Shown piece by piece: positions 1 through 64,000 of a stretch of 64,000 nt of DNA. The notes beneath the pieces were generated by a model. The model made no database searches. It was not told where the DNA came from and saw only the letters and a list, made by a program, of their open reading frames with translations. Source of the stretch: Lachnospiraceae bacterium (GTDB taxonomy: Bacteria; Bacillota; Clostridia; Lachnospirales; Lachnospiraceae); contig JAGBEV010000053.1 in NCBI GenBank assembly GCA_017936785.1, forward strand, positions 1 through 64,000, given 5' to 3'. Every line of letters starts with the position of its first letter. The stretch's first letter is position 1. The position numbers and the translations under genes were made by a program.

Positions 1-106
1 ATTGAGGACCGCCTCCTTTGTTTTGAGATTGGCTTGCGATACCTTTCTCATTGTAACGCAGGAGGCTTTTTATTGTTATCCTACACGCTACTGCTCACTC
101 CATTCA

Positions 107-123
107 CCCCAGCATAGCTGGGG
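107..123. repeat. perfect hairpin downstream of purN
   Basis: CCCCAGC and GCTGGGG form a perfect 7-bp stem with a 3-nt ATA loop, 11 bases beyond the purN stop codon. No T-tract follows on the minus strand, so it is not a classical terminator for purN. On the plus strand a short T-run follows about ten bases later. A second, looser pairing (GCCTCC at 11-16 with GGAGGC at 61-66, then TTTTT) lies to the left. The hairpin may protect the 3' end of the pur mRNA or be a leftover of a mobile element end; neither can be shown from here. Confidence 0.45.
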
Positions 124-134
124 GATTAGGTTTT

Positions 135-761
135 TCATTCAGTTATAACAACTTTACCGTTTTTAACCTGAACTTTACCATTGGCGATCATATCGATGGC
201 ATGAGGCAGTATCTTCCATTCCGCTTCTTCCATGATCCGCTGCTGTAGAGCTTTGGGTGTATCATCCCGTCTGACCTCCACAGCCTTTTGCAGAATAATG
301 GGACCTGTATCCGTTCCGTCATCCACAAAATGCACCGTGGCACCGGAAATCTTTACCCCTCGCTCAAGGGCACCTTCATGTACCTTCAGCCCATAATATC
401 CCACACCGCAAAAAGACGGGATCAGGGATGGATGAATATTGATGATCCGGTTTTCATATGCCTTGATCATCTCTACCGGAATAGTTACCAGAAAACCGGC
501 AAGTACCACCAGATCCGGCTTCATCTCATTTACGGTTTTAAGAAGCGCCTCGTTAAATAAATCCCTGTTGATATAATCTTTGGGGGATACGCATACCGCC
601 GGAATCCCCGCCTGTTTTGCACGCTCTAAGGCAAAAGCATTCCGGTTATTGCTGATAACCCCTGCGATTTCCGTATTGGTAATGGTCCCGCTATTTACGG
701 CATCGATAATCGCCTGTAAATTGGTCCCGCCGCCGGATACGCAAACAACGATCTTTAGCAT
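135..761 (-). CDS. purN: phosphoribosylglycinamide formyltransferase PurN
   Basis: Transfers a formyl group from 10-formyl-THF to GAR in de novo purine synthesis, in the cytosol. At 208 aa it has the normal family length. It shows the N-terminal SGGGTNLQ phosphate-binding loop (about residues 9-16), the catalytic [10 protein letters not shown] segment (Asn108, His110) and the DTGPII motif with the catalytic Asp at about 151. The start overlaps the purM stop by 7 bases, so the two genes are translationally coupled. It is the last gene of purE-purM-purN; later purine genes would lie left of the window. Confidence 0.96.
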
Positions 762-1780
762 AATTTAACTCCTTTTTCTCCTGCTTCCACAGTACCGATC
801 ACATAGGCTGTCTCCCCTGCTGCTTTCATGGCTTCCACAGTCTTTTCCACATCTTTTGCATCAACTGCAACAACCATACCGATACCCATATTGTAGGTAT
901 TGTACATCATCTTGTCTTCAATCTGTCCCTTTTCCTGGAGCAATTTAAAAATTGCAGGCACTTCGTAGCTGTCTTTTTTAACTACGGCACATACGCCATC
1001 AGGAAGCATACGGGGAATATTTTCATAAAATCCGCCGCCTGTAATATGGCTGCAGCCCTTCATGGCAACGCCTGCATCCTTTACGCTCTTTAATGCTTTT
1101 ACATAAATCCTGGTGGGAGCGATCAGCGCTTCTCCCAAAGTCTTACCCAGTTCATCATAATAAGTATTTAAGCTTTCTTTGGTCATCTCAAATACTTTTC
1201 TTACCAGAGAGAAACCGTTGCTATGTACACCGGAGCTTGCCATGCCGATGAGCACATCTCCGGGTTTGATGTCTGCACCTGTGATCAGATCTTTTTCATC
1301 TACCACACCAACTGCAAAACCGGCAAGGTCATATTCATCTTCCGGATAAAAGCCGGGCATTTCAGCAGTTTCTCCGCCGATCAGTGCCGCGCCCGCCTGT
1401 TTGCAGCCTTCTGCTACACCTTTAACGATATCCGCGATCTTTTCAGGATAATTCTTGCCGCAGGCAATATAATCCAGAAAAAACAAAGGCTCTCCTCCTG
1501 CGCATGCGATATCATTAACACACATTGCCACGCAGTCGATACCTACGCTGTCATGCTTGTCCAAAAGGAAAGCGAGTTTTAACTTGGTACCTACACCGTC
1601 AGTACCGGAAACCAAAGTAGGTTTTTCCATATCTTTAAACTTCTCCATGGAAAATGCCCCTGAGAATCCGCCAAGACCGCCTAATACTTCCGGTCTCATT
1701 GTCTCTTTTACATGCTTCTTCATCAATTCTACGGACTTATATCCCGCTTCAATATCAACGCCTGCTTTTTTGTAATCCAT
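755..1780 (-). CDS. purM: phosphoribosylformylglycinamidine cyclo-ligase PurM (AIR synthetase)
   Basis: Closes FGAM to AIR with ATP, step five of purine synthesis. The 341 aa product has the expected PurM/PurL fold motifs: [14 protein letters not shown] near residue 58, [17 protein letters not shown] near 88, and [11 protein letters not shown] near 135, which contribute to the ATP and metal site. It lies 80 bases downstream of purE and overlaps purN by 7 bases. No promoter is seen in the purE-purM gap, so one purEMN transcript is likely. Confidence 0.97.
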
Positions 1781-1860
1781 TGTGATTTCTCCTCTGCTTT
1801 TTGAATAGGTCTATTGATTTATTCCGGCATCAGCCTGAAATCTGTCGCCGGTTTGAGTTC

Positions 1861-2367
1861 TTATTTGGAATAATTTTTATATCCAACTTCCTGTAATTTG
1901 GCATCCTTTGCCTCAACCTGCTCTTTTAACTTCTTTGAGTATGCTTTTAATTTATCAAGCAATCCACTGTCGGAAGTGGCAAGTATCTTTGCGGCAAGAA
2001 GTCCGGCATTTGCCCCTCCGTTGATCGCTACGGTAGCTACAGGAATCCCGGAAGGCATCTGTACGATGGAATAAAGAGAATCTCTTCCTCCCAAAGAAGT
2101 CGTATGCATGGGAATACCAATAACCGGCATGGGGAAGATTGCGGCACACATACCCGGTAAATGGGCTGCCATTCCTGCTCCTGCAATGATCACCTTAAAT
2201 CCCTTTTCTTCTGCGGTCTTCGCATATTCAAAAAATACATCCGGTTCCCTGTGAGCGGAAATGATCTTCATCTCATAGGAAATTCCCAATTCTTCCAAAA
2301 TATCTGCTGCTTTGCTCATAACGGGCATATCGGAATCGCTGCCCATAACAATACCAACCTGTGCCAT
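1861..2367 (-). CDS. purE: N5-carboxyaminoimidazole ribonucleotide mutase PurE
   Basis: Class I PurE, converting N5-CAIR to CAIR. The 168 aa product begins with the family signature IVMGSDSDMPVM, has the SAHR motif with the catalytic histidine near residue 44, and the AGAGMAAHLPGMCAA stretch that binds the ribonucleotide phosphate. No purK is adjacent, so the carboxylation partner is elsewhere or PurE uses high CO2. It is the first gene of the purEMN group, with ribosome binding site AAAAGGAGTGGCAAT and a sigma-A-like promoter upstream. Confidence 0.96.
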   Translation of the reverse strand: MAQVGIVMGSDSDMPVMSKAADILEELGISYEMKIISAHREPDVFFEYAKTAEEKGFKVIIAGAGMAAHLPGMCAAIFPMPVIGIPMHTTSLGGRDSLYSIVQMPSGIPVATVAINGGANAGLLAAKILATSDSGLLDKLKAYSKKLKEQVEAKDAKLQEVGYKNYSK

Positions 2368-2404
2368 ATTGCCACTCCTTTTCCTAAATTTTACATTCGG
2401 TTAT

Positions 2405-2433
2405 AGTGTACAAGAAATAAAAAATTAGTGCAA
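2405..2433 (-). promoter_or_regulatory. candidate sigma-A promoter of purEMN
   Basis: Minus-strand -35 TTGCAC (2428-2433), 17-nt spacer and -10 TACACT (2405-2410), about 40 bases before the purE start. The -10 is followed directly by ATAACCGAATGT, which partly resembles the CCGAAC core of Bacillus PurR boxes. One such half-match is weak evidence for purine repression. No purine riboswitch was recognised here. Confidence 0.5.
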
Positions 2434-2467
2434 CTGTTTTACTTAATTTTCTATGTCTCCGCCGTTC

Positions 2468-4618
2468 TCAATCCGATCCGGTTTCAACATTTTCATCCAG
2501 CGGAACATTCAGCATTTCCGTTCCCGGCAGTACAAACCTTCCTTTTATGATAAAGTCGATTTCTTCTCCCTCTTTCGTCACTCCATACAGCCTTCCCAGC
2601 TCATCATAAGGAATAGTAATATCCGTATGGCACTGGAAATACGCCTGATCCTTCTTTTCCTCATCCTTTCTTAACAAAGAAATCTCGTTATCCCTTGCTA
2701 TGATTTCCTTCTGGTCAGGATTGAACACCGCCACATCCTCTGCATGGGAATAACAGGTATCGCCTACGGCAAAGTGGGGTCCCGTCTTTTCCGCAATCAG
2801 AATGGGAAGCTTATCTTCAATGCCATATTTCCGCCCCATAACATATGCTGTGGTGTTTGTTCCTATGGCAAACTCTCCCATCGGGAGAGAGTTATAATGT
2901 TGTAATACATGATCTTTTATATATTTTTTATTCTGTTCCTGATCTTCATAATTTGTACAGCTATAGTCCCCTACCATGCCGTCTTTAAAGGAAATCTCCA
3001 GATTTTCATAAGATAAATCCCTTAAGTAGACCCGCTTTACGTGAAGCACGCCTTCCGTTCCTTTTAATACCGGAGAAGTAAAAACCTCTCCAACAGGAAT
3101 ATTCACATCCGCTACGCAGTTTTCAAACTTGGTCATCTTTTCCGGGTTCTCAAGTTTACATAACTCAATCTTCAAATCTGTCCGGTTGCCATTCATACCT
3201 TGGACTCTGACATATTCACACAGGTCCAACGCATCGATCAAAATCTGCTGTACATCTTCATACTTCTCATAAGGCAGGGTGTTCAGTGCAATGGTTTCCT
3301 TCATGATCTCCCTATAGTCTTCTCCGATTTCCGGAATGGGATAGGCAATGATGGTAAAACTTCTTTCTTCTCCCGGAATGTAAGTATTAATGATCTTCCC
3401 GGACTGGGCAGCATAGTTTACTGCCAGCTTCTGCTGCTTTTCGCTGTAATGGCATGCCTCCGGCTTATCAATCGGAGCAAAATTCTTTTCTCCGAATACT
3501 TCGATCCATGCCGGACCGCCATGCTTTGCAGCGATCTCCTCATATTTGATATAAGCTTCTTTCAACACTTCCAGCTTGCGGTTTATGAGCTTTTTATCCA
3601 GAAACAGGGCATCATCCTCTCTGTGGTCATAATCAAACTGCCTGTTAGGGCTTGTGCTGTAATATCCGCTGACAGCAGTTCCCCGCTTATGAAAAACCGA
3701 ATGAGGCGTTCTCATAAGAGCGGCTTTTAATCCCATTTTATCAAAATTAGCAATTGCTAACTTTATGACCTTTTCAAATCCGATGGGATAGATGATGTTT
3801 ACCACTTCTTTTTTGGATATATCCTTATTTCCCTTGATAAATCCGATGCGGTAGCCTTCTGTATAGGTATCCGCCATTTTTTGAAGCTCTTCCTCGGGCA
3901 TTTCATTTAAAAGTTCAGCCGTCCTGATCTGATTATCCGTAATAAATTCTCCATAGCGGTATAAATAGCTTAAATCCGATAAGTCCGATTCCATGATCAG
4001 CCGGTAGGCAAAATCAAAGGAAGGATCTACCTTTTCTCCCACTCTCTTTTCCATTTCCACATCCAGATAGTCACTGATAAACCAGTAGCAGCATTCCCAT
4101 ACAGCTTCATAAAGGGTTCCGGATTTTGGCTCCGGATCCGCTTCTTTACAGATACCTTTGCCCCCGCATCCCTCCTGCTCATCTTTCCTATTGGATTTTT
4201 GCACTTCACTTTCATATTCATTTTCTTCAAAGATGCAATAAATCTCCACAAACCATTCAAAGCGGATCAGTATTTCAAACTGATCTCCTTCTGCCACATA
4301 AGAAGGTAAGGAATACATTTCCGCATATACAAAGGAAAGCAGCCTTCCCATTTCTTCGCCAAAACGGGAAACCGCATAAGCAGGGTTTGTATACGAGTTT
4401 ACATAACTTCGTTCTTCCAACTCTGCATACAGGCTTTGAATCGTTTCTTCATTCCACACATCTTCACTTTTTAAATCTGACTGTTTTTCATATAAGTCTG
4501 CAATTTTCAAAAGAAAAGAAGCCACCTGCCTAAAGTAGCTCCCAAATGATTCTTTTAACTGCGGTTCCGATTCGATCTCCCTTATTCTGTCAACGCTCAA
4601 GCTCCATCTTTCTTCCAT
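2468..4618 (-). CDS. M29-family metallo-aminopeptidase with N-terminal extension
   Basis: The C-terminal 400-odd residues match M29 aminopeptidases (AmpS/AmpT/PepS), which trim N-terminal residues from peptides using two metals. Probable metal and catalytic positions are all visible in order: Glu in VNIPVGEVFTSP, Glu in MGEFAIGTNT, His in GPHFAVGD with a nearby Tyr, and His and Asp in CHTDITIPYDEL. The protein is 716 aa where M29 enzymes are about 410, so roughly 270-300 N-terminal residues are extra. These are acidic, helix-rich and show no recognised motif or signal peptide. The start codon overlaps the stop of the upstream membrane-protein gene by one base (TGATG), implying translational coupling. 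Confidence 0.85.
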   Translation of the reverse strand: MEERWSLSVDRIREIESEPQLKESFGSYFRQVASFLLKIADLYEKQSDLKSEDVWNEETIQSLYAELEERSYVNSYTNPAYAVSRFGEEMGRLLSFVYAEMYSLPSYVAEGDQFEILIRFEWFVEIYCIFEENEYESEVQKSNRKDEQEGCGGKGICKEADPEPKSGTLYEAVWECCYWFISDYLDVEMEKRVGEKVDPSFDFAYRLIMESDLSDLSYLYRYGEFITDNQIRTAELLNEMPEEELQKMADTYTEGYRIGFIKGNKDISKKEVVNIIYPIGFEKVIKLAIANFDKMGLKAALMRTPHSVFHKRGTAVSGYYSTSPNRQFDYDHREDDALFLDKKLINRKLEVLKEAYIKYEEIAAKHGGPAWIEVFGEKNFAPIDKPEACHYSEKQQKLAVNYAAQSGKIINTYIPGEERSFTIIAYPIPEIGEDYREIMKETIALNTLPYEKYEDVQQILIDALDLCEYVRVQGMNGNRTDLKIELCKLENPEKMTKFENCVADVNIPVGEVFTSPVLKGTEGVLHVKRVYLRDLSYENLEISFKDGMVGDYSCTNYEDQEQNKKYIKDHVLQHYNSLPMGEFAIGTNTTAYVMGRKYGIEDKLPILIAEKTGPHFAVGDTCYSHAEDVAVFNPDQKEIIARDNEISLLRKDEEKKDQAYFQCHTDITIPYDELGRLYGVTKEGEEIDFIIKGRFVLPGTEMLNVPLDENVETGSD

Positions 4619-4938
4619 CAGATACCACTCACTCCTAAATATAATAAAAATCCTGCCAATACGATCACAATCGTATTTAAAATAATTCCCAGATTGGGAA
4701 ATAAGTAAAACTTATCCTTTTCCAGACGGGACATGATCCCCAATACTTCTCCTCCCAGAGAAAACAGCAGCGCAAAAAAAGCCGCCGCCCCCAGTTTGGG
4801 ATTCAAACCTCCATCCTGCCTATAAGAAATATAGATTACCAGGCACATGGAAACAGTGGAAATCAGCCCCAGAGCCGCAGACATCTTTCCTCTGTCTGAA
4901 TGGCTCTTGTTGGTAAACATATAACTTTTTCTACCCAT
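4618..4938 (-). CDS. small three-helix membrane protein, probable DUF6142 family
   Basis: 106 aa with a basic N-terminus (MGRKSYMFTNKSHSDRGK) and three hydrophobic segments at roughly 22-38, 50-68 and 82-104. From memory the pattern resembles DUF6142 proteins common in Lachnospiraceae; no function is known. It is coupled by a 1-base overlap to the M29 aminopeptidase and follows the 50-aa membrane peptide by 11 bases. The three genes therefore look like one expression unit whose membrane components may serve the peptidase. Confidence 0.7.
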   Translation of the reverse strand: MGRKSYMFTNKSHSDRGKMSAALGLISTVSMCLVIYISYRQDGGLNPKLGAAAFFALLFSLGGEVLGIMSRLEKDKFYLFPNLGIILNTIVIVLAGFLLYLGVSGI

Positions 4939-4949
4939 GGCTTTCTTCC

Positions 4950-5102
4950 TTAAAATAACAATCTGGATTTACCGGATAAAAGTTTTGCACCACTGATGAT
5001 CAGCAGAACGCCTCCTGCGATTCCTGCTGCAATGGTTATGATTCCCAAAGTAATATTTAAAGCTCCTGAATTGGTCATTGTTTTGTATACTTTTTCTTCC
5101 AT
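4950..5102 (-). CDS. 50-aa single-pass membrane peptide
   Basis: A short ORF, MEEKVYKTMTNSGALN onward, 50 codons ending in SRLLF. It has one long hydrophobic span at about residues 15-42 with a Gly/Ala-rich centre (IAAGIAGGVLL) and a basic C-terminus. A ribosome binding site (GGGAGAGCGCAG) precedes the ATG. It sits 15 bases after pyrE and 11 bases before the DUF6142-like gene, all on the same strand. The position, RBS and pairing with another small membrane protein support a real gene. The function is unknown. Confidence 0.7.
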   Translation of the reverse strand: MEEKVYKTMTNSGALNITLGIITIAAGIAGGVLLIISGAKLLSGKSRLLF

Positions 5103-5117
5103 CTGCGCTCTCCCTTT

Positions 5118-5792
5118 CTATTTTACACCATACTGTTCATAATATGCGTCAATTGCCGCTTTTAAAGCATCATCAATGTAAATCTTACCATGATAAGGTT
5201 TATTATAGAGATGCTCCACAACTTCTTTCATCGTAACGATCGCAGTGGTCTCCATATCGTAAGTTTCGGAAATCTCTGCAAGGGCACTTTTTTCTCCTTT
5301 TCCCCGCTCACATCTGTCTACGCTGACAACCAGACCGCAGACGCTGACGTCTCCCTGTGCCTTAATAATGGGAAGGGTTTCTCCGATAGATGTTCCTGCT
5401 GTAGTAACATCCTCGATCAAAAGAACCTTGTCCTCGTCTTCAATAGGGCTTCCCAAAAGAATGCCTTTATCCCCATGGTCCTTGATTTCTTTTCTGTTAG
5501 AACAGTATTTAATATCAGTTCCGTACAGATCGCTGATAGCCATAGTTGTTGCTACTGTCAGCGGAATTCCTTTGTATGCCGGTCCGAAAAGTACATCGAA
5601 ATCCAATCCGAACTTATCATGAATCGCTTTTGCATAATATTCGCCCAGTTTCTTTAACTGTCCGCCGGTACGGTAAAATCCCGTGTTCACAAAAAAAGGG
5701 GTCTTACGTCCGCTCTTTGTAACAAAATCTCCGAATTTCAATACATTGCAATCAACCATAAATTCAATAAATTCCTGCTTATATGCTTCCAT
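5118..5792 (-). CDS. pyrE: orotate phosphoribosyltransferase PyrE
   Basis: Adds the ribose-5-phosphate of PRPP to orotate to give OMP in pyrimidine synthesis. The 224 aa protein carries the PRPP-binding motif VLLIEDVTTAGTS near residues 122-134 and the FGPAYKGIPLT segment of the family. It follows pyrF by 40 bases on the same strand, so the last two enzymes of UMP synthesis are co-transcribed. The aspartate transcarbamylase and pyrD genes are not in this window. Confidence 0.96.
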   Translation of the reverse strand: MEAYKQEFIEFMVDCNVLKFGDFVTKSGRKTPFFVNTGFYRTGGQLKKLGEYYAKAIHDKFGLDFDVLFGPAYKGIPLTVATTMAISDLYGTDIKYCSNRKEIKDHGDKGILLGSPIEDEDKVLLIEDVTTAGTSIGETLPIIKAQGDVSVCGLVVSVDRCERGKGEKSALAEISETYDMETTAIVTMKEVVEHLYNKPYHGKIYIDDALKAAIDAYYEQYGVK

Positions 5793-5832
5793 AATCCTTC
5801 ATTCTCCTTTACTTCAGTCTAAACCTGATATT

Positions 5833-6759
5833 TTATGCTAATGCCTGGGCAATATCTTCTTTCATGGCAAGCACTGCCGCTCTGGACGCATCTGCATAAT
5901 TTTCCGGTCCAAAAGTATCCTTATATGCCTCGCTCTGGTATGCTGCAATGATACCTCTGGAAGAGTTAACAATTGCTCCCAGCCCATCCTTATTAAAGAA
6001 ATGAACCAGATCCTTGCCCTTGCCGCCCTGTGCACCGTATCCGGGTACTAAAATATAGGCTTTCGGCATAATGTCACGAAGCACCTTACCCATTTCCGGG
6101 TAAGTAGCGCCTACAACAGCTCCCACATAGCTGTAGGAATCACCCATAAGCTCGCTTCCCCAGGTATCCACCATTTTGCCAACATGCTCATATAAGGGCT
6201 TTCCATCCTCCAGAATGCGGTCCTGAAACTCACCGCTGCTTGGATTGGAGGTTTTTACTAATACAAAAATGCCTTTCTTTTCTTCCTTACACACATCCAT
6301 AAAGGGCTTTACGCCATCAGAGCCCAGATAAGGATTGACCGTAACAAAGTCTTCATCAAAGCCGTAATAACTTTTAGAACCTACTGTAACTTTTCCCAAA
6401 TGTCCTGTTGCATAAGCGCTGGAAGTAGAACCGATATCGCCTCTCTTAATATCCCCGATAACGACCAGTCCCTTTTCCTTGCAGTAAGCTACAGTTTTGG
6501 CAAATGCCACAAGCCCCGGGATTCCGAATTGCTCATACATGGCAATCTGGGGTTTTACTGCAGGAATCAGATCATATACCGCATCCACAATACCCTTATT
6601 GTACTGCCAGATGGCTTCTGCAGCACCCTCCAAGGTCTCGCCGAATTCCGCAAATGCCTTTTTCTGAATACGCTCCGGCACAAACTTCATCATAGGGTCC
6701 AGCCCCACCACAATGGGAGCACCTGTCTTTTGGATTTTTGATACTAACTGATTGATCAT
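5833..6759 (-). CDS. pyrF: orotidine 5'-phosphate decarboxylase PyrF (type 2)
   Basis: Decarboxylates OMP to UMP. At 308 aa it belongs to the longer type 2 PyrF subfamily. The catalytic DIKRGDIGSTSSAYA motif is intact (Asp and Lys network near residue 100), and GLDPMMKFVP near the N-terminus is typical of the subfamily. The ribosome binding site is ACAGGAGAACAGAGAA. It lies 74 bases below the TPR lipoprotein gene; a small CACAC/GTGTG hairpin sits in that gap. No PyrR attenuator is recognisable. Confidence 0.95.
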   Translation of the reverse strand: MINQLVSKIQKTGAPIVVGLDPMMKFVPERIQKKAFAEFGETLEGAAEAIWQYNKGIVDAVYDLIPAVKPQIAMYEQFGIPGLVAFAKTVAYCKEKGLVVIGDIKRGDIGSTSSAYATGHLGKVTVGSKSYYGFDEDFVTVNPYLGSDGVKPFMDVCKEEKKGIFVLVKTSNPSSGEFQDRILEDGKPLYEHVGKMVDTWGSELMGDSYSYVGAVVGATYPEMGKVLRDIMPKAYILVPGYGAQGGKGKDLVHFFNKDGLGAIVNSSRGIIAAYQSEAYKDTFGPENYADASRAAVLAMKEDIAQALA

Positions 6760-6833
6760 TTCTCTGTTCTCCTGTATTTTCTATTTTTAGATTAGTCCAC
6801 ACAAAAGTGTGTTGCATTCCATTCATACTGCCC

Positions 6834-7886
6834 TTACCGGGTCTTTAAAAATTCCGCTTCCCTCAATGCCTTTTCATCATCAGGATATGCCATGATATAA
6901 GCATCCATCAGTGATTTTGCCTTTGTAAAATCTCCTGCCTCTTCATATGCCACGATCTGATTGTACTTTAATGTCTGCGTCATGGAGGAATCCCCCAGGT
7001 TCAAGGCAGCTTCAAAAGCATGAATGGCAGCATCCGCATCCTCTGCTTCCAGTTTACATAATCCCAATTGATTATATATCAGCGCATCTTCCGGATTTTC
7101 TTCCAGATATTCAGAATACAAAACTCCCGCATAATTGCTGTCACCTAACTGCTCATAGGTACGTCCCAGCATATAAACAACTTTTCCTTTTTCCTTTTTT
7201 ACAGACTGCTTGGCTATTTCCAAGTGATTTCTGGCATTGTCATAATCTTCCAGATAAAAATAAATGACCCCCTGCTCATAATCACTTAAATTCTTTTCTT
7301 CATCCAGCATCTGCACCAGATATTCCCTGCCCTTATCCTCATATCCATTTTCCGCAAGCACTTCATAAATATCAATTTTCATGGCATGGGTATCATCTGC
7401 ATATTCCATTGCCTTTTCAAAATTGTAAATGCCGCCCTCATAATCTCCTGATGCAATCTGAATGCTGCCTCTCAGATAATATGCACCTGCATTCTTTTTA
7501 TCGCTGTCAATAATGGCATCAAACAATTCTTCAGCCTCTTGAAGCTGTCCGTTTTTGTACAGCGCCGTTGCCATATAAAAATTAATATCCCGCTCTAAAT
7601 CTCCTGCAAAGATTCCGCCGTTATCCAATGCTTTTTCAAAGGCATTTATGGCATTGTCATAGTCTGCCATACCCAGATAGGTAATGCCCATTCCTCTATA
7701 TGAAAGTTCCAGATCCTCACCGGATACAACAGCCTGTTCAAAACACTGCATAGCCTTAGCATAATCAGATTGTTCAACAGCCGCAAACCCCGCCTGTATA
7801 TTTTCGCCTTCTTTATGTCCGCATCCTGTGGCAGTAAGCACCAATGCAGTTAAAACTCCAACGAATATTCCCTTATTTTTTCTCAT
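6834..7886 (-). CDS. tetratricopeptide-repeat lipoprotein
   Basis: 350 aa when started at the ATG with RBS GGAGGACTTACT; an upstream in-frame extension of 15 codons lacks an RBS. The N-terminus has a lipoprotein signal with lipobox LTATGC, so it should be anchored on the outer face of the membrane. The rest is a solenoid of about eight TPR units (for example GMADYDNAINAFEKAL, GDYEGGIYNFEKAM, EDADAAIHAFEAAL). TPR proteins are protein-binding scaffolds; the partner is unknown. It is the gene before pyrF but shares no obvious function with it. Confidence 0.85.
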   Translation of the reverse strand: MRKNKGIFVGVLTALVLTATGCGHKEGENIQAGFAAVEQSDYAKAMQCFEQAVVSGEDLELSYRGMGITYLGMADYDNAINAFEKALDNGGIFAGDLERDINFYMATALYKNGQLQEAEELFDAIIDSDKKNAGAYYLRGSIQIASGDYEGGIYNFEKAMEYADDTHAMKIDIYEVLAENGYEDKGREYLVQMLDEEKNLSDYEQGVIYFYLEDYDNARNHLEIAKQSVKKEKGKVVYMLGRTYEQLGDSNYAGVLYSEYLEENPEDALIYNQLGLCKLEAEDADAAIHAFEAALNLGDSSMTQTLKYNQIVAYEEAGDFTKAKSLMDAYIMAYPDDEKALREAEFLKTR

Positions 7887-8207
7887 AGTAAGTCCTCCGA
7901 CCGTTTCATTATAACAAAAAAGCACTTCCAATAAAACAATTTCCTGAAATTTTGTTTCTCAATTTTTGTCCTGAAAAACATTTTCGCCATAGGAAAACCT
8001 CTTAGCATGTATTTCGTTCCTTTTTTCCTGTATCTGAAGCCATAAAAATAACATTGATGGATTTTCATCTTATAATGGGGTTGCAGTTATGTAAACTGTA
8101 TGCAGGATTTGGCAAATCACGTCTGTATTTTCACTTCTTTCTTCATATCATTGGTCTTTTCTGACCGAAAAAGGGCATCTATAATCACTTCTTTCGTTTG
8201 CCATTTC
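7887..8207. other. intergenic region with an 11-bp direct repeat
   Basis: 321 bases between the TPR lipoprotein and the LytTR regulator gene. No credible ORF is present. On the minus strand the sequence GAAAGAAGTGA occurs twice (8085+100, i.e. 8185-8195, and 8131-8141), 54 bp apart, close to five helical turns. LytTR regulators bind paired direct repeats, although usually about two turns apart. A TATAAG element near 8070-8075 could be a weak -10 for the lipoprotein gene. Confidence 0.35.
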
Positions 8208-8933
8208 CTACATTTGCTTGAAAATGTCCTTTATGATCTTTACATATCCTCTGCCCAATTCTAATCTCCCATGCCCGTTTTTCAAAAGGATATATTGATT
8301 TATGGTATCCAAAGACTGAATATATTCCAGATTCACGATCAATCCTCTGGCACAGACAGCAAAACCGCTGTCCCCAAGTTCTTCCATGGTCTTTGCGCAG
8401 GTCTGATAGGGAATCTGAACAATCTCCCTGATGGTATGGACAAACATTTGACGGCGTTTGTGCTCAATATAGACGATTTCCGAAATGCGCATGGGACAGA
8501 TCACACAGCCCTGGCGGAAGCATATATATTTTTTTATCCTTTTTTCCATCCTGAATCTCATGGCATCCTTTATGAGCCTGGCGGCACTTTCTTCCGAAAA
8601 TGGCTTTTCCAAAAAACCATAACAGTGAAGTTCCCGGAATATGTGGGAACTATCATCCATCAATGCCGATACCATGATTATGGGAATAAAAGCATATTTT
8701 TCGATTCTTCTGATATCTGCTACAAATTTCAGTCCCGATATATCCCCGGGCCGGTTTTTGTCAAGCATCATATCCACCAGCATCAATTCAATATCATTGG
8801 TGATCGCTGTCTGATAAGCCTTTGCTACATCAGCAGTTTGAAAAATACATGCCGTATCATCGCATGTCTGTATGATCCGGCAGAGAATTTTCCTGACAGC
8901 CGGATCATTATCCACAACCAGAACTTTTTTCAT
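8208..8933 (-). CDS. LytTR-family response regulator
   Basis: 241 aa. An N-terminal receiver domain (about 1-125) has the acidic pocket VVDNDP and the phosphoacceptor Asp54 in LMLVDMMLD. A LytTR DNA-binding domain follows (about 145-240; ISEIVYIEHKRRQMFVH, then FAVCARGLIVNLEYIQSLD). The receiver is unusual in having DKNRPGDISG after the phospho-Asp. It lies 9 bases downstream of an XRE regulator gene, so the two are co-transcribed. No partner histidine kinase is adjacent. The nearest downstream gene, the TPR lipoprotein, may be a target. Confidence 0.9.
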   Translation of the reverse strand: MKKVLVVDNDPAVRKILCRIIQTCDDTACIFQTADVAKAYQTAITNDIELMLVDMMLDKNRPGDISGLKFVADIRRIEKYAFIPIIMVSALMDDSSHIFRELHCYGFLEKPFSEESAARLIKDAMRFRMEKRIKKYICFRQGCVICPMRISEIVYIEHKRRQMFVHTIREIVQIPYQTCAKTMEELGDSGFAVCARGLIVNLEYIQSLDTINQYILLKNGHGRLELGRGYVKIIKDIFKQM

Positions 8934-8942
8934 AACCTCTGA

Positions 8943-9344
8943 TCATTGGGATATATCATCCCGCATCGTTATTTCTCTTAAGAAGGTTTCCAGATCAAAT
9001 TCCGAATCGGAAAACAAAATCTTTCTGGATGCAGTAAAATAACTGATCAGCCTTATCATGATCTCCAGTTTTGTGATTTCTGAACAGTTTTTCAGCATAC
9101 ACCATATCTGCTCTCCATCCTGAAAATCTCCATACAAAAGATAATCAGCAGATATTCCGTAAACTGTTTTCAATTTTTCCAGAACCTCCATGGAAATATT
9201 GTTTTCTCCGCGCTCCAGCTTTTGATACCCTTCCCTGCTCATTCCCAGCTTCTCTGCGAATTGTTTTTGTGTAAACCCCAGAAGCAGACGGATTGCTTTT
9301 AGTCTTTCCGTCCGGTCCTTTTTCTTCTCATTTGCATTTTTCAA
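8943..9344 (-). CDS. XRE-family helix-turn-helix regulator
   Basis: 133 aa. A Cro/CI-type HTH at residues 14-70 (RLLLGFTQKQFAEKLGMSRE, then LERGENNISMEVLEKL) is followed by about 60 residues without a recognised domain, perhaps a dimerisation tail. It is the first gene of a two-gene unit with the LytTR regulator. The upstream 186 bases contain TATTAT-like AT-rich sequence but no clear -35. Its targets are unknown. Confidence 0.85.
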   Translation of the reverse strand: MKNANEKKKDRTERLKAIRLLLGFTQKQFAEKLGMSREGYQKLERGENNISMEVLEKLKTVYGISADYLLYGDFQDGEQIWCMLKNCSEITKLEIMIRLISYFTASRKILFSDSEFDLETFLREITMRDDISQ

Positions 9345-9530
9345 TTAAATCACCATTTGTATAATACATCCTTAGTAAAACTATGATACAGGCGAAAAAT
9401 AAAATGTGCCAGAATCCGGTTGGGTCTTTCATGTACCTTACAAGGGTGCACTTTACTTCCTCACATACAAAAATTTGTTATAAAAAAAGAAATCCATTCC
9501 AACGGGAACAGACCTCTTTTCTTATCGTTT

Positions 9531-10115
9531 CTATATTCCGGCAATATTGCAGATTGTATCCACACAGGTTTCAATTCCAAGAGAGGAAGTGTTTAAAGAA
9601 ATATCATAATAATCCGCCACGCCAAAATCCGTATTGGTATAGTAAGCACAATATTTCTTTCTCGCCTTATCAATGGCACGGATCTCCTCACTGATCTTCG
9701 CTTCTGTGGCATCCGGCATCTTTTCCTTCATTCTCTCTAAGCGCCAATAAGGATCTGCATGTACAAACACATGAAGACAACTATCAAATTCCTTTAATAT
9801 GGTATTGGCATTTCTTCCTACAATAACACAACTGCCTTTTTCTCCGATCTTACGGATCACCTGCTGCTGCACTTCAAACAATTTCTCATTTAAAGGCTTA
9901 TTATAAAAATCAAACAGACTTTGTGCAAAGCCAAAATTAACAGGAACTTTTTCATCCCATTTTAAAATGCTTTCCATATCAATATTGGATTCTTTTGCCG
10001 CCCTTAAAATGATTGCTTTGTCATAATATTCATAATGAAGTCTTTTTGCCACTTCCCTGCCGATCTCGCCGCCTCCGGCACCAAATTCACGACTGATTGT
10101 AATAATTTTTTTCAT
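9531..10115 (-). CDS. cytidylate-kinase-like P-loop protein (copy 1)
   Basis: 194 aa, with the start set at the ATG behind AGGAGCGTGTGCCC. It begins ITISREFGAGGGEIGREVAKRL, the pattern of the cytidylate-kinase-like family (PF13189 type), in which the phosphate loop lacks the usual GKS/T. Later motifs IVGRNANTIL and RMKEKMPDA fit the family. Real CMP kinases of Clostridia are a different protein, so the substrate is unknown. It is the last gene of an amino acid ABC transporter operon, 12 bases after the ATPase gene. A paralogue at 44175-44786 sits beside a second such transporter. Confidence 0.8.
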   Translation of the reverse strand: MKKIITISREFGAGGGEIGREVAKRLHYEYYDKAIILRAAKESNIDMESILKWDEKVPVNFGFAQSLFDFYNKPLNEKLFEVQQQVIRKIGEKGSCVIVGRNANTILKEFDSCLHVFVHADPYWRLERMKEKMPDATEAKISEEIRAIDKARKKYCAYYTNTDFGVADYYDISLNTSSLGIETCVDTICNIAGI

Positions 10116-10127
10116 GGGCACACGCTC

Positions 10128-10868
10128 CTATAATACTTTATTCAGGAAATCAATAGTTCTGGCTTCCTTGGGATGGGAAATCACTTCCTCAGGTGTTCCC
10201 TGCTCCACAATGTAGCCGCCGTCCATAAATACAATACGGTCTGCCACCTCTCTTGCAAAACCGATCTCATGAGTAACCACTACCATGGTCATGCCTTCTG
10301 CCGCAAGCTCCTGCATAACGCTTAAAACCTCTCCTACCATTTCCGGGTCCAAAGCTGATGTAGGTTCATCGAAAAGCATAACATCAGGATTCATGGCAAG
10401 GGCTCTGGCTATTGCCACACGCTGTTTTTGTCCGCCGGATAACTGGGACGGGTAAGCATCTGCCTTTAATTCCATGCCAACTCTTTTTAAAAGCTGCATG
10501 CCTTTATCTTTTGCCTCTTCCTTGGTCATCAGCTTTAATTCTACGGGAGCCAGCATAATGTTTTCCAAAACAGTCTTATGGGGAAACAGATTAAAATGCT
10601 GGAATACCATTCCGATATTTTCACGGACCTTATTGATATCTGTGTGTTTATCCGTTACATCATTATCATCTACAATGATGGTACCGCTGGTAGCAACCTC
10701 TAATTGATTTAAACAGCGCAGGAAAGTGGATTTACCGCTTCCGGAAGGTCCTAATAAAACAACAACTTCTCCCTCGGAAATATCAATACTGATATCCTTT
10801 AACACTTCTAATTTGCCGAAGTTCTTTTTTAAGTTCTCAACATGAACCATCACTTTTCTATCTTCCAC
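10128..10868 (-). CDS. polar amino acid ABC transporter, ATP-binding subunit
   Basis: 246 aa GlnQ-type ATPase that powers uptake of an amino acid. It has Walker [10 protein letters not shown] (about 39-47), signature LSGGQKQR (about 144-151), Walker [13 protein letters not shown], and switch His in VVVTHE. A GTG start is preferred because AAAGGAGGG lies 7 bases upstream of it. The start overlaps the permease stop by 11 bases. Substrate specificity cannot be read from the ATPase. Confidence 0.93.
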
Positions 10869-11526
10869 GGTTTACCCTCCTTTCAATCCTCTTGGCAATT
10901 TTACTGAGAGTAACGATAACGATCATATACATAAGACCTATAATGGTCCAGGTCTGTAAAACCTTAAAGGTATTTCCGGCAATGGTCTTACCCATATTGG
11001 TAAGTTCCGGGAAAGCAATAACGGAAAGAATGGATGTGTCCTTTAAGGTAATGATAAACTGGTTGATAATGGAAGGGATCATGGTACGGATTGCCTGGGG
11101 AAGCACTACCTGTCTCATACTTTTACCATAAGATAATCCCAGACTTCTGCTTGCCTCCATCTGCCCTTTATCCACACTTTCAATTCCGGCACGGATAATT
11201 TCCGCCATATAAGCACCGCAGTTCATGGCAAGTGCAACCGTTCCTGCCTGAAGGGCCGATAAACGGAAATCCTGTACACCCATAGCTTTGATTCCCGCAG
11301 GAACACCAAAATAAATAAAGTAGGCAAGTACGATCAACGGAACACCGCGGACCGCATCTACATAAACTGTACCGATAAAATTAAAAAAACGGTTTCTTCC
11401 TACATTCATCAAAGCAAAAATCAATCCGATGATCATGGCAAAAAACAGTGACAACAAGGTCAGCAATATTGTCTGTCCTAAAGATCTCAACAGCATAATG
11501 CCATATGTTTCAATAATAGAAATCAT
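10858..11526 (-). CDS. polar amino acid ABC transporter, permease subunit
   Basis: 222 aa HisM/GlnP-type permease with about five membrane spans and the ABC-coupling EAA loop ([29 protein letters not shown], with the EAA...G core starting near residue 133). The sequence [15 protein letters not shown] near residue 60 is typical of amino acid permeases. RBS AAAGGAGATAAAGA. It lies between the binding protein and the ATPase genes; a hairpin separates it from the binding-protein gene. Confidence 0.93.
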
Positions 11527-11572
11527 TCTTTATCTCCTTTTTCTTTATTTTATATGGGGTTTTATAGCAAGA

Positions 11573-11603
11573 ACGTGAGAACCCCTCATAAGGATTCCCA
11601 CGT
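11573..11603 (-). terminator. intra-operon hairpin after the binding-protein gene
   Basis: On the minus strand ACGTGGGAATCC pairs with GGGTTCTCACGT through 12 bp with two G-U pairs and a 7-nt loop. It lies 17 bases after the binding-protein stop and 46 bases before the permease start. The downstream sequence TTCTTGCT is only moderately T-rich, so partial termination or 3'-end protection is likely. Such hairpins commonly raise binding protein over membrane subunits. Confidence 0.65.
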
Positions 11604-11620
11604 CTGCTTCAAGATCATGA

Positions 11621-12454
11621 TTATTTCAGATACTTATCAATAATTTCATCATATGTGCCGTTTGCTTTGATATTAGCAAGACCTGCGTTGAACATATCAA
11701 GTAATTCCTGATCTGCTTCATCCATAATTGCGAATCCGTAAGGAGCACCTTCACTTTCCATTCCCTCAGGAATCTTCAGTGCAAGACCGCCCTCTTTAAT
11801 TGAAGCTGCCATGATCGGTGTATCCTCTACACAAGCTGCGCTGTTGCCAAGAATAACATCCTGATACATAGTAGGTGAATCCTCAAATACAGTTACTGTA
11901 AATCCATACTGATCTTTTAAGCTGTTTGCAAAATCAGCACCTGCTGTACCGTTTTTAACAGCTACATTCTTACCTTCCAGATCTTCAAAGCTTGCAATGT
12001 CGCTGTCTACTCCGACTACAAATGTCTGAGTTGCATCATAGTAACCATCGGAGAAAATCCAGCCGGAATCAATACGTTCCTGTTTGATCGTTGCTCCCGC
12101 AATGATACCATCTGCCTGACCAGCCTGAACTGCTGCTACTGCTGCATCCCAGCCAAGGCTCTGTAATTCATACTCAAATCCCTGGTCCTCTGCGATTGCT
12201 GCAAGAATATCCACATCGATACCAACAAACTCGTTATTTTCGTTTGTATACTCAAAAGGTTTGAATACAGTATCTGTTGCAATAACCCAGGTCTTATCGG
12301 ATTTTGCTCCCTCTGTTTCTTCTGTTTCAGGTGCTTCAGCTTCTGTATTTGCAGGAGCTTCTGTGTTTGTTTCCTCTGCTGCATCAGAACCGCAGCCAAC
12401 TAACATACCTGCTAATACAGTTGCGCATAACAATAATGCTAATGACTTTTTCAT
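11621..12454 (-). CDS. amino acid ABC transporter substrate-binding lipoprotein
   Basis: 277 aa from the ATG behind GGGAGGAGACTTATT; a longer frame upstream has no RBS. Signal peptide and lipobox LAGMLVGC place it as a membrane-anchored lipoprotein. A Thr/Glu/Ala-rich linker follows (about 25-45), then an SBP_bac_3 domain: WVIATDTVFKPFEYTNENN, FVGIDVDILAAIAEDQG, and GIIAGATIKQERIDSG. The last resembles polar amino acid binders, but the ligand cannot be named. It is the first gene of the transporter operon, under a consensus promoter. Confidence 0.92.
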   Translation of the reverse strand: MKKSLALLLCATVLAGMLVGCGSDAAEETNTEAPANTEAEAPETEETEGAKSDKTWVIATDTVFKPFEYTNENNEFVGIDVDILAAIAEDQGFEYELQSLGWDAAVAAVQAGQADGIIAGATIKQERIDSGWIFSDGYYDATQTFVVGVDSDIASFEDLEGKNVAVKNGTAGADFANSLKDQYGFTVTVFEDSPTMYQDVILGNSAACVEDTPIMAASIKEGGLALKIPEGMESEGAPYGFAIMDEADQELLDMFNAGLANIKANGTYDEIIDKYLK

Positions 12455-12561
12455 AATAAGTCTCCTCCCATATAAAATTTGGATAAAAACAGGCAGAATA
12501 CAAATTGCCATCGTATAACTACTTTCGACATCTTTGTCTCCCGCCCAAGTCCATGGTACTC

Positions 12562-12590
12562 ATTATAGACAATTGACAATTTTTTGTCAA
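12562..12590 (-). promoter_or_regulatory. consensus sigma-A promoter with overlapping palindrome
   Basis: TTGACA (12585-12590), 17-nt spacer, TATAAT (12562-12567): a perfect consensus promoter for the ABC transporter operon. The -35 is part of a perfect palindrome, TTGACAA-tttt-TTGTCAA on either strand (12573-12590), and a third TTGTC half-site follows. A strong promoter with a built-in operator suggests repression, perhaps by an amino-acid-responsive regulator that is not adjacent. About 100 bases of leader precede the start codon. Confidence 0.85.
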
Positions 12591-12623
12591 GTTTTATGGT
12601 TTTTGCCTTGAATTTTCTTTTGT

Positions 12624-13868
12624 CTATGACCTGTAATCTCCATTGATCTTTACATAATCATAGGTCAGATCGCATCCCCAGGCTTTTGCCTGTGCTTCTC
12701 CCTGATGCAGGTCAATATTGATAAAGATTTCATCAGCAGCCAGAATATCTGCCGCCTCTTCTTCAGAAAATGCCACACCGCTGCCATTTTCACATACATG
12801 GATGCTTCCTTTTACAGAAGCAAGGTCTACTTCTACCTTGTCAATATCAAAATCTGCCTCCGCATATCCAATGGCACAAAGCACACGTCCCCAGTTAGCA
12901 TCCTCTCCGAACATGGCACATTTCAGAAGGGGTGAACGGATCACGCTTTTTGCCACAATGATGGCTGTTTCCTGATCGGGGGCTCCCTTACAGGTACATT
13001 CCAGCAGCTTGGAAGCTCCTTCTCCGTCTTTGGCAAGCATACGGGTCAAATTCATCAATACCAGATAAAGAGCCTGACAGAAGATTTCATAGTCTTCCCC
13101 CTCTTCTGAGATCCGGGAATTTCCTGCCTCTCCGTTTGCCAGCACACAGACCATGTCATTGGTGGAAGTATCTCCGTCAATGCTGAGACAGTTATAAGTA
13201 ACTTTAACGATCCTGCTCAATGCTGCCTGAAGCAGTTCCCTGTCAATGGACACATCAGTAGTCACAAAATTTAAAGTAGTTGCCATATTTGGATGGATCA
13301 TACCGCTTCCCTTAGCCATTCCGCCGATTTTTACAAGAGAACCGCCCACTTCAAATTCTACTGCCACTTCCTTCATAACGGTATCTGTGGTCATAATGGC
13401 ATTTGCTGCCTTTTTATGGTTAGCAGCAGATAACCCATCTGCCAGTTCCCTGATATGTGTTTCAATAGGCTCAATGGGAAGAATCTGTCCGATCACTCCT
13501 GTAGATGCTACTATAACTTCTTCCGGCTGTATTCCCAGTTCCCCTGCTGCCAATTGACACATTCTCTCTGCTTTTGCCTCTCCGTCCCCATTACAGGTAT
13601 TTGCATTCTTGCTGTTGGCAATGACCGCTTTTGCCTTTCCGCCTGTTTTCATTAGATTTCTTTTTGTCACAAGGATCGGTGCACCCTTTACTTTATTTAA
13701 AGTATAAACTGCTGCTGCATCACATTCTTTTTCGCTGTAGATCAATGCAAGATCATTTTTGTTTTTATCAGGATTCAGTCCGCAGTTCAGTCCGTTTGCT
13801 GAAAATCCTCTGGCAGCACATACACCGCCTTCTATATAGGTAAATCCATTTTCATTTTTCATTTCCAT
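12624..13868 (-). CDS. argJ: bifunctional ornithine acetyltransferase / N-acetylglutamate synthase ArgJ
   Basis: Transfers acetyl groups from N-acetylornithine to glutamate, cycling acetyl in arginine synthesis. About 414 aa. The self-cleavage site that frees the catalytic Thr is intact: KGSGMIHPNMATTLNF, with the Thr about 197 residues in. The start is uncertain among a GTG four codons upstream and ATGs at 13868 and 13862; GGAAGAAATT fits the one chosen. It stands alone here, without argC, argB or argD, behind its own promoter and a structured leader. Confidence 0.94.
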   Translation of the reverse strand: MEMKNENGFTYIEGGVCAARGFSANGLNCGLNPDKNKNDLALIYSEKECDAAAVYTLNKVKGAPILVTKRNLMKTGGKAKAVIANSKNANTCNGDGEAKAERMCQLAAGELGIQPEEVIVASTGVIGQILPIEPIETHIRELADGLSAANHKKAANAIMTTDTVMKEVAVEFEVGGSLVKIGGMAKGSGMIHPNMATTLNFVTTDVSIDRELLQAALSRIVKVTYNCLSIDGDTSTNDMVCVLANGEAGNSRISEEGEDYEIFCQALYLVLMNLTRMLAKDGEGASKLLECTCKGAPDQETAIIVAKSVIRSPLLKCAMFGEDANWGRVLCAIGYAEADFDIDKVEVDLASVKGSIHVCENGSGVAFSEEEAADILAADEIFINIDLHQGEAQAKAWGCDLTYDYVKINGDYRS

Positions 13869-13912
13869 AATTTCTTCCACACCTTTTGTCCTATATTTTG
13901 TTATCTTTTACA

Positions 13913-13970
13913 AAACCGGATTCCATGAGTAACTGTCCTTACTCTGATATTTTGCAGGCAAGTCCGGTTT
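13913..13970 (-). promoter_or_regulatory. structured 5' leader of argJ
   Basis: On the minus strand AAACCGGA (13963-13970) pairs perfectly with TCCGGTTT (13913-13920). Inside lies a second perfect stem, GAGTAA/TTACTC, around a GGACAG hexaloop (13927-13944). The element begins about 6 bases after the predicted transcription start and ends about 45 bases before argJ. The outer arm is followed by TTTTG, so it might terminate. No T-box core (AGGGTGGNACCGCG) is present. Its role is unknown. Confidence 0.5.
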
Positions 13971-13982
13971 ATGCACATTAAA

Positions 13983-14012
13983 AATGTACTCCCCTACAGC
14001 AGTATTTGTCAA
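13983..14012 (-). promoter_or_regulatory. candidate sigma-A promoter of argJ
   Basis: TTGACA (14007-14012), 18-nt spacer, TACATT (13983-13988). The region is bracketed by an 11-bp inverted repeat, AAAATGTACTC (13981-13991) with GAGTACATTTT (14030-14040). That repeat encloses the promoter and could be an operator or the terminator stem of the upstream FlxA-like gene. Confidence 0.6.
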
Positions 14013-14056
14013 TTCTTTCCTGCCTGAGAGAGTACATTTTAATCTTTGACATAACA

Positions 14057-14797
14057 TTAAAGTCTGATGTCAATTGTTTGGAGCACTGTAGATTTTTCCT
14101 TTTCCTCTTCAGTTCCCTTTTCCAACTTGTAAAGATAATTTTCCTTTTCGTCCTCATCATTTTTACTATCTGCCGGTTCTTGGGCGCCTTCCATCCGGTC
14201 TTTTTCTGCTGCCTCTGCCATCTCATCAGCCGCCTCTGCCAAAAGCCCTATCTGCTTTCTTTCCACATTTCCCTTTTTTTCCTCCAGATCAGCTAATGCA
14301 TCTATTTTCTCCTTTGAATAAATTCCCATGGAAGCATCCTCTTTGATCTCTGAAGCAAGGGTGCGGATCTTCGACTTTATTTCAGCAGCAACGTGCCCTT
14401 GTACATGGGAAAGCTTCTTTGCAGATTGTGCTGAAACCAGAGCCTTTGCCCCTGCCTCGGTAAAACCCGTTTCCGCTGCAGCGTTTTCCTGCTCTGAGTT
14501 TTCCTTACTGCCCAGCATTTCATCCATGGCAGGCTCCTTTTGCTGTTGCTTTTCCTGCCGCATTTCTAACCGATGCTGCCTAAGCTGCATATTCAGATCC
14601 ATGATCTGTTGATTATACTCCTGCCGCTTCTTCATTTTTTCTTCTAAGCTCAGGTCCTTATTTTCAGACAATTCCTGTATTTTCTTTTGAAGCTCCGTAA
14701 TCTGCCTCTGAATATTTCTTGTAACGGCATCCGCCTCTGTTACAGCCGGCTGTGTTCCGGGATATCCTCCCGCAGCCTGTATTCCTCCTATTTGCAT
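14057..14797 (-). CDS. FlxA-like coiled-coil protein
   Basis: 246 aa from the ATG behind AGGAGG. It is rich in Glu, Lys, Gln and Ala with a strong heptad pattern at about 27-85 (ITELQKKIQELSENKDLS, then EEKMKKRQEY), as in the FlxA-like family (PF14282). E. coli flxA depends on the flagellar sigma factor FliA, and this gene lies last in a unit with two sigma-D-like promoters. No signal peptide or membrane span is present. It is 4 bases after the 331-aa gene. The link to motility is inferred; the molecular role is unknown. Confidence 0.65.
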   Translation of the reverse strand: MQIGGIQAAGGYPGTQPAVTEADAVTRNIQRQITELQKKIQELSENKDLSLEEKMKKRQEYNQQIMDLNMQLRQHRLEMRQEKQQQKEPAMDEMLGSKENSEQENAAAETGFTEAGAKALVSAQSAKKLSHVQGHVAAEIKSKIRTLASEIKEDASMGIYSKEKIDALADLEEKKGNVERKQIGLLAEAADEMAEAAEKDRMEGAQEPADSKNDEDEKENYLYKLEKGTEEEKEKSTVLQTIDIRL

Positions 14798-14801
14798 ATG
14801 A

Positions 14802-15797
14802 TTATCCTCCTGCAAGAATCCGGGCAAATTCCTGCAAACTTCTCTGCAGAAAATTCCCGTCCAAAACCATGTTTTGTTCCATAATGCTGTTCATAAAAGA
14901 ATCTATATCCGATTTATCCGTATGATCATAGGTGCTCTCTATTTTTGTGTTGTCCACATTCTTTTTCCAGGTCACCTGTTCATTCCTGATATCTTCAAAA
15001 GCTTTGGGATTATTCCGGTTCGCATCTATTTCCCAATCAATGCGATATTTTGCAGCCTTTTGCATGAGCAGCTCATCATTTCGGGCAAAAGCTTCATCCC
15101 GCATTGCTATATAATTCTGATACTTTTCAGGATCGATCCTTTTCATGAACTCTCCTGAACTGACGTAATCATCCGGCGCTCCCACCAATGCTCCCCATCG
15201 GATGTCATAAGACACATTGCCCTGCTCATCCGTTTTACCATTGATTCCATACTTTGCAATAGTATTCATGGCATCCATAAAAAGAATGGCTTTATCTTCA
15301 TCCAATCCTTTCGCCAGAAACTTTGCTTCCTCCAGACCGACAAAGATCATTTCCCGCCTTTGCTCCTCTGTCAGATCTCCCACATTATGGGGGATTAAAT
15401 TGTTTTCGATAATGGAATAAGCACCCTTAACAATCTTTTCATCCGCTCCCTGCAGACTCCTTCTTAATTTGTCATTAGTCTGAATGTTGGGAATGATCCG
15501 ATACAGTTTTCCCGCAGACTTTGCGGACTCATTTAATAGTATCACTTTTTCTTCATAGCTTAAGACAACCATATCCTGATCTTCATTCCTGATTTCCATG
15601 GCATTTCTGTTTAACTGCGCAATTCCTTCTTCTGAAATTTCCACCGCCACACTGTTTTTTGCTTCCTGAAACAGATTTACTTTTTCTCCCTTTTCTACCC
15701 TGCTCATATATTTTCTGCCTGCAATATCTCCGGATTTTGCAGAGGGATTTCCTTTAACAACTCCTGCATTGGAAGCAGTATACGAATCAATCCTCAT
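14802..15797 (-). CDS. uncharacterised protein of the sigma-D operon (331 aa)
   Basis: Not recognised as a named family. Started at the ATG behind GGGAGGATTACAGG. The N-terminus MRIDSYTASNAG resembles the short MRIDxY openings seen on flagellar regulators and structural proteins of Clostridia. Residues 60-330 are acidic and mostly helical, with no membrane span or signal peptide (for example LSYEEKVILLNESAKSAGK and EKYQNYIAMRDEAFARNDEL). It has its own sigma-D-like promoter 66 bases upstream and lies 4 bases before the FlxA-like gene. Export by the flagellar apparatus or a cytoplasmic chaperone role are both possible. Confidence 0.75.
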   Translation of the reverse strand: MRIDSYTASNAGVVKGNPSAKSGDIAGRKYMSRVEKGEKVNLFQEAKNSVAVEISEEGIAQLNRNAMEIRNEDQDMVVLSYEEKVILLNESAKSAGKLYRIIPNIQTNDKLRRSLQGADEKIVKGAYSIIENNLIPHNVGDLTEEQRREMIFVGLEEAKFLAKGLDEDKAILFMDAMNTIAKYGINGKTDEQGNVSYDIRWGALVGAPDDYVSSGEFMKRIDPEKYQNYIAMRDEAFARNDELLMQKAAKYRIDWEIDANRNNPKAFEDIRNEQVTWKKNVDNTKIESTYDHTDKSDIDSFMNSIMEQNMVLDGNFLQRSLQEFARILAGG

Positions 15798-15862
15798 CCT
15801 GTAATCCTCCCTGATCAATTGATTGAAATCCTTTTCTATTTCGCTTTTCTTCTTATAATTTA

Positions 15863-15890
15863 TTATCGGCTTTTTCTTTCACTTCCTTTA
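15863..15890 (-). promoter_or_regulatory. sigma-D (FliA-type) promoter, internal
   Basis: TAAA (15887-15890), 16-nt spacer, GCCGATAA (15863-15870) on the minus strand. This equals the flagellar sigma factor consensus TAAA-N15/16-GCCGATAA. It lies 66 bases before the 331-aa gene. The spacing is identical to that of the second such promoter at 17846-17873. Confidence 0.8.
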
Positions 15891-15958
15891 ATTTTCATTA
15901 CTGTATCCATTCTGCTTCATATCATCAACTGTTATTTCCTTTTTACCGAAGGCTGGAT

Positions 15959-16069
15959 TTAAATACGAATATCCACGTTTTCATACTTACCTTTCATTGC
16001 ACTGTCCGGCAGATCGGAGCCTTTGCCTGCAGCTTCTTTCTCCGTCTCTTTTGCCATCTCTTTTGCCAT
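15959..16069 (-). pseudogene. 36-codon ORF, possible relic of a FlxA-like C-terminus
   Basis: In the 310-base gap between the 519-aa and 331-aa genes a short frame reads MAKEMAKETEKEAAGKGS and ends YENVDIRI, resembling the QTIDIRL ending of the FlxA-like protein downstream. It has no ribosome binding site and is preceded by an in-frame stop. It is most simply the remains of a duplicated FlxA-like gene, but a tiny real gene cannot be excluded. The rest of this gap holds the internal sigma-D promoter. Confidence 0.4.
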
Positions 16070-16107
16070 CTGCGCCGTTTATTTACTTTTATGATCCAAA
16101 CTATTCC

Positions 16108-17667
16108 TTACTCTATTTTTCCATCCAGAAAATCCTGCCAGAAGCTTTCACGGGCAGCAAATCTGAGATTGTCATGCCGGTCAAATCTGTTCAAAAACTT
16201 TAAGACTTTCTGATAGTCCCCGGAATTTTTAAATGGTATGGACCACTCATATCCTTCGCTTTGTCCTGCCCTCCTGCAAAAGATTCCATCTTCTGTATAC
16301 CATGTAATATACTTGATATCTTCTTCTCCTGTCTCAGAAGCCGGATAAGTACACTGGGTAGATTCGGATAACAGCATATTTTGTGCCTCTTTCATTCTCT
16401 TTTCCCATTCTTCTCTTTTCAGTTCTCTGATGTCATCTTCCATTTCATCAAAATTATCCAAAAATTTATCCCATTCCTTTAATGTAAAGGAAGCGCCTCC
16501 GATCTGAAAGGTCTGCTCCGTATCGCCATTTAAGATTTTGGAAAATATTTCTTCCATCATCTCCCGAAATACTTCCATATAATTTATTTTTGGCTTGTCA
16601 TCATTGTGAGAGGCTGTTTCCTCCCGGTCATTTTCAGGCTCAACTTCTTCCGTCGGTTGACCGGATGCTGCCTTTTCCTCTGACAATTTTTCCAATTTTG
16701 CAATAAAGGACTTGTAAAACTCTTTTTCCTTTTCCAATTCCTTTTGCACCTCGGGAGAGCGTTCTATTTCTTCTGTCAGAGGATATTCCAGATCATCCAG
16801 AGCTTCCTTTGCGGCTTTCAGTGCCGATTCTATGGAATCCCCCAGCAGATCCCCGCTGCCGTTTTCTCCCTTCTGCCATTTCCGTATACGCTGCAGCATC
16901 ATGGAAGAAATATGAGTAAGCATACCATTATCATCCATTCCCATTCCGTCTGCGCCTGTTTCATCTGCCGCCTCAAGCCATGCCTTTGCCACTTCCCGGG
17001 GTACATTTGGACCTGCATAATGCAGGGACATCCGGGCAGATTTATCTTCCCATTCCATATTTTCAAAATCCACAAACCTGAGGCTGAAACCGGACATTGT
17101 TTCCACAAGCTTCTGGCATTTCAAAAACTGGCTGTAAATGCCTGCCTTTGAATAATCATCCTGCATGCGGATCATCATGGCACACCAGTCATATTTTGCA
17201 TTCACAAAAGAATCAAGATCCGGATTTCCTTCCCAATATCCGTTCATCCGGGCATTCTCCCCATAAACCTTCATCTGATGATAAGAGCCAAAAGTACCGC
17301 CATCTGAAATTCCCTGGTCATCTGCATAACAAAGCAGCGCAAACATTTCAAGCTGGGAGGCATTCCTGGGATCAACTTTATTTACATGTACCTTATAAGA
17401 AACTGTCTTCCCGCCATAGTTAGATGTTACCTGAACAACGGGATCTTCTGCCGTGGACTCCTCTGCATACTGTGCTTTCATGCCATAACTTACATTGGTA
17501 TTTCCATAAGGAATCATAGTAAGCCCGATCACCTGGCTGTCATTTTGTTCATCTGTTTCCTGTGCCCCAAAGGAAATTTCCGAATAAAATTCCTCTGTCA
17601 CAGTAGTTGTGCTCTGATAGGTATATGTATTTTGCCCATATCCCCCTTGTACTGCCCCTACTGCCAT
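16108..17667 (-). CDS. uncharacterised protein of the sigma-D operon (519 aa)
   Basis: Not recognised. The start is the ATG behind AAAGGAGTAACT; the 35 codons upstream lack an RBS. N-terminal residues 1-60 are Tyr/Thr/Ser/Gly-rich (AVQGGYGQNTYTYQSTTT). The middle part is mixed alpha/beta with Cys residues, 290-370 is an acidic coiled-coil-like stretch, and the end (about 440-519) is compact and aromatic (YITWYTEDGIFCRR). There is no signal peptide or membrane span. It is the first gene of a three-gene unit behind a sigma-D promoter, so it is probably expressed with motility genes. Confidence 0.75.
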   Translation of the reverse strand: MAVGAVQGGYGQNTYTYQSTTTVTEEFYSEISFGAQETDEQNDSQVIGLTMIPYGNTNVSYGMKAQYAEESTAEDPVVQVTSNYGGKTVSYKVHVNKVDPRNASQLEMFALLCYADDQGISDGGTFGSYHQMKVYGENARMNGYWEGNPDLDSFVNAKYDWCAMMIRMQDDYSKAGIYSQFLKCQKLVETMSGFSLRFVDFENMEWEDKSARMSLHYAGPNVPREVAKAWLEAADETGADGMGMDDNGMLTHISSMMLQRIRKWQKGENGSGDLLGDSIESALKAAKEALDDLEYPLTEEIERSPEVQKELEKEKEFYKSFIAKLEKLSEEKAASGQPTEEVEPENDREETASHNDDKPKINYMEVFREMMEEIFSKILNGDTEQTFQIGGASFTLKEWDKFLDNFDEMEDDIRELKREEWEKRMKEAQNMLLSESTQCTYPASETGEEDIKYITWYTEDGIFCRRAGQSEGYEWSIPFKNSGDYQKVLKFLNRFDRHDNLRFAARESFWQDFLDGKIE

Positions 17668-17845
17668 AGTTACTCCTTTCCACGATCCTTCTGTCATTCG
17701 GGACCGTACCACTTTCCTGAAAGGTCCAAGTGGTGTATTTTTATTTTTTCCCGATAACCTTCCTGCAAACAAAAAGAACGCACAAAAACTTCAATCCGTT
17801 GAATTTGAGCGCTCTCCTTAGCAGGTATAAAATTATCTTTATAGT

Positions 17846-17873
17846 ATATCGGCATTTCACTATGACATATTTA
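17846..17873 (-). promoter_or_regulatory. sigma-D (FliA-type) promoter of the three-gene unit
   Basis: TAAA (17870-17873), 16-nt spacer, GCCGATAT (17846-17853) on the minus strand, a full match to the Bacillus sigma-D -10 and -35 elements. The start codon of the 519-aa gene lies about 170 bases downstream, a long leader. No sigma-A -10 is as good in this region. Confidence 0.8.
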
Positions 17874-17905
17874 GCCCTTTTCCCATTAATCTGCCATTTC
17901 TTTCC

Positions 17906-18625
17906 CTATTTACCTTCCAGTACAGCAGGCTTTCTGCTTAAATAAATACAATATCCAACAGCCCCCGCAATGGTTGCTCCCATATATACATAAGCGCACA
18001 TCATCTCATCATTGGGAGCCGCAAATTTTGAAAACACATCAACCAGCCCATGAACCATAATACATACCCACAAGCTGCCTGACTTATAGAATACAAATGT
18101 AAATATAAATCCCCATGCGATGGCAAAGAGTACCTGAACGACTGTCTCAATACTCGCCTGTCCCGCAAAAAGATTGACAATATGCCCTATGCCAAATGTT
18201 ACGGCTGAAATAATGACCGCTACAGGTGCAGAGTCTTTTTTCAGGAGAATTCGGAATAAAAATCCCCGGAAGATCATTTCCTCAATAAATCCGATAAGCA
18301 GCATGGAAACGGTAGCAAATACCTGCGCTGCACCACTATATGACATTCCGAATCCGCCCCACAGATTTCCCGTCATTAAGATCAGCATGGGAATAAAAAA
18401 ACAATAATCTCCTGCATTGCCTTTCCATTTACAAAGTCCGTACTTTTCCTCAAGATGATACTTTTTAATGAAAACAAATATCCCTGCCGCAATCAATGCC
18501 AGTACCGCCGTCATGACAATGCTTTCATCACCAAGCGAGCCCCTTACGGGGATAGTCACGGCACAATATAAAATGATCCATAAGATTGCGAACCACAATT
18601 CATTTTTCTCATACAGCTTCTTCAT
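17906..18625 (-). CDS. CPBP-family intramembrane protease
   Basis: 239 aa with about eight hydrophobic segments. All three CPBP (Abi/Rce1-like) catalytic motifs are present: EEMIFRG (Glu115, Glu116, Arg120), FGIGH (His148) and VHGLVD (His192, Asp196). Family members act in prenyl-protein processing, bacteriocin immunity or stress signalling; the substrate here is unknown. The gene overlaps the TetR gene by 4 bases (ATGA), so it is very probably the target controlled by that repressor. Confidence 0.9.
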   Translation of the reverse strand: MKKLYEKNELWFAILWIILYCAVTIPVRGSLGDESIVMTAVLALIAAGIFVFIKKYHLEEKYGLCKWKGNAGDYCFFIPMLILMTGNLWGGFGMSYSGAAQVFATVSMLLIGFIEEMIFRGFLFRILLKKDSAPVAVIISAVTFGIGHIVNLFAGQASIETVVQVLFAIAWGFIFTFVFYKSGSLWVCIMVHGLVDVFSKFAAPNDEMMCAYVYMGATIAGAVGYCIYLSRKPAVLEGK

Positions 18626-19191
18626 TTCTTTTCCTCCTGTATTGCCAGCACTGCCCCGCGATAAGCGCGTTCCAAATGTGCCGCCACAAGCTCTTCATCA
18701 TATTCAAGTGAGTTATTTGCAATAATGCTCGCATAACCGTGAGCAAACAGCGCAATCGTCACAAATACATTTTTTGTCTGCTCCATAGTCATTTCCATTG
18801 CGCTGCTCATCATATCAAGAACGGGTTTAAGTTCCTCGCTGTCCACCATCTCAAGCAGGCTGTTCTCCACTGCAAATCCCGATTGGAAAAGAAAGCGGAA
18901 CAGATTCGGCTCCCGTATGGCAAATCGGATATAGTTCAGTCCGATACCGAGCATAATACCTTCCTCAGGCTTTTCGATATTCATCAGGTATTCCGAATGA
19001 AAGCGGTCAGCTTTCTCATATACAGCGCGTTTCATTTCCTCTATCCTTGCGAAGTGATACATCACGGGCTGTGTTGAACACCCCAGTTTTTCTGAAACTG
19101 TACGGGCATTGACATTCTCAATCCCCATATTCCTGGCAACTTCAAAGGCAGCTTCTACCACCATTTCCTTTGTGATCTTTGCTTTTGGCAT
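18622..19191 (-). CDS. TetR/AcrR-family repressor
   Basis: 189 aa. An N-terminal HTH (about 8-50: VVEAAFEVARNMGIENVNARTVSEKLG, with helix 3 in STQPVMYHF) is followed by a helical ligand domain, as in TetR proteins. It shares an ATGA overlap with the CPBP protease gene. Fifteen bases upstream of the start lies a large double palindrome (19207-19252), which should be its own operator. The inducer is unknown. Confidence 0.92.
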   Translation of the reverse strand: MPKAKITKEMVVEAAFEVARNMGIENVNARTVSEKLGCSTQPVMYHFARIEEMKRAVYEKADRFHSEYLMNIEKPEEGIMLGIGLNYIRFAIREPNLFRFLFQSGFAVENSLLEMVDSEELKPVLDMMSSAMEMTMEQTKNVFVTIALFAHGYASIIANNSLEYDEELVAAHLERAYRGAVLAIQEEKK

Positions 19192-19206
19192 ATAATTATC
19201 TCCCTT

Positions 19207-19252
19207 TTATAATTCGAGTTATATAATTGCAGTTATATAACTTGAATTATAA
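19207..19252. promoter_or_regulatory. double-dyad TetR operator
   Basis: Two 20-base arms (19207-19226 and 19233-19252) are inverted repeats with one mismatch, separated by 6 bases. Each arm is itself a near-palindrome: TATAATTCGAGTTATA in the left arm and TATAACTTGAATTATA in the right. This gives two adjacent 16-bp operator sites about 26 bp apart, suited to two TetR dimers. The region is very AT-rich and probably overlaps the promoter. Confidence 0.8.
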
Positions 19253-19353
19253 TATGTGTTTCCGGATCTGTCAACGTTATTTGTGATTATTTCACCTGAC
19301 TTTCATATTATCCAATAATGTATCATTTGAATTAATCATTTACGCATTTATAC

Positions 19354-19390
19354 AAAAAAGCCACAGCAATTCAAACATGCTGTGGCTTTT
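19354..19390. terminator. bidirectional rho-independent terminator after gabT
   Basis: AAAAGCCACAGCA and TGCTGTGGCTTTT form a perfect 13-bp stem with a 9-nt loop, flanked by A-runs on the left and T-runs on the right. It lies 36 bases after the gabT stop and upstream of the TetR promoter, so it ends the GABA-utilisation transcript and insulates the TetR unit. Confidence 0.9.
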
Positions 19391-19425
19391 ATATCCGCCT
19401 GTTCAATGATACCTGCTTTTATTCA

Positions 19426-20787
19426 CTATTGTAAGCACTCTTTCAGACACTCTTCCATGATCTGAAATCCTGCTTCCAGCTGCTCATCAGTCACAACCAG
19501 CGGGCAGAGGAAACGGATAACATTTCCATAGATACCTGCACTTTCAATGATCAGACCCTTTTTCGCTGCTGCTGCAACCATTTTGGAAACCAGTTCCGGA
19601 TAAGGTTCTTTGGTCATAGGATCTTTGACAAATTCCGTACCGACCATGGCGCCGATTCCTCTCACATCCCCTACAACAGGATATTTTTCTGCCAGTCCTT
19701 TATAGAAACCGGTTACCTTCTTTCCGATTTCCAGAGCCCGGTCACAAAGGTTATTCTTTTGGATAAATTTAATGGTCTCGATGGCAGATGCACAGGAAAC
19801 TGCATTTCCGCAGAATGTACCGCCGATGACACCGGGAGTCACCCCATCCATGATCTCCGCTCTTGCGGTTACTGCTGACAAAGGCATGCCTGCTGCAATG
19901 GATTTTGCCGTTGCGATAATATCAGGGGCACAGCCTGCTTCTTTCCAGTACTGGGAAACAAACATCTTGCCGGAACGCGCCCAGCCGGATTGAACCTCAT
20001 CTGCAATCAAAAGAATCCCGTGTTTATCACAAATGGCACGTACTGCTTTTACCCATTCTATAGGAGCGGGAACAAAGCCGCCCTCGCCCTGTACAGGTTC
20101 TACTACAATGGCAGCCACATAATCAGGTGCAGAGCACTCTTCAAATACCATTTCCAGACGGTTTGTATAATACTCGATGGCTTCACTTTCCGTAAATCCC
20201 TTGGGAGCCCGGTACAGATAGGGGAATTCCGCACGGTACACGCCGTCAGGCATAGGTCCCATGCCGTAAGCATAGGCTTTTTTACTGGTCATCGCCATAG
20301 TCAGGGCAGTTCTTCCGTGGAAAGCTCCTGAAAAAACAATAATGTTAGGTCTTTTGGTATAGGATTTTGCGATCTTTACCGCATTTTCATCTGCCTCGGC
20401 ACCGCTGTTGACAAACATGGTCTTCTTTTTATCTCCCTGTACCGGCATGAACTCATTCATCATCTCGGCAAGTTTAATATAATTTTCATGGGTCATAATG
20501 TTCATCATGGCGTGGAAATATTTTTCAGACTGCGCTTTAACAGCTTCGATCATTTCAGGCTGTGAATATCCTGCGTTGAGCACGCCTACGCCGCCTACCC
20601 AGTCAAGAAAAATATTGCCGTCCACATCTTCTACCATAGCGCCTTCGCCCCGCTCAATGACTACGGGATAGCTGCATTTAATGGCGCCCGGCATAGCCTC
20701 CGCCCTTCTGTCAATGACTTCCTTTGCCTTTGGTCCCGGCAGTGCTGCTGTTTTAATCGTTGGTAATGCTGTTCTTAATTCTGACAT
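19426..20787 (-). CDS. gabT: 4-aminobutyrate aminotransferase (class III)
   Basis: 453 aa PLP enzyme, predicted to convert GABA and 2-oxoglutarate to succinate semialdehyde and glutamate. Motifs: VNSGAEADENAVKIAK (cofactor phosphate site), IVVEPVQGEGGFVPAP, LIADEVQSGWARSG (Asp to the pyridine ring) and ATAKSIAAGMPLS with the PLP lysine. The ATG behind AGGAAGAG is preferred; 26 codons upstream lack an RBS. It follows the 4-hydroxybutyrate dehydrogenase gene, so the pair would turn GABA into 4-hydroxybutyrate. Class III specificity is uncertain from sequence alone, but the context is strong. Confidence 0.88.
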   Translation of the reverse strand: MSELRTALPTIKTAALPGPKAKEVIDRRAEAMPGAIKCSYPVVIERGEGAMVEDVDGNIFLDWVGGVGVLNAGYSQPEMIEAVKAQSEKYFHAMMNIMTHENYIKLAEMMNEFMPVQGDKKKTMFVNSGAEADENAVKIAKSYTKRPNIIVFSGAFHGRTALTMAMTSKKAYAYGMGPMPDGVYRAEFPYLYRAPKGFTESEAIEYYTNRLEMVFEECSAPDYVAAIVVEPVQGEGGFVPAPIEWVKAVRAICDKHGILLIADEVQSGWARSGKMFVSQYWKEAGCAPDIIATAKSIAAGMPLSAVTARAEIMDGVTPGVIGGTFCGNAVSCASAIETIKFIQKNNLCDRALEIGKKVTGFYKGLAEKYPVVGDVRGIGAMVGTEFVKDPMTKEPYPELVSKMVAAAAKKGLIIESAGIYGNVIRFLCPLVVTDEQLEAGFQIMEECLKECLQ

Positions 20788-20885
20788 GGTCATCTCTTCC
20801 TTTCTATCTTTCCAGATCCGGAAAGTCATATGGTAATTTTTTATTGTATCTTCGTTCTTTTCCATATCCCGGGCTTAGCCCTTTA

Positions 20886-22010
20886 TCAGAAAAGTTTCTC
20901 ATAAATGGTTAAAATCATCTCTTCCGTCATAGGTATATAGCTGTTGCCCAAAAGCCTTTGCTGGTTATGGATCACAGATTCTGCAAATTCCTTTAACTCC
21001 GTTTTAGGCAATCCGTATTCACTTAGGGATTTCTTTTGTAATATGCTTCCGTTTAACAGCTCTTCGATCTTTTCATAAACCGCTTCCACAGGGCATTCCA
21101 GAATGTCCGCAAGCTCTTTATTTAACACGGCGATCTTTCCTGCAGGTTCATATTCCATATAGGCATCAAACACCCCTGTAAACATGGCATAGTTGGCTTC
21201 CCCATGGGGAACATGATAATTAGCTCCCAAAGGATAGCTCATGGCATGGACTGTACCGCAGCCTGCGTTGCCAAAGGCGATACCCGCCATTGCAGAGGCA
21301 GTAAGTACATTTTTCAGTTCTGCCTTCATGGCTTCCGTGCGCCGGGACACTCCTGCTTTTTCTATATTTTTGTAAGCGGTCAGGATCATTCTGGCAGCAC
21401 GTAAGCTGAAAGATTCCGAAATTGCCGTAGCCTTTGGTGAAAGATAGGATTCCACCGAATGGATCAGCGCATCAATGGAGCTTGTAGCAAATACTGCAAA
21501 AGGAAGTCCTTCCAAAAGCTGCGGAATGAGCACTGCATCATCTGCATAGATGGCATCATCTGCCAGACCGAATTTGGTATGCCGCTTTTTAAACTCCAGA
21601 ATGGAAATATTGGTTACCTCGCTGCCCGTTCCGCAGGTGGTGGGAACGATGACCAGGGGCACTTTCTTGACTGCCGGAAAAACATGATCAAATAAATCCG
21701 TAACCGGCGTTACTTTTTCCAGACAAAAGAGCTTTGCCACATCAATGACTGTTCCGCCGCCAATTGCCACTACCCGCTTATAAGGCTTCTGTATGTCTGC
21801 GGCAATGGCTTCCACCATTTCATCCGTAGGCTCTCCGCTGCCATACTTACGGATCAGTATTACCTGACCTGCTTTTACTTCTTTGAAATATACATTCCAT
21901 GTGGACGAACTGGTAATGATCAGGTCCTCTTCCGAAAGCCGGAAAGTCTGTACAAATTCCTCAGCACTATCCATTATGGAAATCTTTGGAACTACCTGAA
22001 ATGTTTTCAT
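20886..22010 (-). CDS. 4hbD: 4-hydroxybutyrate dehydrogenase (iron-containing)
   Basis: 374 aa iron alcohol dehydrogenase predicted to reduce succinate semialdehyde to 4-hydroxybutyrate with NADH. It closely resembles the Clostridium kluyveri enzyme as I remember it: AIGGGTVIDVAK (NAD loop), IVPTTCGTGSEVTN, SIDALIHSVESYLSP and NAGCGTVHAMSYPLGANYHVPHGEAN with the metal-binding histidines. It is the first gene of the pair with gabT, transcribed divergently from a LysR regulator. RBS GAGGAGAGGTT. Confidence 0.9.
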   Translation of the reverse strand: MKTFQVVPKISIMDSAEEFVQTFRLSEEDLIITSSSTWNVYFKEVKAGQVILIRKYGSGEPTDEMVEAIAADIQKPYKRVVAIGGGTVIDVAKLFCLEKVTPVTDLFDHVFPAVKKVPLVIVPTTCGTGSEVTNISILEFKKRHTKFGLADDAIYADDAVLIPQLLEGLPFAVFATSSIDALIHSVESYLSPKATAISESFSLRAARMILTAYKNIEKAGVSRRTEAMKAELKNVLTASAMAGIAFGNAGCGTVHAMSYPLGANYHVPHGEANYAMFTGVFDAYMEYEPAGKIAVLNKELADILECPVEAVYEKIEELLNGSILQKKSLSEYGLPKTELKEFAESVIHNQQRLLGNSYIPMTEEMILTIYEKLF

Positions 22011-22066
22011 AACCTCTCCTCTTTTCCACCCCTGTCTGTTTGTGGGGTTGACTTCATCCTGAGTGC

Positions 22067-22095
22067 ATTATACAATGGTACATGTATTAAGTAAA
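22067..22095 (-). promoter_or_regulatory. sigma-A promoter of 4hbD-gabT
   Basis: TTTACT (22090-22095), 17-nt spacer, TATAAT (22067-22072), placing the transcription start near 22060, 50 bases before the 4hbD ATG. The -35 is weak, consistent with a promoter that needs an activator. Confidence 0.8.
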
Positions 22096-22113
22096 ACGAC
22101 AACTTTTCAATTT

Positions 22114-22136
22114 TATTGTGAAACTTTTTCACAATA
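22114..22136. promoter_or_regulatory. LysR-type operator at about -65
   Basis: Ten-base perfect inverted repeat TATTGTGAAA / TTTCACAATA with a 3-base centre. Its midpoint (22125) is about 65 bases upstream of the predicted 4hbD transcription start, the classic position of a LysR recognition site. A second perfect palindrome ATGTCA-gta-TGACAT (22147-22161) lies closer to the LysR gene. Confidence 0.75.
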
Positions 22137-22233
22137 CTTTTTCAATATGTCAGTATGACATGATGGGTTATGCATTCATATTTGGTATTATTTTCGTCAT
22201 ATAAATTTTGAAAATATCAGGGAGGAATCGGAT

Positions 22234-23118
22234 ATGAATATACAGAAATATAAAATTCTGCTGAGAGCAGTAGATACGGGCAGCTTTACAAAGGCTGCGG
22301 CAGAACTGAATTATACTCCTTCGGGAGTTACCCATATGATGAATTCCATTGAAGAAGAATTGGGCTTTCCTCTTTTGAAAAGAAGCCCCAGAGGCGTCTG
22401 CCCTACCAAAGAGGGAGAAAAGATCCTGCCGATCATCAGGGAAATCGTAAAATGGGAAGAAAACCTTGCCCAGACTACGGCGGAAATCCGCGGTGCCCAT
22501 TATGGTACACTGGTACTGGCTTCCTATTCCAGTATCGCTTCCCGGTGGCTGCCGGGAATCATCAGGGATTTTAAAAAGGATTATCCCAACATCCGCATTA
22601 AGATCATGGAAGGAGTCTGGCAGGAGGTTGCCGAAAACCTGGACCGGAACATGGCGGATCTGGGTTTTATGAGCTATCAGGAGAACACAAAATATGAATG
22701 GATTCTGTTACAGGAAGACCCTATGCTTGCAATTCTGCCTTTAACCCACAAACGCGCAAAAGATGCTTCCTACCCTTTAAGCGCCTGCCTGGAAGAGGAG
22801 ATCATCATGCCTGCCAGCGGACATGATTTTGATGTGGAACAATTATTTAAAAAGGAACATCTGAAACCGGAAATGAGTTATGAAACCATAGAAAACTATT
22901 CAGCCCTTTCCATGATCGAAAAGGGCATCGGTATGAGTATTATGAATGAACTGATCACTTTGGGAAGGACAGCAGATGTAGTAAAAATCCCCTTAGACCC
23001 ACCATGCTCTATCCACATGGGTGTTGCCTGTACGGACTTTACCAAACTTTCCCCTGCTGCCCGGATATTTCTGGAATATGTATTGAAGGCGTTTCCCGAT
23101 TGGCATAAAAAATCATAA
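22234..23118 (+). CDS. LysR-family transcriptional regulator
   Basis: 294 aa with an N-terminal winged HTH (about 4-60: IQKYKILLRAVDTGSFTKAA, then YTPSGVTHMMNSIEEELG) and a C-terminal substrate-binding-like effector domain. It is divergent from 4hbD-gabT with operator-like palindromes between, so it probably activates those genes in response to GABA or a breakdown product. RBS GGGAGGAATCGGAT. It is one of only two complete plus-strand genes in the window. Confidence 0.92.
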   Translation: MNIQKYKILLRAVDTGSFTKAAAELNYTPSGVTHMMNSIEEELGFPLLKRSPRGVCPTKEGEKILPIIREIVKWEENLAQTTAEIRGAHYGTLVLASYSSIASRWLPGIIRDFKKDYPNIRIKIMEGVWQEVAENLDRNMADLGFMSYQENTKYEWILLQEDPMLAILPLTHKRAKDASYPLSACLEEEIIMPASGHDFDVEQLFKKEHLKPEMSYETIENYSALSMIEKGIGMSIMNELITLGRTADVVKIPLDPPCSIHMGVACTDFTKLSPAARIFLEYVLKAFPDWHKKS

Positions 23119-23185
23119 TTATATTTTCACCATGGATTATTACATAACAAAGCATCATTTTTGCATAATTACTATTGTAACAAAT

Positions 23186-23869
23186 CTATAATTTTTCCAC
23201 TTCACAGACCGTCAAACGGTTCCCCACTACTGTAAAACGCACGTTGAATCCGGCATAAGAAACACCCCAGATGCGGCTTTCATCCTCAATAAATGCGGTT
23301 CTGGGGTCTTGCTCTAAAATTTCTGTCAGGCTTTCTCTCAACGCTTCCGGCACCTTTTCCAAAAGATTTTCCGGGAAGCAAATCTCCAACACATGCTCAT
23401 AAACCTCTCCCGCAAACCCGCTTGTTGCCTCCGGATAACTATCCGCATAAGGAAGATACGGCTTAATATCATAGACCGGTGTGCCGTCAAGCATATCCAC
23501 ACCGGAAACCTGCAATATGGGACCCAGGTTTTCATCCATCAGGATCTTCTCCAATTTCACCACCGACATTCCGATAGGATTCGGTCTGAAGGGTGATCTG
23601 GTTGCAAAAACGCCCATCCGCTTTTTTCCTCCCAGTCTTGGCGGTTTTACCGTGGCAGACCAATGGTCCCTTTTTGCCTCAGAAAACTCCCATAGCACCC
23701 ATATATGAGAATAGCCTTCCAGTCCACGGAAGGCTTCTGCACTACGATATTCCGGCTCAAAAACGATCGTTCCTTTCGCCCCTTTTACCAGACCGCTTTG
23801 CCTGGGAATTCCGAATTTTTCCGGAAAATCTGTATGAATTTGGGCAATCATTTTCAATTTCTGCATCAT
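23186..23869 (-). CDS. trmO: tRNA t6A37 methyltransferase TrmO (TsaA family)
   Basis: Predicted to add a methyl from SAM to t6A at position 37 of ANN-decoding tRNAs. 227 aa, with the beta-barrel family motifs GLEGYSHIWVLWEFSEA (about 49-65), PPRLGGKKRMGVFATRSPFRPNPIG (RPNPIG at 95-100) and LDGTPVYDIKPYLPYADS. The start overlaps the stop of the CarD-like gene by 4 bases. Confidence 0.93.
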   Translation of the reverse strand: MMQKLKMIAQIHTDFPEKFGIPRQSGLVKGAKGTIVFEPEYRSAEAFRGLEGYSHIWVLWEFSEAKRDHWSATVKPPRLGGKKRMGVFATRSPFRPNPIGMSVVKLEKILMDENLGPILQVSGVDMLDGTPVYDIKPYLPYADSYPEATSGFAGEVYEHVLEICFPENLLEKVPEALRESLTEILEQDPRTAFIEDESRIWGVSYAGFNVRFTVVGNRLTVCEVEKL

Positions 23870-24168
23870 TTTCCTGCTTTCTGTTCCTGCTCTAATACAA
23901 AACGAACTTCTGCTTTTCTCTTTTCATCCAGTTTTTCCAGATCAGCCGGCTCTATTGCTTTTGCTTCTTCTGTTGTAATCAACGGGCGCAAATTCACCTG
24001 GTGGTTTTCCACAGGAATGTATGCCACTTTGCTCTTATCAAAAACTGATCTTAAATGATAATAGGGCACAGGGATTCCAACGCGGTTATTTGCGGAAAGA
24101 TTTACAATATCCGCTATCTGGCAGACGCCCATGGTTTCGCTGTAGATGTAGTCTTTTTTTTCAAACAC
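23866..24168 (-). CDS. CarD/CdnL-like RNA-polymerase-binding protein
   Basis: 100 aa with the CarD Tudor-like N-terminus (GDYIYSETMGVCQI-type pattern: FEKKDYIYSETMGVCQIADI, then PVPYYHLR and VAYIPVENHQVNLRPLIT). Such domains bind the polymerase beta subunit, as in CarD and TRCF. The usual C-terminal DNA-binding helices are mostly absent, so this is a short form. A GTG start is used behind GAAGAGGAAC. It overlaps trmO by 4 bases. Confidence 0.75.
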   Translation of the reverse strand: MFEKKDYIYSETMGVCQIADIVNLSANNRVGIPVPYYHLRSVFDKSKVAYIPVENHQVNLRPLITTEEAKAIEPADLEKLDEKRKAEVRFVLEQEQKAGK

Positions 24169-24242
24169 TTTTGTTCCTCTTCTTCTTTAGATTTGAGTAC
24201 ATTTTCCTCTACCCATTCCCCGATATTGATTAACATCCCATT

Positions 24243-25175
24243 CTAAATAAACAGACGCAGCTGATTGTCTATATAGCTTTCCTGTCTGACATCTTTGATA
24301 TTGTCTTCAGGGTTTATGCCGCCCACCAGAAGGGGCGATAAAGGGTTATGGGATTTCAGGTTTTCTTTTACGATGCTCATATCGTAATTTGCATAGCAGT
24401 ACAGGCATCCGTGGGGACAGGTGTTGTACATGCCGATGTCATTGCCTAAAAGGCAGTTACAGGTTTCCCGGGAGGATTTTTTGCTTTTGGGTATATTTAA
24501 AGCACAGCCTATGGCTCGTTCTATGACCGCTGTTCTCATGCAGCCGCCGCAGTCGGCACCGTATTCTGCAAGATAATCTCCTTCTGCACAGGTGTAGATT
24601 TTCATTTCATTTTTTTTGGCTATCCGTACCAGTTCTTTGGTCAGTATGACCGCATCCTGCCTGGAAACCGCTTTAACGCCGGGAAAATTTTTCTTTGTCT
24701 TTTCATATAGATCGATAAAGCTGATGACACATTGGTTTGTTTTTCCTTTTAAGCGCTCTGCCATTTTTGCAAAAGCGCTGATGTGAAATTCCATGGAATA
24801 TTGTTCTGATAAAAAGATCGGGTCATACCGCCAGCCGACGGCATTTTTTCCTACCCGCTCTGATAATATGCAAAAGTCTGAAAGCACCTTTTCTTTATCC
24901 GGCACATAAGGTTCTATATCCTTTCCATAAGGAGTGATGGTCACAAACCAGAATTGCCCGAAATTTTTGATCTCATCCAGCCTGTCAAGCATGGGACCCG
25001 GGTTTTTGGTACAAAAGCAAATGCAGTCAATAACCTCCGGTGACAGCTTATATTTTAGGACCTGTTCCGGATAATAGGGATTTCTGGCAAGAACAAAGCC
25101 TTCTTTAATCCGATTGTAAAACCATTCGCTATAGTAGGCAGGAATATCCGTCCGATTACCTGTATTTAAGATCAT
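24243..25175 (-). CDS. DUF1848 protein with radical-SAM-like cysteine cluster
   Basis: 310 aa, started at the ATG behind AAAAGGAGAGTCAT. It matches DUF1848 as I remember it: ILNTGNRTDIPAYYSEWFYNR at the start, CFCTKNP near residue 50 and a C-terminal CPHGCLYCYAN motif (Cys253, 257, 260). This CX3CX2C pattern is the radical SAM iron-sulfur motif placed unusually at the C-terminus. Additional Cys pairs (CGGC, CNCLLG) precede it. The substrate is unknown; no partner gene is obvious. Confidence 0.8.
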   Translation of the reverse strand: MILNTGNRTDIPAYYSEWFYNRIKEGFVLARNPYYPEQVLKYKLSPEVIDCICFCTKNPGPMLDRLDEIKNFGQFWFVTITPYGKDIEPYVPDKEKVLSDFCILSERVGKNAVGWRYDPIFLSEQYSMEFHISAFAKMAERLKGKTNQCVISFIDLYEKTKKNFPGVKAVSRQDAVILTKELVRIAKKNEMKIYTCAEGDYLAEYGADCGGCMRTAVIERAIGCALNIPKSKKSSRETCNCLLGNDIGMYNTCPHGCLYCYANYDMSIVKENLKSHNPLSPLLVGGINPEDNIKDVRQESYIDNQLRLFI

Positions 25176-25214
25176 ATGACTCTCCTTTTCCATCCAAAGC
25201 CTGTCTGGTTTTCC

Positions 25215-26888
25215 TTATACCTGATTCAAAATTCCCTTAATACCTTCTTTCCGGAATATCTCTTTATAATATCCGATTTCTTCCCGGATCAGCCCATCGA
25301 TCACCTGCATTCCCAAAAGTTCCACAGGTGCTTTATCGTCGGTCATAATATAATCTCCGCCTTCGTAAGCCGTCAGATTTTCATCTACCCGTTCCATCAT
25401 GGCGGATACTTCCTCATTATCTGATAATGTCATGTTCCTCTTTAATAAGTTTACCATTTCCGGATTGTCAGATGCAAACAGTTCTCTGTTGGTTGAACCC
25501 ATCACATCTACTGTATAAACATTGCCGAATACGGACGCAATGGTATCGGAAAGATACTGATTGATATTGCCCTCCCCGCCGCCTTTCATATTCATATTGA
25601 CAACCATCACACCGTCTTCCTTCAGATGGTCCCGGACCATGGAAAAAAACTCTACTGAAGACATCTGGAAAGGAATGGTAATATCCTGATAGGCATCTAC
25701 CATGATCACATCATAGGTTTCCTCAATGGCATTCAGATATGCCCTGCCGTCATAGGTGGTGACCTTCACATCCGGGTCCAGAGCAAAATATTCTCCTGCA
25801 AGCGCTGTGATCTTTTCATCGATCTCAACCCCTTCCACAGTCACATCCTTTAAATATCTCCGGCACTGGGTGGCATAGGTTCCCGTTCCCATGCCCAATA
25901 CCAGAATATCCGTAGTTTCTCCCTTTTCCATGCTGCCGCTCATAAAAGGCGCTGCCATGGCATAGTCATAATACATTCCCGTCAATCCCTGATCTTTTTT
26001 CATAATGGACTGAACCCCGAATAATACATTGGTAGACAAGATAACATCATCTTCCGTTTCCTTAACCTGAAGATAATTGTATACAGATTCTCCTTCATAT
26101 AAAAGATTGCTTTCCCAAAAAGCAAAACTGCCGGAACACCCTAAGATTCCGCAGAGAATAAACGCCAATGCCGATACAGCACTTTTTACCACATTGGTTT
26201 TTGCGCTGATAAAATATACCAGTCCCAAAATCAGTAAAACTCCTGAAAAGATCAAAAACGTCACTGCCGTTCCCACAGCCGGAATGGTCACGAAGGTAGG
26301 AAGAAAAGTTCCGATAATACTTCCGATGGTATTGAAAGCTCCTAAAGTTCCCACAGTTTTACCATTATCATCTAAATTGTCCATGGAATATTTTGCAAGG
26401 GAAGGTGTGACCGTTCCCAGTAAAAACAAAGGAAACACAAAGATGACCATACATGCAAGAAATGCCGCCCAGATCAAAAAATTGGTATTCACGGTCACGA
26501 TCAGCAGAGCTGAAATACCCAGGATCACATATTTTCCCACTACAGGAATTGCCGCAATCCAAACCGCCGCAATAAGGATTCTGCCATACAGCTTGTCCGG
26601 ATCAGGATTTTTATCTGCACTCCTTCCACCGTAAATATTGCCTAAAGCCATGGCGATCATAATGGTTCCGATAATAATGGTCCATACGATCTGGGATGAG
26701 CTGAAATAAGGCGCCAAAAGCCTGCTGGCTCCCAACTCCACTGCCATGACCGCCATCCCTGCAAAAAATTCAGTCAAATATAAATAATACTTGTTTTTTA
26801 AGATCGGTCTTTTGGAAAGTGTATCCAAGGTCTGCTTCCTCCTATCCGCTTCATACAATAATCCATTGTATAAAATACGCTGACTCAA
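25215..26888 (-). CDS. fused membrane transporter / spermidine-synthase-like protein
   Basis: 557 aa. The N-terminal half (about 30-265) has eight or more membrane helices of MFS type (AVELGASRLLAPYFSSSQIVW). The C-terminal half is a class I methyltransferase fold like spermidine synthase: ILVLGMGTGTYATQCRRY (nucleotide loop), VEGVEIDEKITALA and YDVIMVDAYQDITIP. Most such fusions are not proven polyamine synthases. A TTG start is used behind AAAGGAGAAAAT. The upstream end lies next to the GH5 terminator, so it starts its own transcript. Confidence 0.88.
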   Translation of the reverse strand: MSQRILYNGLLYEADRRKQTLDTLSKRPILKNKYYLYLTEFFAGMAVMAVELGASRLLAPYFSSSQIVWTIIIGTIMIAMALGNIYGGRSADKNPDPDKLYGRILIAAVWIAAIPVVGKYVILGISALLIVTVNTNFLIWAAFLACMVIFVFPLFLLGTVTPSLAKYSMDNLDDNGKTVGTLGAFNTIGSIIGTFLPTFVTIPAVGTAVTFLIFSGVLLILGLVYFISAKTNVVKSAVSALAFILCGILGCSGSFAFWESNLLYEGESVYNYLQVKETEDDVILSTNVLFGVQSIMKKDQGLTGMYYDYAMAAPFMSGSMEKGETTDILVLGMGTGTYATQCRRYLKDVTVEGVEIDEKITALAGEYFALDPDVKVTTYDGRAYLNAIEETYDVIMVDAYQDITIPFQMSSVEFFSMVRDHLKEDGVMVVNMNMKGGGEGNINQYLSDTIASVFGNVYTVDVMGSTNRELFASDNPEMVNLLKRNMTLSDNEEVSAMMERVDENLTAYEGGDYIMTDDKAPVELLGMQVIDGLIREEIGYYKEIFRKEGIKGILNQV

Positions 26889-27017
26889 ATTTTCTCCTTT
26901 AAAAGATCATTATAAATTATCATAACAATTCCCACAAAATATTTCAATCTTTACCCCCGTGTTCTTTTGACCACATACCGCGGTTTACATAACATTATAT
27001 TTCAATGTCCACTCATG

Positions 27018-27057
27018 ACAAAGACACCGGTCAGAATCTTCTGCCCGGTGCCTTTGT
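27018..27057. terminator. terminator after the GH5 gene
   Basis: ACAAAGGCACCGG and CCGGTGTCTTTGT on the minus strand pair over 13 bp (one G-U) with a 14-nt loop. It begins 26 bases after the GH5 stop. The following sequence has only a short T-run inside the stem arm (CTTTGT), so termination may be partial. Confidence 0.7.
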
Positions 27058-27082
27058 ATCTCACGTACCTTATGATAACTCT

Positions 27083-28114
27083 TTACAATAACTCTATCAG
27101 CTTTTCTCTGATAGGCTCATAATGCTCATCGATCAAGCCAAAATCCTTATCTTTATAAGTCCATGCCGCATGACCGATTCCATATTTCTGAAATACATCA
27201 TGAATATCCTGATACCAGCGAAGGGTATCTTCCAAAGGCGCCTGGTCAATAACGCCATATTCTCCGCAGTATAAAGGAACATTTCTTTCTTCTGCTGTTT
27301 CAATAGCCTCTTTAAAAAGCTGTTCAAACAATTCCATTCCGATGCCCTTTAAGTTCTCTGCATAAATGGCACCCATTGCCTCTTTGGCAAACTGATCGCT
27401 TTTTTTTCTGTATTCCTCCAAGGTACTGGGATATGCCATATCAAAATCCTTTGTCATTCCTTCTACCCAGTATGCCTTCTGATGAGTAAATACCAAAGGC
27501 TCATAACAATGGAAATTATAAACTATTTTTTCATCATATGGCAGATCCAGCTGTGAGACCCTGGTCACACTATTATAATTCACTCCGCCGATCAAAATAT
27601 AATTATCCGGCGCAATCTGACGAATTGCCTCCACAGTTTTCCTTGCAATAGCATTCCATTCCTTATAAACATCAGGATTTACGATCTCATTCAAAAGCTC
27701 AAATGCCAGCATCTGATGAAACCTTCCAAACCGCTTTGCAAATTCCTGCCAAAGGCGGATAAACCTCTGCTGCAGCTTTTCATCATAAAAGAAAGCATCC
27801 GGTTCTCCCTCTCTCTCATCAAAAGCATACCCTGCCGTCTTGTGCAGATCCAGAATCATATTCAGGTGATATTTCTGACACCACCCAATACAATCAGCAA
27901 TGTAGCCAAATCCTTCTTCCATATAATTTCCGTCTTCATCTTCCAAAACCTGATAATCAACAGGAACCCTCACATGGTCCAGTCCCCATCCTGCAATCGT
28001 CTCAATATCCTTTTCTACGATAAATGATTCATAATAATCCTTTTCATAACGGTTACACTGGGAAATCCAGCCTCCCAGATTGATCCCTCTCTGATACCCT
28101 TCAAATCTCTTCAT
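27083..28114 (-). CDS. cytoplasmic glycoside hydrolase family 5
   Basis: 343 aa from the ATG behind TGGAGGGAAAGTATC. GH5 motifs: RGINLGGW near the start, HVRVPVDY (about 47-54), ILDLHKTAGY, the acid/base Glu143 in FELLNEIVN, HCYEPLVFTHQ and the nucleophile Glu285 in LYCGEYGV. There is no signal peptide or carbohydrate-binding module, so it acts inside the cell on imported beta-linked oligosaccharides or glycosides. The exact substrate is not readable. No transporter is adjacent. Confidence 0.9.
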   Translation of the reverse strand: MKRFEGYQRGINLGGWISQCNRYEKDYYESFIVEKDIETIAGWGLDHVRVPVDYQVLEDEDGNYMEEGFGYIADCIGWCQKYHLNMILDLHKTAGYAFDEREGEPDAFFYDEKLQQRFIRLWQEFAKRFGRFHQMLAFELLNEIVNPDVYKEWNAIARKTVEAIRQIAPDNYILIGGVNYNSVTRVSQLDLPYDEKIVYNFHCYEPLVFTHQKAYWVEGMTKDFDMAYPSTLEEYRKKSDQFAKEAMGAIYAENLKGIGMELFEQLFKEAIETAEERNVPLYCGEYGVIDQAPLEDTLRWYQDIHDVFQKYGIGHAAWTYKDKDFGLIDEHYEPIREKLIELL

Positions 28115-28302
28115 GATACTTTCCCTCCATATTAAACAGAACATCTTGTATCTTTAGCGCCTTAGATTGACTCTATTATATAAACATCCTCATGAGCAGA
28201 CTATAAATATTCTGCTGAAAATATCATATTTCTAATGAAAAAAAGGGGGAATTAAGGGTATCTGTTACATTTTTATCCAAAGATAAGTATGTGCGGCAAA
28301 TA

Positions 28303-29892
28303 TTACCGATAAGATACTACGATATCGCCTTCCAGGATCATGGTCTGTCCGTCAGGAATCAGATTTTCCTCTCCCCTCATGACCAGGGCGATCAGAACAT
28401 GATCCGGCAGATCCAGCTCCTCGATCCGTTTCCCACACCAGGAATGTCCCTTTTCAATGGGAATCTCCTGTAGATTTTCCTGCTCTCCCGGCTCATAGGA
28501 AGGCACGCTTAAAATCAGATTATCCTCTGCCAATATTACAGTATCTCCTCTGGGAATCAGGGTCTCTTTTCCCCTCTTGATCATCAGTGCCAAAGATCCT
28601 GTAGGCATGCTGACATCCTTGATCATCCTGTTTTCCCAGTTATGCCCTTTGGGTATATACATACGCATAAGGGTAATCGCCGATTCCTCCTGATAATCGT
28701 TGAAGGTCTTGCTGACATCTGCCTTTTCATCGATCATATCCAGCTTTTTGGCGGCTGTGGGCAGCAGGGTTCCCTGAATGGCAACCGAGAAAAGGGAAAC
28801 CATAAACACAATATGAAACAGATCATGTGACAGATCCGCGTTGCCTGCGATTACCGAAATGGAAAACACAATGGATGCTGCCCCTCGAAGTCCTGCCCAG
28901 GAAACAAGCATACACTGCCTGGTGCTGCATTTAAATGGCTTTAGCAGCAAAAATACCGCAGCAGGTCTTGCAATCAAAGTAAGAAATACGGTAATGGCAA
29001 GTGCCTGTAATATAATATCCGGAAACCTATGGGGAAATGCCAGAAGTCCTAACAAAAAGAAAATAAAAAACTGCGCCAGCCCTGTCACTCCGTCAAAGAA
29101 AGAGACAAGAATGCTTTTATTGCGTATCCTGCTGTTACCTACAATGATCCCCATGAGATAAACGCTTAAAAAAGCATTGCCGCCCAAAAGCTGGGATAAA
29201 CCGAAGCAGCCCATTACCATACCGATCATAAAAATAGTATCCAGGCCATCTGATACCAGGCTGGTCTTTGTCATGATCAAAATAACTGCCATGGCAATTC
29301 CAATACCGATCATAATGCCCAGCACAAGCTGCATCCCGATCATAATTACAGGATTTCCGGAATCGCCGGCGCCTAACATACCGATTCCCAAAATAGTCAT
29401 CATATAGGAAACCGGATCATTACTACCGCTTTCCATTTCCAGCAGGGAAGCCGTTCCGTCTCTTAAATTCAGTTTCTTTCTTCTGAGAATGGCAAAGACG
29501 CTGGCAGCATCCGTAGAGGATAAAACCGCTCCCACCAAAAAACTTTCCTTCCACGAAAATCCCAAAAACATGGTGCAGAGCCAGGCTGTGAGCATGGCGG
29601 TAATGACAACGCCTAAAGTGGATAGCAATACCGCCTTTCCCGCAACCTCTTTGGCAGCCTTCCACTTGGTGTTAAAGCCGCCGTAAAACATAATAAAACT
29701 CAAAGCAATGGTACATAGCCTTTCTGCCATACTATAATCATCAAAGGGAATTTTTAAAATTCCGTCGCTACCGAAGATCATACCGATTCCCATAAAAAGC
29801 AGCAGCGCAGGCATACCGAATTTTCCTGAAAACTTTTCTGCCAATATACACAAACAAATCACTGCTGCCACCAGTAAGATTCCTAATGCCAT
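28303..29892 (-). CDS. potassium/proton antiporter, CPA1 type (NhaP2-like)
   Basis: 529 aa. Residues 1-385 form about 12 membrane helices with CPA1 signatures (SSTDAASVFAIL and ESGSNDPVSYMMT, including the transport Asp residues). The C-terminal part (about 390-529) has two TrkA-C/RCK-C-like domains (MIKDVSMPTGSLALMIKRG, then IPRGDTVILAEDN; second repeat EELDLPDHVLIALVMRG, then IPDGQTMILEGD). RCK-C domains bind regulatory ligands such as c-di-AMP or nucleotides. It probably exports K+ to balance osmolarity. RBS AGGAGGAAATAC. Confidence 0.88.
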   Translation of the reverse strand: MALGILLVAAVICLCILAEKFSGKFGMPALLLFMGIGMIFGSDGILKIPFDDYSMAERLCTIALSFIMFYGGFNTKWKAAKEVAGKAVLLSTLGVVITAMLTAWLCTMFLGFSWKESFLVGAVLSSTDAASVFAILRRKKLNLRDGTASLLEMESGSNDPVSYMMTILGIGMLGAGDSGNPVIMIGMQLVLGIMIGIGIAMAVILIMTKTSLVSDGLDTIFMIGMVMGCFGLSQLLGGNAFLSVYLMGIIVGNSRIRNKSILVSFFDGVTGLAQFFIFFLLGLLAFPHRFPDIILQALAITVFLTLIARPAAVFLLLKPFKCSTRQCMLVSWAGLRGAASIVFSISVIAGNADLSHDLFHIVFMVSLFSVAIQGTLLPTAAKKLDMIDEKADVSKTFNDYQEESAITLMRMYIPKGHNWENRMIKDVSMPTGSLALMIKRGKETLIPRGDTVILAEDNLILSVPSYEPGEQENLQEIPIEKGHSWCGKRIEELDLPDHVLIALVMRGEENLIPDGQTMILEGDIVVSYR

Positions 29893-29987
29893 GTATTTCC
29901 TCCTCTTCTGCCTTCCCTTTGAAATAACCTTTCATACCGGGGATCGTCATGGACTGTATGTTTCTCTCATTGACCCCGTATCATATT

Positions 29988-30920
29988 TTATTGTAACAAA
30001 TAGACAAAATATGCGCCATAGCACAAAAGCATGAGAATTCCATGAATTCTTGTAAGCTTCTTTTTGCGCAATACACAAAGCAGCAGCAAAACCCCTGATC
30101 CTATGGCAATTATTGTATCCATAAGAAAATCCGCTTCAAATACAACAGGTGTTATCAATGCTGTTGTCCCGATTACAAATAAAATGTTAAAAATATTGCT
30201 GCCTACGATATTTCCGATAGCAATATCCGCTTTCCCTTTGATGGCTGCGGAAACGGAAGTAAAAAGCTCCGGCAGGGAAGTTCCCAGAGCTACAATGGTC
30301 AGTCCGATAAAGCGGTCACCAAGTCCCATGACCTTTGCAATGGCAGTTGCCGCATCCACTGTTACATCAGATCCCCATACCACCAGCACCAGACCTGAGA
30401 TTCCCATAAAAGCCAGCCGCCACAAGGGCATCTGTTTCTTTTCCCCAGTCACTTCTTCTTTATTTTTCTTTACCATCAGAAACAGGTAAAATAAATACGC
30501 CAGAAATGCAGCCCACAATATAAGCCCTTCCACAAAAGTTACCACATTCCCTGTATACCCCATAAACAAAAGCAGCAGGGTAATCCCCAGCATATAGGGG
30601 ATTTCAAAACGGATCGTAGATTTTGCCACAGCCACTGAAACAATAGCAGATGTTATTCCTAATATGATCAATATGTTGAGGATATTACTCCCTACGATAT
30701 TTCCAATGGTGATCCCCGCATTTCCCTTTAATGCCGCCGTAATGCTCACGGCAGCCTCCGGCGCACTGGTTCCCATTGCTACTATGGTCAGACCGATCAC
30801 CAGCTGCGGCACGCCAAAGCGGTCGGCAATTCCCGCTGCGCCATCCACAAACCAGTCAGCACCCTTGACCAGCATTACAAATCCCAACACCAGTAACAAA
30901 CATTGCAATAAAATTTCCAT
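29988..30920 (-). CDS. calcium/sodium-type cation antiporter (CaCA, YrbG-like) under manganese riboswitch
   Basis: 310 aa from the ATG behind AGGAGGCAGAGT; 49 upstream codons fall within the riboswitch and are not coding. It has ten membrane helices and the two internal alpha repeats of the family: GTSAPEAAVSITAALKG / GNIVGSNILNILIILG and GTSLPELFTSVSAAIKG / GNIVGSNIFNILFVIG. Homologues are annotated as Ca2+/Na+ exchangers. Control by a yybP-ykoY manganese riboswitch suggests that here it exports Mn2+ or responds to Mn2+ excess. Confidence 0.9.
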   Translation of the reverse strand: MEILLQCLLLVLGFVMLVKGADWFVDGAAGIADRFGVPQLVIGLTIVAMGTSAPEAAVSITAALKGNAGITIGNIVGSNILNILIILGITSAIVSVAVAKSTIRFEIPYMLGITLLLLFMGYTGNVVTFVEGLILWAAFLAYLFYLFLMVKKNKEEVTGEKKQMPLWRLAFMGISGLVLVVWGSDVTVDAATAIAKVMGLGDRFIGLTIVALGTSLPELFTSVSAAIKGKADIAIGNIVGSNIFNILFVIGTTALITPVVFEADFLMDTIIAIGSGVLLLLCVLRKKKLTRIHGILMLLCYGAYFVYLLQ

Positions 30921-30955
30921 ACTCTGCCTCCTTATATTTTTTTGCAGAAAGAGGC

Positions 30956-31101
30956 AAAAAAAGCGAGCCTCTGCTGCAATGAAATTACAACAAAAGTCTC
31001 GCTGCTTAGTCACGGACCGGATTACTCCCTTGTAATCGTACTGACGGCCCCGCAAACATCCTGTCATATCAAAAAACAGTCTGTCAACTACTCCCTTTTA
31101 T
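30956..31101 (-). ncRNA. yybP-ykoY (manganese) riboswitch with transcription terminator
   Basis: The minus-strand leader has the family elements in order: AAAAGGGAGTAG (5' loop motif), GCCGTCAGTACG, an ATTAC/GTAAT stem, CCGGTCCGTGAC and the 3' motif GCGAGACTTTTG. The GCGAG...CTTT arm can instead pair with AGAG-CTCGC at 30963-30970 to form a long terminator stem (30963-31002) followed by seven Ts (30956-30962). Aptamer and terminator therefore compete. Mn2+ binding should allow read-through into the antiporter gene. Confidence 0.88.
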
Positions 31102-31108
31102 TACTGTT

Positions 31109-31137
31109 ATTATAAGAAATACACCTGACTTTTTCTA
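31109..31137 (-). promoter_or_regulatory. sigma-A promoter of the riboswitch-controlled antiporter
   Basis: TAGAAA (31132-31137), 17-nt spacer, TATAAT (31109-31114). Transcription would begin near 31102, immediately before the riboswitch 5' motif, as expected. Confidence 0.8.
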
Positions 31138-31171
31138 CACACAAAAGACATCCTTAACATTTTCTTAACTG

Positions 31172-31879
31172 CTAATCCGCCTCTACCATACGATATCCCA
31201 CTCCTGCTTCCGTAAAAATGTATTGGGGCTGGGCAGGATTTTTCTCTATCTTCCGGCGGATATTTGCCATATTTACCCTTAAGATCTGGTTGTCATTTTT
31301 CATATTCGGTCCCCAGATTTCCTTCATGATATAATCATAGGTCATGACTCTGCCGGCATATTTTCCCAATAGCGCCACGATCTTAAACTCATTCTGGGTC
31401 AGATTTGCATCCTTTCCATCCACAAATACCCTATGCTTATCATAATCTATGAGAAATCCTCCTGAAACAAAGGTTCCGCTCTGTCCCAGTCCCGGTGTGG
31501 CTGCTGCAGTTCTGGTGTGTCTGATAGCAGCACGTATTCTGGCTAACAGCTCCGAGGTCCCGAAGGGCTTGGTAATATAATCATCTGCTCCCATATCCAG
31601 CGCCGCCACCTTATCCTTTTCATGGCTTCTTGCAGAAACTACCACAATGGGCATGGAAGACCACTCCCTGACATCCTTTAAAATCTTCATACCATCCATA
31701 TCCGGCAGCCCCAGGTCCAGGATCACCAGATCGGGACATTGAGAAGTGATCAGGCTGTAGGCTTCCGTTCCCGTATACGCCATCATAACATCATAATGAT
31801 TTGCCTCCAGCACCGCCCGCAAAAAATTACGGATGCTTTTGTCATCTTCGATTACCAGAATTCTGTCCTTGATTTCCAT
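31172..31879 (-). CDS. KdpE-like response regulator
   Basis: 235 aa OmpR/PhoB-type regulator. The receiver domain has the phosphoacceptor Asp55 in DLVILDLGLPDMDG and Lys in ITKPFG. A winged-helix DNA-binding domain fills about 130-232 (LTQNEFKIVALLGKYAGRV, VNMANIRRKIE). It resembles KdpE, the regulator of high-affinity K+ uptake. It follows the sensor kinase by 6 bases. No kdpFABC genes are in the window, so the target lies elsewhere or is not Kdp. Confidence 0.88.
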   Translation of the reverse strand: MEIKDRILVIEDDKSIRNFLRAVLEANHYDVMMAYTGTEAYSLITSQCPDLVILDLGLPDMDGMKILKDVREWSSMPIVVVSARSHEKDKVAALDMGADDYITKPFGTSELLARIRAAIRHTRTAAATPGLGQSGTFVSGGFLIDYDKHRVFVDGKDANLTQNEFKIVALLGKYAGRVMTYDYIMKEIWGPNMKNDNQILRVNMANIRRKIEKNPAQPQYIFTEAGVGYRMVEAD

Positions 31880-31885
31880 AAAATA

Positions 31886-32938
31886 CTATTCCTCCTCCAT
31901 GGGAAGGGAAAATATGATCCTTGCTCCGCCTCCCGCTTTATTTTCCGCACGCATATCTCCTTTATGGGCATTGATGATGCTCATACATACCGACAGCCCG
32001 ATTCCCATGTTTCGTCTGGAATCGGAATCCTCGTTTTCATGAAGTCCTCCCTCAAACATGACCGGAAGCACATCTCCTCTGATTCCCTGTCCGTCATCCT
32101 CCACCACAAACAGGACTTTTCTTTCCTGCCTGATAATATTTATTTCAATAACGCTCGTTGTTTTACCATGCAGTACGGAATTTTCCAACAAATTTACAAG
32201 AACCTGCTCGATCAGGATGGCATCCATAGGCACCAGGAGTACCTCATTGGGAATGTTGACCCTGACCTGAACCTGGGGAAATCTTTTTTGAAACTTCTGC
32301 ACCGCACTGCCTGCGATCTCCTCTACAACCTCCAGATTGGTAGTGATCTTGGTATTATCCCCGTTGATCCGGGTAACCGACAGGAGATTTTCCACGATCC
32401 TGATCAGCCATTGGGCTTCATCTCTGATATCCTCAGTCAGCTCCAGCTTTTTATCATCGGGTAGTACCTGATAATTATCAATAACAGCTGACGCAGAACC
32501 TACAATAGATGTAAGGGGTGTTCTGATATCATGGGAAACAGCCCTGAGCAGGTTACCCCGCATTTTTTCTTTTTCCATTTCCAGCTTCATCTGCTCCTGC
32601 TGCTTGATCTGGGTCGTCAGGGCACTGACACAGACCGCCACCGCCAGCATGGCAAGGAAGGTCAGAGGATATCCTGTAATAGTAAAATTAAATTTAAAAT
32701 AAGGATATGTAAACACAAAATTAACACCTACTACTGCCAGTACAGATGCTGCGATACCATACACATACCCCTGTGTAAACCGGGATATGAACAATACTGC
32801 CAATACAAAAATCAACGGAACATGGGTATCTGTGGATGCCAGTCTCTGCAAAAAGAAGCAGATCCCCGATGCGATCCCCAATATAACAACTGTTATAATA
32901 CAATTGTGCCAAATTCCATTTTTGACATTCATTTTCAT
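31886..32938 (-). CDS. short KdpD-like sensor histidine kinase
   Basis: 350 aa. It has a DUF4118 membrane region of four helices (about 12-108, with FVFTYPYFKFNFTI), a HisKA domain with His136 in SHDIRTPLTSIVG, and an ATPase domain (NLLENSVLHG, DDGQGIRGD, GIGLSVCMSI). Full KdpD proteins are about 900 aa; the N-terminal KdpD sensor domain and the USP domain are missing. This short form presumably senses through the membrane part alone. RBS AAAGGAGATCAGT. Confidence 0.88.
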   Translation of the reverse strand: MKMNVKNGIWHNCIITVVILGIASGICFFLQRLASTDTHVPLIFVLAVLFISRFTQGYVYGIAASVLAVVGVNFVFTYPYFKFNFTITGYPLTFLAMLAVAVCVSALTTQIKQQEQMKLEMEKEKMRGNLLRAVSHDIRTPLTSIVGSASAVIDNYQVLPDDKKLELTEDIRDEAQWLIRIVENLLSVTRINGDNTKITTNLEVVEEIAGSAVQKFQKRFPQVQVRVNIPNEVLLVPMDAILIEQVLVNLLENSVLHGKTTSVIEINIIRQERKVLFVVEDDGQGIRGDVLPVMFEGGLHENEDSDSRRNMGIGLSVCMSIINAHKGDMRAENKAGGGARIIFSLPMEEE

Positions 32939-33016
32939 ACTGATCTCCTTTTATGGCAGCCTATATAAAATATAGCCCAACAGGGCGTTCCATGCAAGAT
33001 TTGAAATCGATGCTGA

Positions 33017-33048
33017 ATAAAAAGGACTCCGGTAACAAGCCCGGAGCC
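33017..33048 (-). terminator. rho-independent terminator after the 48-aa peptide gene
   Basis: GGCTCCGG (33041-33048) pairs with CCGGAGTC (33025-33032) over 8 bp with one G-U and an 8-nt loop, followed by CTTTTTATT. It separates the small membrane peptide gene from the kinase-regulator pair. Confidence 0.85.
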
Positions 33049-33090
33049 GCAGATTCTATTTTCTTCCGTTATTTCCCCAAATAACAAATC

Positions 33091-33237
33091 TTAATAATAC
33101 AGAGAATAGCCGTATCTGATCTTTCTGTAAATCTTCCATACAAGCAGTACCGGTATGCTGACTAACAGATATAAAGATGTCAGACCACCCATAATTCCCA
33201 TTAATCCCACTAAAATGTATGTTACAATACCTGGCAT
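33091..33237 (-). CDS. 48-aa single-pass membrane peptide
   Basis: Short ORF beginning MPGIVTYILVGLMGIMGG and ending KIRYGYSLYY, with RBS GGAGG eight bases before the ATG and a terminator 43 bases after the stop. One or two hydrophobic spans (about 4-34) precede a basic aromatic tail. It is too different from KdpF to be called that. It has its own terminator and follows the chemoreceptor gene by 135 bases. The function is unknown. Confidence 0.7.
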   Translation of the reverse strand: MPGIVTYILVGLMGIMGGLTSLYLLVSIPVLLVWKIYRKIRYGYSLYY

Positions 33238-33372
33238 TTTAAGAACCTCCATCCTGTTGAAATCCTTAGGATAGTATCACACAGCCAGAGGAATTACTAT
33301 CGGTTTTTCTCGATTTTAACTATGCCTTAACCCCGTATCTTTTTTTCTTAACAAGTATTTAACAAAGGCAGT

Positions 33373-35079
33373 TTACAGCTGAAAGCTTCCCATATTCTGT
33401 GCCAGCATATCCGCTGTATTCTTCAGATTTTCTGCCGAATCCTCCACATTTCTGAAGCTGTCCGCCACCTGAGTGATCACAGCATTGGTTTCCTCCGTAC
33501 CCGAAACATTATCTTCAGCAATATGGGATAAGGAAGTAATGATCTCCTCTATCTCTTTTCTGGAACTCTCCAATTCCTTTGTTTTATTTTCGATCCGCTT
33601 AATGCCCTCAATGGAAACACCGATTTCTTTCATCACTCCGCTGACGGTTTTCTCCGTACTTTCAATATGGGCATTCTGTCTGTCAATAACCTCCTGTACA
33701 TGCGCCATGGTATTTACTACCAGCTCCGAATCTGCCATAAGAGTATTTACGATCTGATCAATATTGCCGCTGGCATTGTTGGACTGCTCTGCAAGGTTCT
33801 GAATCTGGGATGCCACCACCGCAAAGCCTCTTCCCGCTTCTCCTGCTCTTGCCGCCTCAATGCTGGCATTTAAGGACAAAAGATTGGTCTCTGAGGCAAT
33901 ATCCGAAATAAAATCCGATGCTTCCTTAATTCTCTTTGCCGATTCGTTGGTCTGCAATGTCTGCTCTGCAATGGCTGCAACCGCTCTCTTTACTTCTTCA
34001 CTGATGTCCTTCAGTTCCTCTATGGTAACAGCTGCCTTGTCACTGGAGGTCTTCATGGTATCCGCACTGGCATTCAGATCTTCTGCCTCGTTGCCCGTTT
34101 CCACGATCAGACTTCCCATACGCTCCATATTATCAGAAGCCTTCTGCGTATCCTCTGCCTGTGTGGTAGCTCCGTCAGTAATAATGTCCACGGCATTTTT
34201 TACATTATTGATATTTTCATAGGTTTCATGAGAGGTCCGGTTCAGGCTGTGGGATGCCTCTGTCAGCCTTTCTGCACTTTCACTGATGCCGCCGATAATA
34301 TTGCGCAGCTCCGTCTGTAAATGCTCAATTGCCCTTGTCAGATCTCCTATTTCATCTTTTCTTTCCAATATCCTGTTGGAAAATTCCACATTTAGCCTGC
34401 CTGATGAAACCTCCTCCACATTGGAAATACCCGTCTTTAATGCTTTGGTCATAGTCCCTGCTATGATGCTGACAACCACCGTGCAAATGACCATTACCGC
34501 CAGAACAAGAAATACGATCACATTAAGAATGCTGATGACGCTGCCATAAGTTTCTTCCTTGTTGATTCCTGCAAATACCATCCCGATGGGAGCCGAATTG
34601 TCTCCGCTTTGATATACCGGTACATAATAACCATAAAAGATGGTCCCGTCCATGGAAATATTGTCGCTGAAATATTCCTCTCCGTTTTTCAGCACGCGTT
34701 CTGTGACCACATCTCCTGCCGGGCTGCCCAGTATTCTCAGTCCCTTTTCATCCAGTGCTGATGTCATGATCCTTTCCGTCCCATAAAAGAAGGTAACATC
34801 CATTCCCGATTTTTCTTTAATTGTATCTACCAGATTTTCCGACTGGGAAATGTTATAGCTGCCCTTCCAGACATCTCCGTTTTCCGCTTCCAGATAGGCA
34901 CCTGAATTCTGGTCATAGGCAGCCAGTGTGGCGACTGCCGTTCCCCGCAGGGAATTCTCCACCTGGTCTATAACGGAATTTTTAACATAAGTAGCTGTAA
35001 TAATGATCACGATAATGCCCAGCACGAAAACCGGCACAAGGGCACAGGTTAAAATTTTTTTCTTAATGGTAAGTTTCAT
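33373..35079 (-). CDS. methyl-accepting chemotaxis protein
   Basis: 568 aa, started at the second ATG because the first overlaps its RBS (GGGGGATGACT). TM1 at about 9-32, an extracellular single-Cache-like domain (about 35-180), TM2 at about 185-210, a HAMP domain, then the cytoplasmic signalling coil with the highly conserved hairpin tip [19 protein letters not shown] and [18 protein letters not shown]. It senses a periplasm-side ligand and controls CheA. It follows a BMP-family binding lipoprotein gene by 10 bases, so the lipoprotein may present ligand to it. Confidence 0.93.
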
Positions 35080-35089
35080 AGTCATCCCC

Positions 35090-36289
35090 CTATTCCACTA
35101 CAACAACATTTTTATAGTACCAGTTAATGCCTCCGGTAATAGCAGCATCATCCAGGATGCCGCCTTCCTCACCTACAGTCTCTCCTGTGTTGGTTTCCAG
35201 CACCCCGTCAAACACATGATTGGTTCCATTCAATATTGCTGCTGTGGCTTCATCTACTTTTTCCTGTGTTCCGTCGGCACAAAAATCTGCCAGCCCTGTG
35301 ATCTGCACAAGTCCTTCCGCCATTCCCCCATAATAATTGCTTCCGTCCCAGCTTCCGTCCATAATGCTTTTTACTGCAGATGTATAATAAGCGCTCCAGT
35401 TCCAGATAACACTGCACAGACAGGAATCCGGCGTTTCCTTGCTCATGTCGGAATTATAGCCGATGCCGTACACACCATATTCCTGGGCAAGTGTCTGGGG
35501 AAAAGGCGTATCACAATGCTGTGCCATCACATCACAGCCCATATCCAAAAGCTTTCTGGAGGCAGCCTCTTCTCCTTCCGGATCATACCAGCTATTGGTT
35601 ACTGCCACATAAATCTCTGCATCCGGATTCACCGATTCCACACCGATGGCAAAAGCATCAATCCCTCCTGTTACCTCTGAATTGCTGGAATCCATTGCTG
35701 CCACATATCCGATCTTATTGGCAGTGGTATTCATTCCTGCCACAATACCGCTTAAATATCTTGCCTGATAGATTCTGCCGAAATAATTATTAAAATTCTT
35801 TCCATTGGACAGATAGCCCGTTCCGTGGGAAAAATACAGATCAGGATATTCTTCTGCCATCTCTGCCGTAGTTTCCATATACCCCCAGCTTGTGGTAAAG
35901 ATCACATTACATCCTTCATCAATACATTCCTGAATGCTTTCTCTGGTTGCTTCAGTATCAGCATCATCAACGATCTTGCGCACGATCTGCTCATCGGAAA
36001 GTCCCAGATTATTCTGCATTCCCAAAATTCCCAGGTCATGGGTATAGGAATAACCGCTTCCTTCACCGGGGTCCGATATATACAAAACGCCTACTTTGAT
36101 ATCTTCCTTTGAAATTCCTGCCGTATTTCCCTCATTCTCTGTGTCCACAGCATCTTTTTCAGCCCTTTCCTCAAGATATCCCTCATTGGTAGCAAGATCA
36201 TCCGGCTGATCCATGGCGCTGCCGCAGCCTGCCAAAACTCCGGCAATTGCCGCAACACACACTGCTGTCTTCCATAGTTTTCTTTTCAT
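35090..36289 (-). CDS. BMP-family solute-binding lipoprotein
   Basis: 399 aa from the ATG behind GGAGGAATACAT. Lipobox GVLAGC. The BMP/PnrA-type domain (about 50-390) has [53 protein letters not shown] and [22 protein letters not shown]. Relatives bind nucleosides for ABC importers. No permease or ATPase gene is near; the next gene is a chemoreceptor. It therefore probably acts as a ligand-presenting receptor for chemotaxis, though it could serve a transporter encoded elsewhere. Confidence 0.88.
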
Positions 36290-36347
36290 ATGTATTCCTC
36301 CATTCACATATTTGTCGTATCTAAAGCCGCTTTCAATTTTTGAAATT

Positions 36348-38102
36348 TCAGTTATCGGCTATACACAGACCGCCCCAGCCTGTTTTGTCATTGGGCAGTT
36401 CCCCTGTCCCCGACAGGCTTTTTGCATGGCGGCACAGCCATGCCTTCATTTTTTCTCCATAAAGATAGGGATCTTCTCCCTGTAAAATCGCCCGCTCCAT
36501 CAAAAGCGCTGCTCCTCCTGTTGCAAAAGGGGTTGCATAGCTGGTTCCGTCCAGCCGTTGAATCCCATAGGCATTTTCTGAAAGGATTCCTACCCCCGGT
36601 GCCGCGATCTCCGGCTTGACCATATTGATATATCCTTCGGAAAGCCTTGTGACAAATCCCCTGCCGGAGAAATCCGCATAGGCTTCATAGACAGGATTAT
36701 AAGCTCCCACCGTAATGACTCTTTCCGCCGTAGACGGTATGGTAAGGGTCTGTTCCGGTACCGGCCGCAGGAAACGGGTATCCTGCCCCTTGATCTGTGA
36801 TGAGGGCATATAAAGGCTGTAATTCCCCGATACCAGTCTGGTAGGGCGCAGGATCATTCTCCAGACCCCTTGATTTACATAAGTATTGTCCGGGATAAAA
36901 TCCAGAAACACCTCCTGATTCACACTATAGGGCTGGGGTGCCCCTACATAAAACAGCAAGGATGTCTCCGCAAGATTTCGCCTGATGGTCCTGCCCATAT
37001 CTGTATAAGAATGAAAACTGAAGCTGTCTCCTGCCGGCGACTGAAGCAGGATCTCATAACTGTCCACGAAATTCAGCCATAGCTGCAGGTTAAATTCCCG
37101 CTCATAGCTCCCTATGGTAAATTCTATGACCCGCTCTCTTTCCCCCTGTCCGATCACACCGGCTGTATGGCCGCCTGCTGCCCCTTCATTGCCGCTCCCC
37201 ACACAGACTACCGTCCTTCCGATTTCCGCCATGTTGTTGATAAACCGTTCGATCAGCGCTGTTCCGTCATGGGCTCCGTAAGTGTTTCCAAAACTTAAAT
37301 TAACTGCAAGGGGCATCTGGATCTCCACGCCCTTATTGACTGCATAGTCCATGGCACGCATCAGGGAGGTTGTTAAAGGAAAGCTGCTGTTTGCCCCCGT
37401 ATCCAGCTTCACGATCAATAAAGAAGCTTCCGGCGCCACTCCTATGAGATTTACATCCACGCTGCCGTCAGCCCTTCTGCCGTTTCCTGCCGCAATAGCA
37501 GCAACAGCCGTGCCGTGACCGGAATTGTCCGGCGAAGGTCTCATGGCTTCACTTCCGTTTTCTCCTTCTGTTCCGTTTTCCCCCGTATTGTCATTTAATA
37601 ATATGGCATCCAGTTCCTCTTTGGTATATTCTCTGTTCTGGGTCTGGTCATAATAATACAAAACCCTTGTGGTCCCGTCCCCATTGCGGAACGCAGGTAA
37701 TTCAAAAGACAATCCGCTGTCAATGACAGCTATACATATGCCCCTTCCCCGGTATCGGTTTCCCAGTCCGGTTCCTCTGTACAGGCAGCTTGCAAAATTG
37801 CCGGCGGCATCATTGGCATAAAGCCGTTTGGGCTTTTCCACGAACTCTATTTCCTCCAATGCAGCCAACGCCTCTATATACCGTTTGGGAAGGGTTATGA
37901 TCGCATATCCTGCCGACAGGATCTCCACATGAATATCCCCTCCGGAAATTCCTGATATGTCTCCGTGAAATTTGACAATAACCTCCCACTGCTCATTATC
38001 CCTATCGGTTCCTGCCCTCAAAACAGGCGAAGCCATACGTTCTTCTTGTGTAGCATCTAAAGAAAGATTTAGCAGATTTTCCGCTTTTTGATTTTCCGGC
38101 AT
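36348..38102 (-). CDS. Csp-like subtilisin-family serine protease
   Basis: 584 aa S8 protease without a signal peptide. The catalytic triad is complete: Asp128 in AVIDSG, His196 in SGHGTAVAAI and Ser521 in GTSYATPFATGG, with the oxyanion Asn near 305 (SGNEGAAG). The N-terminal 100 residues look like a prodomain. A large insert of about 120 residues lies between 320 and 450. This architecture resembles the CspA/B/C germination proteases of Clostridia. A role in spore germination is plausible but unproven. Confidence 0.85.
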   Translation of the reverse strand: MPENQKAENLLNLSLDATQEERMASPVLRAGTDRDNEQWEVIVKFHGDISGISGGDIHVEILSAGYAIITLPKRYIEALAALEEIEFVEKPKRLYANDAAGNFASCLYRGTGLGNRYRGRGICIAVIDSGLSFELPAFRNGDGTTRVLYYYDQTQNREYTKEELDAILLNDNTGENGTEGENGSEAMRPSPDNSGHGTAVAAIAAGNGRRADGSVDVNLIGVAPEASLLIVKLDTGANSSFPLTTSLMRAMDYAVNKGVEIQMPLAVNLSFGNTYGAHDGTALIERFINNMAEIGRTVVCVGSGNEGAAGGHTAGVIGQGERERVIEFTIGSYEREFNLQLWLNFVDSYEILLQSPAGDSFSFHSYTDMGRTIRRNLAETSLLFYVGAPQPYSVNQEVFLDFIPDNTYVNQGVWRMILRPTRLVSGNYSLYMPSSQIKGQDTRFLRPVPEQTLTIPSTAERVITVGAYNPVYEAYADFSGRGFVTRLSEGYINMVKPEIAAPGVGILSENAYGIQRLDGTSYATPFATGGAALLMERAILQGEDPYLYGEKMKAWLCRHAKSLSGTGELPNDKTGWGGLCIADN

Positions 38103-38164
38103 ACATTTTCTCCGGTATTTCTTTTCTTTATGCTATGGTGTTTTTCCTCAAATGTTGCCCCGGA

Positions 38165-39981
38165 TCAGCTTAACCGTTCAATAAACGCTTCTCCGCATAC
38201 AGGTCTGGAATAATAATATCCCTGGAAGAAATCACATCCCATTTCAGTCAGCTTTTCTGCCTGCCCGGCATCTTCCACACCCTCTGCAATGAGCTCCATC
38301 TGCATATCCTTGATCATGGAAATGGTGTGCTTTAAGGCACACATGGCTTTTGAATTTTCCATTGCGGACCATACCATGGACTTATCCAGTTTAATGGTAT
38401 GAAACGGATACTTGATAATGTGCGCTGTATTGGAAAATCCGGTTCCGTGATCTCCAAATTGATATAGTGGTATTCCAGATGATATTCATCCATGATCCGG
38501 AGCAGACTTTCATGTAATCTTTCCTGCATGCACTGAACAGCAGAAAGATTCACATCAATATATTCAATGCCATACTCCCATATTTTCTTTTCAGACATAA
38601 AACGGCATACTTCCCGAAACACAAATTCTCCGATTTCCAGGATCAGCCCGTTTTTTTCTGCCAGCGGGATAAATTCTTCCGGGCTGATAAATCCCATCTC
38701 CCAATGTTTCAGCCTGACCAATGCCTCTGCAGAAACAAACCGTTTCTCCATTACAGAATAGATGGGCTGATAGTATACTTCAAATTTCTTTTCTCTCAGC
38801 GCCTGCTTCATGATCTGAAGAATTTCCTGTTCTCTTCTGCCATCCTTCAGGATATCCTCTCCGGGATAAATGACCACTTCATCTCCTGCCGTTCTCGCCT
38901 GAACCAGAGAATAACCGATCATATCCACCACATCTTCCAATCTGCCTGCGCTATCCGGATAAGAGATCATACACATGGGCACGGATAGGGAAACCTCCAC
39001 ATCCTTGCAGGAAAAAGAACATCGGAATCGTTCATGTATTTTTCCCATGAGCCTTTCCCATTCCTCTTTAGAAGCCTTTGCCATGACCACAAAGCAACTG
39101 CCTGATAAATAAAACACCTTTTTATGTCCTGCCTCATCATTGAGAAATTCTGCAATCTCTTTTAGCAGCTGTTTTTCACTGTCAACACCAAGAGTCTCGC
39201 TGATATATTTCAATCCCTCTACCTGCAATCCCAGCACATCAAAATGTTTTTCCTTTTCAATATAAGAAGAAAGCATTTCCAAAAATGCCATTCTGTTATA
39301 AATCCCCAATTGTCTATCCGAATAATCCTCCGGATTTTCCATGGACAGATAGATCAGCATGACGGAAAGGGCAATGGCAAACTGTATAATCATAAGCTTT
39401 GGAGAGAGCATTTGTACAATGATCGCCACAAGGCTGGAAATAGTATAGCAATAAACCGATGCCTTCTGCAGTCCCGTCAGCTTTTTATGATAAACTATGG
39501 CATAGATCAATGATGATCCCATATAAAAAATCGCAATGACATAAAGTGCCAGCATAAAACTGCCATGCAGATAGACCTTACTTTTATCAAAATAAAAAAC
39601 TCCTTTTGTCCATGGTGTCATAAGGATCAACAGAACAGAAATGGAAATGGGAATTCCCAGGGATACCTTTTCCTTAAGGTTCAGACCTTCTCTCGATTTA
39701 ATGGTAAGAAGAATATAAATAAAATAAATAACAGGGATCGCATTAAAAGCGATCAGATATGCTTCATTGAGCAGATAATTCAGAAACAGATTGACGTGCC
39801 CGCTATGTTCAATGGTATAGATGGTGATCAAATCCAACGCATTAGATATAAACGCTGTCCAGATCAGAAATGAAAATGCTCTGGTCTGGCGCGTATTGAT
39901 AGTTTTTTTATAAAAAAAGTGAAGCATAACTGTAGCCAGGATGATCACTCCTGCCACATCATAATGTATCACATATTTCAT
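38165..39981 (-). pseudogene. GGDEF-EAL c-di-GMP phosphodiesterase, frameshifted in EAL
   Basis: The N-terminal 210 residues have about seven membrane helices. A degenerate GGDEF domain follows, with LSGSCFVV where GGDEF should be. The EAL domain has EALVRL and VNLSAVQ and reaches NLEITE, then leaves frame at about 38444-38452. The correct continuation, DHGTGFSNTAHIIKYPF then KLDKSMVW to the end at 38165, is in another frame. About 30 residues normally between NLEITE and DDFGTG are missing. The start is ATG 39981 behind AAGGGGATCGGAT. It is either a true pseudogene or an assembly error. Confidence 0.85.
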
Positions 39982-40048
39982 ATCCGATCCCCTTTTTTCA
40001 TCAAGCACAACATTATAGTACCATAGTCACACAAGAATTTCAATTATC

Positions 40049-41398
40049 TTAGATCTTCTCTGAGTCCCAAATCCTGCGCCTGAATCTTTGATAATATGCA
40101 AAATTGATGATAATACCGAATATGGTAGCAGCAGGTGCTGCCCATCCGATCATGGTCAGGGTAGCCCCCGGCCGGACACTCATAAAATAAGACATTGGCA
40201 GCCTTACCATAAAGGTCTGTGCAAGGCCCTGTGCCATAACGAAAATGGTTTTCTCATGGCCGTTATAATATCCCATAAAACTAAAGAGCACACTGGTAAC
40301 TACCGCTTCCGGGGCAAACCCTTTCAAATAAGCCGCCGCCTGAACGATAACGGCTTTGTCTTTGGTAAACAAAGATGCCAGCAGATCCCCTTTTAAAAAT
40401 GCAAATACAGCAATAAAAATACCTACGCCTGCGCCGATCGCCATACCGCATAACATGGCATGCCTGGCACGTTTTTCTTTTCCGGCTCCCACATTTTGTC
40501 CCACAAAGGATGCCATGGACTGCATCAGGCTGGAAGGAACCAGCATGACAAAGCTCACGATCTTATTTGCAACGCCGTATCCCGACGAAGCCTCCAGCCC
40601 CAGCCTGTTAATAAAGGCACATAGAGCCAGAAAAGATATATTGGTCAAAAACTCCTGCAAGGCAATGGGTGCTCCCAGCCTTAGGAACCGTTTTACTTCC
40701 GGATTAAAACAGATGTCTTCTTTTTTCATGGTAAAAGGCAGTTTCTGTTTTCTGATAATGACCAGGGATAAGACCACACTGACCGCCTGGGCAAAAATCG
40801 TTGCAATTGCCGCTCCTGCCACATTTAAACCAAAGCCTGCTATGAGCACCAGATCTCCGATAATATTGGCGACACAGGCGATCGCCACAAAGATCAGGGG
40901 CAGCCTGGAATTTCCCAGACCTCTGAACACGCTGCTGATCACATTATAGCCTACTACAAAAACAATCCCCCCGCCGCAGATCTTTACATAAAGGGAGGTC
41001 AGTTCCACCGCTTCCTTTGGTGCCTGCATCAAAACTGCCAGTTGTCTGGAAAAAATAAGAAGAAGTATCATTAAAACAACTGACAAAACAAGAAAGAAAC
41101 AAATGACACCGCCCAATACCCTGCCGATGCGTTCCTCTTTCTTTTCCCCCAGATACCGGCTGATCAGGACTGTGATCCCCATGGTCAGACCTGTAATGGT
41201 AAAAACCACCAGATTGATAATATTGCTGCCTGTGGACACGGCAGAAATTCCTGCTGTTGTGCCAAACCAGCCTACCACCAGCAGATCCACTGCTCCGTAC
41301 ATTGCCTGCAGTACCAGGGCACCGAATATGGGCACCATAAATTTCACCAGCTTTGCCGGTATACTTCCTGTTGTAAAATCGCTGTTCTGATTTTCCAT
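40049..41398 (-). CDS. MATE-family efflux transporter
   Basis: About 449 aa with 12 membrane helices in two similar halves (MYGAVDLLVVGWFGTTAGISAVS in the first half; a matching GLEASSGYGVANKI in the second). Members export drugs or metabolites by Na+ or H+ antiport. Three ATGs are possible; the third (41398) has the best spacing from GGAATGG. It stands alone between the broken EAL gene and a terminator. The substrate is unknown. Confidence 0.92.
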   Translation of the reverse strand: MENQNSDFTTGSIPAKLVKFMVPIFGALVLQAMYGAVDLLVVGWFGTTAGISAVSTGSNIINLVVFTITGLTMGITVLISRYLGEKKEERIGRVLGGVICFFLVLSVVLMILLLIFSRQLAVLMQAPKEAVELTSLYVKICGGGIVFVVGYNVISSVFRGLGNSRLPLIFVAIACVANIIGDLVLIAGFGLNVAGAAIATIFAQAVSVVLSLVIIRKQKLPFTMKKEDICFNPEVKRFLRLGAPIALQEFLTNISFLALCAFINRLGLEASSGYGVANKIVSFVMLVPSSLMQSMASFVGQNVGAGKEKRARHAMLCGMAIGAGVGIFIAVFAFLKGDLLASLFTKDKAVIVQAAAYLKGFAPEAVVTSVLFSFMGYYNGHEKTIFVMAQGLAQTFMVRLPMSYFMSVRPGATLTMIGWAAPAATIFGIIINFAYYQRFRRRIWDSEKI

Positions 41399-41472
41399 TT
41401 TTATATCCATTCCTTTCATTGTAAACCAGCTATGTTTCTATTTCATTACAGAGAAAACGACAATATTATAGC

Positions 41473-41522
41473 AAAAAGAAAGACCTGTTTCCAGTGGCAG
41501 TTGCCTTTAGAACAAGTCTTTC
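41473..41522. terminator. bidirectional terminator after ABC transporter 2
   Basis: GAAAGACCTGTT (41478-41489) and AACAAGTCTTTC (41511-41522) pair with one mismatch. The stem is flanked by TTTTTGC on the minus strand and CTCTTTTT on the plus strand. It lies 40 bases after the binding-protein stop and before the MATE gene. Confidence 0.85.
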
Positions 41523-41562
41523 TCTTTTTCCGCCTGATGGGTATATCAGATTGTCAGAGTGC

Positions 41563-42513
41563 TTACTGTACGTTCTCTGTTTTTCCTTCTTCCACACCGA
41601 TAAAGTAATCTTCTGTTAAGCCATAGGACTCAAGAATTTTCATTAAAGTTCCGTCTTCCTTCATTTCATTTAATGCTCCGTTTACTTCTGCAAGGAAGTC
41701 TGCATCCTCAAAACGGACAGCGGCACCGATTCTTCCTACAGCTTCTGCATCATAAGGGCTCATTAACTTTAATTCCAGGCTGGAATCCTGTGAAATGGTG
41801 TAACCGGAAACAATACCGTCAGTAATGACCGCATCAACTTTTCCTGCATTTACGGCTGTCATCAGGGTTGCCTGGTTTTCATATCCTACCAGCTCCTTGA
41901 TCTTGCCCTCTTTTACCCACTGTTCACCTGTTTCATAGAAGGCTGTACCGGGCTGTGCTCCTACCACTGCATCCTTTAAGGATTCTTTAGTGGTAAACTC
42001 TGAATCGGTCCTGATGGTGATCGCTTCACCTTCTGTATACCATACATCTGTAAATAATGCTACTTCCAGACGCTCATCCTTGATATACATGGCATCTGCC
42101 ACCATATCTACATTTTTGTTATTCAATTCGATCAGCATATTGGAGAAATCCGTTACCTGAGCCTGAATTTCCGGAATGCCCAGTCTGTTGCAGATTTCCT
42201 GAAGGATTTCTACATCAAGTCCTTTCAGTTCATTGGTATCCACATCATAGTAGCAGAAAGGCGCATCATTGGAGGTTGCGATGGTAATATAGCCTCTGTC
42301 TTTGATCTCCTTTAATAATGCAGATTCCTCACCGTCTGTTTTCGGAGTTTCAGCTTCGGCTTCTCCTTCTGCTGCCTCTGCTTCTTCTTCCGCAGGCGCT
42401 TCCGTTTCCTCTGCTGGTGCTGTTGTTTCCTCTGTTCCTTCACTGCCGCAGCCTGTCAGCATAGCTGCTGTCAATACAGCTGCCAATACCATCGATAATA
42501 ATTTCTTTTTCAT
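41563..42513 (-). CDS. amino acid ABC transporter 2, substrate-binding lipoprotein
   Basis: 316 aa. Signal peptide with lipobox MLTGC, then a long Glu/Ala/Thr-rich linker (about 25-60) and an SBP_bac_3 domain: YITIATSNDAPFCYYDVDTNELKGLDVEILQEI, MYIKDERLEVALFTDVWY, and VVGAQPGTAFYETG. It is the last gene of an ATPase-permease-binding protein order, the reverse of transporter 1. The ligand may be an amino acid or an omega-amino acid feeding the neighbouring aminotransferase. Confidence 0.92.
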   Translation of the reverse strand: MKKKLLSMVLAAVLTAAMLTGCGSEGTEETTAPAEETEAPAEEEAEAAEGEAEAETPKTDGEESALLKEIKDRGYITIATSNDAPFCYYDVDTNELKGLDVEILQEICNRLGIPEIQAQVTDFSNMLIELNNKNVDMVADAMYIKDERLEVALFTDVWYTEGEAITIRTDSEFTTKESLKDAVVGAQPGTAFYETGEQWVKEGKIKELVGYENQATLMTAVNAGKVDAVITDGIVSGYTISQDSSLELKLMSPYDAEAVGRIGAAVRFEDADFLAEVNGALNEMKEDGTLMKILESYGLTEDYFIGVEEGKTENVQ

Positions 42514-42569
42514 AATGTTTTCTCCTCTCTCTTATGTATTTTCAAGAAGCGGTCCTCATGCCCCAGGGC

Positions 42570-43277
42570 TTAAGAACGTTTCATTCTTGACCGTTTTAAA
42601 TGCCTTTCCAGAGCTACTGTCAGTCTGGAAAGGGGTACTGATAAGATCAGATATACAATCGCCACGATAGTATATGCTTCTACTGTTAAAAATGTCTGGG
42701 ACGCAAAGGTCTTGGCACGAAGCAGCAGCTCCTGTACGGAGATCATTGCAAGTAAGGAAGTATCCTTGATCATCATGACCAGATAATTGCCGAATACCGG
42801 AACTGAATTCCGGATTGCCGGCGGAATGATAAATTTAAATAACACTTGTGATTCAGAAAATCCCAGTGCCAGTCCGGCTTCCCTTTGTCCCGGATCAATG
42901 GAAAGGATCGCAGAACGGATGACTTCAGACATATAACAGCCGTAGTTAATGGCAAAACCGATGATACCGGAAAGGGTTGCGGAAATCTGTACATGGGTTT
43001 CCGCCCCAAAGGCTCCTGCAATGCCGTCAATGAGCATGGGAATTACATAATAAATATAGAAAAACTGTACCAATAAGGGTGTGCCCCTGATAAATTCAAT
43101 AAACAATACCAGAATCCTGTTTAATATTTTGCTCTTGCTGACTCTTCCGATCGCTAAAAGCAATGCCATTGCCAATGCTCCCAGAAACCCCAGCGCCGTA
43201 ACATATAAAACAACGCCTATGCCTTTTCCCAGGCTGGGTAATAATTGTTGAAACGCTTTCGCCCAATGTAAATTCAT
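42570..43277 (-). CDS. amino acid ABC transporter 2, permease
   Basis: 235 aa HisM-type permease with about five spans, FIRGTPLLVQFFYIYYV near residue 63 and the EAA loop EAGLALGFSESQVLFKFIIPPAIRNSVP near 137. RBS GGGAGGAATGACTT. It lies 15 bases after the ATPase gene and 56 bases before the binding-protein gene. Confidence 0.93.
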   Translation of the reverse strand: MNLHWAKAFQQLLPSLGKGIGVVLYVTALGFLGALAMALLLAIGRVSKSKILNRILVLFIEFIRGTPLLVQFFYIYYVIPMLIDGIAGAFGAETHVQISATLSGIIGFAINYGCYMSEVIRSAILSIDPGQREAGLALGFSESQVLFKFIIPPAIRNSVPVFGNYLVMMIKDTSLLAMISVQELLLRAKTFASQTFLTVEAYTIVAIVYLILSVPLSRLTVALERHLKRSRMKRS

Positions 43278-43292
43278 AAGTCATTCCTCCCT

Positions 43293-44027
43293 CTACTTGT
43301 TTAACACTCTGGATAAGAACGCCTGTGTTCTAGGATTCTTAGGATTGGTAAATATCTCATCAGGACTGCCCTCTTCCACAATATAGCCGCCATCCATAAA
43401 GATGACTCTGTCCGCCACATCTTTGGCAAATCCCATTTCGTGGGTTACTACTAACATGGTCATGCCTTCTTTGGCAAGGTTTTTCATAACCTCCAGCACA
43501 TCCCCTACCAGCTCAGGGTCCAATGCGGAAGTAGGTTCATCAAATAACAGCACTTCCGGGTCCATGGCAAGTGCCCTGGCAATTGCCACACGCTGCTGCT
43601 GACCTCCTGACAGAGTTTCAGGATAGACTCCTGCCTTTGCCTTTAACCCTACTTTATCTAACAGATCCATTGCCTTTTCTTCCGCCTCAGCCTTGGAAAG
43701 CTTATTTAACTGCATAGGCGCCACCGTAATGTTGTCCAAAACGGTTTTCAAGGTAAACAGATTAAATCTCTGGAACACCATGCCTACGCTCTTTCTGTAA
43801 TTCTTTACTTTTTTACCTAATTTTGTTATATCTTCACCTTTGTATACGATCTCGCCGCCCGTAGGCTTTTCCAAAAGATTACAGCAGCGAAGCATAGTGC
43901 TCTTGCCGGAACCGGAAGGACCGATGATAACGATCACTTCTCCTTTTTCCACCTGCAAATTGATATCCCTTAATACCTGTAGATCACCAAAGGATTTGGA
44001 AAGATTTTTGATCTCCAATAAAGCCAT
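43293..44027 (-). CDS. amino acid ABC transporter 2, ATP-binding subunit
   Basis: 244 aa GlnQ-type ATPase started at the ATG behind GGGAGGAGTCTAT. Walker [10 protein letters not shown], signature LSGGQQQR, Walker [13 protein letters not shown] and switch VVTHEMGF are intact. It is the first gene of transporter 2 and follows a terminator that ends the aminotransferase-dehydrogenase-kinase-like transcript. Confidence 0.93.
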
Positions 44028-44091
44028 ATAGACTCCTCCCTTCATACTTATGAGAAAGCTTGTTTTTTTTCTTCCAGCATTTTGGAAAATG

Positions 44092-44126
44092 AAAAAGACG
44101 GGACTTATCTCCTGATCAGCCCCGTC
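44092..44126. terminator. terminator after cytidylate-kinase-like copy 2
   Basis: GACGGG and CCCGTC form a 6-bp stem, partly extended, with T-runs on both sides (CTTTTTC on the minus strand, GCTTTTTATT on the plus). It separates the aminotransferase operon from transporter 2. Confidence 0.8.
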
Positions 44127-44174
44127 GCTTTTTATTCTGCACTTTTCAGTTTTATTTCTTTTTCATAATACCTG

Positions 44175-44786
44175 TTATTCTTCTTCAGACAGGAATTTCT
44201 TTTTGATGATGTCCACCAAAAGCTCCGCCGTCCCATCCACACCCAGCAAATGGGAGTTGATCAAAAGATCCTTGTACCTGGGATCGTTCATGGCATATCC
44301 TGCATAATGTTTATGATACTGCGCTCTTGCCTTATCCACATCATTGATCATTTTCTTAGCTTCCGACTCTTTCATTCCCAGAAGCTCCACACAGTTTTTC
44401 AGCTTGTCCTCAAAGGAAGCATAAATATAAACATGTATTGCATTTTCCATATTTTTCAAAATGTAGTCCGAGCACCTTCCTACAATGATACAGGACTCTT
44501 TTTCCACCAGCTGGTTAATGATCTTCTGCTGTGCAATAAAGATATTGTCCTGTACATCCGTCGTACCCATGCCCAAAGGATACTTCATGCCAAAAAAGGT
44601 ATTTTTTGCACTTTCTTCCAGATTGGATACGGAAGATAAAGGCATGTTCATTCGTTTGGCAGTTTCTTCCACAATATCCCTGTCATAGCATTCAATGCCC
44701 AGAAGCTCTGCGGCTTTCTTGGCAATGGGACGTCCCATACTGCCGAATTCTCTGGTGATGGTTACCACAAATCTCTTATGCTGCAT
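44175..44786 (-). CDS. cytidylate-kinase-like P-loop protein (copy 2)
   Basis: 203 aa from the ATG behind GGGAGGAATCGAT. Same family as the gene at 9531-10115: VTITREFGSMGRPIAKKAAELLG, IIVGRCSDYIL, and a downstream stretch rich in Lys and Asp. The phosphate loop GSMGRP lacks the GKS/T of ordinary kinases. It lies 30 bases after the iron alcohol dehydrogenase gene and just before transporter 2. Two independent placements next to amino acid transporters suggest a linked role that is not yet known. Confidence 0.8.
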   Translation of the reverse strand: MQHKRFVVTITREFGSMGRPIAKKAAELLGIECYDRDIVEETAKRMNMPLSSVSNLEESAKNTFFGMKYPLGMGTTDVQDNIFIAQQKIINQLVEKESCIIVGRCSDYILKNMENAIHVYIYASFEDKLKNCVELLGMKESEAKKMINDVDKARAQYHKHYAGYAMNDPRYKDLLINSHLLGVDGTAELLVDIIKKKFLSEEE

Positions 44787-44816
44787 ATCGATTCCTCCCT
44801 TTTGTTTCACATTTCC

Positions 44817-45983
44817 TTATATACAACTGTTCAGGATTTTTTTTAGATCTTCCCGATCCAGTGTTGTATAGCTTGCCGGTATCAGTAGAATTTTTTCTAC
44901 GATCTTTTCAATTGCGCCTGCGGGGATTCCCACCTGGGATAATGTTACGGGTGCCCCGATCTTTTTAAAATATTCCCGGGTCTTTCTAATGCCTTCCTCT
45001 GCCAGCTCTTCATTGGTCTTTCCTTTGGGATCACATCCCATGACCCTGACCGCATATCTTGCAAATTTTCCCGGTGCTTTATGACAGATATAGGATAAAT
45101 AAGCGGGATGGCAGATTGCTAAGCCTGCCCCATGGGGAATATCGTAAAATGCCGATAAAGCATGTTCTATTTTATGCGCCATCCAGTCCTCTTCCTTGCC
45201 TGCCTGGATAATGCCGTTTAATGCCATGGTGGAGTCCCACATCAGATTGGACCGGGCGTTTTCATCCAGGGGATCTTGTAAAGCCGTATCCAGATTTTCC
45301 ATGACATTTCTCATTAAAGCCTCTGCCACATCATCGCTGACATTGTTTTCATCAGGCTTAGAAAAATAGATCTCAAATATATGGGATAAAATATCAACCG
45401 AACCATAGATCAACTGGTTCTTAGGCATCGTATAGGTATATTCAGGGTCCAGAATGGAAAATCTGGGATACTGATGGATGCTGGAATAAGAATATTTCAA
45501 CTGTTCTTCCCAATTAGTAATGACACAGTCCGTATTCATCTCACTTCCCGTTGCAGGGATGGTAAGTATGGTTCCAAGCGGAATTGCCTGATCCGTTTTC
45601 TCTTTATTGACAAACAGTCGGTTCCAGAAATCTGCCGGATCTTCCATACAGGAAACTGTGGCAATTGCCTTGGAGCAGTCTATGACGCTGCCGCCGCCTG
45701 CGGCTAAGATAAAATCGATCTTTTCCCGCCTGCATATTTCCACGCCTTCCATAACCTTGTCAGTCCTGGGATTTGCCATGATGCCTGACAGCTCAAAAAC
45801 AGTCTTTCCTGCCTCTTTCAAAATCCCTGACACCTGTTCATAAATGCCGTTTTTCTTAATGCTGCCGCCGCCATAGGTCAGCAGGATTTTTTCTCCGCAG
45901 TCAGTAAGCTCCTGTTTCAGATTTTCTATGGCTCCCACACCGAAATAGATCTTTACCGGATTATAATAGGTAAATGCTTTCAT
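44817..45983 (-). CDS. iron-containing alcohol dehydrogenase (BdhA/YqhD type)
   Basis: 388 aa from the ATG behind AGGAGGTGGTCAG. Motifs: LLTYGGGSIKKNGIY, AAGGGSVIDCSKAIA, TIPATGSEMNTDCVI and the metal site AHKIEHALSAFYDIPHGAGLAI. NAD(P)H-dependent reduction of an aldehyde is expected. It follows a class III aminotransferase by 19 bases, so its substrate is probably the semialdehyde made by that enzyme. This mirrors the gabT/4hbD pair but uses a different dehydrogenase branch. Confidence 0.9.
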   Translation of the reverse strand: MKAFTYYNPVKIYFGVGAIENLKQELTDCGEKILLTYGGGSIKKNGIYEQVSGILKEAGKTVFELSGIMANPRTDKVMEGVEICRREKIDFILAAGGGSVIDCSKAIATVSCMEDPADFWNRLFVNKEKTDQAIPLGTILTIPATGSEMNTDCVITNWEEQLKYSYSSIHQYPRFSILDPEYTYTMPKNQLIYGSVDILSHIFEIYFSKPDENNVSDDVAEALMRNVMENLDTALQDPLDENARSNLMWDSTMALNGIIQAGKEEDWMAHKIEHALSAFYDIPHGAGLAICHPAYLSYICHKAPGKFARYAVRVMGCDPKGKTNEELAEEGIRKTREYFKKIGAPVTLSQVGIPAGAIEKIVEKILLIPASYTTLDREDLKKILNSCI

Positions 45984-46002
45984 CTGACCACCTCCTGACC
46001 TT

Positions 46003-47313
46003 TTAGTCTCCCAGCATCTCACTTAACACAATATCTGCAACCTGTAAGGTCTTATCCACATCTTCCATAGTATGGGCTGTGGAAATATATTCCCTGCCCC
46101 GGTCATCCGTAAACCGTACGCCATATTCCTCACACCGCTTTACAAATTCCTCATAAAACTCTGTGTCTGCCTTTGTGAGCCAGTCCCTGAAATCATCCAC
46201 ATCCTCGTCAAAACCAAAGTACAGGACAAAGATGCCGCCAATGGCTCTTGTATATATTTTGATCTTATGCCTGATTGCCAGTTTTTGAAATCCTGCTGCC
46301 AGCGCATTGCCGATTTCCTGTAAATGCTCATAGGTCCCGGGAGTCTGAAGTTCTCGGATCGTGGCAAGTGCTGCTGCCACACCGATAGGGTTTGCATTAA
46401 AGGTGCCTGAGGAAGGCACACCGCAGCTCATGATCTCTTTTTTACCGGCTACCACGCCGAAGGGATAACCTGCTGTCACCGCCTTGGCAAAGGTGGAAAT
46501 ATCAGGCGTTACTCCGTAATATCCCTGGGCTCCCCCTAAGGAAACCCGGAAGCCTGTAATAACTTCGTCAAAGATCAACACAATACCATATTTGTCTGTC
46601 AGCTCTCTCAAGCCCTCCAAAAATCCTTCTTTGGGAAGAATGGGACCGGAGTCACACATGATCGGCTCTGTGATCAGCGCTGCGATCTCATCTGACTGTT
46701 CCTTCATGATCCTTTCCAGATAATCCAGATCATTCCATGGCGCTAAGATCAGCCAGTCGGCGCTGTTTGGTTTCATGCCCTTAGTCGCCAGTATTTTATT
46801 GGGATGCTCTCTGTCTCCCAGCTCTTCAACGGTGGAAGCCGTAGTAGTTACTTTTTCTTCATCAGCCCATCCATGATATTGTCCTTCAAATTTTATGATC
46901 TTGTATTTGCCCGTATAAGCCCTTGCCAGCCGCAGCGCCTGCATGACAACCTCCGTACCGGAATTTTGGAAACAGACCATTTCAGCAGAAGGGATCACTT
47001 CCGTCAGCAGTTTGGATAACTCCAGCATTTTCATGGTAGGTGCGGAAAAATGGGAACCCGATTTTAACTGCTCCTGTACCGCTTTATTTACGTTTTCCGG
47101 TCCATATCCCAAAAGCATGGGACCGAAGCCCGCAATATAATCAATATATTCATTACCGTCCACATCATAGAGCCTGGAGCCTTTTCCATAGGATATGGCA
47201 ACGGGATAATCTCTGTATTTTGGTTTATGGAAGGAGCTTCCCACACCGCCCGGCAGATATTCTTTTAACTCTTCATAGATTGCCTCAGACCCATCGATCT
47301 TATATTTTTTCAT
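46003..47313 (-). CDS. HemL-like class III aminotransferase
   Basis: 436 aa, started at the ATG behind AAGGGGTGGTAACC. It resembles glutamate-1-semialdehyde aminomutase more than gabT: LPGGVGSSFHKPKYRDYP, NSGTEVVMQALRLARAYTGK, IFDEVITGFRVSLGGAQGYYGVTPD and FAKAVTAGYPFGVVAGKKEIM with the PLP lysine. No haem genes are near. Context with a dehydrogenase, an ABC transporter and a PucR regulator indicates a catabolic enzyme for an amine or omega-amino acid. The substrate is not determinable; beta-alanine or taurine-like compounds are possible. Confidence 0.85.
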   Translation of the reverse strand: MKKYKIDGSEAIYEELKEYLPGGVGSSFHKPKYRDYPVAISYGKGSRLYDVDGNEYIDYIAGFGPMLLGYGPENVNKAVQEQLKSGSHFSAPTMKMLELSKLLTEVIPSAEMVCFQNSGTEVVMQALRLARAYTGKYKIIKFEGQYHGWADEEKVTTTASTVEELGDREHPNKILATKGMKPNSADWLILAPWNDLDYLERIMKEQSDEIAALITEPIMCDSGPILPKEGFLEGLRELTDKYGIVLIFDEVITGFRVSLGGAQGYYGVTPDISTFAKAVTAGYPFGVVAGKKEIMSCGVPSSGTFNANPIGVAAALATIRELQTPGTYEHLQEIGNALAAGFQKLAIRHKIKIYTRAIGGIFVLYFGFDEDVDDFRDWLTKADTEFYEEFVKRCEEYGVRFTDDRGREYISTAHTMEDVDKTLQVADIVLSEMLGD

Positions 47314-47327
47314 GGTTACCACCCCTT

Positions 47328-47364
47328 AAAATAAAATCAGGAGCCGACATTACCTGTCAGCTCC
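47328..47364 (-). terminator. leader hairpin (attenuator-like) before the aminotransferase
   Basis: GGAGCTGACA (47355-47364) pairs with TGTCGGCTCC (47340-47349) over 10 bp with one G-U and a 5-nt loop, followed by TGATTTTATTTT. It lies between the predicted promoter and the RBS, so a transcript must cross it to reach the gene. This fits attenuation, or read-through termination of the upstream PucR transcript. Confidence 0.7.
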
Positions 47365-47378
47365 TTTGCTTGTATTTC

Positions 47379-47406
47379 ATTATATGGAAACAAATCCGAA
47401 TTACAA
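47379..47406 (-). promoter_or_regulatory. sigma-A promoter of the aminotransferase operon
   Basis: TTGTAA (47401-47406), 16-nt spacer, TATAAT (47379-47384). Transcription would start near 47372, only about eight bases before the leader hairpin. Confidence 0.75.
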
Positions 47407-47606
47407 GTCAGCCTCAGAAAATAAGAAAAAATAAATTTTTCGTCTTTCTCTTTTCCCTGAATTAAAATTTTTTTGTCAATTTTAGACAAAACCCACAATA
47501 TTTTTTTATTTATTTTGCCTTTTTGGGTTGTTTTTTTTATAAAACTATTTTTTATTTTGTGATTTTATTACAATTTCAATTTTATTTTTTGTTATTGTAC
47601 CACAAT
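47407..47606. other. very AT-rich promoter-upstream region
   Basis: About 200 bases of A- and T-tracts between the PucR stop and the aminotransferase promoter, with no ORF. A second TTGACA-like element (47474-47480 region) and an imperfect ACCCA/TGGGT pairing are present but weak. Phased A-tracts suggest intrinsic curvature; PucR-type activators often bind such regions. Confidence 0.4.
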
Positions 47607-48797
47607 TTATGACGAGCAGGCACTCACGATCTCAACAGCTAAGGTCAAATGAAACATATCACGATGATCTTTAAAGTCAATTTTCAGCATGGAAGCAATC
47701 TTTTTCAACCGGTAGTGTATGGTATTTTCATGAATATACAGCTGCTCTGCTGCCGCCTTTGCATGAAATCCGCATTTTACATACTGCATCAGCGTCTGCA
47801 GCAGTTCTTCATTTTCAGGAAGCAGCAATTCCTTTAACACCTGTGCCGCGATCATCATCAGTTCATCCTTATCCTGAAATTTTTCAAAAAGCCGCAGCAC
47901 GATCATATCATCATAAATATGAAACTCTTTTTCCGCCCCATCAGCAGAACCGATCCTGATGGCTTCCTGGGCACTTTCCACACTGTTTTTCAACTGTCTT
48001 AGATCAGAAAATACATTTCCGATCCCCACCTGATATCTGGTCTTTTTACATTTCTCATGGAGATAACGGATAAAATCCTCTGCAAACTCCCAAATATCCT
48101 GATTCTCGTCTATGGGAGCCATCCAGATATAGCTTTCCTCATCTGATGTGGTCAGACAGTTTTCCGCCTGCATATAGCTTCTGATCACCTGATCCAGGCG
48201 GCGGAATTCCCGTTCCCAGGTTTCCTCATCATATAACTGTTCGTGGGAAACCCTGCTGTTTTCAAATCCCATGATCTTTAATACAACGGCACGATACTTT
48301 CCCTTCTGCTGATATCCCGCCGCTTCCAGCCTGCTGATCCTCTTTGCGGTCAGCCTGCTTCCTGACAGGATGCCGAATAAGGTAATGGAAACATCATATT
48401 GGGCTGTTTCTTCCTTAAAAATAGCAAAGCATATGCTCTGGCTCACATCCACGATGCGCATCATCTCCGGCATTTCAAAGATAGGAAGCCCCAGAAAATC
48501 TCCTCTGTCAATCACTGCCTGGGGAATGGATTTAATATAGAAGCTCAGATTGATAATGACTCCTGCCACGTTTTTTTCATAAAGGGCATTGATCAGATCC
48601 AGAAGCATATTTTCCCGCTCTTTTGTGACCAGACCGGTGATCAAAACCAGCTCACCGCCCTTAAGCCAGTCCACATAGTGAGGATCTTCCATGCAGTATA
48701 CCCAGGATATCACATTGTCCATGCCTTCTTTTCCTGCAATAGGCTTAAGCTGATTGGCATAAGGCAATGATAAAATATTTCTGCATGTAACATTCAT
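47607..48797 (-). CDS. PucR-family transcriptional regulator
   Basis: 396 aa. An N-terminal PucR ligand domain (about 8-125: GMDNVISWVYCMEDPHYVDWLKGGELVLITG) is followed by a GGDEF-like middle domain as in CdaR (about 150-280) and a C-terminal HTH_30 (about 335-390: FHAKAAAEQLYIHENTIHYRLKKI). PucR proteins sense catabolic substrates and activate nearby genes. It lies directly upstream, on the same strand, of the aminotransferase-dehydrogenase operon, the likely target. RBS GGGAGGAACTAAAA. Confidence 0.9.
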   Translation of the reverse strand: MNVTCRNILSLPYANQLKPIAGKEGMDNVISWVYCMEDPHYVDWLKGGELVLITGLVTKERENMLLDLINALYEKNVAGVIINLSFYIKSIPQAVIDRGDFLGLPIFEMPEMMRIVDVSQSICFAIFKEETAQYDVSITLFGILSGSRLTAKRISRLEAAGYQQKGKYRAVVLKIMGFENSRVSHEQLYDEETWEREFRRLDQVIRSYMQAENCLTTSDEESYIWMAPIDENQDIWEFAEDFIRYLHEKCKKTRYQVGIGNVFSDLRQLKNSVESAQEAIRIGSADGAEKEFHIYDDMIVLRLFEKFQDKDELMMIAAQVLKELLLPENEELLQTLMQYVKCGFHAKAAAEQLYIHENTIHYRLKKIASMLKIDFKDHRDMFHLTLAVEIVSACSS

Positions 48798-48862
48798 TTT
48801 TAGTTCCTCCCTGACAGGCTTTTGTACGCTGCTTCTGCCATATGATCACTCTGCCTGTTTCA

Positions 48863-50284
48863 TCATTTTGTATCATTTCGGTCCAATACCAGTTCCTTAA
48901 AACATTCTCCCCGTTCTTCAAAGTTTTTGAAAATTCCGTAGCTTGCTGCTGCCGGAGATAAAATGCAGCTTCCGCCCTTTGCGGTAATCTCCTTTGCCAG
49001 CTTTACGGCATCTTTCAGGTGTTCTACCACATAAAGCCTTTCCTTTCCCTGAAAGTCCGGCATATTTTTCATGATTTCCTCATAAATCCGCTTTCCTGTA
49101 GCCTCCATTAAAATAATATGGGCAACCTTTGACTGCGAAAGGTATTCTTCAAGGTTTACATAACTAATTTCCCTGTCCATACCCCCGATCAATACTGTAT
49201 CGGCATTTTCAATGGTATTCAATGCCTGTATGGTTGTTTCGTCTATGGTGGAAATGGAATCATCATAATAAGAAATTCCTTCTACTGTTCCGATAAACTG
49301 AAGTCTGTGGGGCAGGGGCACATAGGACCGCAGTCCGCTTAAAAACTGCTCATCACTGATCCCCATATCACAACAGATGCCATATACAAAGGCAATGTCC
49401 AGATAATTGTGCGCTCCCAACAGGCTGATTTCTTCTGTGGGAATGTCAAAAGTCCTTTCTTTATAAACGATCCGTGTTCCCTGCAAAAGGACTTCCTCAT
49501 TGTTTATTCTGTCTTTTTCCTCATCGGCATGGCCGTAACAGCTGACTGCATCTACAAGAATGCTTTTTCCCTTATAAACTCCGCTTTGGGGAGCAACAGA
49601 AGGATGAACATATAATAGATCCCCCTTCGTTTGGTTTACATAAATCTTTTTCTTGGAAGCTACATACTTTTCCATGGTCCCATAATGGTCCAGATGTTCT
49701 TCATAAATGTTGAGCAGAACACCCCGCTTAGGCGAAACCGTCATATATTCCAATTGATGACAGGACAATTCCAGCACAAGAACGGAATCCTCCCTGATCT
49801 CATCCAGAATGTCAAAAACGGGAATCCCGATATTGCCTGCAAGAACTGCAGGCATTCCTGCTTCTTTTAAAATATGGTACAAAAGCGTTGTTGTGGTGCT
49901 CTTTCCTTTCGTTCCGGTTATGCCGATGATCCGGTCCCGGTATACCTCAAACACAAGCTGCATCTGGGAAAGAATCTCTGCATCATATTCCTCTGCCGGC
50001 TTTTCCAAAACGATCCCCGGACTTTTCATGACCAGATCATAATCATCTATGACCTTTTGATACTCCCTGCCACAATGGAGTACGATCTTCGATAAATCCA
50101 TATCCGCAAATGTTTCATCGCTCTCTGCCAGCCGGGAAAGATCGATTTCCTTTACATCTCCTATGGCAAGCTCACCTGCTCCCCCTGCGGACAGAAACAG
50201 CTTTAAGGTGGATCTGCCCTCCCGTCCGAAGCCTAAGATCAGCACTCTTTTATTTTCAATTCTCTTTTTGACAGCCTCAATCAC
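48863..50284 (-). CDS. murD2: MurD2-type UDP-MurNAc-L-Ala--glutamate ligase
   Basis: 473 aa Mur ligase: ATP loop GITGTKGKSTTT (GTKGKST at 124-130), VLELSCHQLEYMTVSPKRGVLLNIYEEHLDHYG, and the C-terminal SYYDDSISTIDETTIQAL and LSPAAASYG. It overlaps the MurL-like gene by 8 bases. MurD2 with MurL forms the alternative route of Xanthomonas, in which MurD2 adds L-Glu and MurL then epimerises it. A GTG start is used behind AGAGGGG. Specificity for L-Glu is inferred only from the MurL neighbour; it could be a second ordinary MurD. Confidence 0.82.
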   Translation of the reverse strand: MIEAVKKRIENKRVLILGFGREGRSTLKLFLSAGGAGELAIGDVKEIDLSRLAESDETFADMDLSKIVLHCGREYQKVIDDYDLVMKSPGIVLEKPAEEYDAEILSQMQLVFEVYRDRIIGITGTKGKSTTTTLLYHILKEAGMPAVLAGNIGIPVFDILDEIREDSVLVLELSCHQLEYMTVSPKRGVLLNIYEEHLDHYGTMEKYVASKKKIYVNQTKGDLLYVHPSVAPQSGVYKGKSILVDAVSCYGHADEEKDRINNEEVLLQGTRIVYKERTFDIPTEEISLLGAHNYLDIAFVYGICCDMGISDEQFLSGLRSYVPLPHRLQFIGTVEGISYYDDSISTIDETTIQALNTIENADTVLIGGMDREISYVNLEEYLSQSKVAHIILMEATGKRIYEEIMKNMPDFQGKERLYVVEHLKDAVKLAKEITAKGGSCILSPAAASYGIFKNFEERGECFKELVLDRNDTK

Positions 50285-51680
50285 AATATGCGCCCCTCTT
50301 TTTCAATTCTTCCACAAATACCGCTTCAAACTGCTCCGGCAGCAGGTTTTCATGATCATAATAATGAAAATATCTGTCACAGACCGGCAGCGTTTTTTCA
50401 TAAAGCCCCATTTGTTTATAATGCTCAAATAAATACGGCAGCTTCTTTTCTTTGGGATAATCCCTGATGGTCAGAGTAACTGCTGCATTGATCTCATCAC
50501 GGCTTCCCACACATTCAAAGGGTTTTTCCTGGGATAATCCGATCAGCTGGTCAAAATACTGCTCCATTTCCGGATTTTCCGCCATATTGGTTCCAAAAAT
50601 CTCTGCCAGCCGCTCCTGTGACAAAAAGGGCGATAAGATCAGCCATACAAACAGGCACTTGGAGCATTTACCGCACCAGATATTTTCCTTGCTGCCTGCG
50701 TTGCAGCTTTTAAATACATCATGATATGCAGGCAGTCCCGCAAAATAAGCTGCGATCTGAAATTCACTTAAAGGACGCAGCAGGCTGAAATAGTATGTGC
50801 CGCTTCCCAGATATTTCTCCTCATATTCATGAAAATCCTTTTCAAACTGAAAGCTTTTGGAATACTGGTGGTTTACATAACTGTCCTTCACTGTGCTTTC
50901 ATTGGCACTGGATTCATTGGACAATACAATATAGGTAAGTCCGTGTAAATAAGCGGTTATGGCAGCCGAAAATGCCACGATCGCCGAAAAAGGGGTATGA
51001 CCGTTTAAATATCCCTCTTTATTCAGACGCAGCATATTGGCATCCAGAGTTCTCTTTACAGCAATGATATGATCTTCTCCATATCCTGCTGCCGCAGCAG
51101 AATCCAATGTAGCGCCTCTGGGATTAATAATATAACAGAAATTATGCTCCTTCCACTTCCTCAGGATTTCCAGGGAAACCGAAGAATCCTTTCCGCCTCC
51201 TACGGGCACCAGACAGCCTTTTGCGGAATTTTTTTCCAAAGAATTTTCCATGGATACTCCATCCCTGCGCTCAGGCAGCCAGACCTCCTCATCTGCCACA
51301 ATGGTCATGAAATCCCTTTCATTTTCTTCTATGCCGTTTGTATAATAAAATTCTCCCAAACCGTTAAAATACAAAGACTTCCACCATGCAATCTGCTCCC
51401 TGGAAAGTCCGTAAGGCTCTATGATGACCTCCTTAGGGCAGGCAATTTTCCAATAACTGATCAGCTCTACCATTCCTAAAGAAAAGACCATATTCAAAAA
51501 AGTCTCGTCCTCTCCTAAATCCTCTTTATGACATGGAATTTCCCATACAGGCGCAAAAGATGACAGACCGGGAATTTCAAAATCGTAAGTCAGACAGACC
51601 TTTCCCGGTTCTTCCGCTATTTCAAAACCATGATAAATAAACTGTTTATATTGCCGGCGCAATGCTTCGTATGTTTTCAC
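50277..51680 (-). CDS. murL: MurL-like UDP-MurNAc-L-Ala-L-Glu epimerase
   Basis: 467 aa. Shows the features I associate with MurL: an ATP-pyrophosphatase-like loop VPVGGGKDSSVSL (GGGKDS at 161-166), YIINPRGATLDSAAAAG, YIVLSNESSANES, VNHQYSKSFQFEKDFH and a CGKCSKCLFVWLIL cysteine motif. MurL inverts the terminal L-Glu of UDP-MurNAc-L-Ala-L-Glu to D-Glu using ATP. A GTG start (51680) is behind AAAGGAAATGTTAAG. It is the first gene of the pair, overlapping murD2 by 8 bases, under a strong promoter. Confidence 0.82.
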   Translation of the reverse strand: MKTYEALRRQYKQFIYHGFEIAEEPGKVCLTYDFEIPGLSSFAPVWEIPCHKEDLGEDETFLNMVFSLGMVELISYWKIACPKEVIIEPYGLSREQIAWWKSLYFNGLGEFYYTNGIEENERDFMTIVADEEVWLPERRDGVSMENSLEKNSAKGCLVPVGGGKDSSVSLEILRKWKEHNFCYIINPRGATLDSAAAAGYGEDHIIAVKRTLDANMLRLNKEGYLNGHTPFSAIVAFSAAITAYLHGLTYIVLSNESSANESTVKDSYVNHQYSKSFQFEKDFHEYEEKYLGSGTYYFSLLRPLSEFQIAAYFAGLPAYHDVFKSCNAGSKENIWCGKCSKCLFVWLILSPFLSQERLAEIFGTNMAENPEMEQYFDQLIGLSQEKPFECVGSRDEINAAVTLTIRDYPKEKKLPYLFEHYKQMGLYEKTLPVCDRYFHYYDHENLLPEQFEAVFVEELKKRGAYCD

Positions 51681-51715
51681 CTTAACATTTCCTTTCGCTG
51701 ATATATGTAAACTTT

Positions 51716-51744
51716 ATTATAAATCAATTTCCATAGGATGACAA
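51716..51744 (-). promoter_or_regulatory. sigma-A promoter of murL-murD2
   Basis: TTGTCA (51739-51744), 17-nt spacer, TATAAT (51716-51721). The transcription start would be near 51709, giving a leader of about 30 bases. Strong match, suggesting constitutive expression. Confidence 0.85.
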
Positions 51745-51797
51745 CGAAATCTCCCCCGGCTTTCCTTTCCTATCTCCCCCGCTTCCTTTCTTACAGA

Positions 51798-51826
51798 TTT
51801 ACTTCAGGCTAATATAATGCTATAAT
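51798..51826 (+). promoter_or_regulatory. sigma-A promoter of the AraC gene
   Basis: TTTACT (51798-51803), 17-nt spacer, TATAAT (51821-51826). A small palindrome TTGTT-tac-AACAA lies at the expected transcription start region (about 51840-51853), a possible autoregulatory site. Confidence 0.75.
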
Positions 51827-51881
51827 TATCAATATCGTGTTGTTTACAACAATTCATTGTATGAAAGAGGATTAAAAGTAA

Positions 51882-52850
51882 ATGGGGAATCATATCATGA
51901 ATGAAGCGTTACACAATCATTCCGAAGAAAATATTGTTGTTGGGGATAATCTCAAGGAATTAAAGGATCATGGAGACTTTGAATATCCCGTTGGAGTATA
52001 TGAAATCAACTTGAAAAATATGTATATGGAAATGGTCAGATGGCACTGGCATGACGAGCTGGAATTTGTTTTGGTAAAAGAAGGCGGCGGAGAATTCTGC
52101 GTCAGTGATGACACTTACATTCTCACGGCAGGACAGGGACTTTTGATCAATCAGGGAGTACTGCATTCCTATCATATTGCAGAAGGATATGACAACTGCA
52201 TTTATACCTCCATCGTTTTTCATCCGACATTTTTATTCTCCTATGGTCATACAAAGCTATGTTCCATTTATCTGCATCCTATTATCAGCAATACCGCTTT
52301 GGCAAGCCTTTCCTTATCCGGAGAAGACGACTTTCAAAAAACCGTGTTGGAACTCATGGACCAGATCATTCAGGTCAACAGCCAGCAGAAATTCTGTTAT
52401 GAACTATATACCAGGGAATATTTGATTCATATCTGGATACTGTTGCTTGAGAGGCGCACAAACAGGATCACTCCTGTGGAAAACCGCGGGTCAAAGACAA
52501 GCATGGATGAAGCACGTGCCAAAGAAGCCATCCGCTATATTGAAGAGCATTATGCGGAACCCATTTCCCTTGATGATATTGCAGACTCCATTCATGTAAG
52601 CAAAAGTGAATGCTGTCGCTGTATCAGACGTTCCATGAAGATGACTCCCTTTGAGTATCTGATGAAATACCGCATTTTCATCGCTGCGGGAATGCTCTGC
52701 GACGGCACTTCCTACGATTCCATTTCCACATTGGCATCCAGTGTAGGCTTTAACAGCAGCAGCTACTTTAATAAACTATTCCGCAAATATATGAAGTGTA
52801 CTCCCACTCAATATAAAGCAAAACAGCTTGCAGAAATGAATAAATCCTAA
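51882..52850 (+). CDS. AraC-family regulator with cupin sensor domain
   Basis: 322 aa. N-terminal cupin-like AraC ligand domain (about 35-130: WHWHDELEFVLVKEGGGEF, LTAGQGLLINQGVLHSYH) and a C-terminal double HTH (about 215-310: IEEHYAEPISLDDIADSIHVSKSECCRCIR, then SVGFNSSSYFNKLFRKYMKCTPTQY). AraC proteins of this type sense sugars or related ligands. Either ATG at 51882 or 51897 may be used. It is divergent from murL and convergent with the DUF2156 gene; its target is unclear. Confidence 0.9.
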   Translation: MGNHIMNEALHNHSEENIVVGDNLKELKDHGDFEYPVGVYEINLKNMYMEMVRWHWHDELEFVLVKEGGGEFCVSDDTYILTAGQGLLINQGVLHSYHIAEGYDNCIYTSIVFHPTFLFSYGHTKLCSIYLHPIISNTALASLSLSGEDDFQKTVLELMDQIIQVNSQQKFCYELYTREYLIHIWILLLERRTNRITPVENRGSKTSMDEARAKEAIRYIEEHYAEPISLDDIADSIHVSKSECCRCIRRSMKMTPFEYLMKYRIFIAAGMLCDGTSYDSISTLASSVGFNSSSYFNKLFRKYMKCTPTQYKAKQLAEMNKS

Positions 52851-52860
52851 AACAGTTCTG

Positions 52861-53754
52861 CTATTTGAAGGTAACAGTTCCCTTTTCCTGCAAAAATGCC
52901 GGATAATAAGACAGTTTGGCTTTTCTCAAGCCTTCTGCTCCCGTATCCTCTTCCCGGTTAATATAAGTATATTCCGATGCTTCATGAAGAACAAACTGCT
53001 GATTGATCATGGGATATGCTCCCTGAATGTCCGCATATGCCTTCTCAATATGCACCACAAAGGTATCATCACAGAGTTTTTCTCCAATGCTGAAAGCTAC
53101 TACCTTACCGCCTGCCCGGATCAGCCCGCCTACAAGCTGTAACTGCTCCAGTTCTTTTAATGCTCTTAAGGTCACACAAAATTCGGCACTTTTTTCCGGG
53201 TCTGAATCACAGCCGTTTTGCACCCGCCATTCCTGTGCCATGGCAAGACACTCTTCCTTATTCTTTTCTGTAATTCTTTCATATTGATAATCAGGATAGT
53301 TTTTTATAAAGTTGTTAATATGATTTCTCTTCCCATGAAGTTTTTTCCCAGCAAGGGAAATCAGCTTTTCAGACTCATACACATAGTCCGCTGCATCCCT
53401 TTCATACCGGATCTGAAATCTTCCGGGATACATCTGCTCCAGCCGCTCAAATTGCTCAGGAGTTACCAAATGCATACAAAAGGGCTGTTCCTTCTCTTCA
53501 AAATAGGAAATCAGCTTGTCCACAACCCGTTTTGTATTAGTCCTTCCAATGGGAAAGCTGACTGTTATTTCCTCCCTGCCGGATTTAAAAACCAGACTTC
53601 CGTCTATGATACAATATTTTGTTCCATAGAAAGGAGACCATAAAAGGTTGTTGGCAAAGGAATGTTCGCAGCTCCTTGACTGTTCCTTTTCATAAAATTC
53701 CTGAAACAATTCCTCGTCTTCTTCCTTAATTTCCTTCCATTCAAATTCTGACAT
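52861..53754 (-). CDS. DUF2156 (LPG-synthase C-like) protein
   Basis: 297 aa, started at the ATG behind CGGAGGAGAAAG. It resembles the C-terminal acyltransferase-fold domain of lysylphosphatidylglycerol synthases (DUF2156): LAGKKLHGKRNHINNFIKNYP, GGLIRAGGKVVAFSIGE, and AYPMINQQFVLHEASEYTYINREEDTGAEGLRKAKLSYYPAFL. No membrane part is attached. Stand-alone forms probably transfer aminoacyl or acyl groups. It closes the exosortase-region operon, 14 bases after the small Cys-containing gene. Confidence 0.85.
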   Translation of the reverse strand: MSEFEWKEIKEEDEELFQEFYEKEQSRSCEHSFANNLLWSPFYGTKYCIIDGSLVFKSGREEITVSFPIGRTNTKRVVDKLISYFEEKEQPFCMHLVTPEQFERLEQMYPGRFQIRYERDAADYVYESEKLISLAGKKLHGKRNHINNFIKNYPDYQYERITEKNKEECLAMAQEWRVQNGCDSDPEKSAEFCVTLRALKELEQLQLVGGLIRAGGKVVAFSIGEKLCDDTFVVHIEKAYADIQGAYPMINQQFVLHEASEYTYINREEDTGAEGLRKAKLSYYPAFLQEKGTVTFK

Positions 53755-53768
53755 CTTTCTCCTCCGAA

Positions 53769-54065
53769 CTATTTGCATCCGGCGTTGCCTGCATCTTCCA
53801 GCACGTCAAAAGCATCGCCTTTAGCCCATGGGCTTCCCACATCACATCTGCCGTGATGATATGCCTTTGCGCTCTTTCCTGCTTTTACATCTTCTGACAC
53901 TGCTACATTTAATCTGCTGATATCGGAATTTCCGAATTTTTCCAGGATCGCCAGCATGTTTTCAATATCTTCTTCGCTGACTTCCTCCTGTTTTTTCTTC
54001 TCTTCCTCTTCCGCAGCAATCAGGTCTGTAATAAAAACCGGTTCCTTATTATTTTTATCATTCAT
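53769..54065 (-). CDS. 98-aa acidic protein with conserved-looking Cys/His tail
   Basis: Not recognised. RBS GGAGAGGGAAGCTT, start overlapping the wecB end by 8 bases. Residues 17-50 are acidic and helical (EEEEKKKQEEVSEEDIENML). The C-terminal 30 residues are different in character: AYHHGRCDVGSPWAKGDAF, ending AGNAGCK (Cys74 and Cys97, His70 and His71). A leader-plus-core layout recalls RiPP precursors, but no modifying enzyme is nearby. It may also be a metal-binding or redox partner. It is coupled to wecB and the DUF2156 gene. Confidence 0.7.
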   Translation of the reverse strand: MNDKNNKEPVFITDLIAAEEEEKKKQEEVSEEDIENMLAILEKFGNSDISRLNVAVSEDVKAGKSAKAYHHGRCDVGSPWAKGDAFDVLEDAGNAGCK

Positions 54066-55182
54066 AAGCTTCCCTCTCCAATATATCTGCAATCTGTCTG
54101 CTGGCTGTTCCGTCTCCATACGGATTTGCTGCCCGACTCATCATATCATAAATTTCATGATTTTCCACCAAAAGTTTAAATTCTTTATAAATATTTTCCT
54201 TTTTCGTCCCTGCAAGACGCAGCGTTCCCGCTGCTACACCTTCCGGTCTCTCTGTAGTATCCCGCAATACCAGCACCGGTTTTCCCAAGGCAGGAGCTTC
54301 CTCCTGAATACCTCCGCTGTCAGTAAGGATCAAAAAGGAGCGTTCCATAAGATTGTGGAACGTCACAACCTCCATAGGATCGATCAGCCGCACCCTGTCC
54401 ATCCCGGCAAACACTTCATCCGCTGCCTTTCTGACCTGTGGATTGTAATGAACAGGATACACCAGCCTCAAATCCGTATGCTCCAAAAGCACCTGCCTGA
54501 TTCCTCCAAAAATATCATATAAAGGCTGCCCTAAGTTCTCCCTGCGGTGTGCCGTCAGCAAAATCAGCCTCCCGTCGCCCGTCCATCTGTCTATCTCATC
54601 CAATACGGGATCGGAAAAATCCTTGGAAACCGTAGTATGCAGCGCATCAATGGCAGTATTCCCCGTTATAAAAATATGCTCTTTATTCTTTCCTTCCTGT
54701 ATTAAATGTTCTGCCGCCGCCTCTGTAGGTGCAAAATGAAGGGCGGCAATGCTGCCGATTGCCTGTCTGTTAAATTCTTCCGGATATGGTGCATGAATAT
54801 CATAGGTGCGCAGCCCCGCTTCTACATGTCCTACAGGAATATTCATATAAAATGCTGCCAGTGCACTGGCAAAAGCTGTGGAAGTATCTCCATGAACTAA
54901 TACCATATCCGGCTTTTCCCTTGCATAAATTTCCTTCATGCCTTTTAAGACCTTTTCCGTAATATCGAACAAGGTCTGCCCCTGCTCCATGATTTTCAGA
55001 TCATAATCCGGCTTCACGCAGAAGCTGCAAAGCACTTGCTCTAACATTTCCCTATGCTGCCCCGTAACGCATACTATTATACGAAATTTTTCTCTGTTTT
55101 TCAGCTCCTTTACCAGGGGGCACATTTTGATCGCCTCCGGTCTGGTGCCGAAGACAAGAACTATTTTACGTTTTTTCTCCAT
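54058..55182 (-). CDS. wecB: UDP-N-acetylglucosamine 2-epimerase (non-hydrolysing)
   Basis: 374 aa. Interconverts UDP-GlcNAc and UDP-ManNAc for surface polysaccharide synthesis. Motifs: VFGTRPEAIKMCPLVKEL, HGDTSTAFASALAAFY, HVEAGLRTYD, PEEFNRQAIGSIAALHFAPT, LTAHRRENLG and LTDSGGIQEEAP. It is 38 bases after the large membrane protein gene in the exosortase-region operon, so it may supply ManNAc to the glycan built by the glycosyltransferases here. Confidence 0.94.
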   Translation of the reverse strand: MEKKRKIVLVFGTRPEAIKMCPLVKELKNREKFRIIVCVTGQHREMLEQVLCSFCVKPDYDLKIMEQGQTLFDITEKVLKGMKEIYAREKPDMVLVHGDTSTAFASALAAFYMNIPVGHVEAGLRTYDIHAPYPEEFNRQAIGSIAALHFAPTEAAAEHLIQEGKNKEHIFITGNTAIDALHTTVSKDFSDPVLDEIDRWTGDGRLILLTAHRRENLGQPLYDIFGGIRQVLLEHTDLRLVYPVHYNPQVRKAADEVFAGMDRVRLIDPMEVVTFHNLMERSFLILTDSGGIQEEAPALGKPVLVLRDTTERPEGVAAGTLRLAGTKKENIYKEFKLLVENHEIYDMMSRAANPYGDGTASRQIADILEREAYE

Positions 55183-55220
55183 GAGGTCATCTATCCTTTT
55201 TCTCGTTTGTGTTCTGCATT

Positions 55221-57689
55221 TTATTTTCTGTTGTCAGGTTTTTCCCCTGTCAAAATGCCAATTGCTGCCAGCATCCCCAGTATGCTGACACATATTCCCG
55301 GAATGAACAGAGGATATTGAAAGTTGATTCTGGTTTCCCCCGAAGCAACCTGCAGCAAATGGTTTTGCTCCTTTATCTGTCTGGCAGATGTAAAGATATC
55401 CTGATACGCCAGGGTAGTGTTGATCGCCGCATCCTCACAGCCTTCTTCTGCCCAAATCGTAATTCCTTTTGCATCCGCCTCATATTCCACTTCCACCAAG
55501 GTCCTCAGAGGCAGCTGCTCCGTCGGAATTCCCAGTAACTCCGTCATCATTTCTATTACTTCTTCATCTCCGGTTTCCGTTACATGATACATCAGATTTA
55601 AACCCAAATAGCAAATATTGTCATGATCAGAATTCTTTCCTGCAAAAACCAGTTCCTCCCCTTCAAAAGAAAAAGTTCCTACAATATCCATATTGCCGGT
55701 CAGATATCCTGTATTCCATGTAGCATTTTCTTCGGAAAATCCTGCAGTCAGTATTTCCCGGTCATAGTAATTCAAGATAGGAAAGCGTTTTTCAAGAGTA
55801 ACCGCCATGGACGTTACCCCTAAGAAAGTCTGCTGTTTGGTAGTTTCATCTGCCGGCACATGGGTCATATCGATCACAACCCTCACGCCCCTGTCTGAAG
55901 CCTCCTGCAGCAGTTTTTCCGCTGCATCCCTGTCATGATAGGAAAAACCGCTTAAAAAAATGGTTTCATAGTTTAAAAGCTCTTCTAAGGTATAATCATC
56001 CACATAATCGGAATTTCCTTCTGTAAAAGCCGGAAAATACAAAGTCATAATATTGGCATAACTGCCCAGGGCAAGTCCCTGGTATCTGGTGACCATCCCA
56101 AAAGAATCCGGGGTATCCTTTTTGAATAAATAAGCAACATCCGTTGTTCCCACCTGCCTGTAGCCGCTTGCGGCAGCGCCTGCTAAAAGGTCTTCATAGG
56201 TTTTCCCATTTTTCCCTACAAACTGTTTGAATACCAGAACCGTGTCATTTCCCATCTCCAGACATCGGTCAAACAAATAAACATAAGCCTCGTTTTCCAA
56301 TGCCGTATTAAGCATTACGATATTTTCTGATGTTGCCGCTCCCTGCCATGCCCAGCCATAGGTATAATCCACTGCATCAACGCCTCTGCAAAGCTCATAG
56401 GAAGGGTAGGATCCCAGGCTGCTCAAATCCATAATTGCAGCCCTTTGAACTGTATGTTCCTTAACCGCATCCGTATTAACTACCGCATTATATGATGCCT
56501 CTGTCAGATATCTGTCAAACATCAGGGAAGGCACACAGTCTGCAAGCAGGATCAAAACAGCTAACACCCCATACTTCCTTTTCAGGCTTTTCCATTCCAC
56601 CATGGACAAAAAGAAAAATCCATAGACAATGGTAGCAAAGCGCATCATCCAAAACAATTGGTTTAAAGGCATTTTCTTTAAGACCGGCAAAAGCGCCGGA
56701 GTGGTCAGTGCCAATATTACAAGTGACAACACAAATCCCGCTTTTTTCTTATTCTCTGCCAGAAGAATACCTGCCACGGACAAAAATACAACGGCAATGC
56801 CATAATAAAAAGTATCCGTGATCCCGCTGATACGGTTCATGGGATTTAAGGAAACGGACAGATCATACATAAGAGATGCCATGACCCCGGAACTGGATTC
56901 AGGATTCATGGAGACCATTCCTCCCGACAGTGCCGGAATCAGCCATATTCCAGTTAACATAATTCCGCACACCATACTGCCTAAAATCCAGACAGCCCGG
57001 TGAAGTCCCCGGTTTTTATGATAGTCAAACAACAGAAACAGAAATGTGCCCACACCCATCATAGCAGCGATCATCACATGAGAAAGAGTGATCATGGACA
57101 TAGTTAACATAACGCCAATCAATGCCCTCTTTTTACCTTCTCTGATATAAATCCAGAAATAATAGATCAAATAGGGAATCACAATACTCGTAAGCATTCT
57201 GGGCAGATTTCCTTCGCAAAAAAATACTCTGAAATTTTCCGGCATAAAAAACCAAAGTAAGGCAAAGGAAAGCCCCATCCACGGCTTTTCTCCTCTCTTT
57301 CCCATAAGGATAAAAGGAATCCCTCCGAAAAACAGGGATACGCCTGCAAATAAATAATATGCCGTGACCAGCTCTCCCCCTGACAAAAACAGCAGCAGGG
57401 ACATCAGGTAATAAGGAAGAGGCGCCCAGTAACGATAAAGCTGGATACCATTGTACCAGCTGCTTTCATAAAGAGGATACCAGTTTCCTTTTTTGATATT
57501 CTCATACATCACATCAGATTTAAACAGATGCCCCCAGATATCATTTCCCGAAGGCTGGATTCCCTTATTCTTCAGGAAAACCACATAGAAAGCACTGATT
57601 CCAAAGAGCAGTATCAGGCTAAACGCCATTATGAAATTGGGGGATAAAGACTTTTTCAAGCCGCCTTGCTTCTCATTATTTATCGGCAC
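55221..57689 (-). CDS. large multi-pass membrane protein of the exosortase G locus
   Basis: 822 aa. About 11 membrane helices (20-440) resemble YfhO/GT-C-like and the '6-pyruvoyl-tetrahydropterin synthase related' membrane domain. A large extracytoplasmic region (about 440-790) contains an alpha/beta part with IFLSGFSYHDRDAAEKLLQEA and VRVVIDMTHVPADE. The C-terminus has one more helix. Such proteins are conserved beside XrtG as I remember. It may act as a lipid-linked sugar transferase. A GTG start overlaps the pterin-like gene by 14 bases. Confidence 0.75.
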   Translation of the reverse strand: MPINNEKQGGLKKSLSPNFIMAFSLILLFGISAFYVVFLKNKGIQPSGNDIWGHLFKSDVMYENIKKGNWYPLYESSWYNGIQLYRYWAPLPYYLMSLLLFLSGGELVTAYYLFAGVSLFFGGIPFILMGKRGEKPWMGLSFALLWFFMPENFRVFFCEGNLPRMLTSIVIPYLIYYFWIYIREGKKRALIGVMLTMSMITLSHVMIAAMMGVGTFLFLLFDYHKNRGLHRAVWILGSMVCGIMLTGIWLIPALSGGMVSMNPESSSGVMASLMYDLSVSLNPMNRISGITDTFYYGIAVVFLSVAGILLAENKKKAGFVLSLVILALTTPALLPVLKKMPLNQLFWMMRFATIVYGFFFLSMVEWKSLKRKYGVLAVLILLADCVPSLMFDRYLTEASYNAVVNTDAVKEHTVQRAAIMDLSSLGSYPSYELCRGVDAVDYTYGWAWQGAATSENIVMLNTALENEAYVYLFDRCLEMGNDTVLVFKQFVGKNGKTYEDLLAGAAASGYRQVGTTDVAYLFKKDTPDSFGMVTRYQGLALGSYANIMTLYFPAFTEGNSDYVDDYTLEELLNYETIFLSGFSYHDRDAAEKLLQEASDRGVRVVIDMTHVPADETTKQQTFLGVTSMAVTLEKRFPILNYYDREILTAGFSEENATWNTGYLTGNMDIVGTFSFEGEELVFAGKNSDHDNICYLGLNLMYHVTETGDEEVIEMMTELLGIPTEQLPLRTLVEVEYEADAKGITIWAEEGCEDAAINTTLAYQDIFTSARQIKEQNHLLQVASGETRINFQYPLFIPGICVSILGMLAAIGILTGEKPDNRK

Positions 57690-58119
57690 CCTTAATTTCC
57701 TCCAGCAACATATCTGTCAATGAATTTAAAGACTGCATTTCCCCTGTTTCTCCTTCATCGATCAGGCTGATCACGTAGGAGCGGGTAGGAGTCTCACTCA
57801 TTTCCATCATTAAAAATATCCAGCCCTCTTTATTGAGGATCTCCACCAGTTGTTCTTTAAAGTACTCACAGCAATTCTCCAAAGTGGGATTGATCACATC
57901 AAAGGGCTTAATGTCATTTAAAAGCTGATCCTGAAAACGATCCATAAATTCCTCTACTTTTTGTTCCAGCACATGAAACTCTACAAATTCATCCCTGTCC
58001 TTAATCACATTTAAGGTAATCTCCCATGTATGAGGATGTACCTGTCCCCTGACACCATTCATATAAATAGCATGTCTGGCATTCAGATAAAATTTGAATT
58101 TATATTGTTTATAACGCAT
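57676..58119 (-). CDS. 6-pyruvoyl-tetrahydropterin synthase-like protein (copy 1)
   Basis: 147 aa, T-fold type. The three zinc-ligand histidines are recognisable (His16 in ARHA, His28 and His30 in HPHTW). The catalytic cysteine that precedes HGH in QueD is absent and the loop is shortened. It probably does not make pterins. RBS AAGGAGCAGGGGT; 14 bases after the sensor gene and overlapping the large membrane protein. A second copy is at 63330-63782, so the locus is bracketed by these proteins. Confidence 0.82.
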   Translation of the reverse strand: MRYKQYKFKFYLNARHAIYMNGVRGQVHPHTWEITLNVIKDRDEFVEFHVLEQKVEEFMDRFQDQLLNDIKPFDVINPTLENCCEYFKEQLVEILNKEGWIFLMMEMSETPTRSYVISLIDEGETGEMQSLNSLTDMLLEEIKGADK

Positions 58120-58133
58120 ACCCCTGCTCCTTT

Positions 58134-59222
58134 TCAGTTATCATCAAACCCGCTCTTTTCAAAAACCTTCAGAGGATCTTCCCCTTCCAGGACCGGATAC
58201 AGTTTCAATTCCATTTTTAAATTTCTGCTTTTTGAGGATGCTTCCCACTCATCAAGAATTTCCTTTTTCTGCCTCTCTGCCTCCTGCAGACCGGTCTTAT
58301 AGAGAATGGCAACAAATCTTCCTTTGCCCACTTCTGCCATGATCTGGGTACTTTTCAACCGTTCCTTGATAAAATTCATCATACTGAAAATTTCATCCCG
58401 TCCATAATAGCGTTCTTCCATCACTACCCGGGCAAAGAGAAATGTAATGGGAAACAGGGCAGTATCAGAAGACTTCTGCAATAGCACTCTGACCACATCC
58501 ATATCGTAGCAGCCCAATACATTCCTCACATGAGACTCCTGTTGTATCTGGGCATTCATAACCGCTTCCTCCTGCCGCACTTCTTCCTCATATTCCGTAA
58601 ACTGTTCATTTCTTTTCGTCAATTCCACATTTACCTTCGCCAGACTGCGATCTCTGGCATTTAACAGCCCCGTTACAAAAATCAGACCTCCTGCCAAAAT
58701 AAGCACCAGAAGAGAAACAGAAAGTATTATATAAATTTCATGCTTAGTAACCTTAGCAGCGGATAAGGCATGATCCCTGTCTGTAATAATGCCCACCCAA
58801 AGACTTTCTCCTTCATCGGAAAAAAAAGCACCGCTAATTGTCAGGATTTCCTCCTGATCTTCCAGATAAGCAAGAAAACTTTCTGTTTCCGAAAGGGAAT
58901 TCAGATTCCTGGTAGTGGTATCATTTTGGGCAAAAACCACGTTCTCTTCATCGTACAAAAATACCCATCTGCTGCCGGACACCGGAAACTTTTGGCGGAT
59001 AAACCCGATCATTTCCTCCCGGCTCCTGCCCTCCAGGGCAGCTCCCAAAAGCTCCGTTTCCTCCTGTTGTCTATTCTCATATTCCCTGACATAATATACC
59101 TCATTCTGCACCAGTTCGTTTCCGATAAAAACAGCTCCTGCTGCAATAACAAGAAAACATAGGATCAATACCGCCGGCATCCGCTTTTCCTTGTCCGCAA
59201 ACAAAGAAATCATTTTTTTCAT
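58134..59222 (-). CDS. membrane sensor with degenerate GGDEF-like domain
   Basis: 362 aa. TM1 at about 15-35, an extracellular Cache-like domain (about 40-155, with WVFLYDEENVVFAQND), TM2 at about 163-185, a coiled coil (about 190-230) and a C-terminal GGDEF-fold region where VGKGRFVAILYKTGLQEA replaces the GGDEF loop. It should be unable to make c-di-GMP. It may bind it or a ligand, much as PelD does for Pel polysaccharide. It lies between glycosyltransferase and pterin-like genes. Confidence 0.65.
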   Translation of the reverse strand: MKKMISLFADKEKRMPAVLILCFLVIAAGAVFIGNELVQNEVYYVREYENRQQEETELLGAALEGRSREEMIGFIRQKFPVSGSRWVFLYDEENVVFAQNDTTTRNLNSLSETESFLAYLEDQEEILTISGAFFSDEGESLWVGIITDRDHALSAAKVTKHEIYIILSVSLLVLILAGGLIFVTGLLNARDRSLAKVNVELTKRNEQFTEYEEEVRQEEAVMNAQIQQESHVRNVLGCYDMDVVRVLLQKSSDTALFPITFLFARVVMEERYYGRDEIFSMMNFIKERLKSTQIMAEVGKGRFVAILYKTGLQEAERQKKEILDEWEASSKSRNLKMELKLYPVLEGEDPLKVFEKSGFDDN

Positions 59223-59241
59223 AAACAGTTCTCCATCCTGA

Positions 59242-60021
59242 CTATTTTGAAAACCGAAGACTAAAAGCCAGTTTTACACTATTTACCGCAGTCTTCAGTA
59301 CCTTCATCTTACTGGTTCCTTTTTTCTCCTCATAGTGAAGGGAAAATGGAGATTCCATAAACACTGCTCCTGACCGGTACAGCTTGTAAAGCAATTCCGC
59401 CATACAGGTAAATCCGCTTTCTTCAATAAGCTTTTCTCCGTATTTTTCCATTCCCTCCAGCAGAATTTCTCTTTTATAAAGACGATAGCCGCAGGTATAG
59501 TCTCTGACCCCGGGAACTCTCAGGATCAATTCATATACCAACCGTGCTCCCTGGCTGGTCAACAGCCTGTATCCTGCCACTCCATGCACTTCTGATCTCT
59601 TGCAATATCTGGATGCAATGACTACATCAGGATTTTTACCGCTTTCATACATACGATGAAGCATTCCTCCGATATACCTGGGTTTCTGGGTATTATCACA
59701 ATCCATAACGCATACACAGGCACAGTCTTCCTTTGCCGCCGCATAAAAAATTCCTGTTTTCAAAGCTTCTCCCAGCCCCTTATTGACTTCATGGTTGATC
59801 AACGTACAGTTGGGAAACAACCCTTCCATTTTCTCTCCGATTTCCCTGGTTTTGTCGCAGCTTCCGTCATTGACGATGACGATCCTGGTATCCAGATAAA
59901 ATCTGTGGCGAATCTTCTCCTCAAAACGCAGCCAGTCATTTACCAGTTTTTCCACATTTTCTTCTTCATTGTAGGCAGGCAGCACTACATATAACTTTGG
60001 GTTTATGTTATTCCGATTCAT
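59242..60021 (-). CDS. glycosyltransferase family 2 (DPM1-like)
   Basis: 259 aa from the ATG behind GGAGGACAAAGAT; 30 upstream codons are rejected for lack of an RBS. GT-A fold: LYVVLPAYNEEENVEKLV, VIVNDGSCDKT, NHEVNKGLGEALKTG and VCVMDCDNTQKP, the last giving the metal-binding acidic pair. It resembles dolichol/undecaprenyl-phosphate mannosyl- or glucosyltransferases, which charge lipid carriers, but has no membrane helices. It follows the processive transferase by 26 bases. Confidence 0.88.
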   Translation of the reverse strand: MNRNNINPKLYVVLPAYNEEENVEKLVNDWLRFEEKIRHRFYLDTRIVIVNDGSCDKTREIGEKMEGLFPNCTLINHEVNKGLGEALKTGIFYAAAKEDCACVCVMDCDNTQKPRYIGGMLHRMYESGKNPDVVIASRYCKRSEVHGVAGYRLLTSQGARLVYELILRVPGVRDYTCGYRLYKREILLEGMEKYGEKLIEESGFTCMAELLYKLYRSGAVFMESPFSLHYEEKKGTSKMKVLKTAVNSVKLAFSLRFSK

Positions 60022-60047
60022 ATCTTTGTCCTCCATAAAAATTACTA

Positions 60048-61430
60048 TTAAACCTCTTCTTCCCTTATATTCACTTCTTTCCGCAAAACCTCCAGCAGCC
60101 TGGTAAGCCACAGAAAATCATGCCGGATGATATCTTCTGCAATCTCCAGCTCCTCGGTAAAATTCCGCATTCTCCAGGTCGTAGCACCTTTTACGGAATT
60201 GATAATGCCCGCAAACCGGAACCAGAATATCAGAAAATTGTAAAGGGGCAGGAAAAATACCAGATACCATTTTCTTGCATAATATCGTCTCAGATCCTTA
60301 AAATCTGCCAAAAACAAAATAATACAAAAATACAATAAAACCGTAGCAAAAACATATAAAAGATACATAACTGCCACAGACTGGATGATCAGACTGAAAG
60401 GATAATTGATAAATCCCAGACAGATCAGGGCAAAATACCAGATCATCCGCGGAAAAGCGAAGGTATGGTCAAACATGATCAGCCTTATGACAAAATCGGA
60501 AAAGAACCCCTTGACCGGCTCCATCTTTTTCTGCATAAACATATGCATGACTTCCAATTCACCTCTCTGCCAACGCTGTCTCTGGATATAAAGCCTGTTC
60601 ATATCCTCAATAGGGTCCACAAAGAAGATCGCATTGTTACAGAGCGCTACCTTTTCCTTCCGGGAATCCCTGATCTGAAAAGTAACATGGGTATCCTCAC
60701 AGACCGTATCTGTATTATACAGCTGGGTCTTCAGAATAGAAGACTTCCGAAAAGCAGAAAATGCTCCGGATAAGGTAAAAATATTATTAAATTCCGACTG
60801 AAAATTCCTCCCTGCCAAAAATGCCTGACAATATTCAAAAAATTCCAGTTTCCGAAACTGCCGCTTAAAAAATCCTTTCGTCCCATCCACCATTTCAGGA
60901 TTTGTCATAATAGTACCCGTCATACAATGAATCTGAGGATTTTGTTCAAACTTCGTTACCATATTGCGCAAAGCATTTTTTTGCAGCATCCCGTCACTGT
61001 CAATATGGATAATATATTTTCCATAGCTGTTGAACAGAGCCAGATTCAGAGCCTTGGATTTTCCCTGCTTGGAATTTACCCAGTTGATAGTCAATTCCGG
61101 AAATTCCTTCTGACACCTGCAGAACACTTCAAAGCTGTTATCGGTACTCATATTATTCACTAACAAAATATAAATCTGATCATTATCATAATCCGATTCA
61201 TAAATAGACCGGATACAGCGGTACAAGCTGTCTGCTGAATTATAAACCGGAACGATCAGGGTAATTTCCGGAAGAAAAGTAAGTTTCTCCGCTTTTTTTT
61301 GAAATACCTTTTTCTTTAACAGAATAAAGAAATCCGCAACCGTAGGAATCACTTCCATGATAATAGGAATGATGACCCAAGCCGCCCAGAAAAAAATGGA
61401 GCTATGAAAAAACTCACTTATGAATTTCAT
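60048..61430 (-). CDS. processive glycosyltransferase family 2, exosortase G-associated
   Basis: About 460 aa. A membrane helix at the N-terminus (WAAWVIIPIIMEVIPTVADFF), a GT-A domain with ITLIVPVYNSADSL, YIIHIDSDGML (DxD) and VCEDTHVTF (ED), the processivity motif QRQRWQRGELE, and three or more C-terminal helices. This is the layout of polysaccharide synthases such as hyaluronan or cellulose synthase without PilZ. A transferase of this kind is a recognised neighbour of XrtG. The start overlaps XrtG by 17 bases; an upstream start is also possible. Confidence 0.88.
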   Translation of the reverse strand: MKFISEFFHSSIFFWAAWVIIPIIMEVIPTVADFFILLKKKVFQKKAEKLTFLPEITLIVPVYNSADSLYRCIRSIYESDYDNDQIYILLVNNMSTDNSFEVFCRCQKEFPELTINWVNSKQGKSKALNLALFNSYGKYIIHIDSDGMLQKNALRNMVTKFEQNPQIHCMTGTIMTNPEMVDGTKGFFKRQFRKLEFFEYCQAFLAGRNFQSEFNNIFTLSGAFSAFRKSSILKTQLYNTDTVCEDTHVTFQIRDSRKEKVALCNNAIFFVDPIEDMNRLYIQRQRWQRGELEVMHMFMQKKMEPVKGFFSDFVIRLIMFDHTFAFPRMIWYFALICLGFINYPFSLIIQSVAVMYLLYVFATVLLYFCIILFLADFKDLRRYYARKWYLVFFLPLYNFLIFWFRFAGIINSVKGATTWRMRNFTEELEIAEDIIRHDFLWLTRLLEVLRKEVNIREEEV

Positions 61431-62007
61431 AACGGAACGCACCCACTTTCTGTCTGATAATCTGGGATTTGGTAAATACATAAAAATACAATGTTATGGT
61501 ACATGCATAAAAAACCAGTCTGCCGATAATCGTATGGGCAAGGAAATACATCTCTCCCCCAAAGCAATAGATCGTAAAACAGATAACAAAAATCCTTAAA
61601 ACATTGGAAGCAAAAATCAACAAAGCCCCTGCAATGCTGACCACGATCTTCTCATATAACCGATACACAGGAAAAAACCACAACAAAGCAATAAAAGCCA
61701 TTGTTTCGATAATGCCCGAACATTCAAAGTCGATATACAAAGACAGGTTTGTTCCCCCCGAAGAAATGAAAATAATCCCTTTTTGAAAATATGATTCATA
61801 CAGACCTGTCAACTGACCCAATATGCCTGAAACCGCCGCAACGGCTTTCTGCATAGGACCAACGACTATAGGTTCTATCCATATAATGGAAAAAATAAAG
61901 AATCCAACACTACCTGTGATAAAATACCAGAAATCAAGCTTGCCTCTTTTTTGTACGGTCAGCAGATATATCCAAAGGATAAAGATCAAAATGCTAAACC
62001 AGTTCAT
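61414..62007 (-). CDS. xrtG: exosortase family protein XrtG
   Basis: 197 aa with about six membrane helices. The exosortase catalytic residues are in place: Cys96 in YIDFECSGI, Arg138 in SNVLRIF, and His158 with Arg163 in AHTIIGRLVF. XrtG is the Gram-positive exosortase that is thought to recognise Firmicu-CTERM tails and to cleave or glycan-link them. The gene before it (overlap 4 bases) encodes such a tail. Biochemical proof for XrtG is lacking as far as I know. Confidence 0.9.
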   Translation of the reverse strand: MNWFSILIFILWIYLLTVQKRGKLDFWYFITGSVGFFIFSIIWIEPIVVGPMQKAVAAVSGILGQLTGLYESYFQKGIIFISSGGTNLSLYIDFECSGIIETMAFIALLWFFPVYRLYEKIVVSIAGALLIFASNVLRIFVICFTIYCFGGEMYFLAHTIIGRLVFYACTITLYFYVFTKSQIIRQKVGAFRYEIHK

Positions 62008-63302
62008 GATAAGCCCTTATCATCCTTTCTTTTCTTAGCCAAAAATCCAGCTGCAATGATCAATGCCGCCAAAGCTCCCAGCCAGGGGCCTGTAGGTGTA
62101 CCCGAGATTTCCACACCTTCTGCGCCAATATTGGGATTGTTCAAACGGATTGTAGACATCTGATCTACCGGTACTCCCGTAATCTCCGACAGACGCTCAA
62201 GGCTTAAGGAAAATTCAATTTCATCCCCTTTCCCTTCCATAGTATGTGCTTCATCATATATGGTAAATGCCACATCCCCGTCACAGGAAGGGTAATAGCC
62301 TACAAAAACATCAAAATTCGTATGAGTTCCTTCTCCCCAGCTGGTTCCAGAATTGCTCCAGTCGATATCGCCGCTTGGGGTCACCGGCAAAATCTGCAAC
62401 GGATATGTATTGCCGTTGATCTGCAGATTCCAAATCTGGATCTTCATCTGCGCCGTATACAAGTCGCTCATGGAAAAATGGGCATATAATCTGTCTCCTT
62501 CGATGGCAAGCTGCCCCATATGAACCGAATGTGTATTGTTACCGTTATATGTAATTTCTGTTCTGGGATAACCTGACCATTCCCCATAATATCCGTCCAC
62601 AGTAAGTTTCGAAGTCACAACCGGAGGTTTTTCTTCTCCGCCGCCTTCAGTACTGCCTGTATCTTCGCCGCCTTCATCCTTGCCTACCGTTCCGTCAGCC
62701 AGGCTTCCGCCGGTACTGCCGTCTGTTTGATTGCTGTCCCTGTCCCCGGCTTCATCCCCTGTATTGTCTTTTGTATTATCATTGTCCTCTTTGCCTTCAC
62801 CGCCGTTTTGTGCCTCTCCGTTTATGGCTACTTCCGCCCTGCCGCCGTTCCATCCGAAGGACATGGTGGAAATTCCCTCTCCGCCATAGGCACTGACCGG
62901 TATTTTAATGGACCAGTTCATGAAACCATAACCATAATCCGGCAAAGGATTTATATTTTGTACAGTTCCTTCCGCCCCGCCGATAGGCTGTCCCCAGGCA
63001 TTATACACCTGAAACATCCCGCCTTCTCCGCCATTGCCTGTATTCAAAACAATATTGGACATGGAGCCGTTTACAGGAACCCCATTGACTGCCACACTGA
63101 TCTGTGTTCCCAGATAATTTGACCAGGGTCCCTGATAATTCATATAAACAAATGTACCATCTGTAGTTACCTCCAGGGCTCCCCCATCAGAGGCCTGTAT
63201 ATTCTGTGCTGCCACATCGGTAACGTAGATTCCAAACATAACAACAAATGCAGTCAAAACTGCAAGACTTTTTTTCATAACACGAAATATTTTCATCTGC
63301 AT
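62004..63302 (-). CDS. secreted protein with Firmicu-CTERM sorting signal
   Basis: 432 aa. Signal peptide at 9-32 (ending VTDVAAQ). An N-terminal beta-rich domain (about 40-165: YMNYQGPWSNYLGTQISV) is followed by a low-complexity acidic Gly/Asn/Asp/Thr linker (about 168-232). A second domain (about 236-400) starts LTVDGYYGEWSGYPRTEITY and recalls carbohydrate-binding DOMON/CBM9-like folds. The C-terminus is TPTGPWLGALAALIIAAGFLAKKRK: a short PTG motif, a helix and a basic tail. It is the probable single substrate of the adjacent XrtG. Confidence 0.85.
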   Translation of the reverse strand: MQMKIFRVMKKSLAVLTAFVVMFGIYVTDVAAQNIQASDGGALEVTTDGTFVYMNYQGPWSNYLGTQISVAVNGVPVNGSMSNIVLNTGNGGEGGMFQVYNAWGQPIGGAEGTVQNINPLPDYGYGFMNWSIKIPVSAYGGEGISTMSFGWNGGRAEVAINGEAQNGGEGKEDNDNTKDNTGDEAGDRDSNQTDGSTGGSLADGTVGKDEGGEDTGSTEGGGEEKPPVVTSKLTVDGYYGEWSGYPRTEITYNGNNTHSVHMGQLAIEGDRLYAHFSMSDLYTAQMKIQIWNLQINGNTYPLQILPVTPSGDIDWSNSGTSWGEGTHTNFDVFVGYYPSCDGDVAFTIYDEAHTMEGKGDEIEFSLSLERLSEITGVPVDQMSTIRLNNPNIGAEGVEISGTPTGPWLGALAALIIAAGFLAKKRKDDKGLS

Positions 63303-63329
63303 TCGTCCTCTCTCTGCTTTCTGCTATCC

Positions 63330-63782
63330 TCACAATCTATGCTTTAATGCCATTAACCGGCGTTTTCTTTTTAGAATATTCTCAAAATTTTTCCCGCTTT
63401 CCTCCATGCTCATGGTTGGCAGCAGAATCCGGTCGGAAACCTGATATACACATAAGGGATTCTCCGAAATATCCAATTGGTACAGAGCAAGTCCCACTTC
63501 TTTCAGCCGCTCCCACAATGCTTCATAAAAAACATCGCCCATATTTTCAATATTGGGTTCCTTTCCTGCGAATTCAGGCATGGCATTCAGGTACTGCCCC
63601 CGGAAATTAGTAAAATATGCTTTTACAATGGCATCCATTTCAAAAAAAGGAATATCCTGTCCCCTTTCAATGCCGCCAATATACAAAACAACCGTAAAAG
63701 TATGGGAATGTGCCTTCTCTCTTTGATTCCGGAAGCTGTGCTCGGCATTGAAATAATATTTATAAACATAATATTGAAACAT
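63330..63782 (-). CDS. 6-pyruvoyl-tetrahydropterin synthase-like protein (copy 2)
   Basis: 150 aa T-fold protein, first gene of the exosortase-region operon. Zinc-ligand histidines His15 (AEHS), His25 and His27 (HSHTF) are kept, but the catalytic Cys of QueD is absent. Its sequence differs clearly from copy 1, so the two are not a recent duplication. RBS AAAGGACAGATAGTCAGA. XrtG loci typically contain one such protein; two is notable. An AT-rich stretch upstream has TATAAA but no clear -35. Confidence 0.82.
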   Translation of the reverse strand: MFQYYVYKYYFNAEHSFRNQREKAHSHTFTVVLYIGGIERGQDIPFFEMDAIVKAYFTNFRGQYLNAMPEFAGKEPNIENMGDVFYEALWERLKEVGLALYQLDISENPLCVYQVSDRILLPTMSMEESGKNFENILKRKRRLMALKHRL

Positions 63783-63919
63783 TCTGACTATCTGTCCTTT
63801 ATATTGTTATCGACAAATTTCACTAAATTGTGCATGAATTTATTCTTGCTTTATTCTATTTCTTTTTTTATATTTTTTCAATATAAAATAGATGGGAAAT
63901 CTTTCCCCCTTTTTTAATA

Positions 63920-63956
63920 AACAGTATAAAACAGTTGACATCTGTTTTATACTGTT
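63920..63956. promoter_or_regulatory. 15-bp perfect inverted repeat operator
   Basis: AACAGTATAAAACAG (63920-63934) and CTGTTTTATACTGTT (63942-63956) are exact inverted repeats around a 7-base centre that contains TTGACA, the -35 of the plus-strand promoter. An additional CTGTTTG half-site follows the -10. A dimeric repressor bound here would block RNA polymerase; GntR- or MarR-type regulators use comparable sites. Confidence 0.85.
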
Positions 63957-63963
63957 ATACACT
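63935..63963 (+). promoter_or_regulatory. sigma-A promoter of the right-edge gene
   Basis: TTGACA (63935-63940), 17-nt spacer, TACACT (63958-63963). The transcription start should lie near 63970, directly before the AGGAGG ribosome binding site at 63974-63979. Confidence 0.8.
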
Positions 63964-63987
63964 GTTTGTAGATAGGAGGATGAAACA

Positions 63988-64000
63988 ATGAAATTAATGA
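63988..64000 (+). CDS. start of a gene truncated by the window edge
   Basis: ATG AAA TTA ATG begins 8 bases after AGGAGG, behind a promoter and palindromic operator. Only four codons (MKLM) are inside the window, so the product cannot be named. The operator suggests tight regulation, perhaps autoregulation if the gene encodes the repressor. Confidence 0.6.

Follow-up and report, generated by a model that had tools for sequence, protein, structure and literature searches.

Eleven packed ORFs occupy the minus strand of the window, the 64,000-nucleotide stretch of Lachnospiraceae DNA analysed here, and run from position 63782 to position 52861; neighbouring genes are at most 38 bases apart and several overlap, an arrangement that agrees with an earlier note on this DNA. 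All coordinates given below refer to this strand. A divergent GntR/ABC operon lies 5′ of the row, which therefore starts at 63782. The host is described as a gut bacterium. As in the known XrtG/Firmicu-CTERM system, the models TIGR03110, TIGR03111, TIGR03112 and TIGR04145 all matched above their cut-offs within this one row. XrtG itself (61414–62007) scored 203.5 bits with TIGR03110 (cut-off 102.75) and 54.5 bits with the superfamily model TIGR04178, and the residues Cys96, Arg138 and His158 previously assigned to it are all present. The Firmicu-CTERM protein (62004–63302; TIGR04145, 137.8 bits, cut-off 50) comprises, in order, an N-terminal hydrophobic stretch, a β domain, a Gly-rich linker and a CBM9-like domain (residues ∼232–402), and ends with a GTPTG motif, a C-terminal hydrophobic helix and a basic tail. 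It is the sole TIGR04145 match in the genome, which bears out the idea of a single sorted protein. Pfam CBM families gave no matches in 36 CTERM proteins or in eight distant or fused proteins.

GTA (60048–61481), a GT2-type XrtG-associated glycosyltransferase, matched TIGR03111 with 652.8 bits (cut-off 363.95). The motifs DSDG, EDT and QRQRW were found in GTA, which the earlier note took to be processive; the GT2 motifs are present in 43 of 45 GTA ORFs, with EDT missing from L079 and L083, and L090 is a short contig without a GTA ORF. A second GT2 protein, GTB (59242–60111), is weakly suggested by its sequence to resemble the polyprenyl-phosphate sugar synthases, a likeness of kind only given that its score of 52 bits with the PpgS equivalog model NF058614 falls below the cut-off of 370. 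The real starts of GTA and GTB probably lie downstream of the listed ATG and GTG, respectively. WecB (54058–55182), a non-hydrolysing UDP-GlcNAc 2-epimerase, scored 497.9 bits with TIGR00236 (cut-off 210.15) and is the only match in the genome.

The 822-residue product of the gene at 55221–57689 matched PF10131 with 619 bits, a family placed in the Pfam GT-C clan CL0111 in the part of the source consulted (PMC7801869). A GT-C membrane fold was found in its structure model, with STT3, AftD, PMT and ArnT as predicted structural neighbours sharing that fold, and its C-terminal region (∼458–730) resembles a domain of GH42-type enzymes. An acidic residue, which we take to be expected in the first outer loop of GT-C enzymes, is present as D50; among 46 aligned GT-C ORFs, this column holds D in 36, E in 4, A in 3, N in 1 and a gap in 2. 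When PDB sequences were searched using the GT-C profile, only chance-level rows came back. TIGR03766, a model listed in the earlier note, was matched at E 0.01 or better neither by this protein nor by any of the 20 alignment members (window included), the presence of the model in the searched set being unconfirmed.

Two pterin-synthase-like proteins had been proposed, and both were recovered with TIGR03112 (cut-off 69.35) and PF01242: PTPS1 (63330–63782), encoded by the first gene of the row, with 86.5 and 50.2 bits, respectively, and PTPS2 (57676–58119) with 147.7 bits for TIGR03112. Like QueD and 6-pyruvoyl-tetrahydropterin synthase, these proteins combine PF01242 with a zinc-type His triad, which was retained in 15 of 16 rows of the PTPS1 alignment and throughout the 32 PTPS2 rows. 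By contrast, the catalytic Cys of those enzymes, which we take to lie four residues before the second zinc His, a placement that fits the alignment here, was found in none of 48 PTPS proteins (0 of 32 in the PTPS2 alignment); PTPS1 of the window is among those that retain the zinc-type His and lack the Cys. The PTPS2 alignment held 32 of 38 PTPS2-labelled ORFs, two having been moved to PTPS1 and four dropped (two as duplicates, one as a fusion and one as a long form), and the PTPS1 alignment held 14 of 15 PTPS1-labelled ORFs plus the two that were moved, the separation between the labels not being sharp. The protein encoded at 58134–59222 is a putative membrane sensor in which two hydrophobic stretches flank an outer domain and a cytoplasmic domain follows; in five relatives, a PTPS is joined to the C-terminal side of the sensor. 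Its description as a degenerate GGDEF sensor is unproven, given that no GGDEF match was obtained with NCBIfam or Pfam, that PF00990 matched 1 of 30 members of the sensor family (E 0.025) and that hhalign comparison with GGDEF gave probabilities of 4.1 and 3.9%.

Regions were taken from 39 of the XrtG genomes and from the weak match G165, with G448 left out. Three rows were dropped: L014, which duplicates L098; L017, which duplicates L085; and L097, whose 23.6-bit match is not XrtG. The weak matches L031 and L058 were left out of the counts. Gene labels were assigned with profiles built on the proteins of the window and iterated on the same loci. Across 36 loci, window included, XrtG is present in all by construction because the loci were selected by it; the CTERM protein and GTA were each labelled in 36, GT-C in 33, PTPS2 in 32 and the sensor in 30. 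A neighbour of about 700–744 residues recurs in seven loci, and the two members scanned had no Pfam match. WecB is found in four of the 36 loci, including the window, with GTB directly after GTA in all four and neither feature in the other 32. Thus, the suggestion that WecB is an additional part looks real, and WecB and GTB together distinguish the window from the known system.

The same suggestion had been made for the 98-residue protein (HHGRCDVGSPWA family; 53769–54065) and the DUF2156-type protein (Pfam LPG_synthase_C; 52861–53778; PF09924, 186.8 bits). Their genes lie beside xrtG in three of the 36 loci, all in the genus of the window. In the congener G004, which has no xrtG, both genes are retained between AraC and GntR/ABC and the island is absent. 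The 98-residue gene lies beside AraC in four loci without xrtG (L176, L177, L178 and L179) and adjoins a DUF2156 gene at the same site, again without xrtG, in L174. The family is present in 29 of 250 family genomes, and in 20 of its loci that were read, xrtG, wecB and DUF2156 were labelled within five genes in none. On the basis of the empty site and this distribution, the two proteins were ruled out as parts of the system and judged to belong to the chromosomal flank. Given the empty site in G004, the system proper was cut to a nine-gene island (54058–63782), fewer genes than had been proposed; this island setting is a further difference from the known system.

The joined ORFs observed include GT-C-substrate, substrate-XrtG and XrtG-GTA pairings. 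The substrate-XrtG fusions, recognised from the pattern DGx[FYW]..DW preceding XrtG, form a distant clade in which the sorting tail is lost and the catalytic Cys is replaced, which is a new observation. Replacement of the Cys was seen in 10 of 10 fusions versus 0 of 47 other XrtGs, L096 (XrtG joined to GTA) being counted among the latter. Free and fused substrate domains share 38% identity (E 4e-42), with an alignment that ends at the tail motif, and no second XrtG was detected at E 0.001 in the genomes carrying fusions. The ten fusions are one clade and represent one evolutionary event; the XrtG tree contains long branches (L189, L083 and L068) and is to be read with caution.

A scheme to which we assign a little under an even chance is that the genes of the island specify membrane machinery that builds a glycan outside the cytoplasm, with a glycan-holding CTERM protein re-anchored by XrtG. 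GTA would polymerise the glycan across the membrane, WecB would supply UDP-ManNAc to GTB for synthesis of a polyprenyl-phosphate sugar, and the GT-C enzyme would add this lipid-carried sugar to the glycan outside. Through its CBM9-like domain, the Firmicu-CTERM protein could hold the glycan at the surface once XrtG had cleaved its tail near GTPTG and re-anchored it in the membrane beside the glycan synthase, whereas the TIGR03112 domains may act as cytoplasmic ligand-binding modules, rather than in pterin synthesis, coupling the parts to a signal. In favour of the scheme we count the model scores, the GT-C fold, the gene content of the 36 loci, the pairing of GTB with WecB, the relatives with OpgB-like or YfhO proteins described below, the GT-C-substrate ORFs, the Cys-less fusions and the absence of the island from G004. 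Gene content, scores, the fold of the GT-C model, the lost residues, the fusions and the empty site were computed here; from catalytic steps and sugar identity to cut site, lipid anchor and regulation, the remainder of the scheme is what we infer. Re-anchoring would probably be on lipid by analogy with archaeosortase, an enzyme of the same superfamily for which lipid anchoring of substrates is described in the part of the source consulted (PMC7157517). For Lactiplantibacillus plantarum, the relevant part of one report lists a CTERM protein, XrtG and two associated glycosyltransferases together, with transcripts over-expressed in interferon-inducing strains and no mutant mentioned there (PMC12854382); compared from this description rather than from DNA, the window shares these components and differs in its separate PTPS proteins, sensor-like protein and WecB. 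In the open-licence literature consulted, no experimental test of XrtG was found, which is not proof of absence.

The earlier note had envisaged a glycan made and attached to, or assembled with, one sorted protein. The row does bring together all the components of an XrtG system, a single sorted protein and genes for glycan synthesis; attachment is possible, but a membrane-held glycan-binding protein is favoured. In the attachment version, which we consider unlikely, GT-C would be a protein glycosyl- or oligosaccharyltransferase that loads glycan on the CTERM protein, XrtG then transferring it to an acceptor to yield one glycosylated surface protein. STT3 subunits are indeed the top structural rows for the modelled GT-C, with protein O-mannosyltransferases close behind, the genome has a single CTERM protein, and GT-C and the substrate domain share one ORF in four loci (L086, L093, L094 and L095). 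However, these joined ORFs contain signal-peptidase-like sites (ALA-AD, VLA-AE) between their halves and may be polyproteins, and the fold alone cannot name the acceptor given that the structural neighbours also include AftD and ArnT, enzymes with glycan or lipid substrates. OpgB-like and YfhO enzymes are of kinds that decorate glycans outside the membrane. Two relatives have GTA joined to a domain like OpgB, with scores of 181.6 and 154.7 bits that fall short of the cut-off of 572, and in two a YfhO protein is located between GTA and PTPS2, which argues for a decorated polymer; with GTB and WecB, these links suggest that the product to look for is a surface glycan substituted with glycerol phosphate or with sugar from a lipid carrier. 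It is still less probable, and in our view improbable, that XrtG merely clips the CTERM protein, releasing it or passing it to the wall, with the glycan genes as co-regulated neighbours. Exosortases are regarded as proteases or transpeptidases in the part of the source consulted (PMC1569441), and the LPXTG anchor model gave the tail of one CTERM protein (L060) a score of 16.5 bits, above its cut-off of 15.9. Against clipping alone stand the co-occurrence of CTERM, XrtG and GTA in all 36 loci (selected by XrtG), with GT-C nearby in 33, the GT-C-substrate, substrate-XrtG and XrtG-GTA ORFs, and the persistence in one clade of a tail-less, Cys-less form joined to XrtG.

For the re-anchoring scheme, the fusions hint, from their sequences, at the purpose of the sorting step, in that its product may be replaceable by a membrane-anchored fusion; such natural fusions yield a testable statement on what the reaction achieves. 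Our best reading is that the permanent substrate-XrtG fusion made the Cys dispensable. A further, rather doubtful extension is that XrtG serves in essence to dock a partner within a glycan-synthase complex. Its Cys chemistry would tether the CBM9-like protein to the membrane next to the synthase, perhaps even through an enzyme-substrate linkage of long life; fusion would have made this linkage permanent in one clade, which gave up the tail and the Cys and kept Arg, His and the other machinery. It is somewhat unlikely, but a serious contender, that the fused XrtG instead uses a conserved second Cys or has drifted to another use, and so is uninformative on canonical XrtG. Consistent with this, all ten fused rows have ENSGLLEIC-type sequences that retain a Cys seven positions further along, as do unfused L089, L185, L186, L188 and L190, and the fusions are confined to one clade. 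By contrast, the Arg is retained in 10 of 10 fused XrtGs and the His in 9 of 9 long enough to include it, GTA with its motifs is present in the four fused loci in which it was read (L087, L088, L091 and L092), and a PTPS-GT-C ORF occurs in four (L088, L090, L091 and L092), being split in L091.

Eleven minus-strand ORFs, separated by short gaps or overlapping, run from 63782 to 52861, with a divergent GntR/ABC operon upstream and a convergent AraC gene downstream. The earlier note had proposed a complete exosortase G (XrtG) gene set here, and this was borne out: XrtG, the Firmicu-CTERM substrate protein, the XrtG-associated GT2 (GTA), two TIGR03112 pterin-synthase-like proteins (PTPS1 and PTPS2) and WecB all scored above the cut-offs of curated models. 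In Pfam, the 822-aa membrane protein (GT-C) matched PTPS_related (PF10131) and the product of the last gene LPG_synthase_C (PF09924). The genome of the window yielded a single Firmicu-CTERM match, one WecB match and two TIGR03112 matches, the latter both within the row. None of its 17 GGDEF matches fell in the row; a weak one (37.1 bits; cut-off 23.8) lies elsewhere in the window, at 38881-39318.

Searches for XrtG with an E-value limit of 0.001 were positive for 4 of the 61 genomes comprising the window's own and its relatives, for 29 of 397 family genomes and for 14 of 63 genomes from the class of genome G075. Of 398 genomes sampled across the phylum, 15 had a match, and in 10 of these 15 it was above the cut-off. 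Within the genus, three of nine genomes, the window's own included, carry XrtG.

The last two ORFs, encoding a 98-aa protein (53769..54065) and a DUF2156 protein (52861..53778), had been suggested as additional XrtG parts, a suggestion that was not upheld. G004, a congener lacking xrtG, has both genes beside AraC, in the order MurD, MurL-like, AraC, DUF2156, 98-aa gene and ABC gene (L174), with GntR directly before the ABC gene. When the window was aligned with G004, one edge of the resuming DNA homology lay ∼70 bases before GntR and the other inside the 98-aa gene; between these edges lie ∼9.9 kb in the window versus ∼190 bases in G004. The 98-aa gene also adjoins AraC in four further loci (L176 to L179), while L175 starts too close to a contig end to be judged. 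The 98-aa family was present in 29 of 250 family genomes, with one match per genome, and in the 20 loci read there was neither an xrtG, wecB or DUF2156 label within five genes nor any constant neighbor. The window's protein had no NCBIfam or Pfam match; the family (relatives in L100-L118) is small and unnamed, with the motif HHGRCDVGSPWAxG. DUF2156 relatives occur in all nine genus genomes, close ones (72-78% identity) within the genus only in G002, G006 and G004. Given that six of the nine genus genomes lack the nine-gene island (54058-63782), the simplest reading is that the ancestor shared by the window, G002 and G006 acquired it, although it may instead have been lost from the other members.

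Elsewhere in the window, a MurL-like protein adjoins MurD (window 50277-51680 and 48863-50284). MurD scored 317 bits, above its cut-off, and the MurL-like protein 255 bits with the Xanthomonadales MurL model, below the cut-off of 700. Good MurD and MurL matches stand side by side in L174 and L178; L176, L177 and L179 also have MurL matches, though weaker ones. A MurD/MurL route to peptidoglycan glutamate is possible.

Regions were fetched for 39 XrtG genomes, and 36 loci selected by XrtG were mapped, the window counted and two duplicates removed. CTERM, XrtG and GTA were labeled in all 36, GT-C in 33, PTPS2 in 32, the sensor-like predicted membrane protein (58134..59222 in the window) in 30, PTPS1 in 14, a relative of the second GT2 (GTB) in 11, WecB in four, and the 98-aa and DUF2156 genes in three each, these counts being lower bounds because contig ends cut some loci. 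The metagenome-assembled genome SUG1695 has xrtG loci on two contigs (L011 and L012) whose XrtG sequences are close, reflecting either two copies or a strain mixture.

WecB, also put forward earlier as an added part, retained that standing, being paired with GTB directly after GTA in the window, L009, L010 and L060; the other 32 loci have neither WecB nor a GTB in that position. In the XrtG tree, L060 falls outside the well-supported group of seven rows that includes the window, so this pair may have been added on more than one occasion. Within the genus, the WecB match above the cut-off comes from the island itself in each of the three genomes that have one; that of G004 is located elsewhere, and G008 has a match of 98.6 bits, below the cut-off.

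Two TIGR03112 domains were present in 26 of the 36 loci and one in 10. All three histidines were found in 32 of 32 proteins in one alignment and 15 of 16 in the other, and a cysteine at the catalytic place in none of the 48. The domain was joined to a partner in 21 ORFs: to GT-C in 15 (eight in distant loci), to the sensor-like protein in five and to CTERM in one (L060). We infer that these domains are ligand-binding parts of the machine and not pterin makers.

In ten distant loci (L087, L088, L090-L092, L187 and L191-L194) a substrate-like domain is joined to XrtG itself. The free L089 protein matches the fused half of L088 (38% identity; E 4e-42) as far as the tail motif, beyond which the fused form passes into the first helix of XrtG; matches of distant substrate domains to TIGR04145 were weak (E 0.0008 and 0.009) and below the cut-off. 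The catalytic cysteine is replaced in all ten fusions (Asn in nine, Ser in one). The arginine is retained in all ten, as is a second cysteine seven residues past the lost one, and the histidine in all nine that reach its position; Cys, Arg and His are present in 47 of 47 other XrtGs. Given that the fused rows form one clade in the XrtG tree (99/94, one change), the loss is one event, not ten. No further XrtG was found at E 0.001 in the fusion-bearing genomes, and both matches in G839 are fused. The contig of L087 spans only 3089 bases. Nine of the ten exceeded the TIGR03110 cut-off in genome searches, the exception being L193, which is cut by a contig end; with whole-protein scoring, L088 was above and L092 just below. 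Automatic annotation may therefore call these proteins XrtG.

The fusions show that a lineage can dispense with tail and cysteine when the substrate domain is tied to XrtG, which fits a sorting product that stays membrane-held beside the synthase and is hard to square with one bound for the wall or medium. For CTERM, a lipid anchor would follow by analogy with archaeosortase (PMC7157517). The L060 CTERM tail has an LPXTG anchor score above the cut-off. No published exosortase fusion tied to the catalytic cysteine was found in the open-licence literature. The 2006 PEP-CTERM/EpsH study describes a sorting signal without example in Firmicutes (PMC1569441); an exosortase G-associated GT2 is a table row in PMC8951740, and PMC12854382 presents the XrtG system as over-expressed in some L. 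plantarum strains.

Other parts are joined as well. In the distant loci L086, L093, L094 and L095, the ORF encoding GT-C continues through a hydrophobic helix and a signal-peptidase-like site into a DGxFxDW domain with a PVPxLGY tail, and in three of the four it starts with a PTPS domain; the L095 ORF lacks its N-terminal half. XrtG is joined to GTA in L096. The GT-C ORF of L091 (5615-9114) is split into 940 and 225 aa, a real break or an assembly error. GTA shares an ORF with a phosphoglycerol transferase I (OpgB)-like domain at L067:6717-9653 (181.6 bits) and L072:10335-13208 (154.7 bits), both below the cut-off of 572; these domains exceeded the Pfam Sulfatase cut-off. Between GTA and PTPS2, L064 and L068 encode a YfhO protein (611 and 602 bits, respectively).
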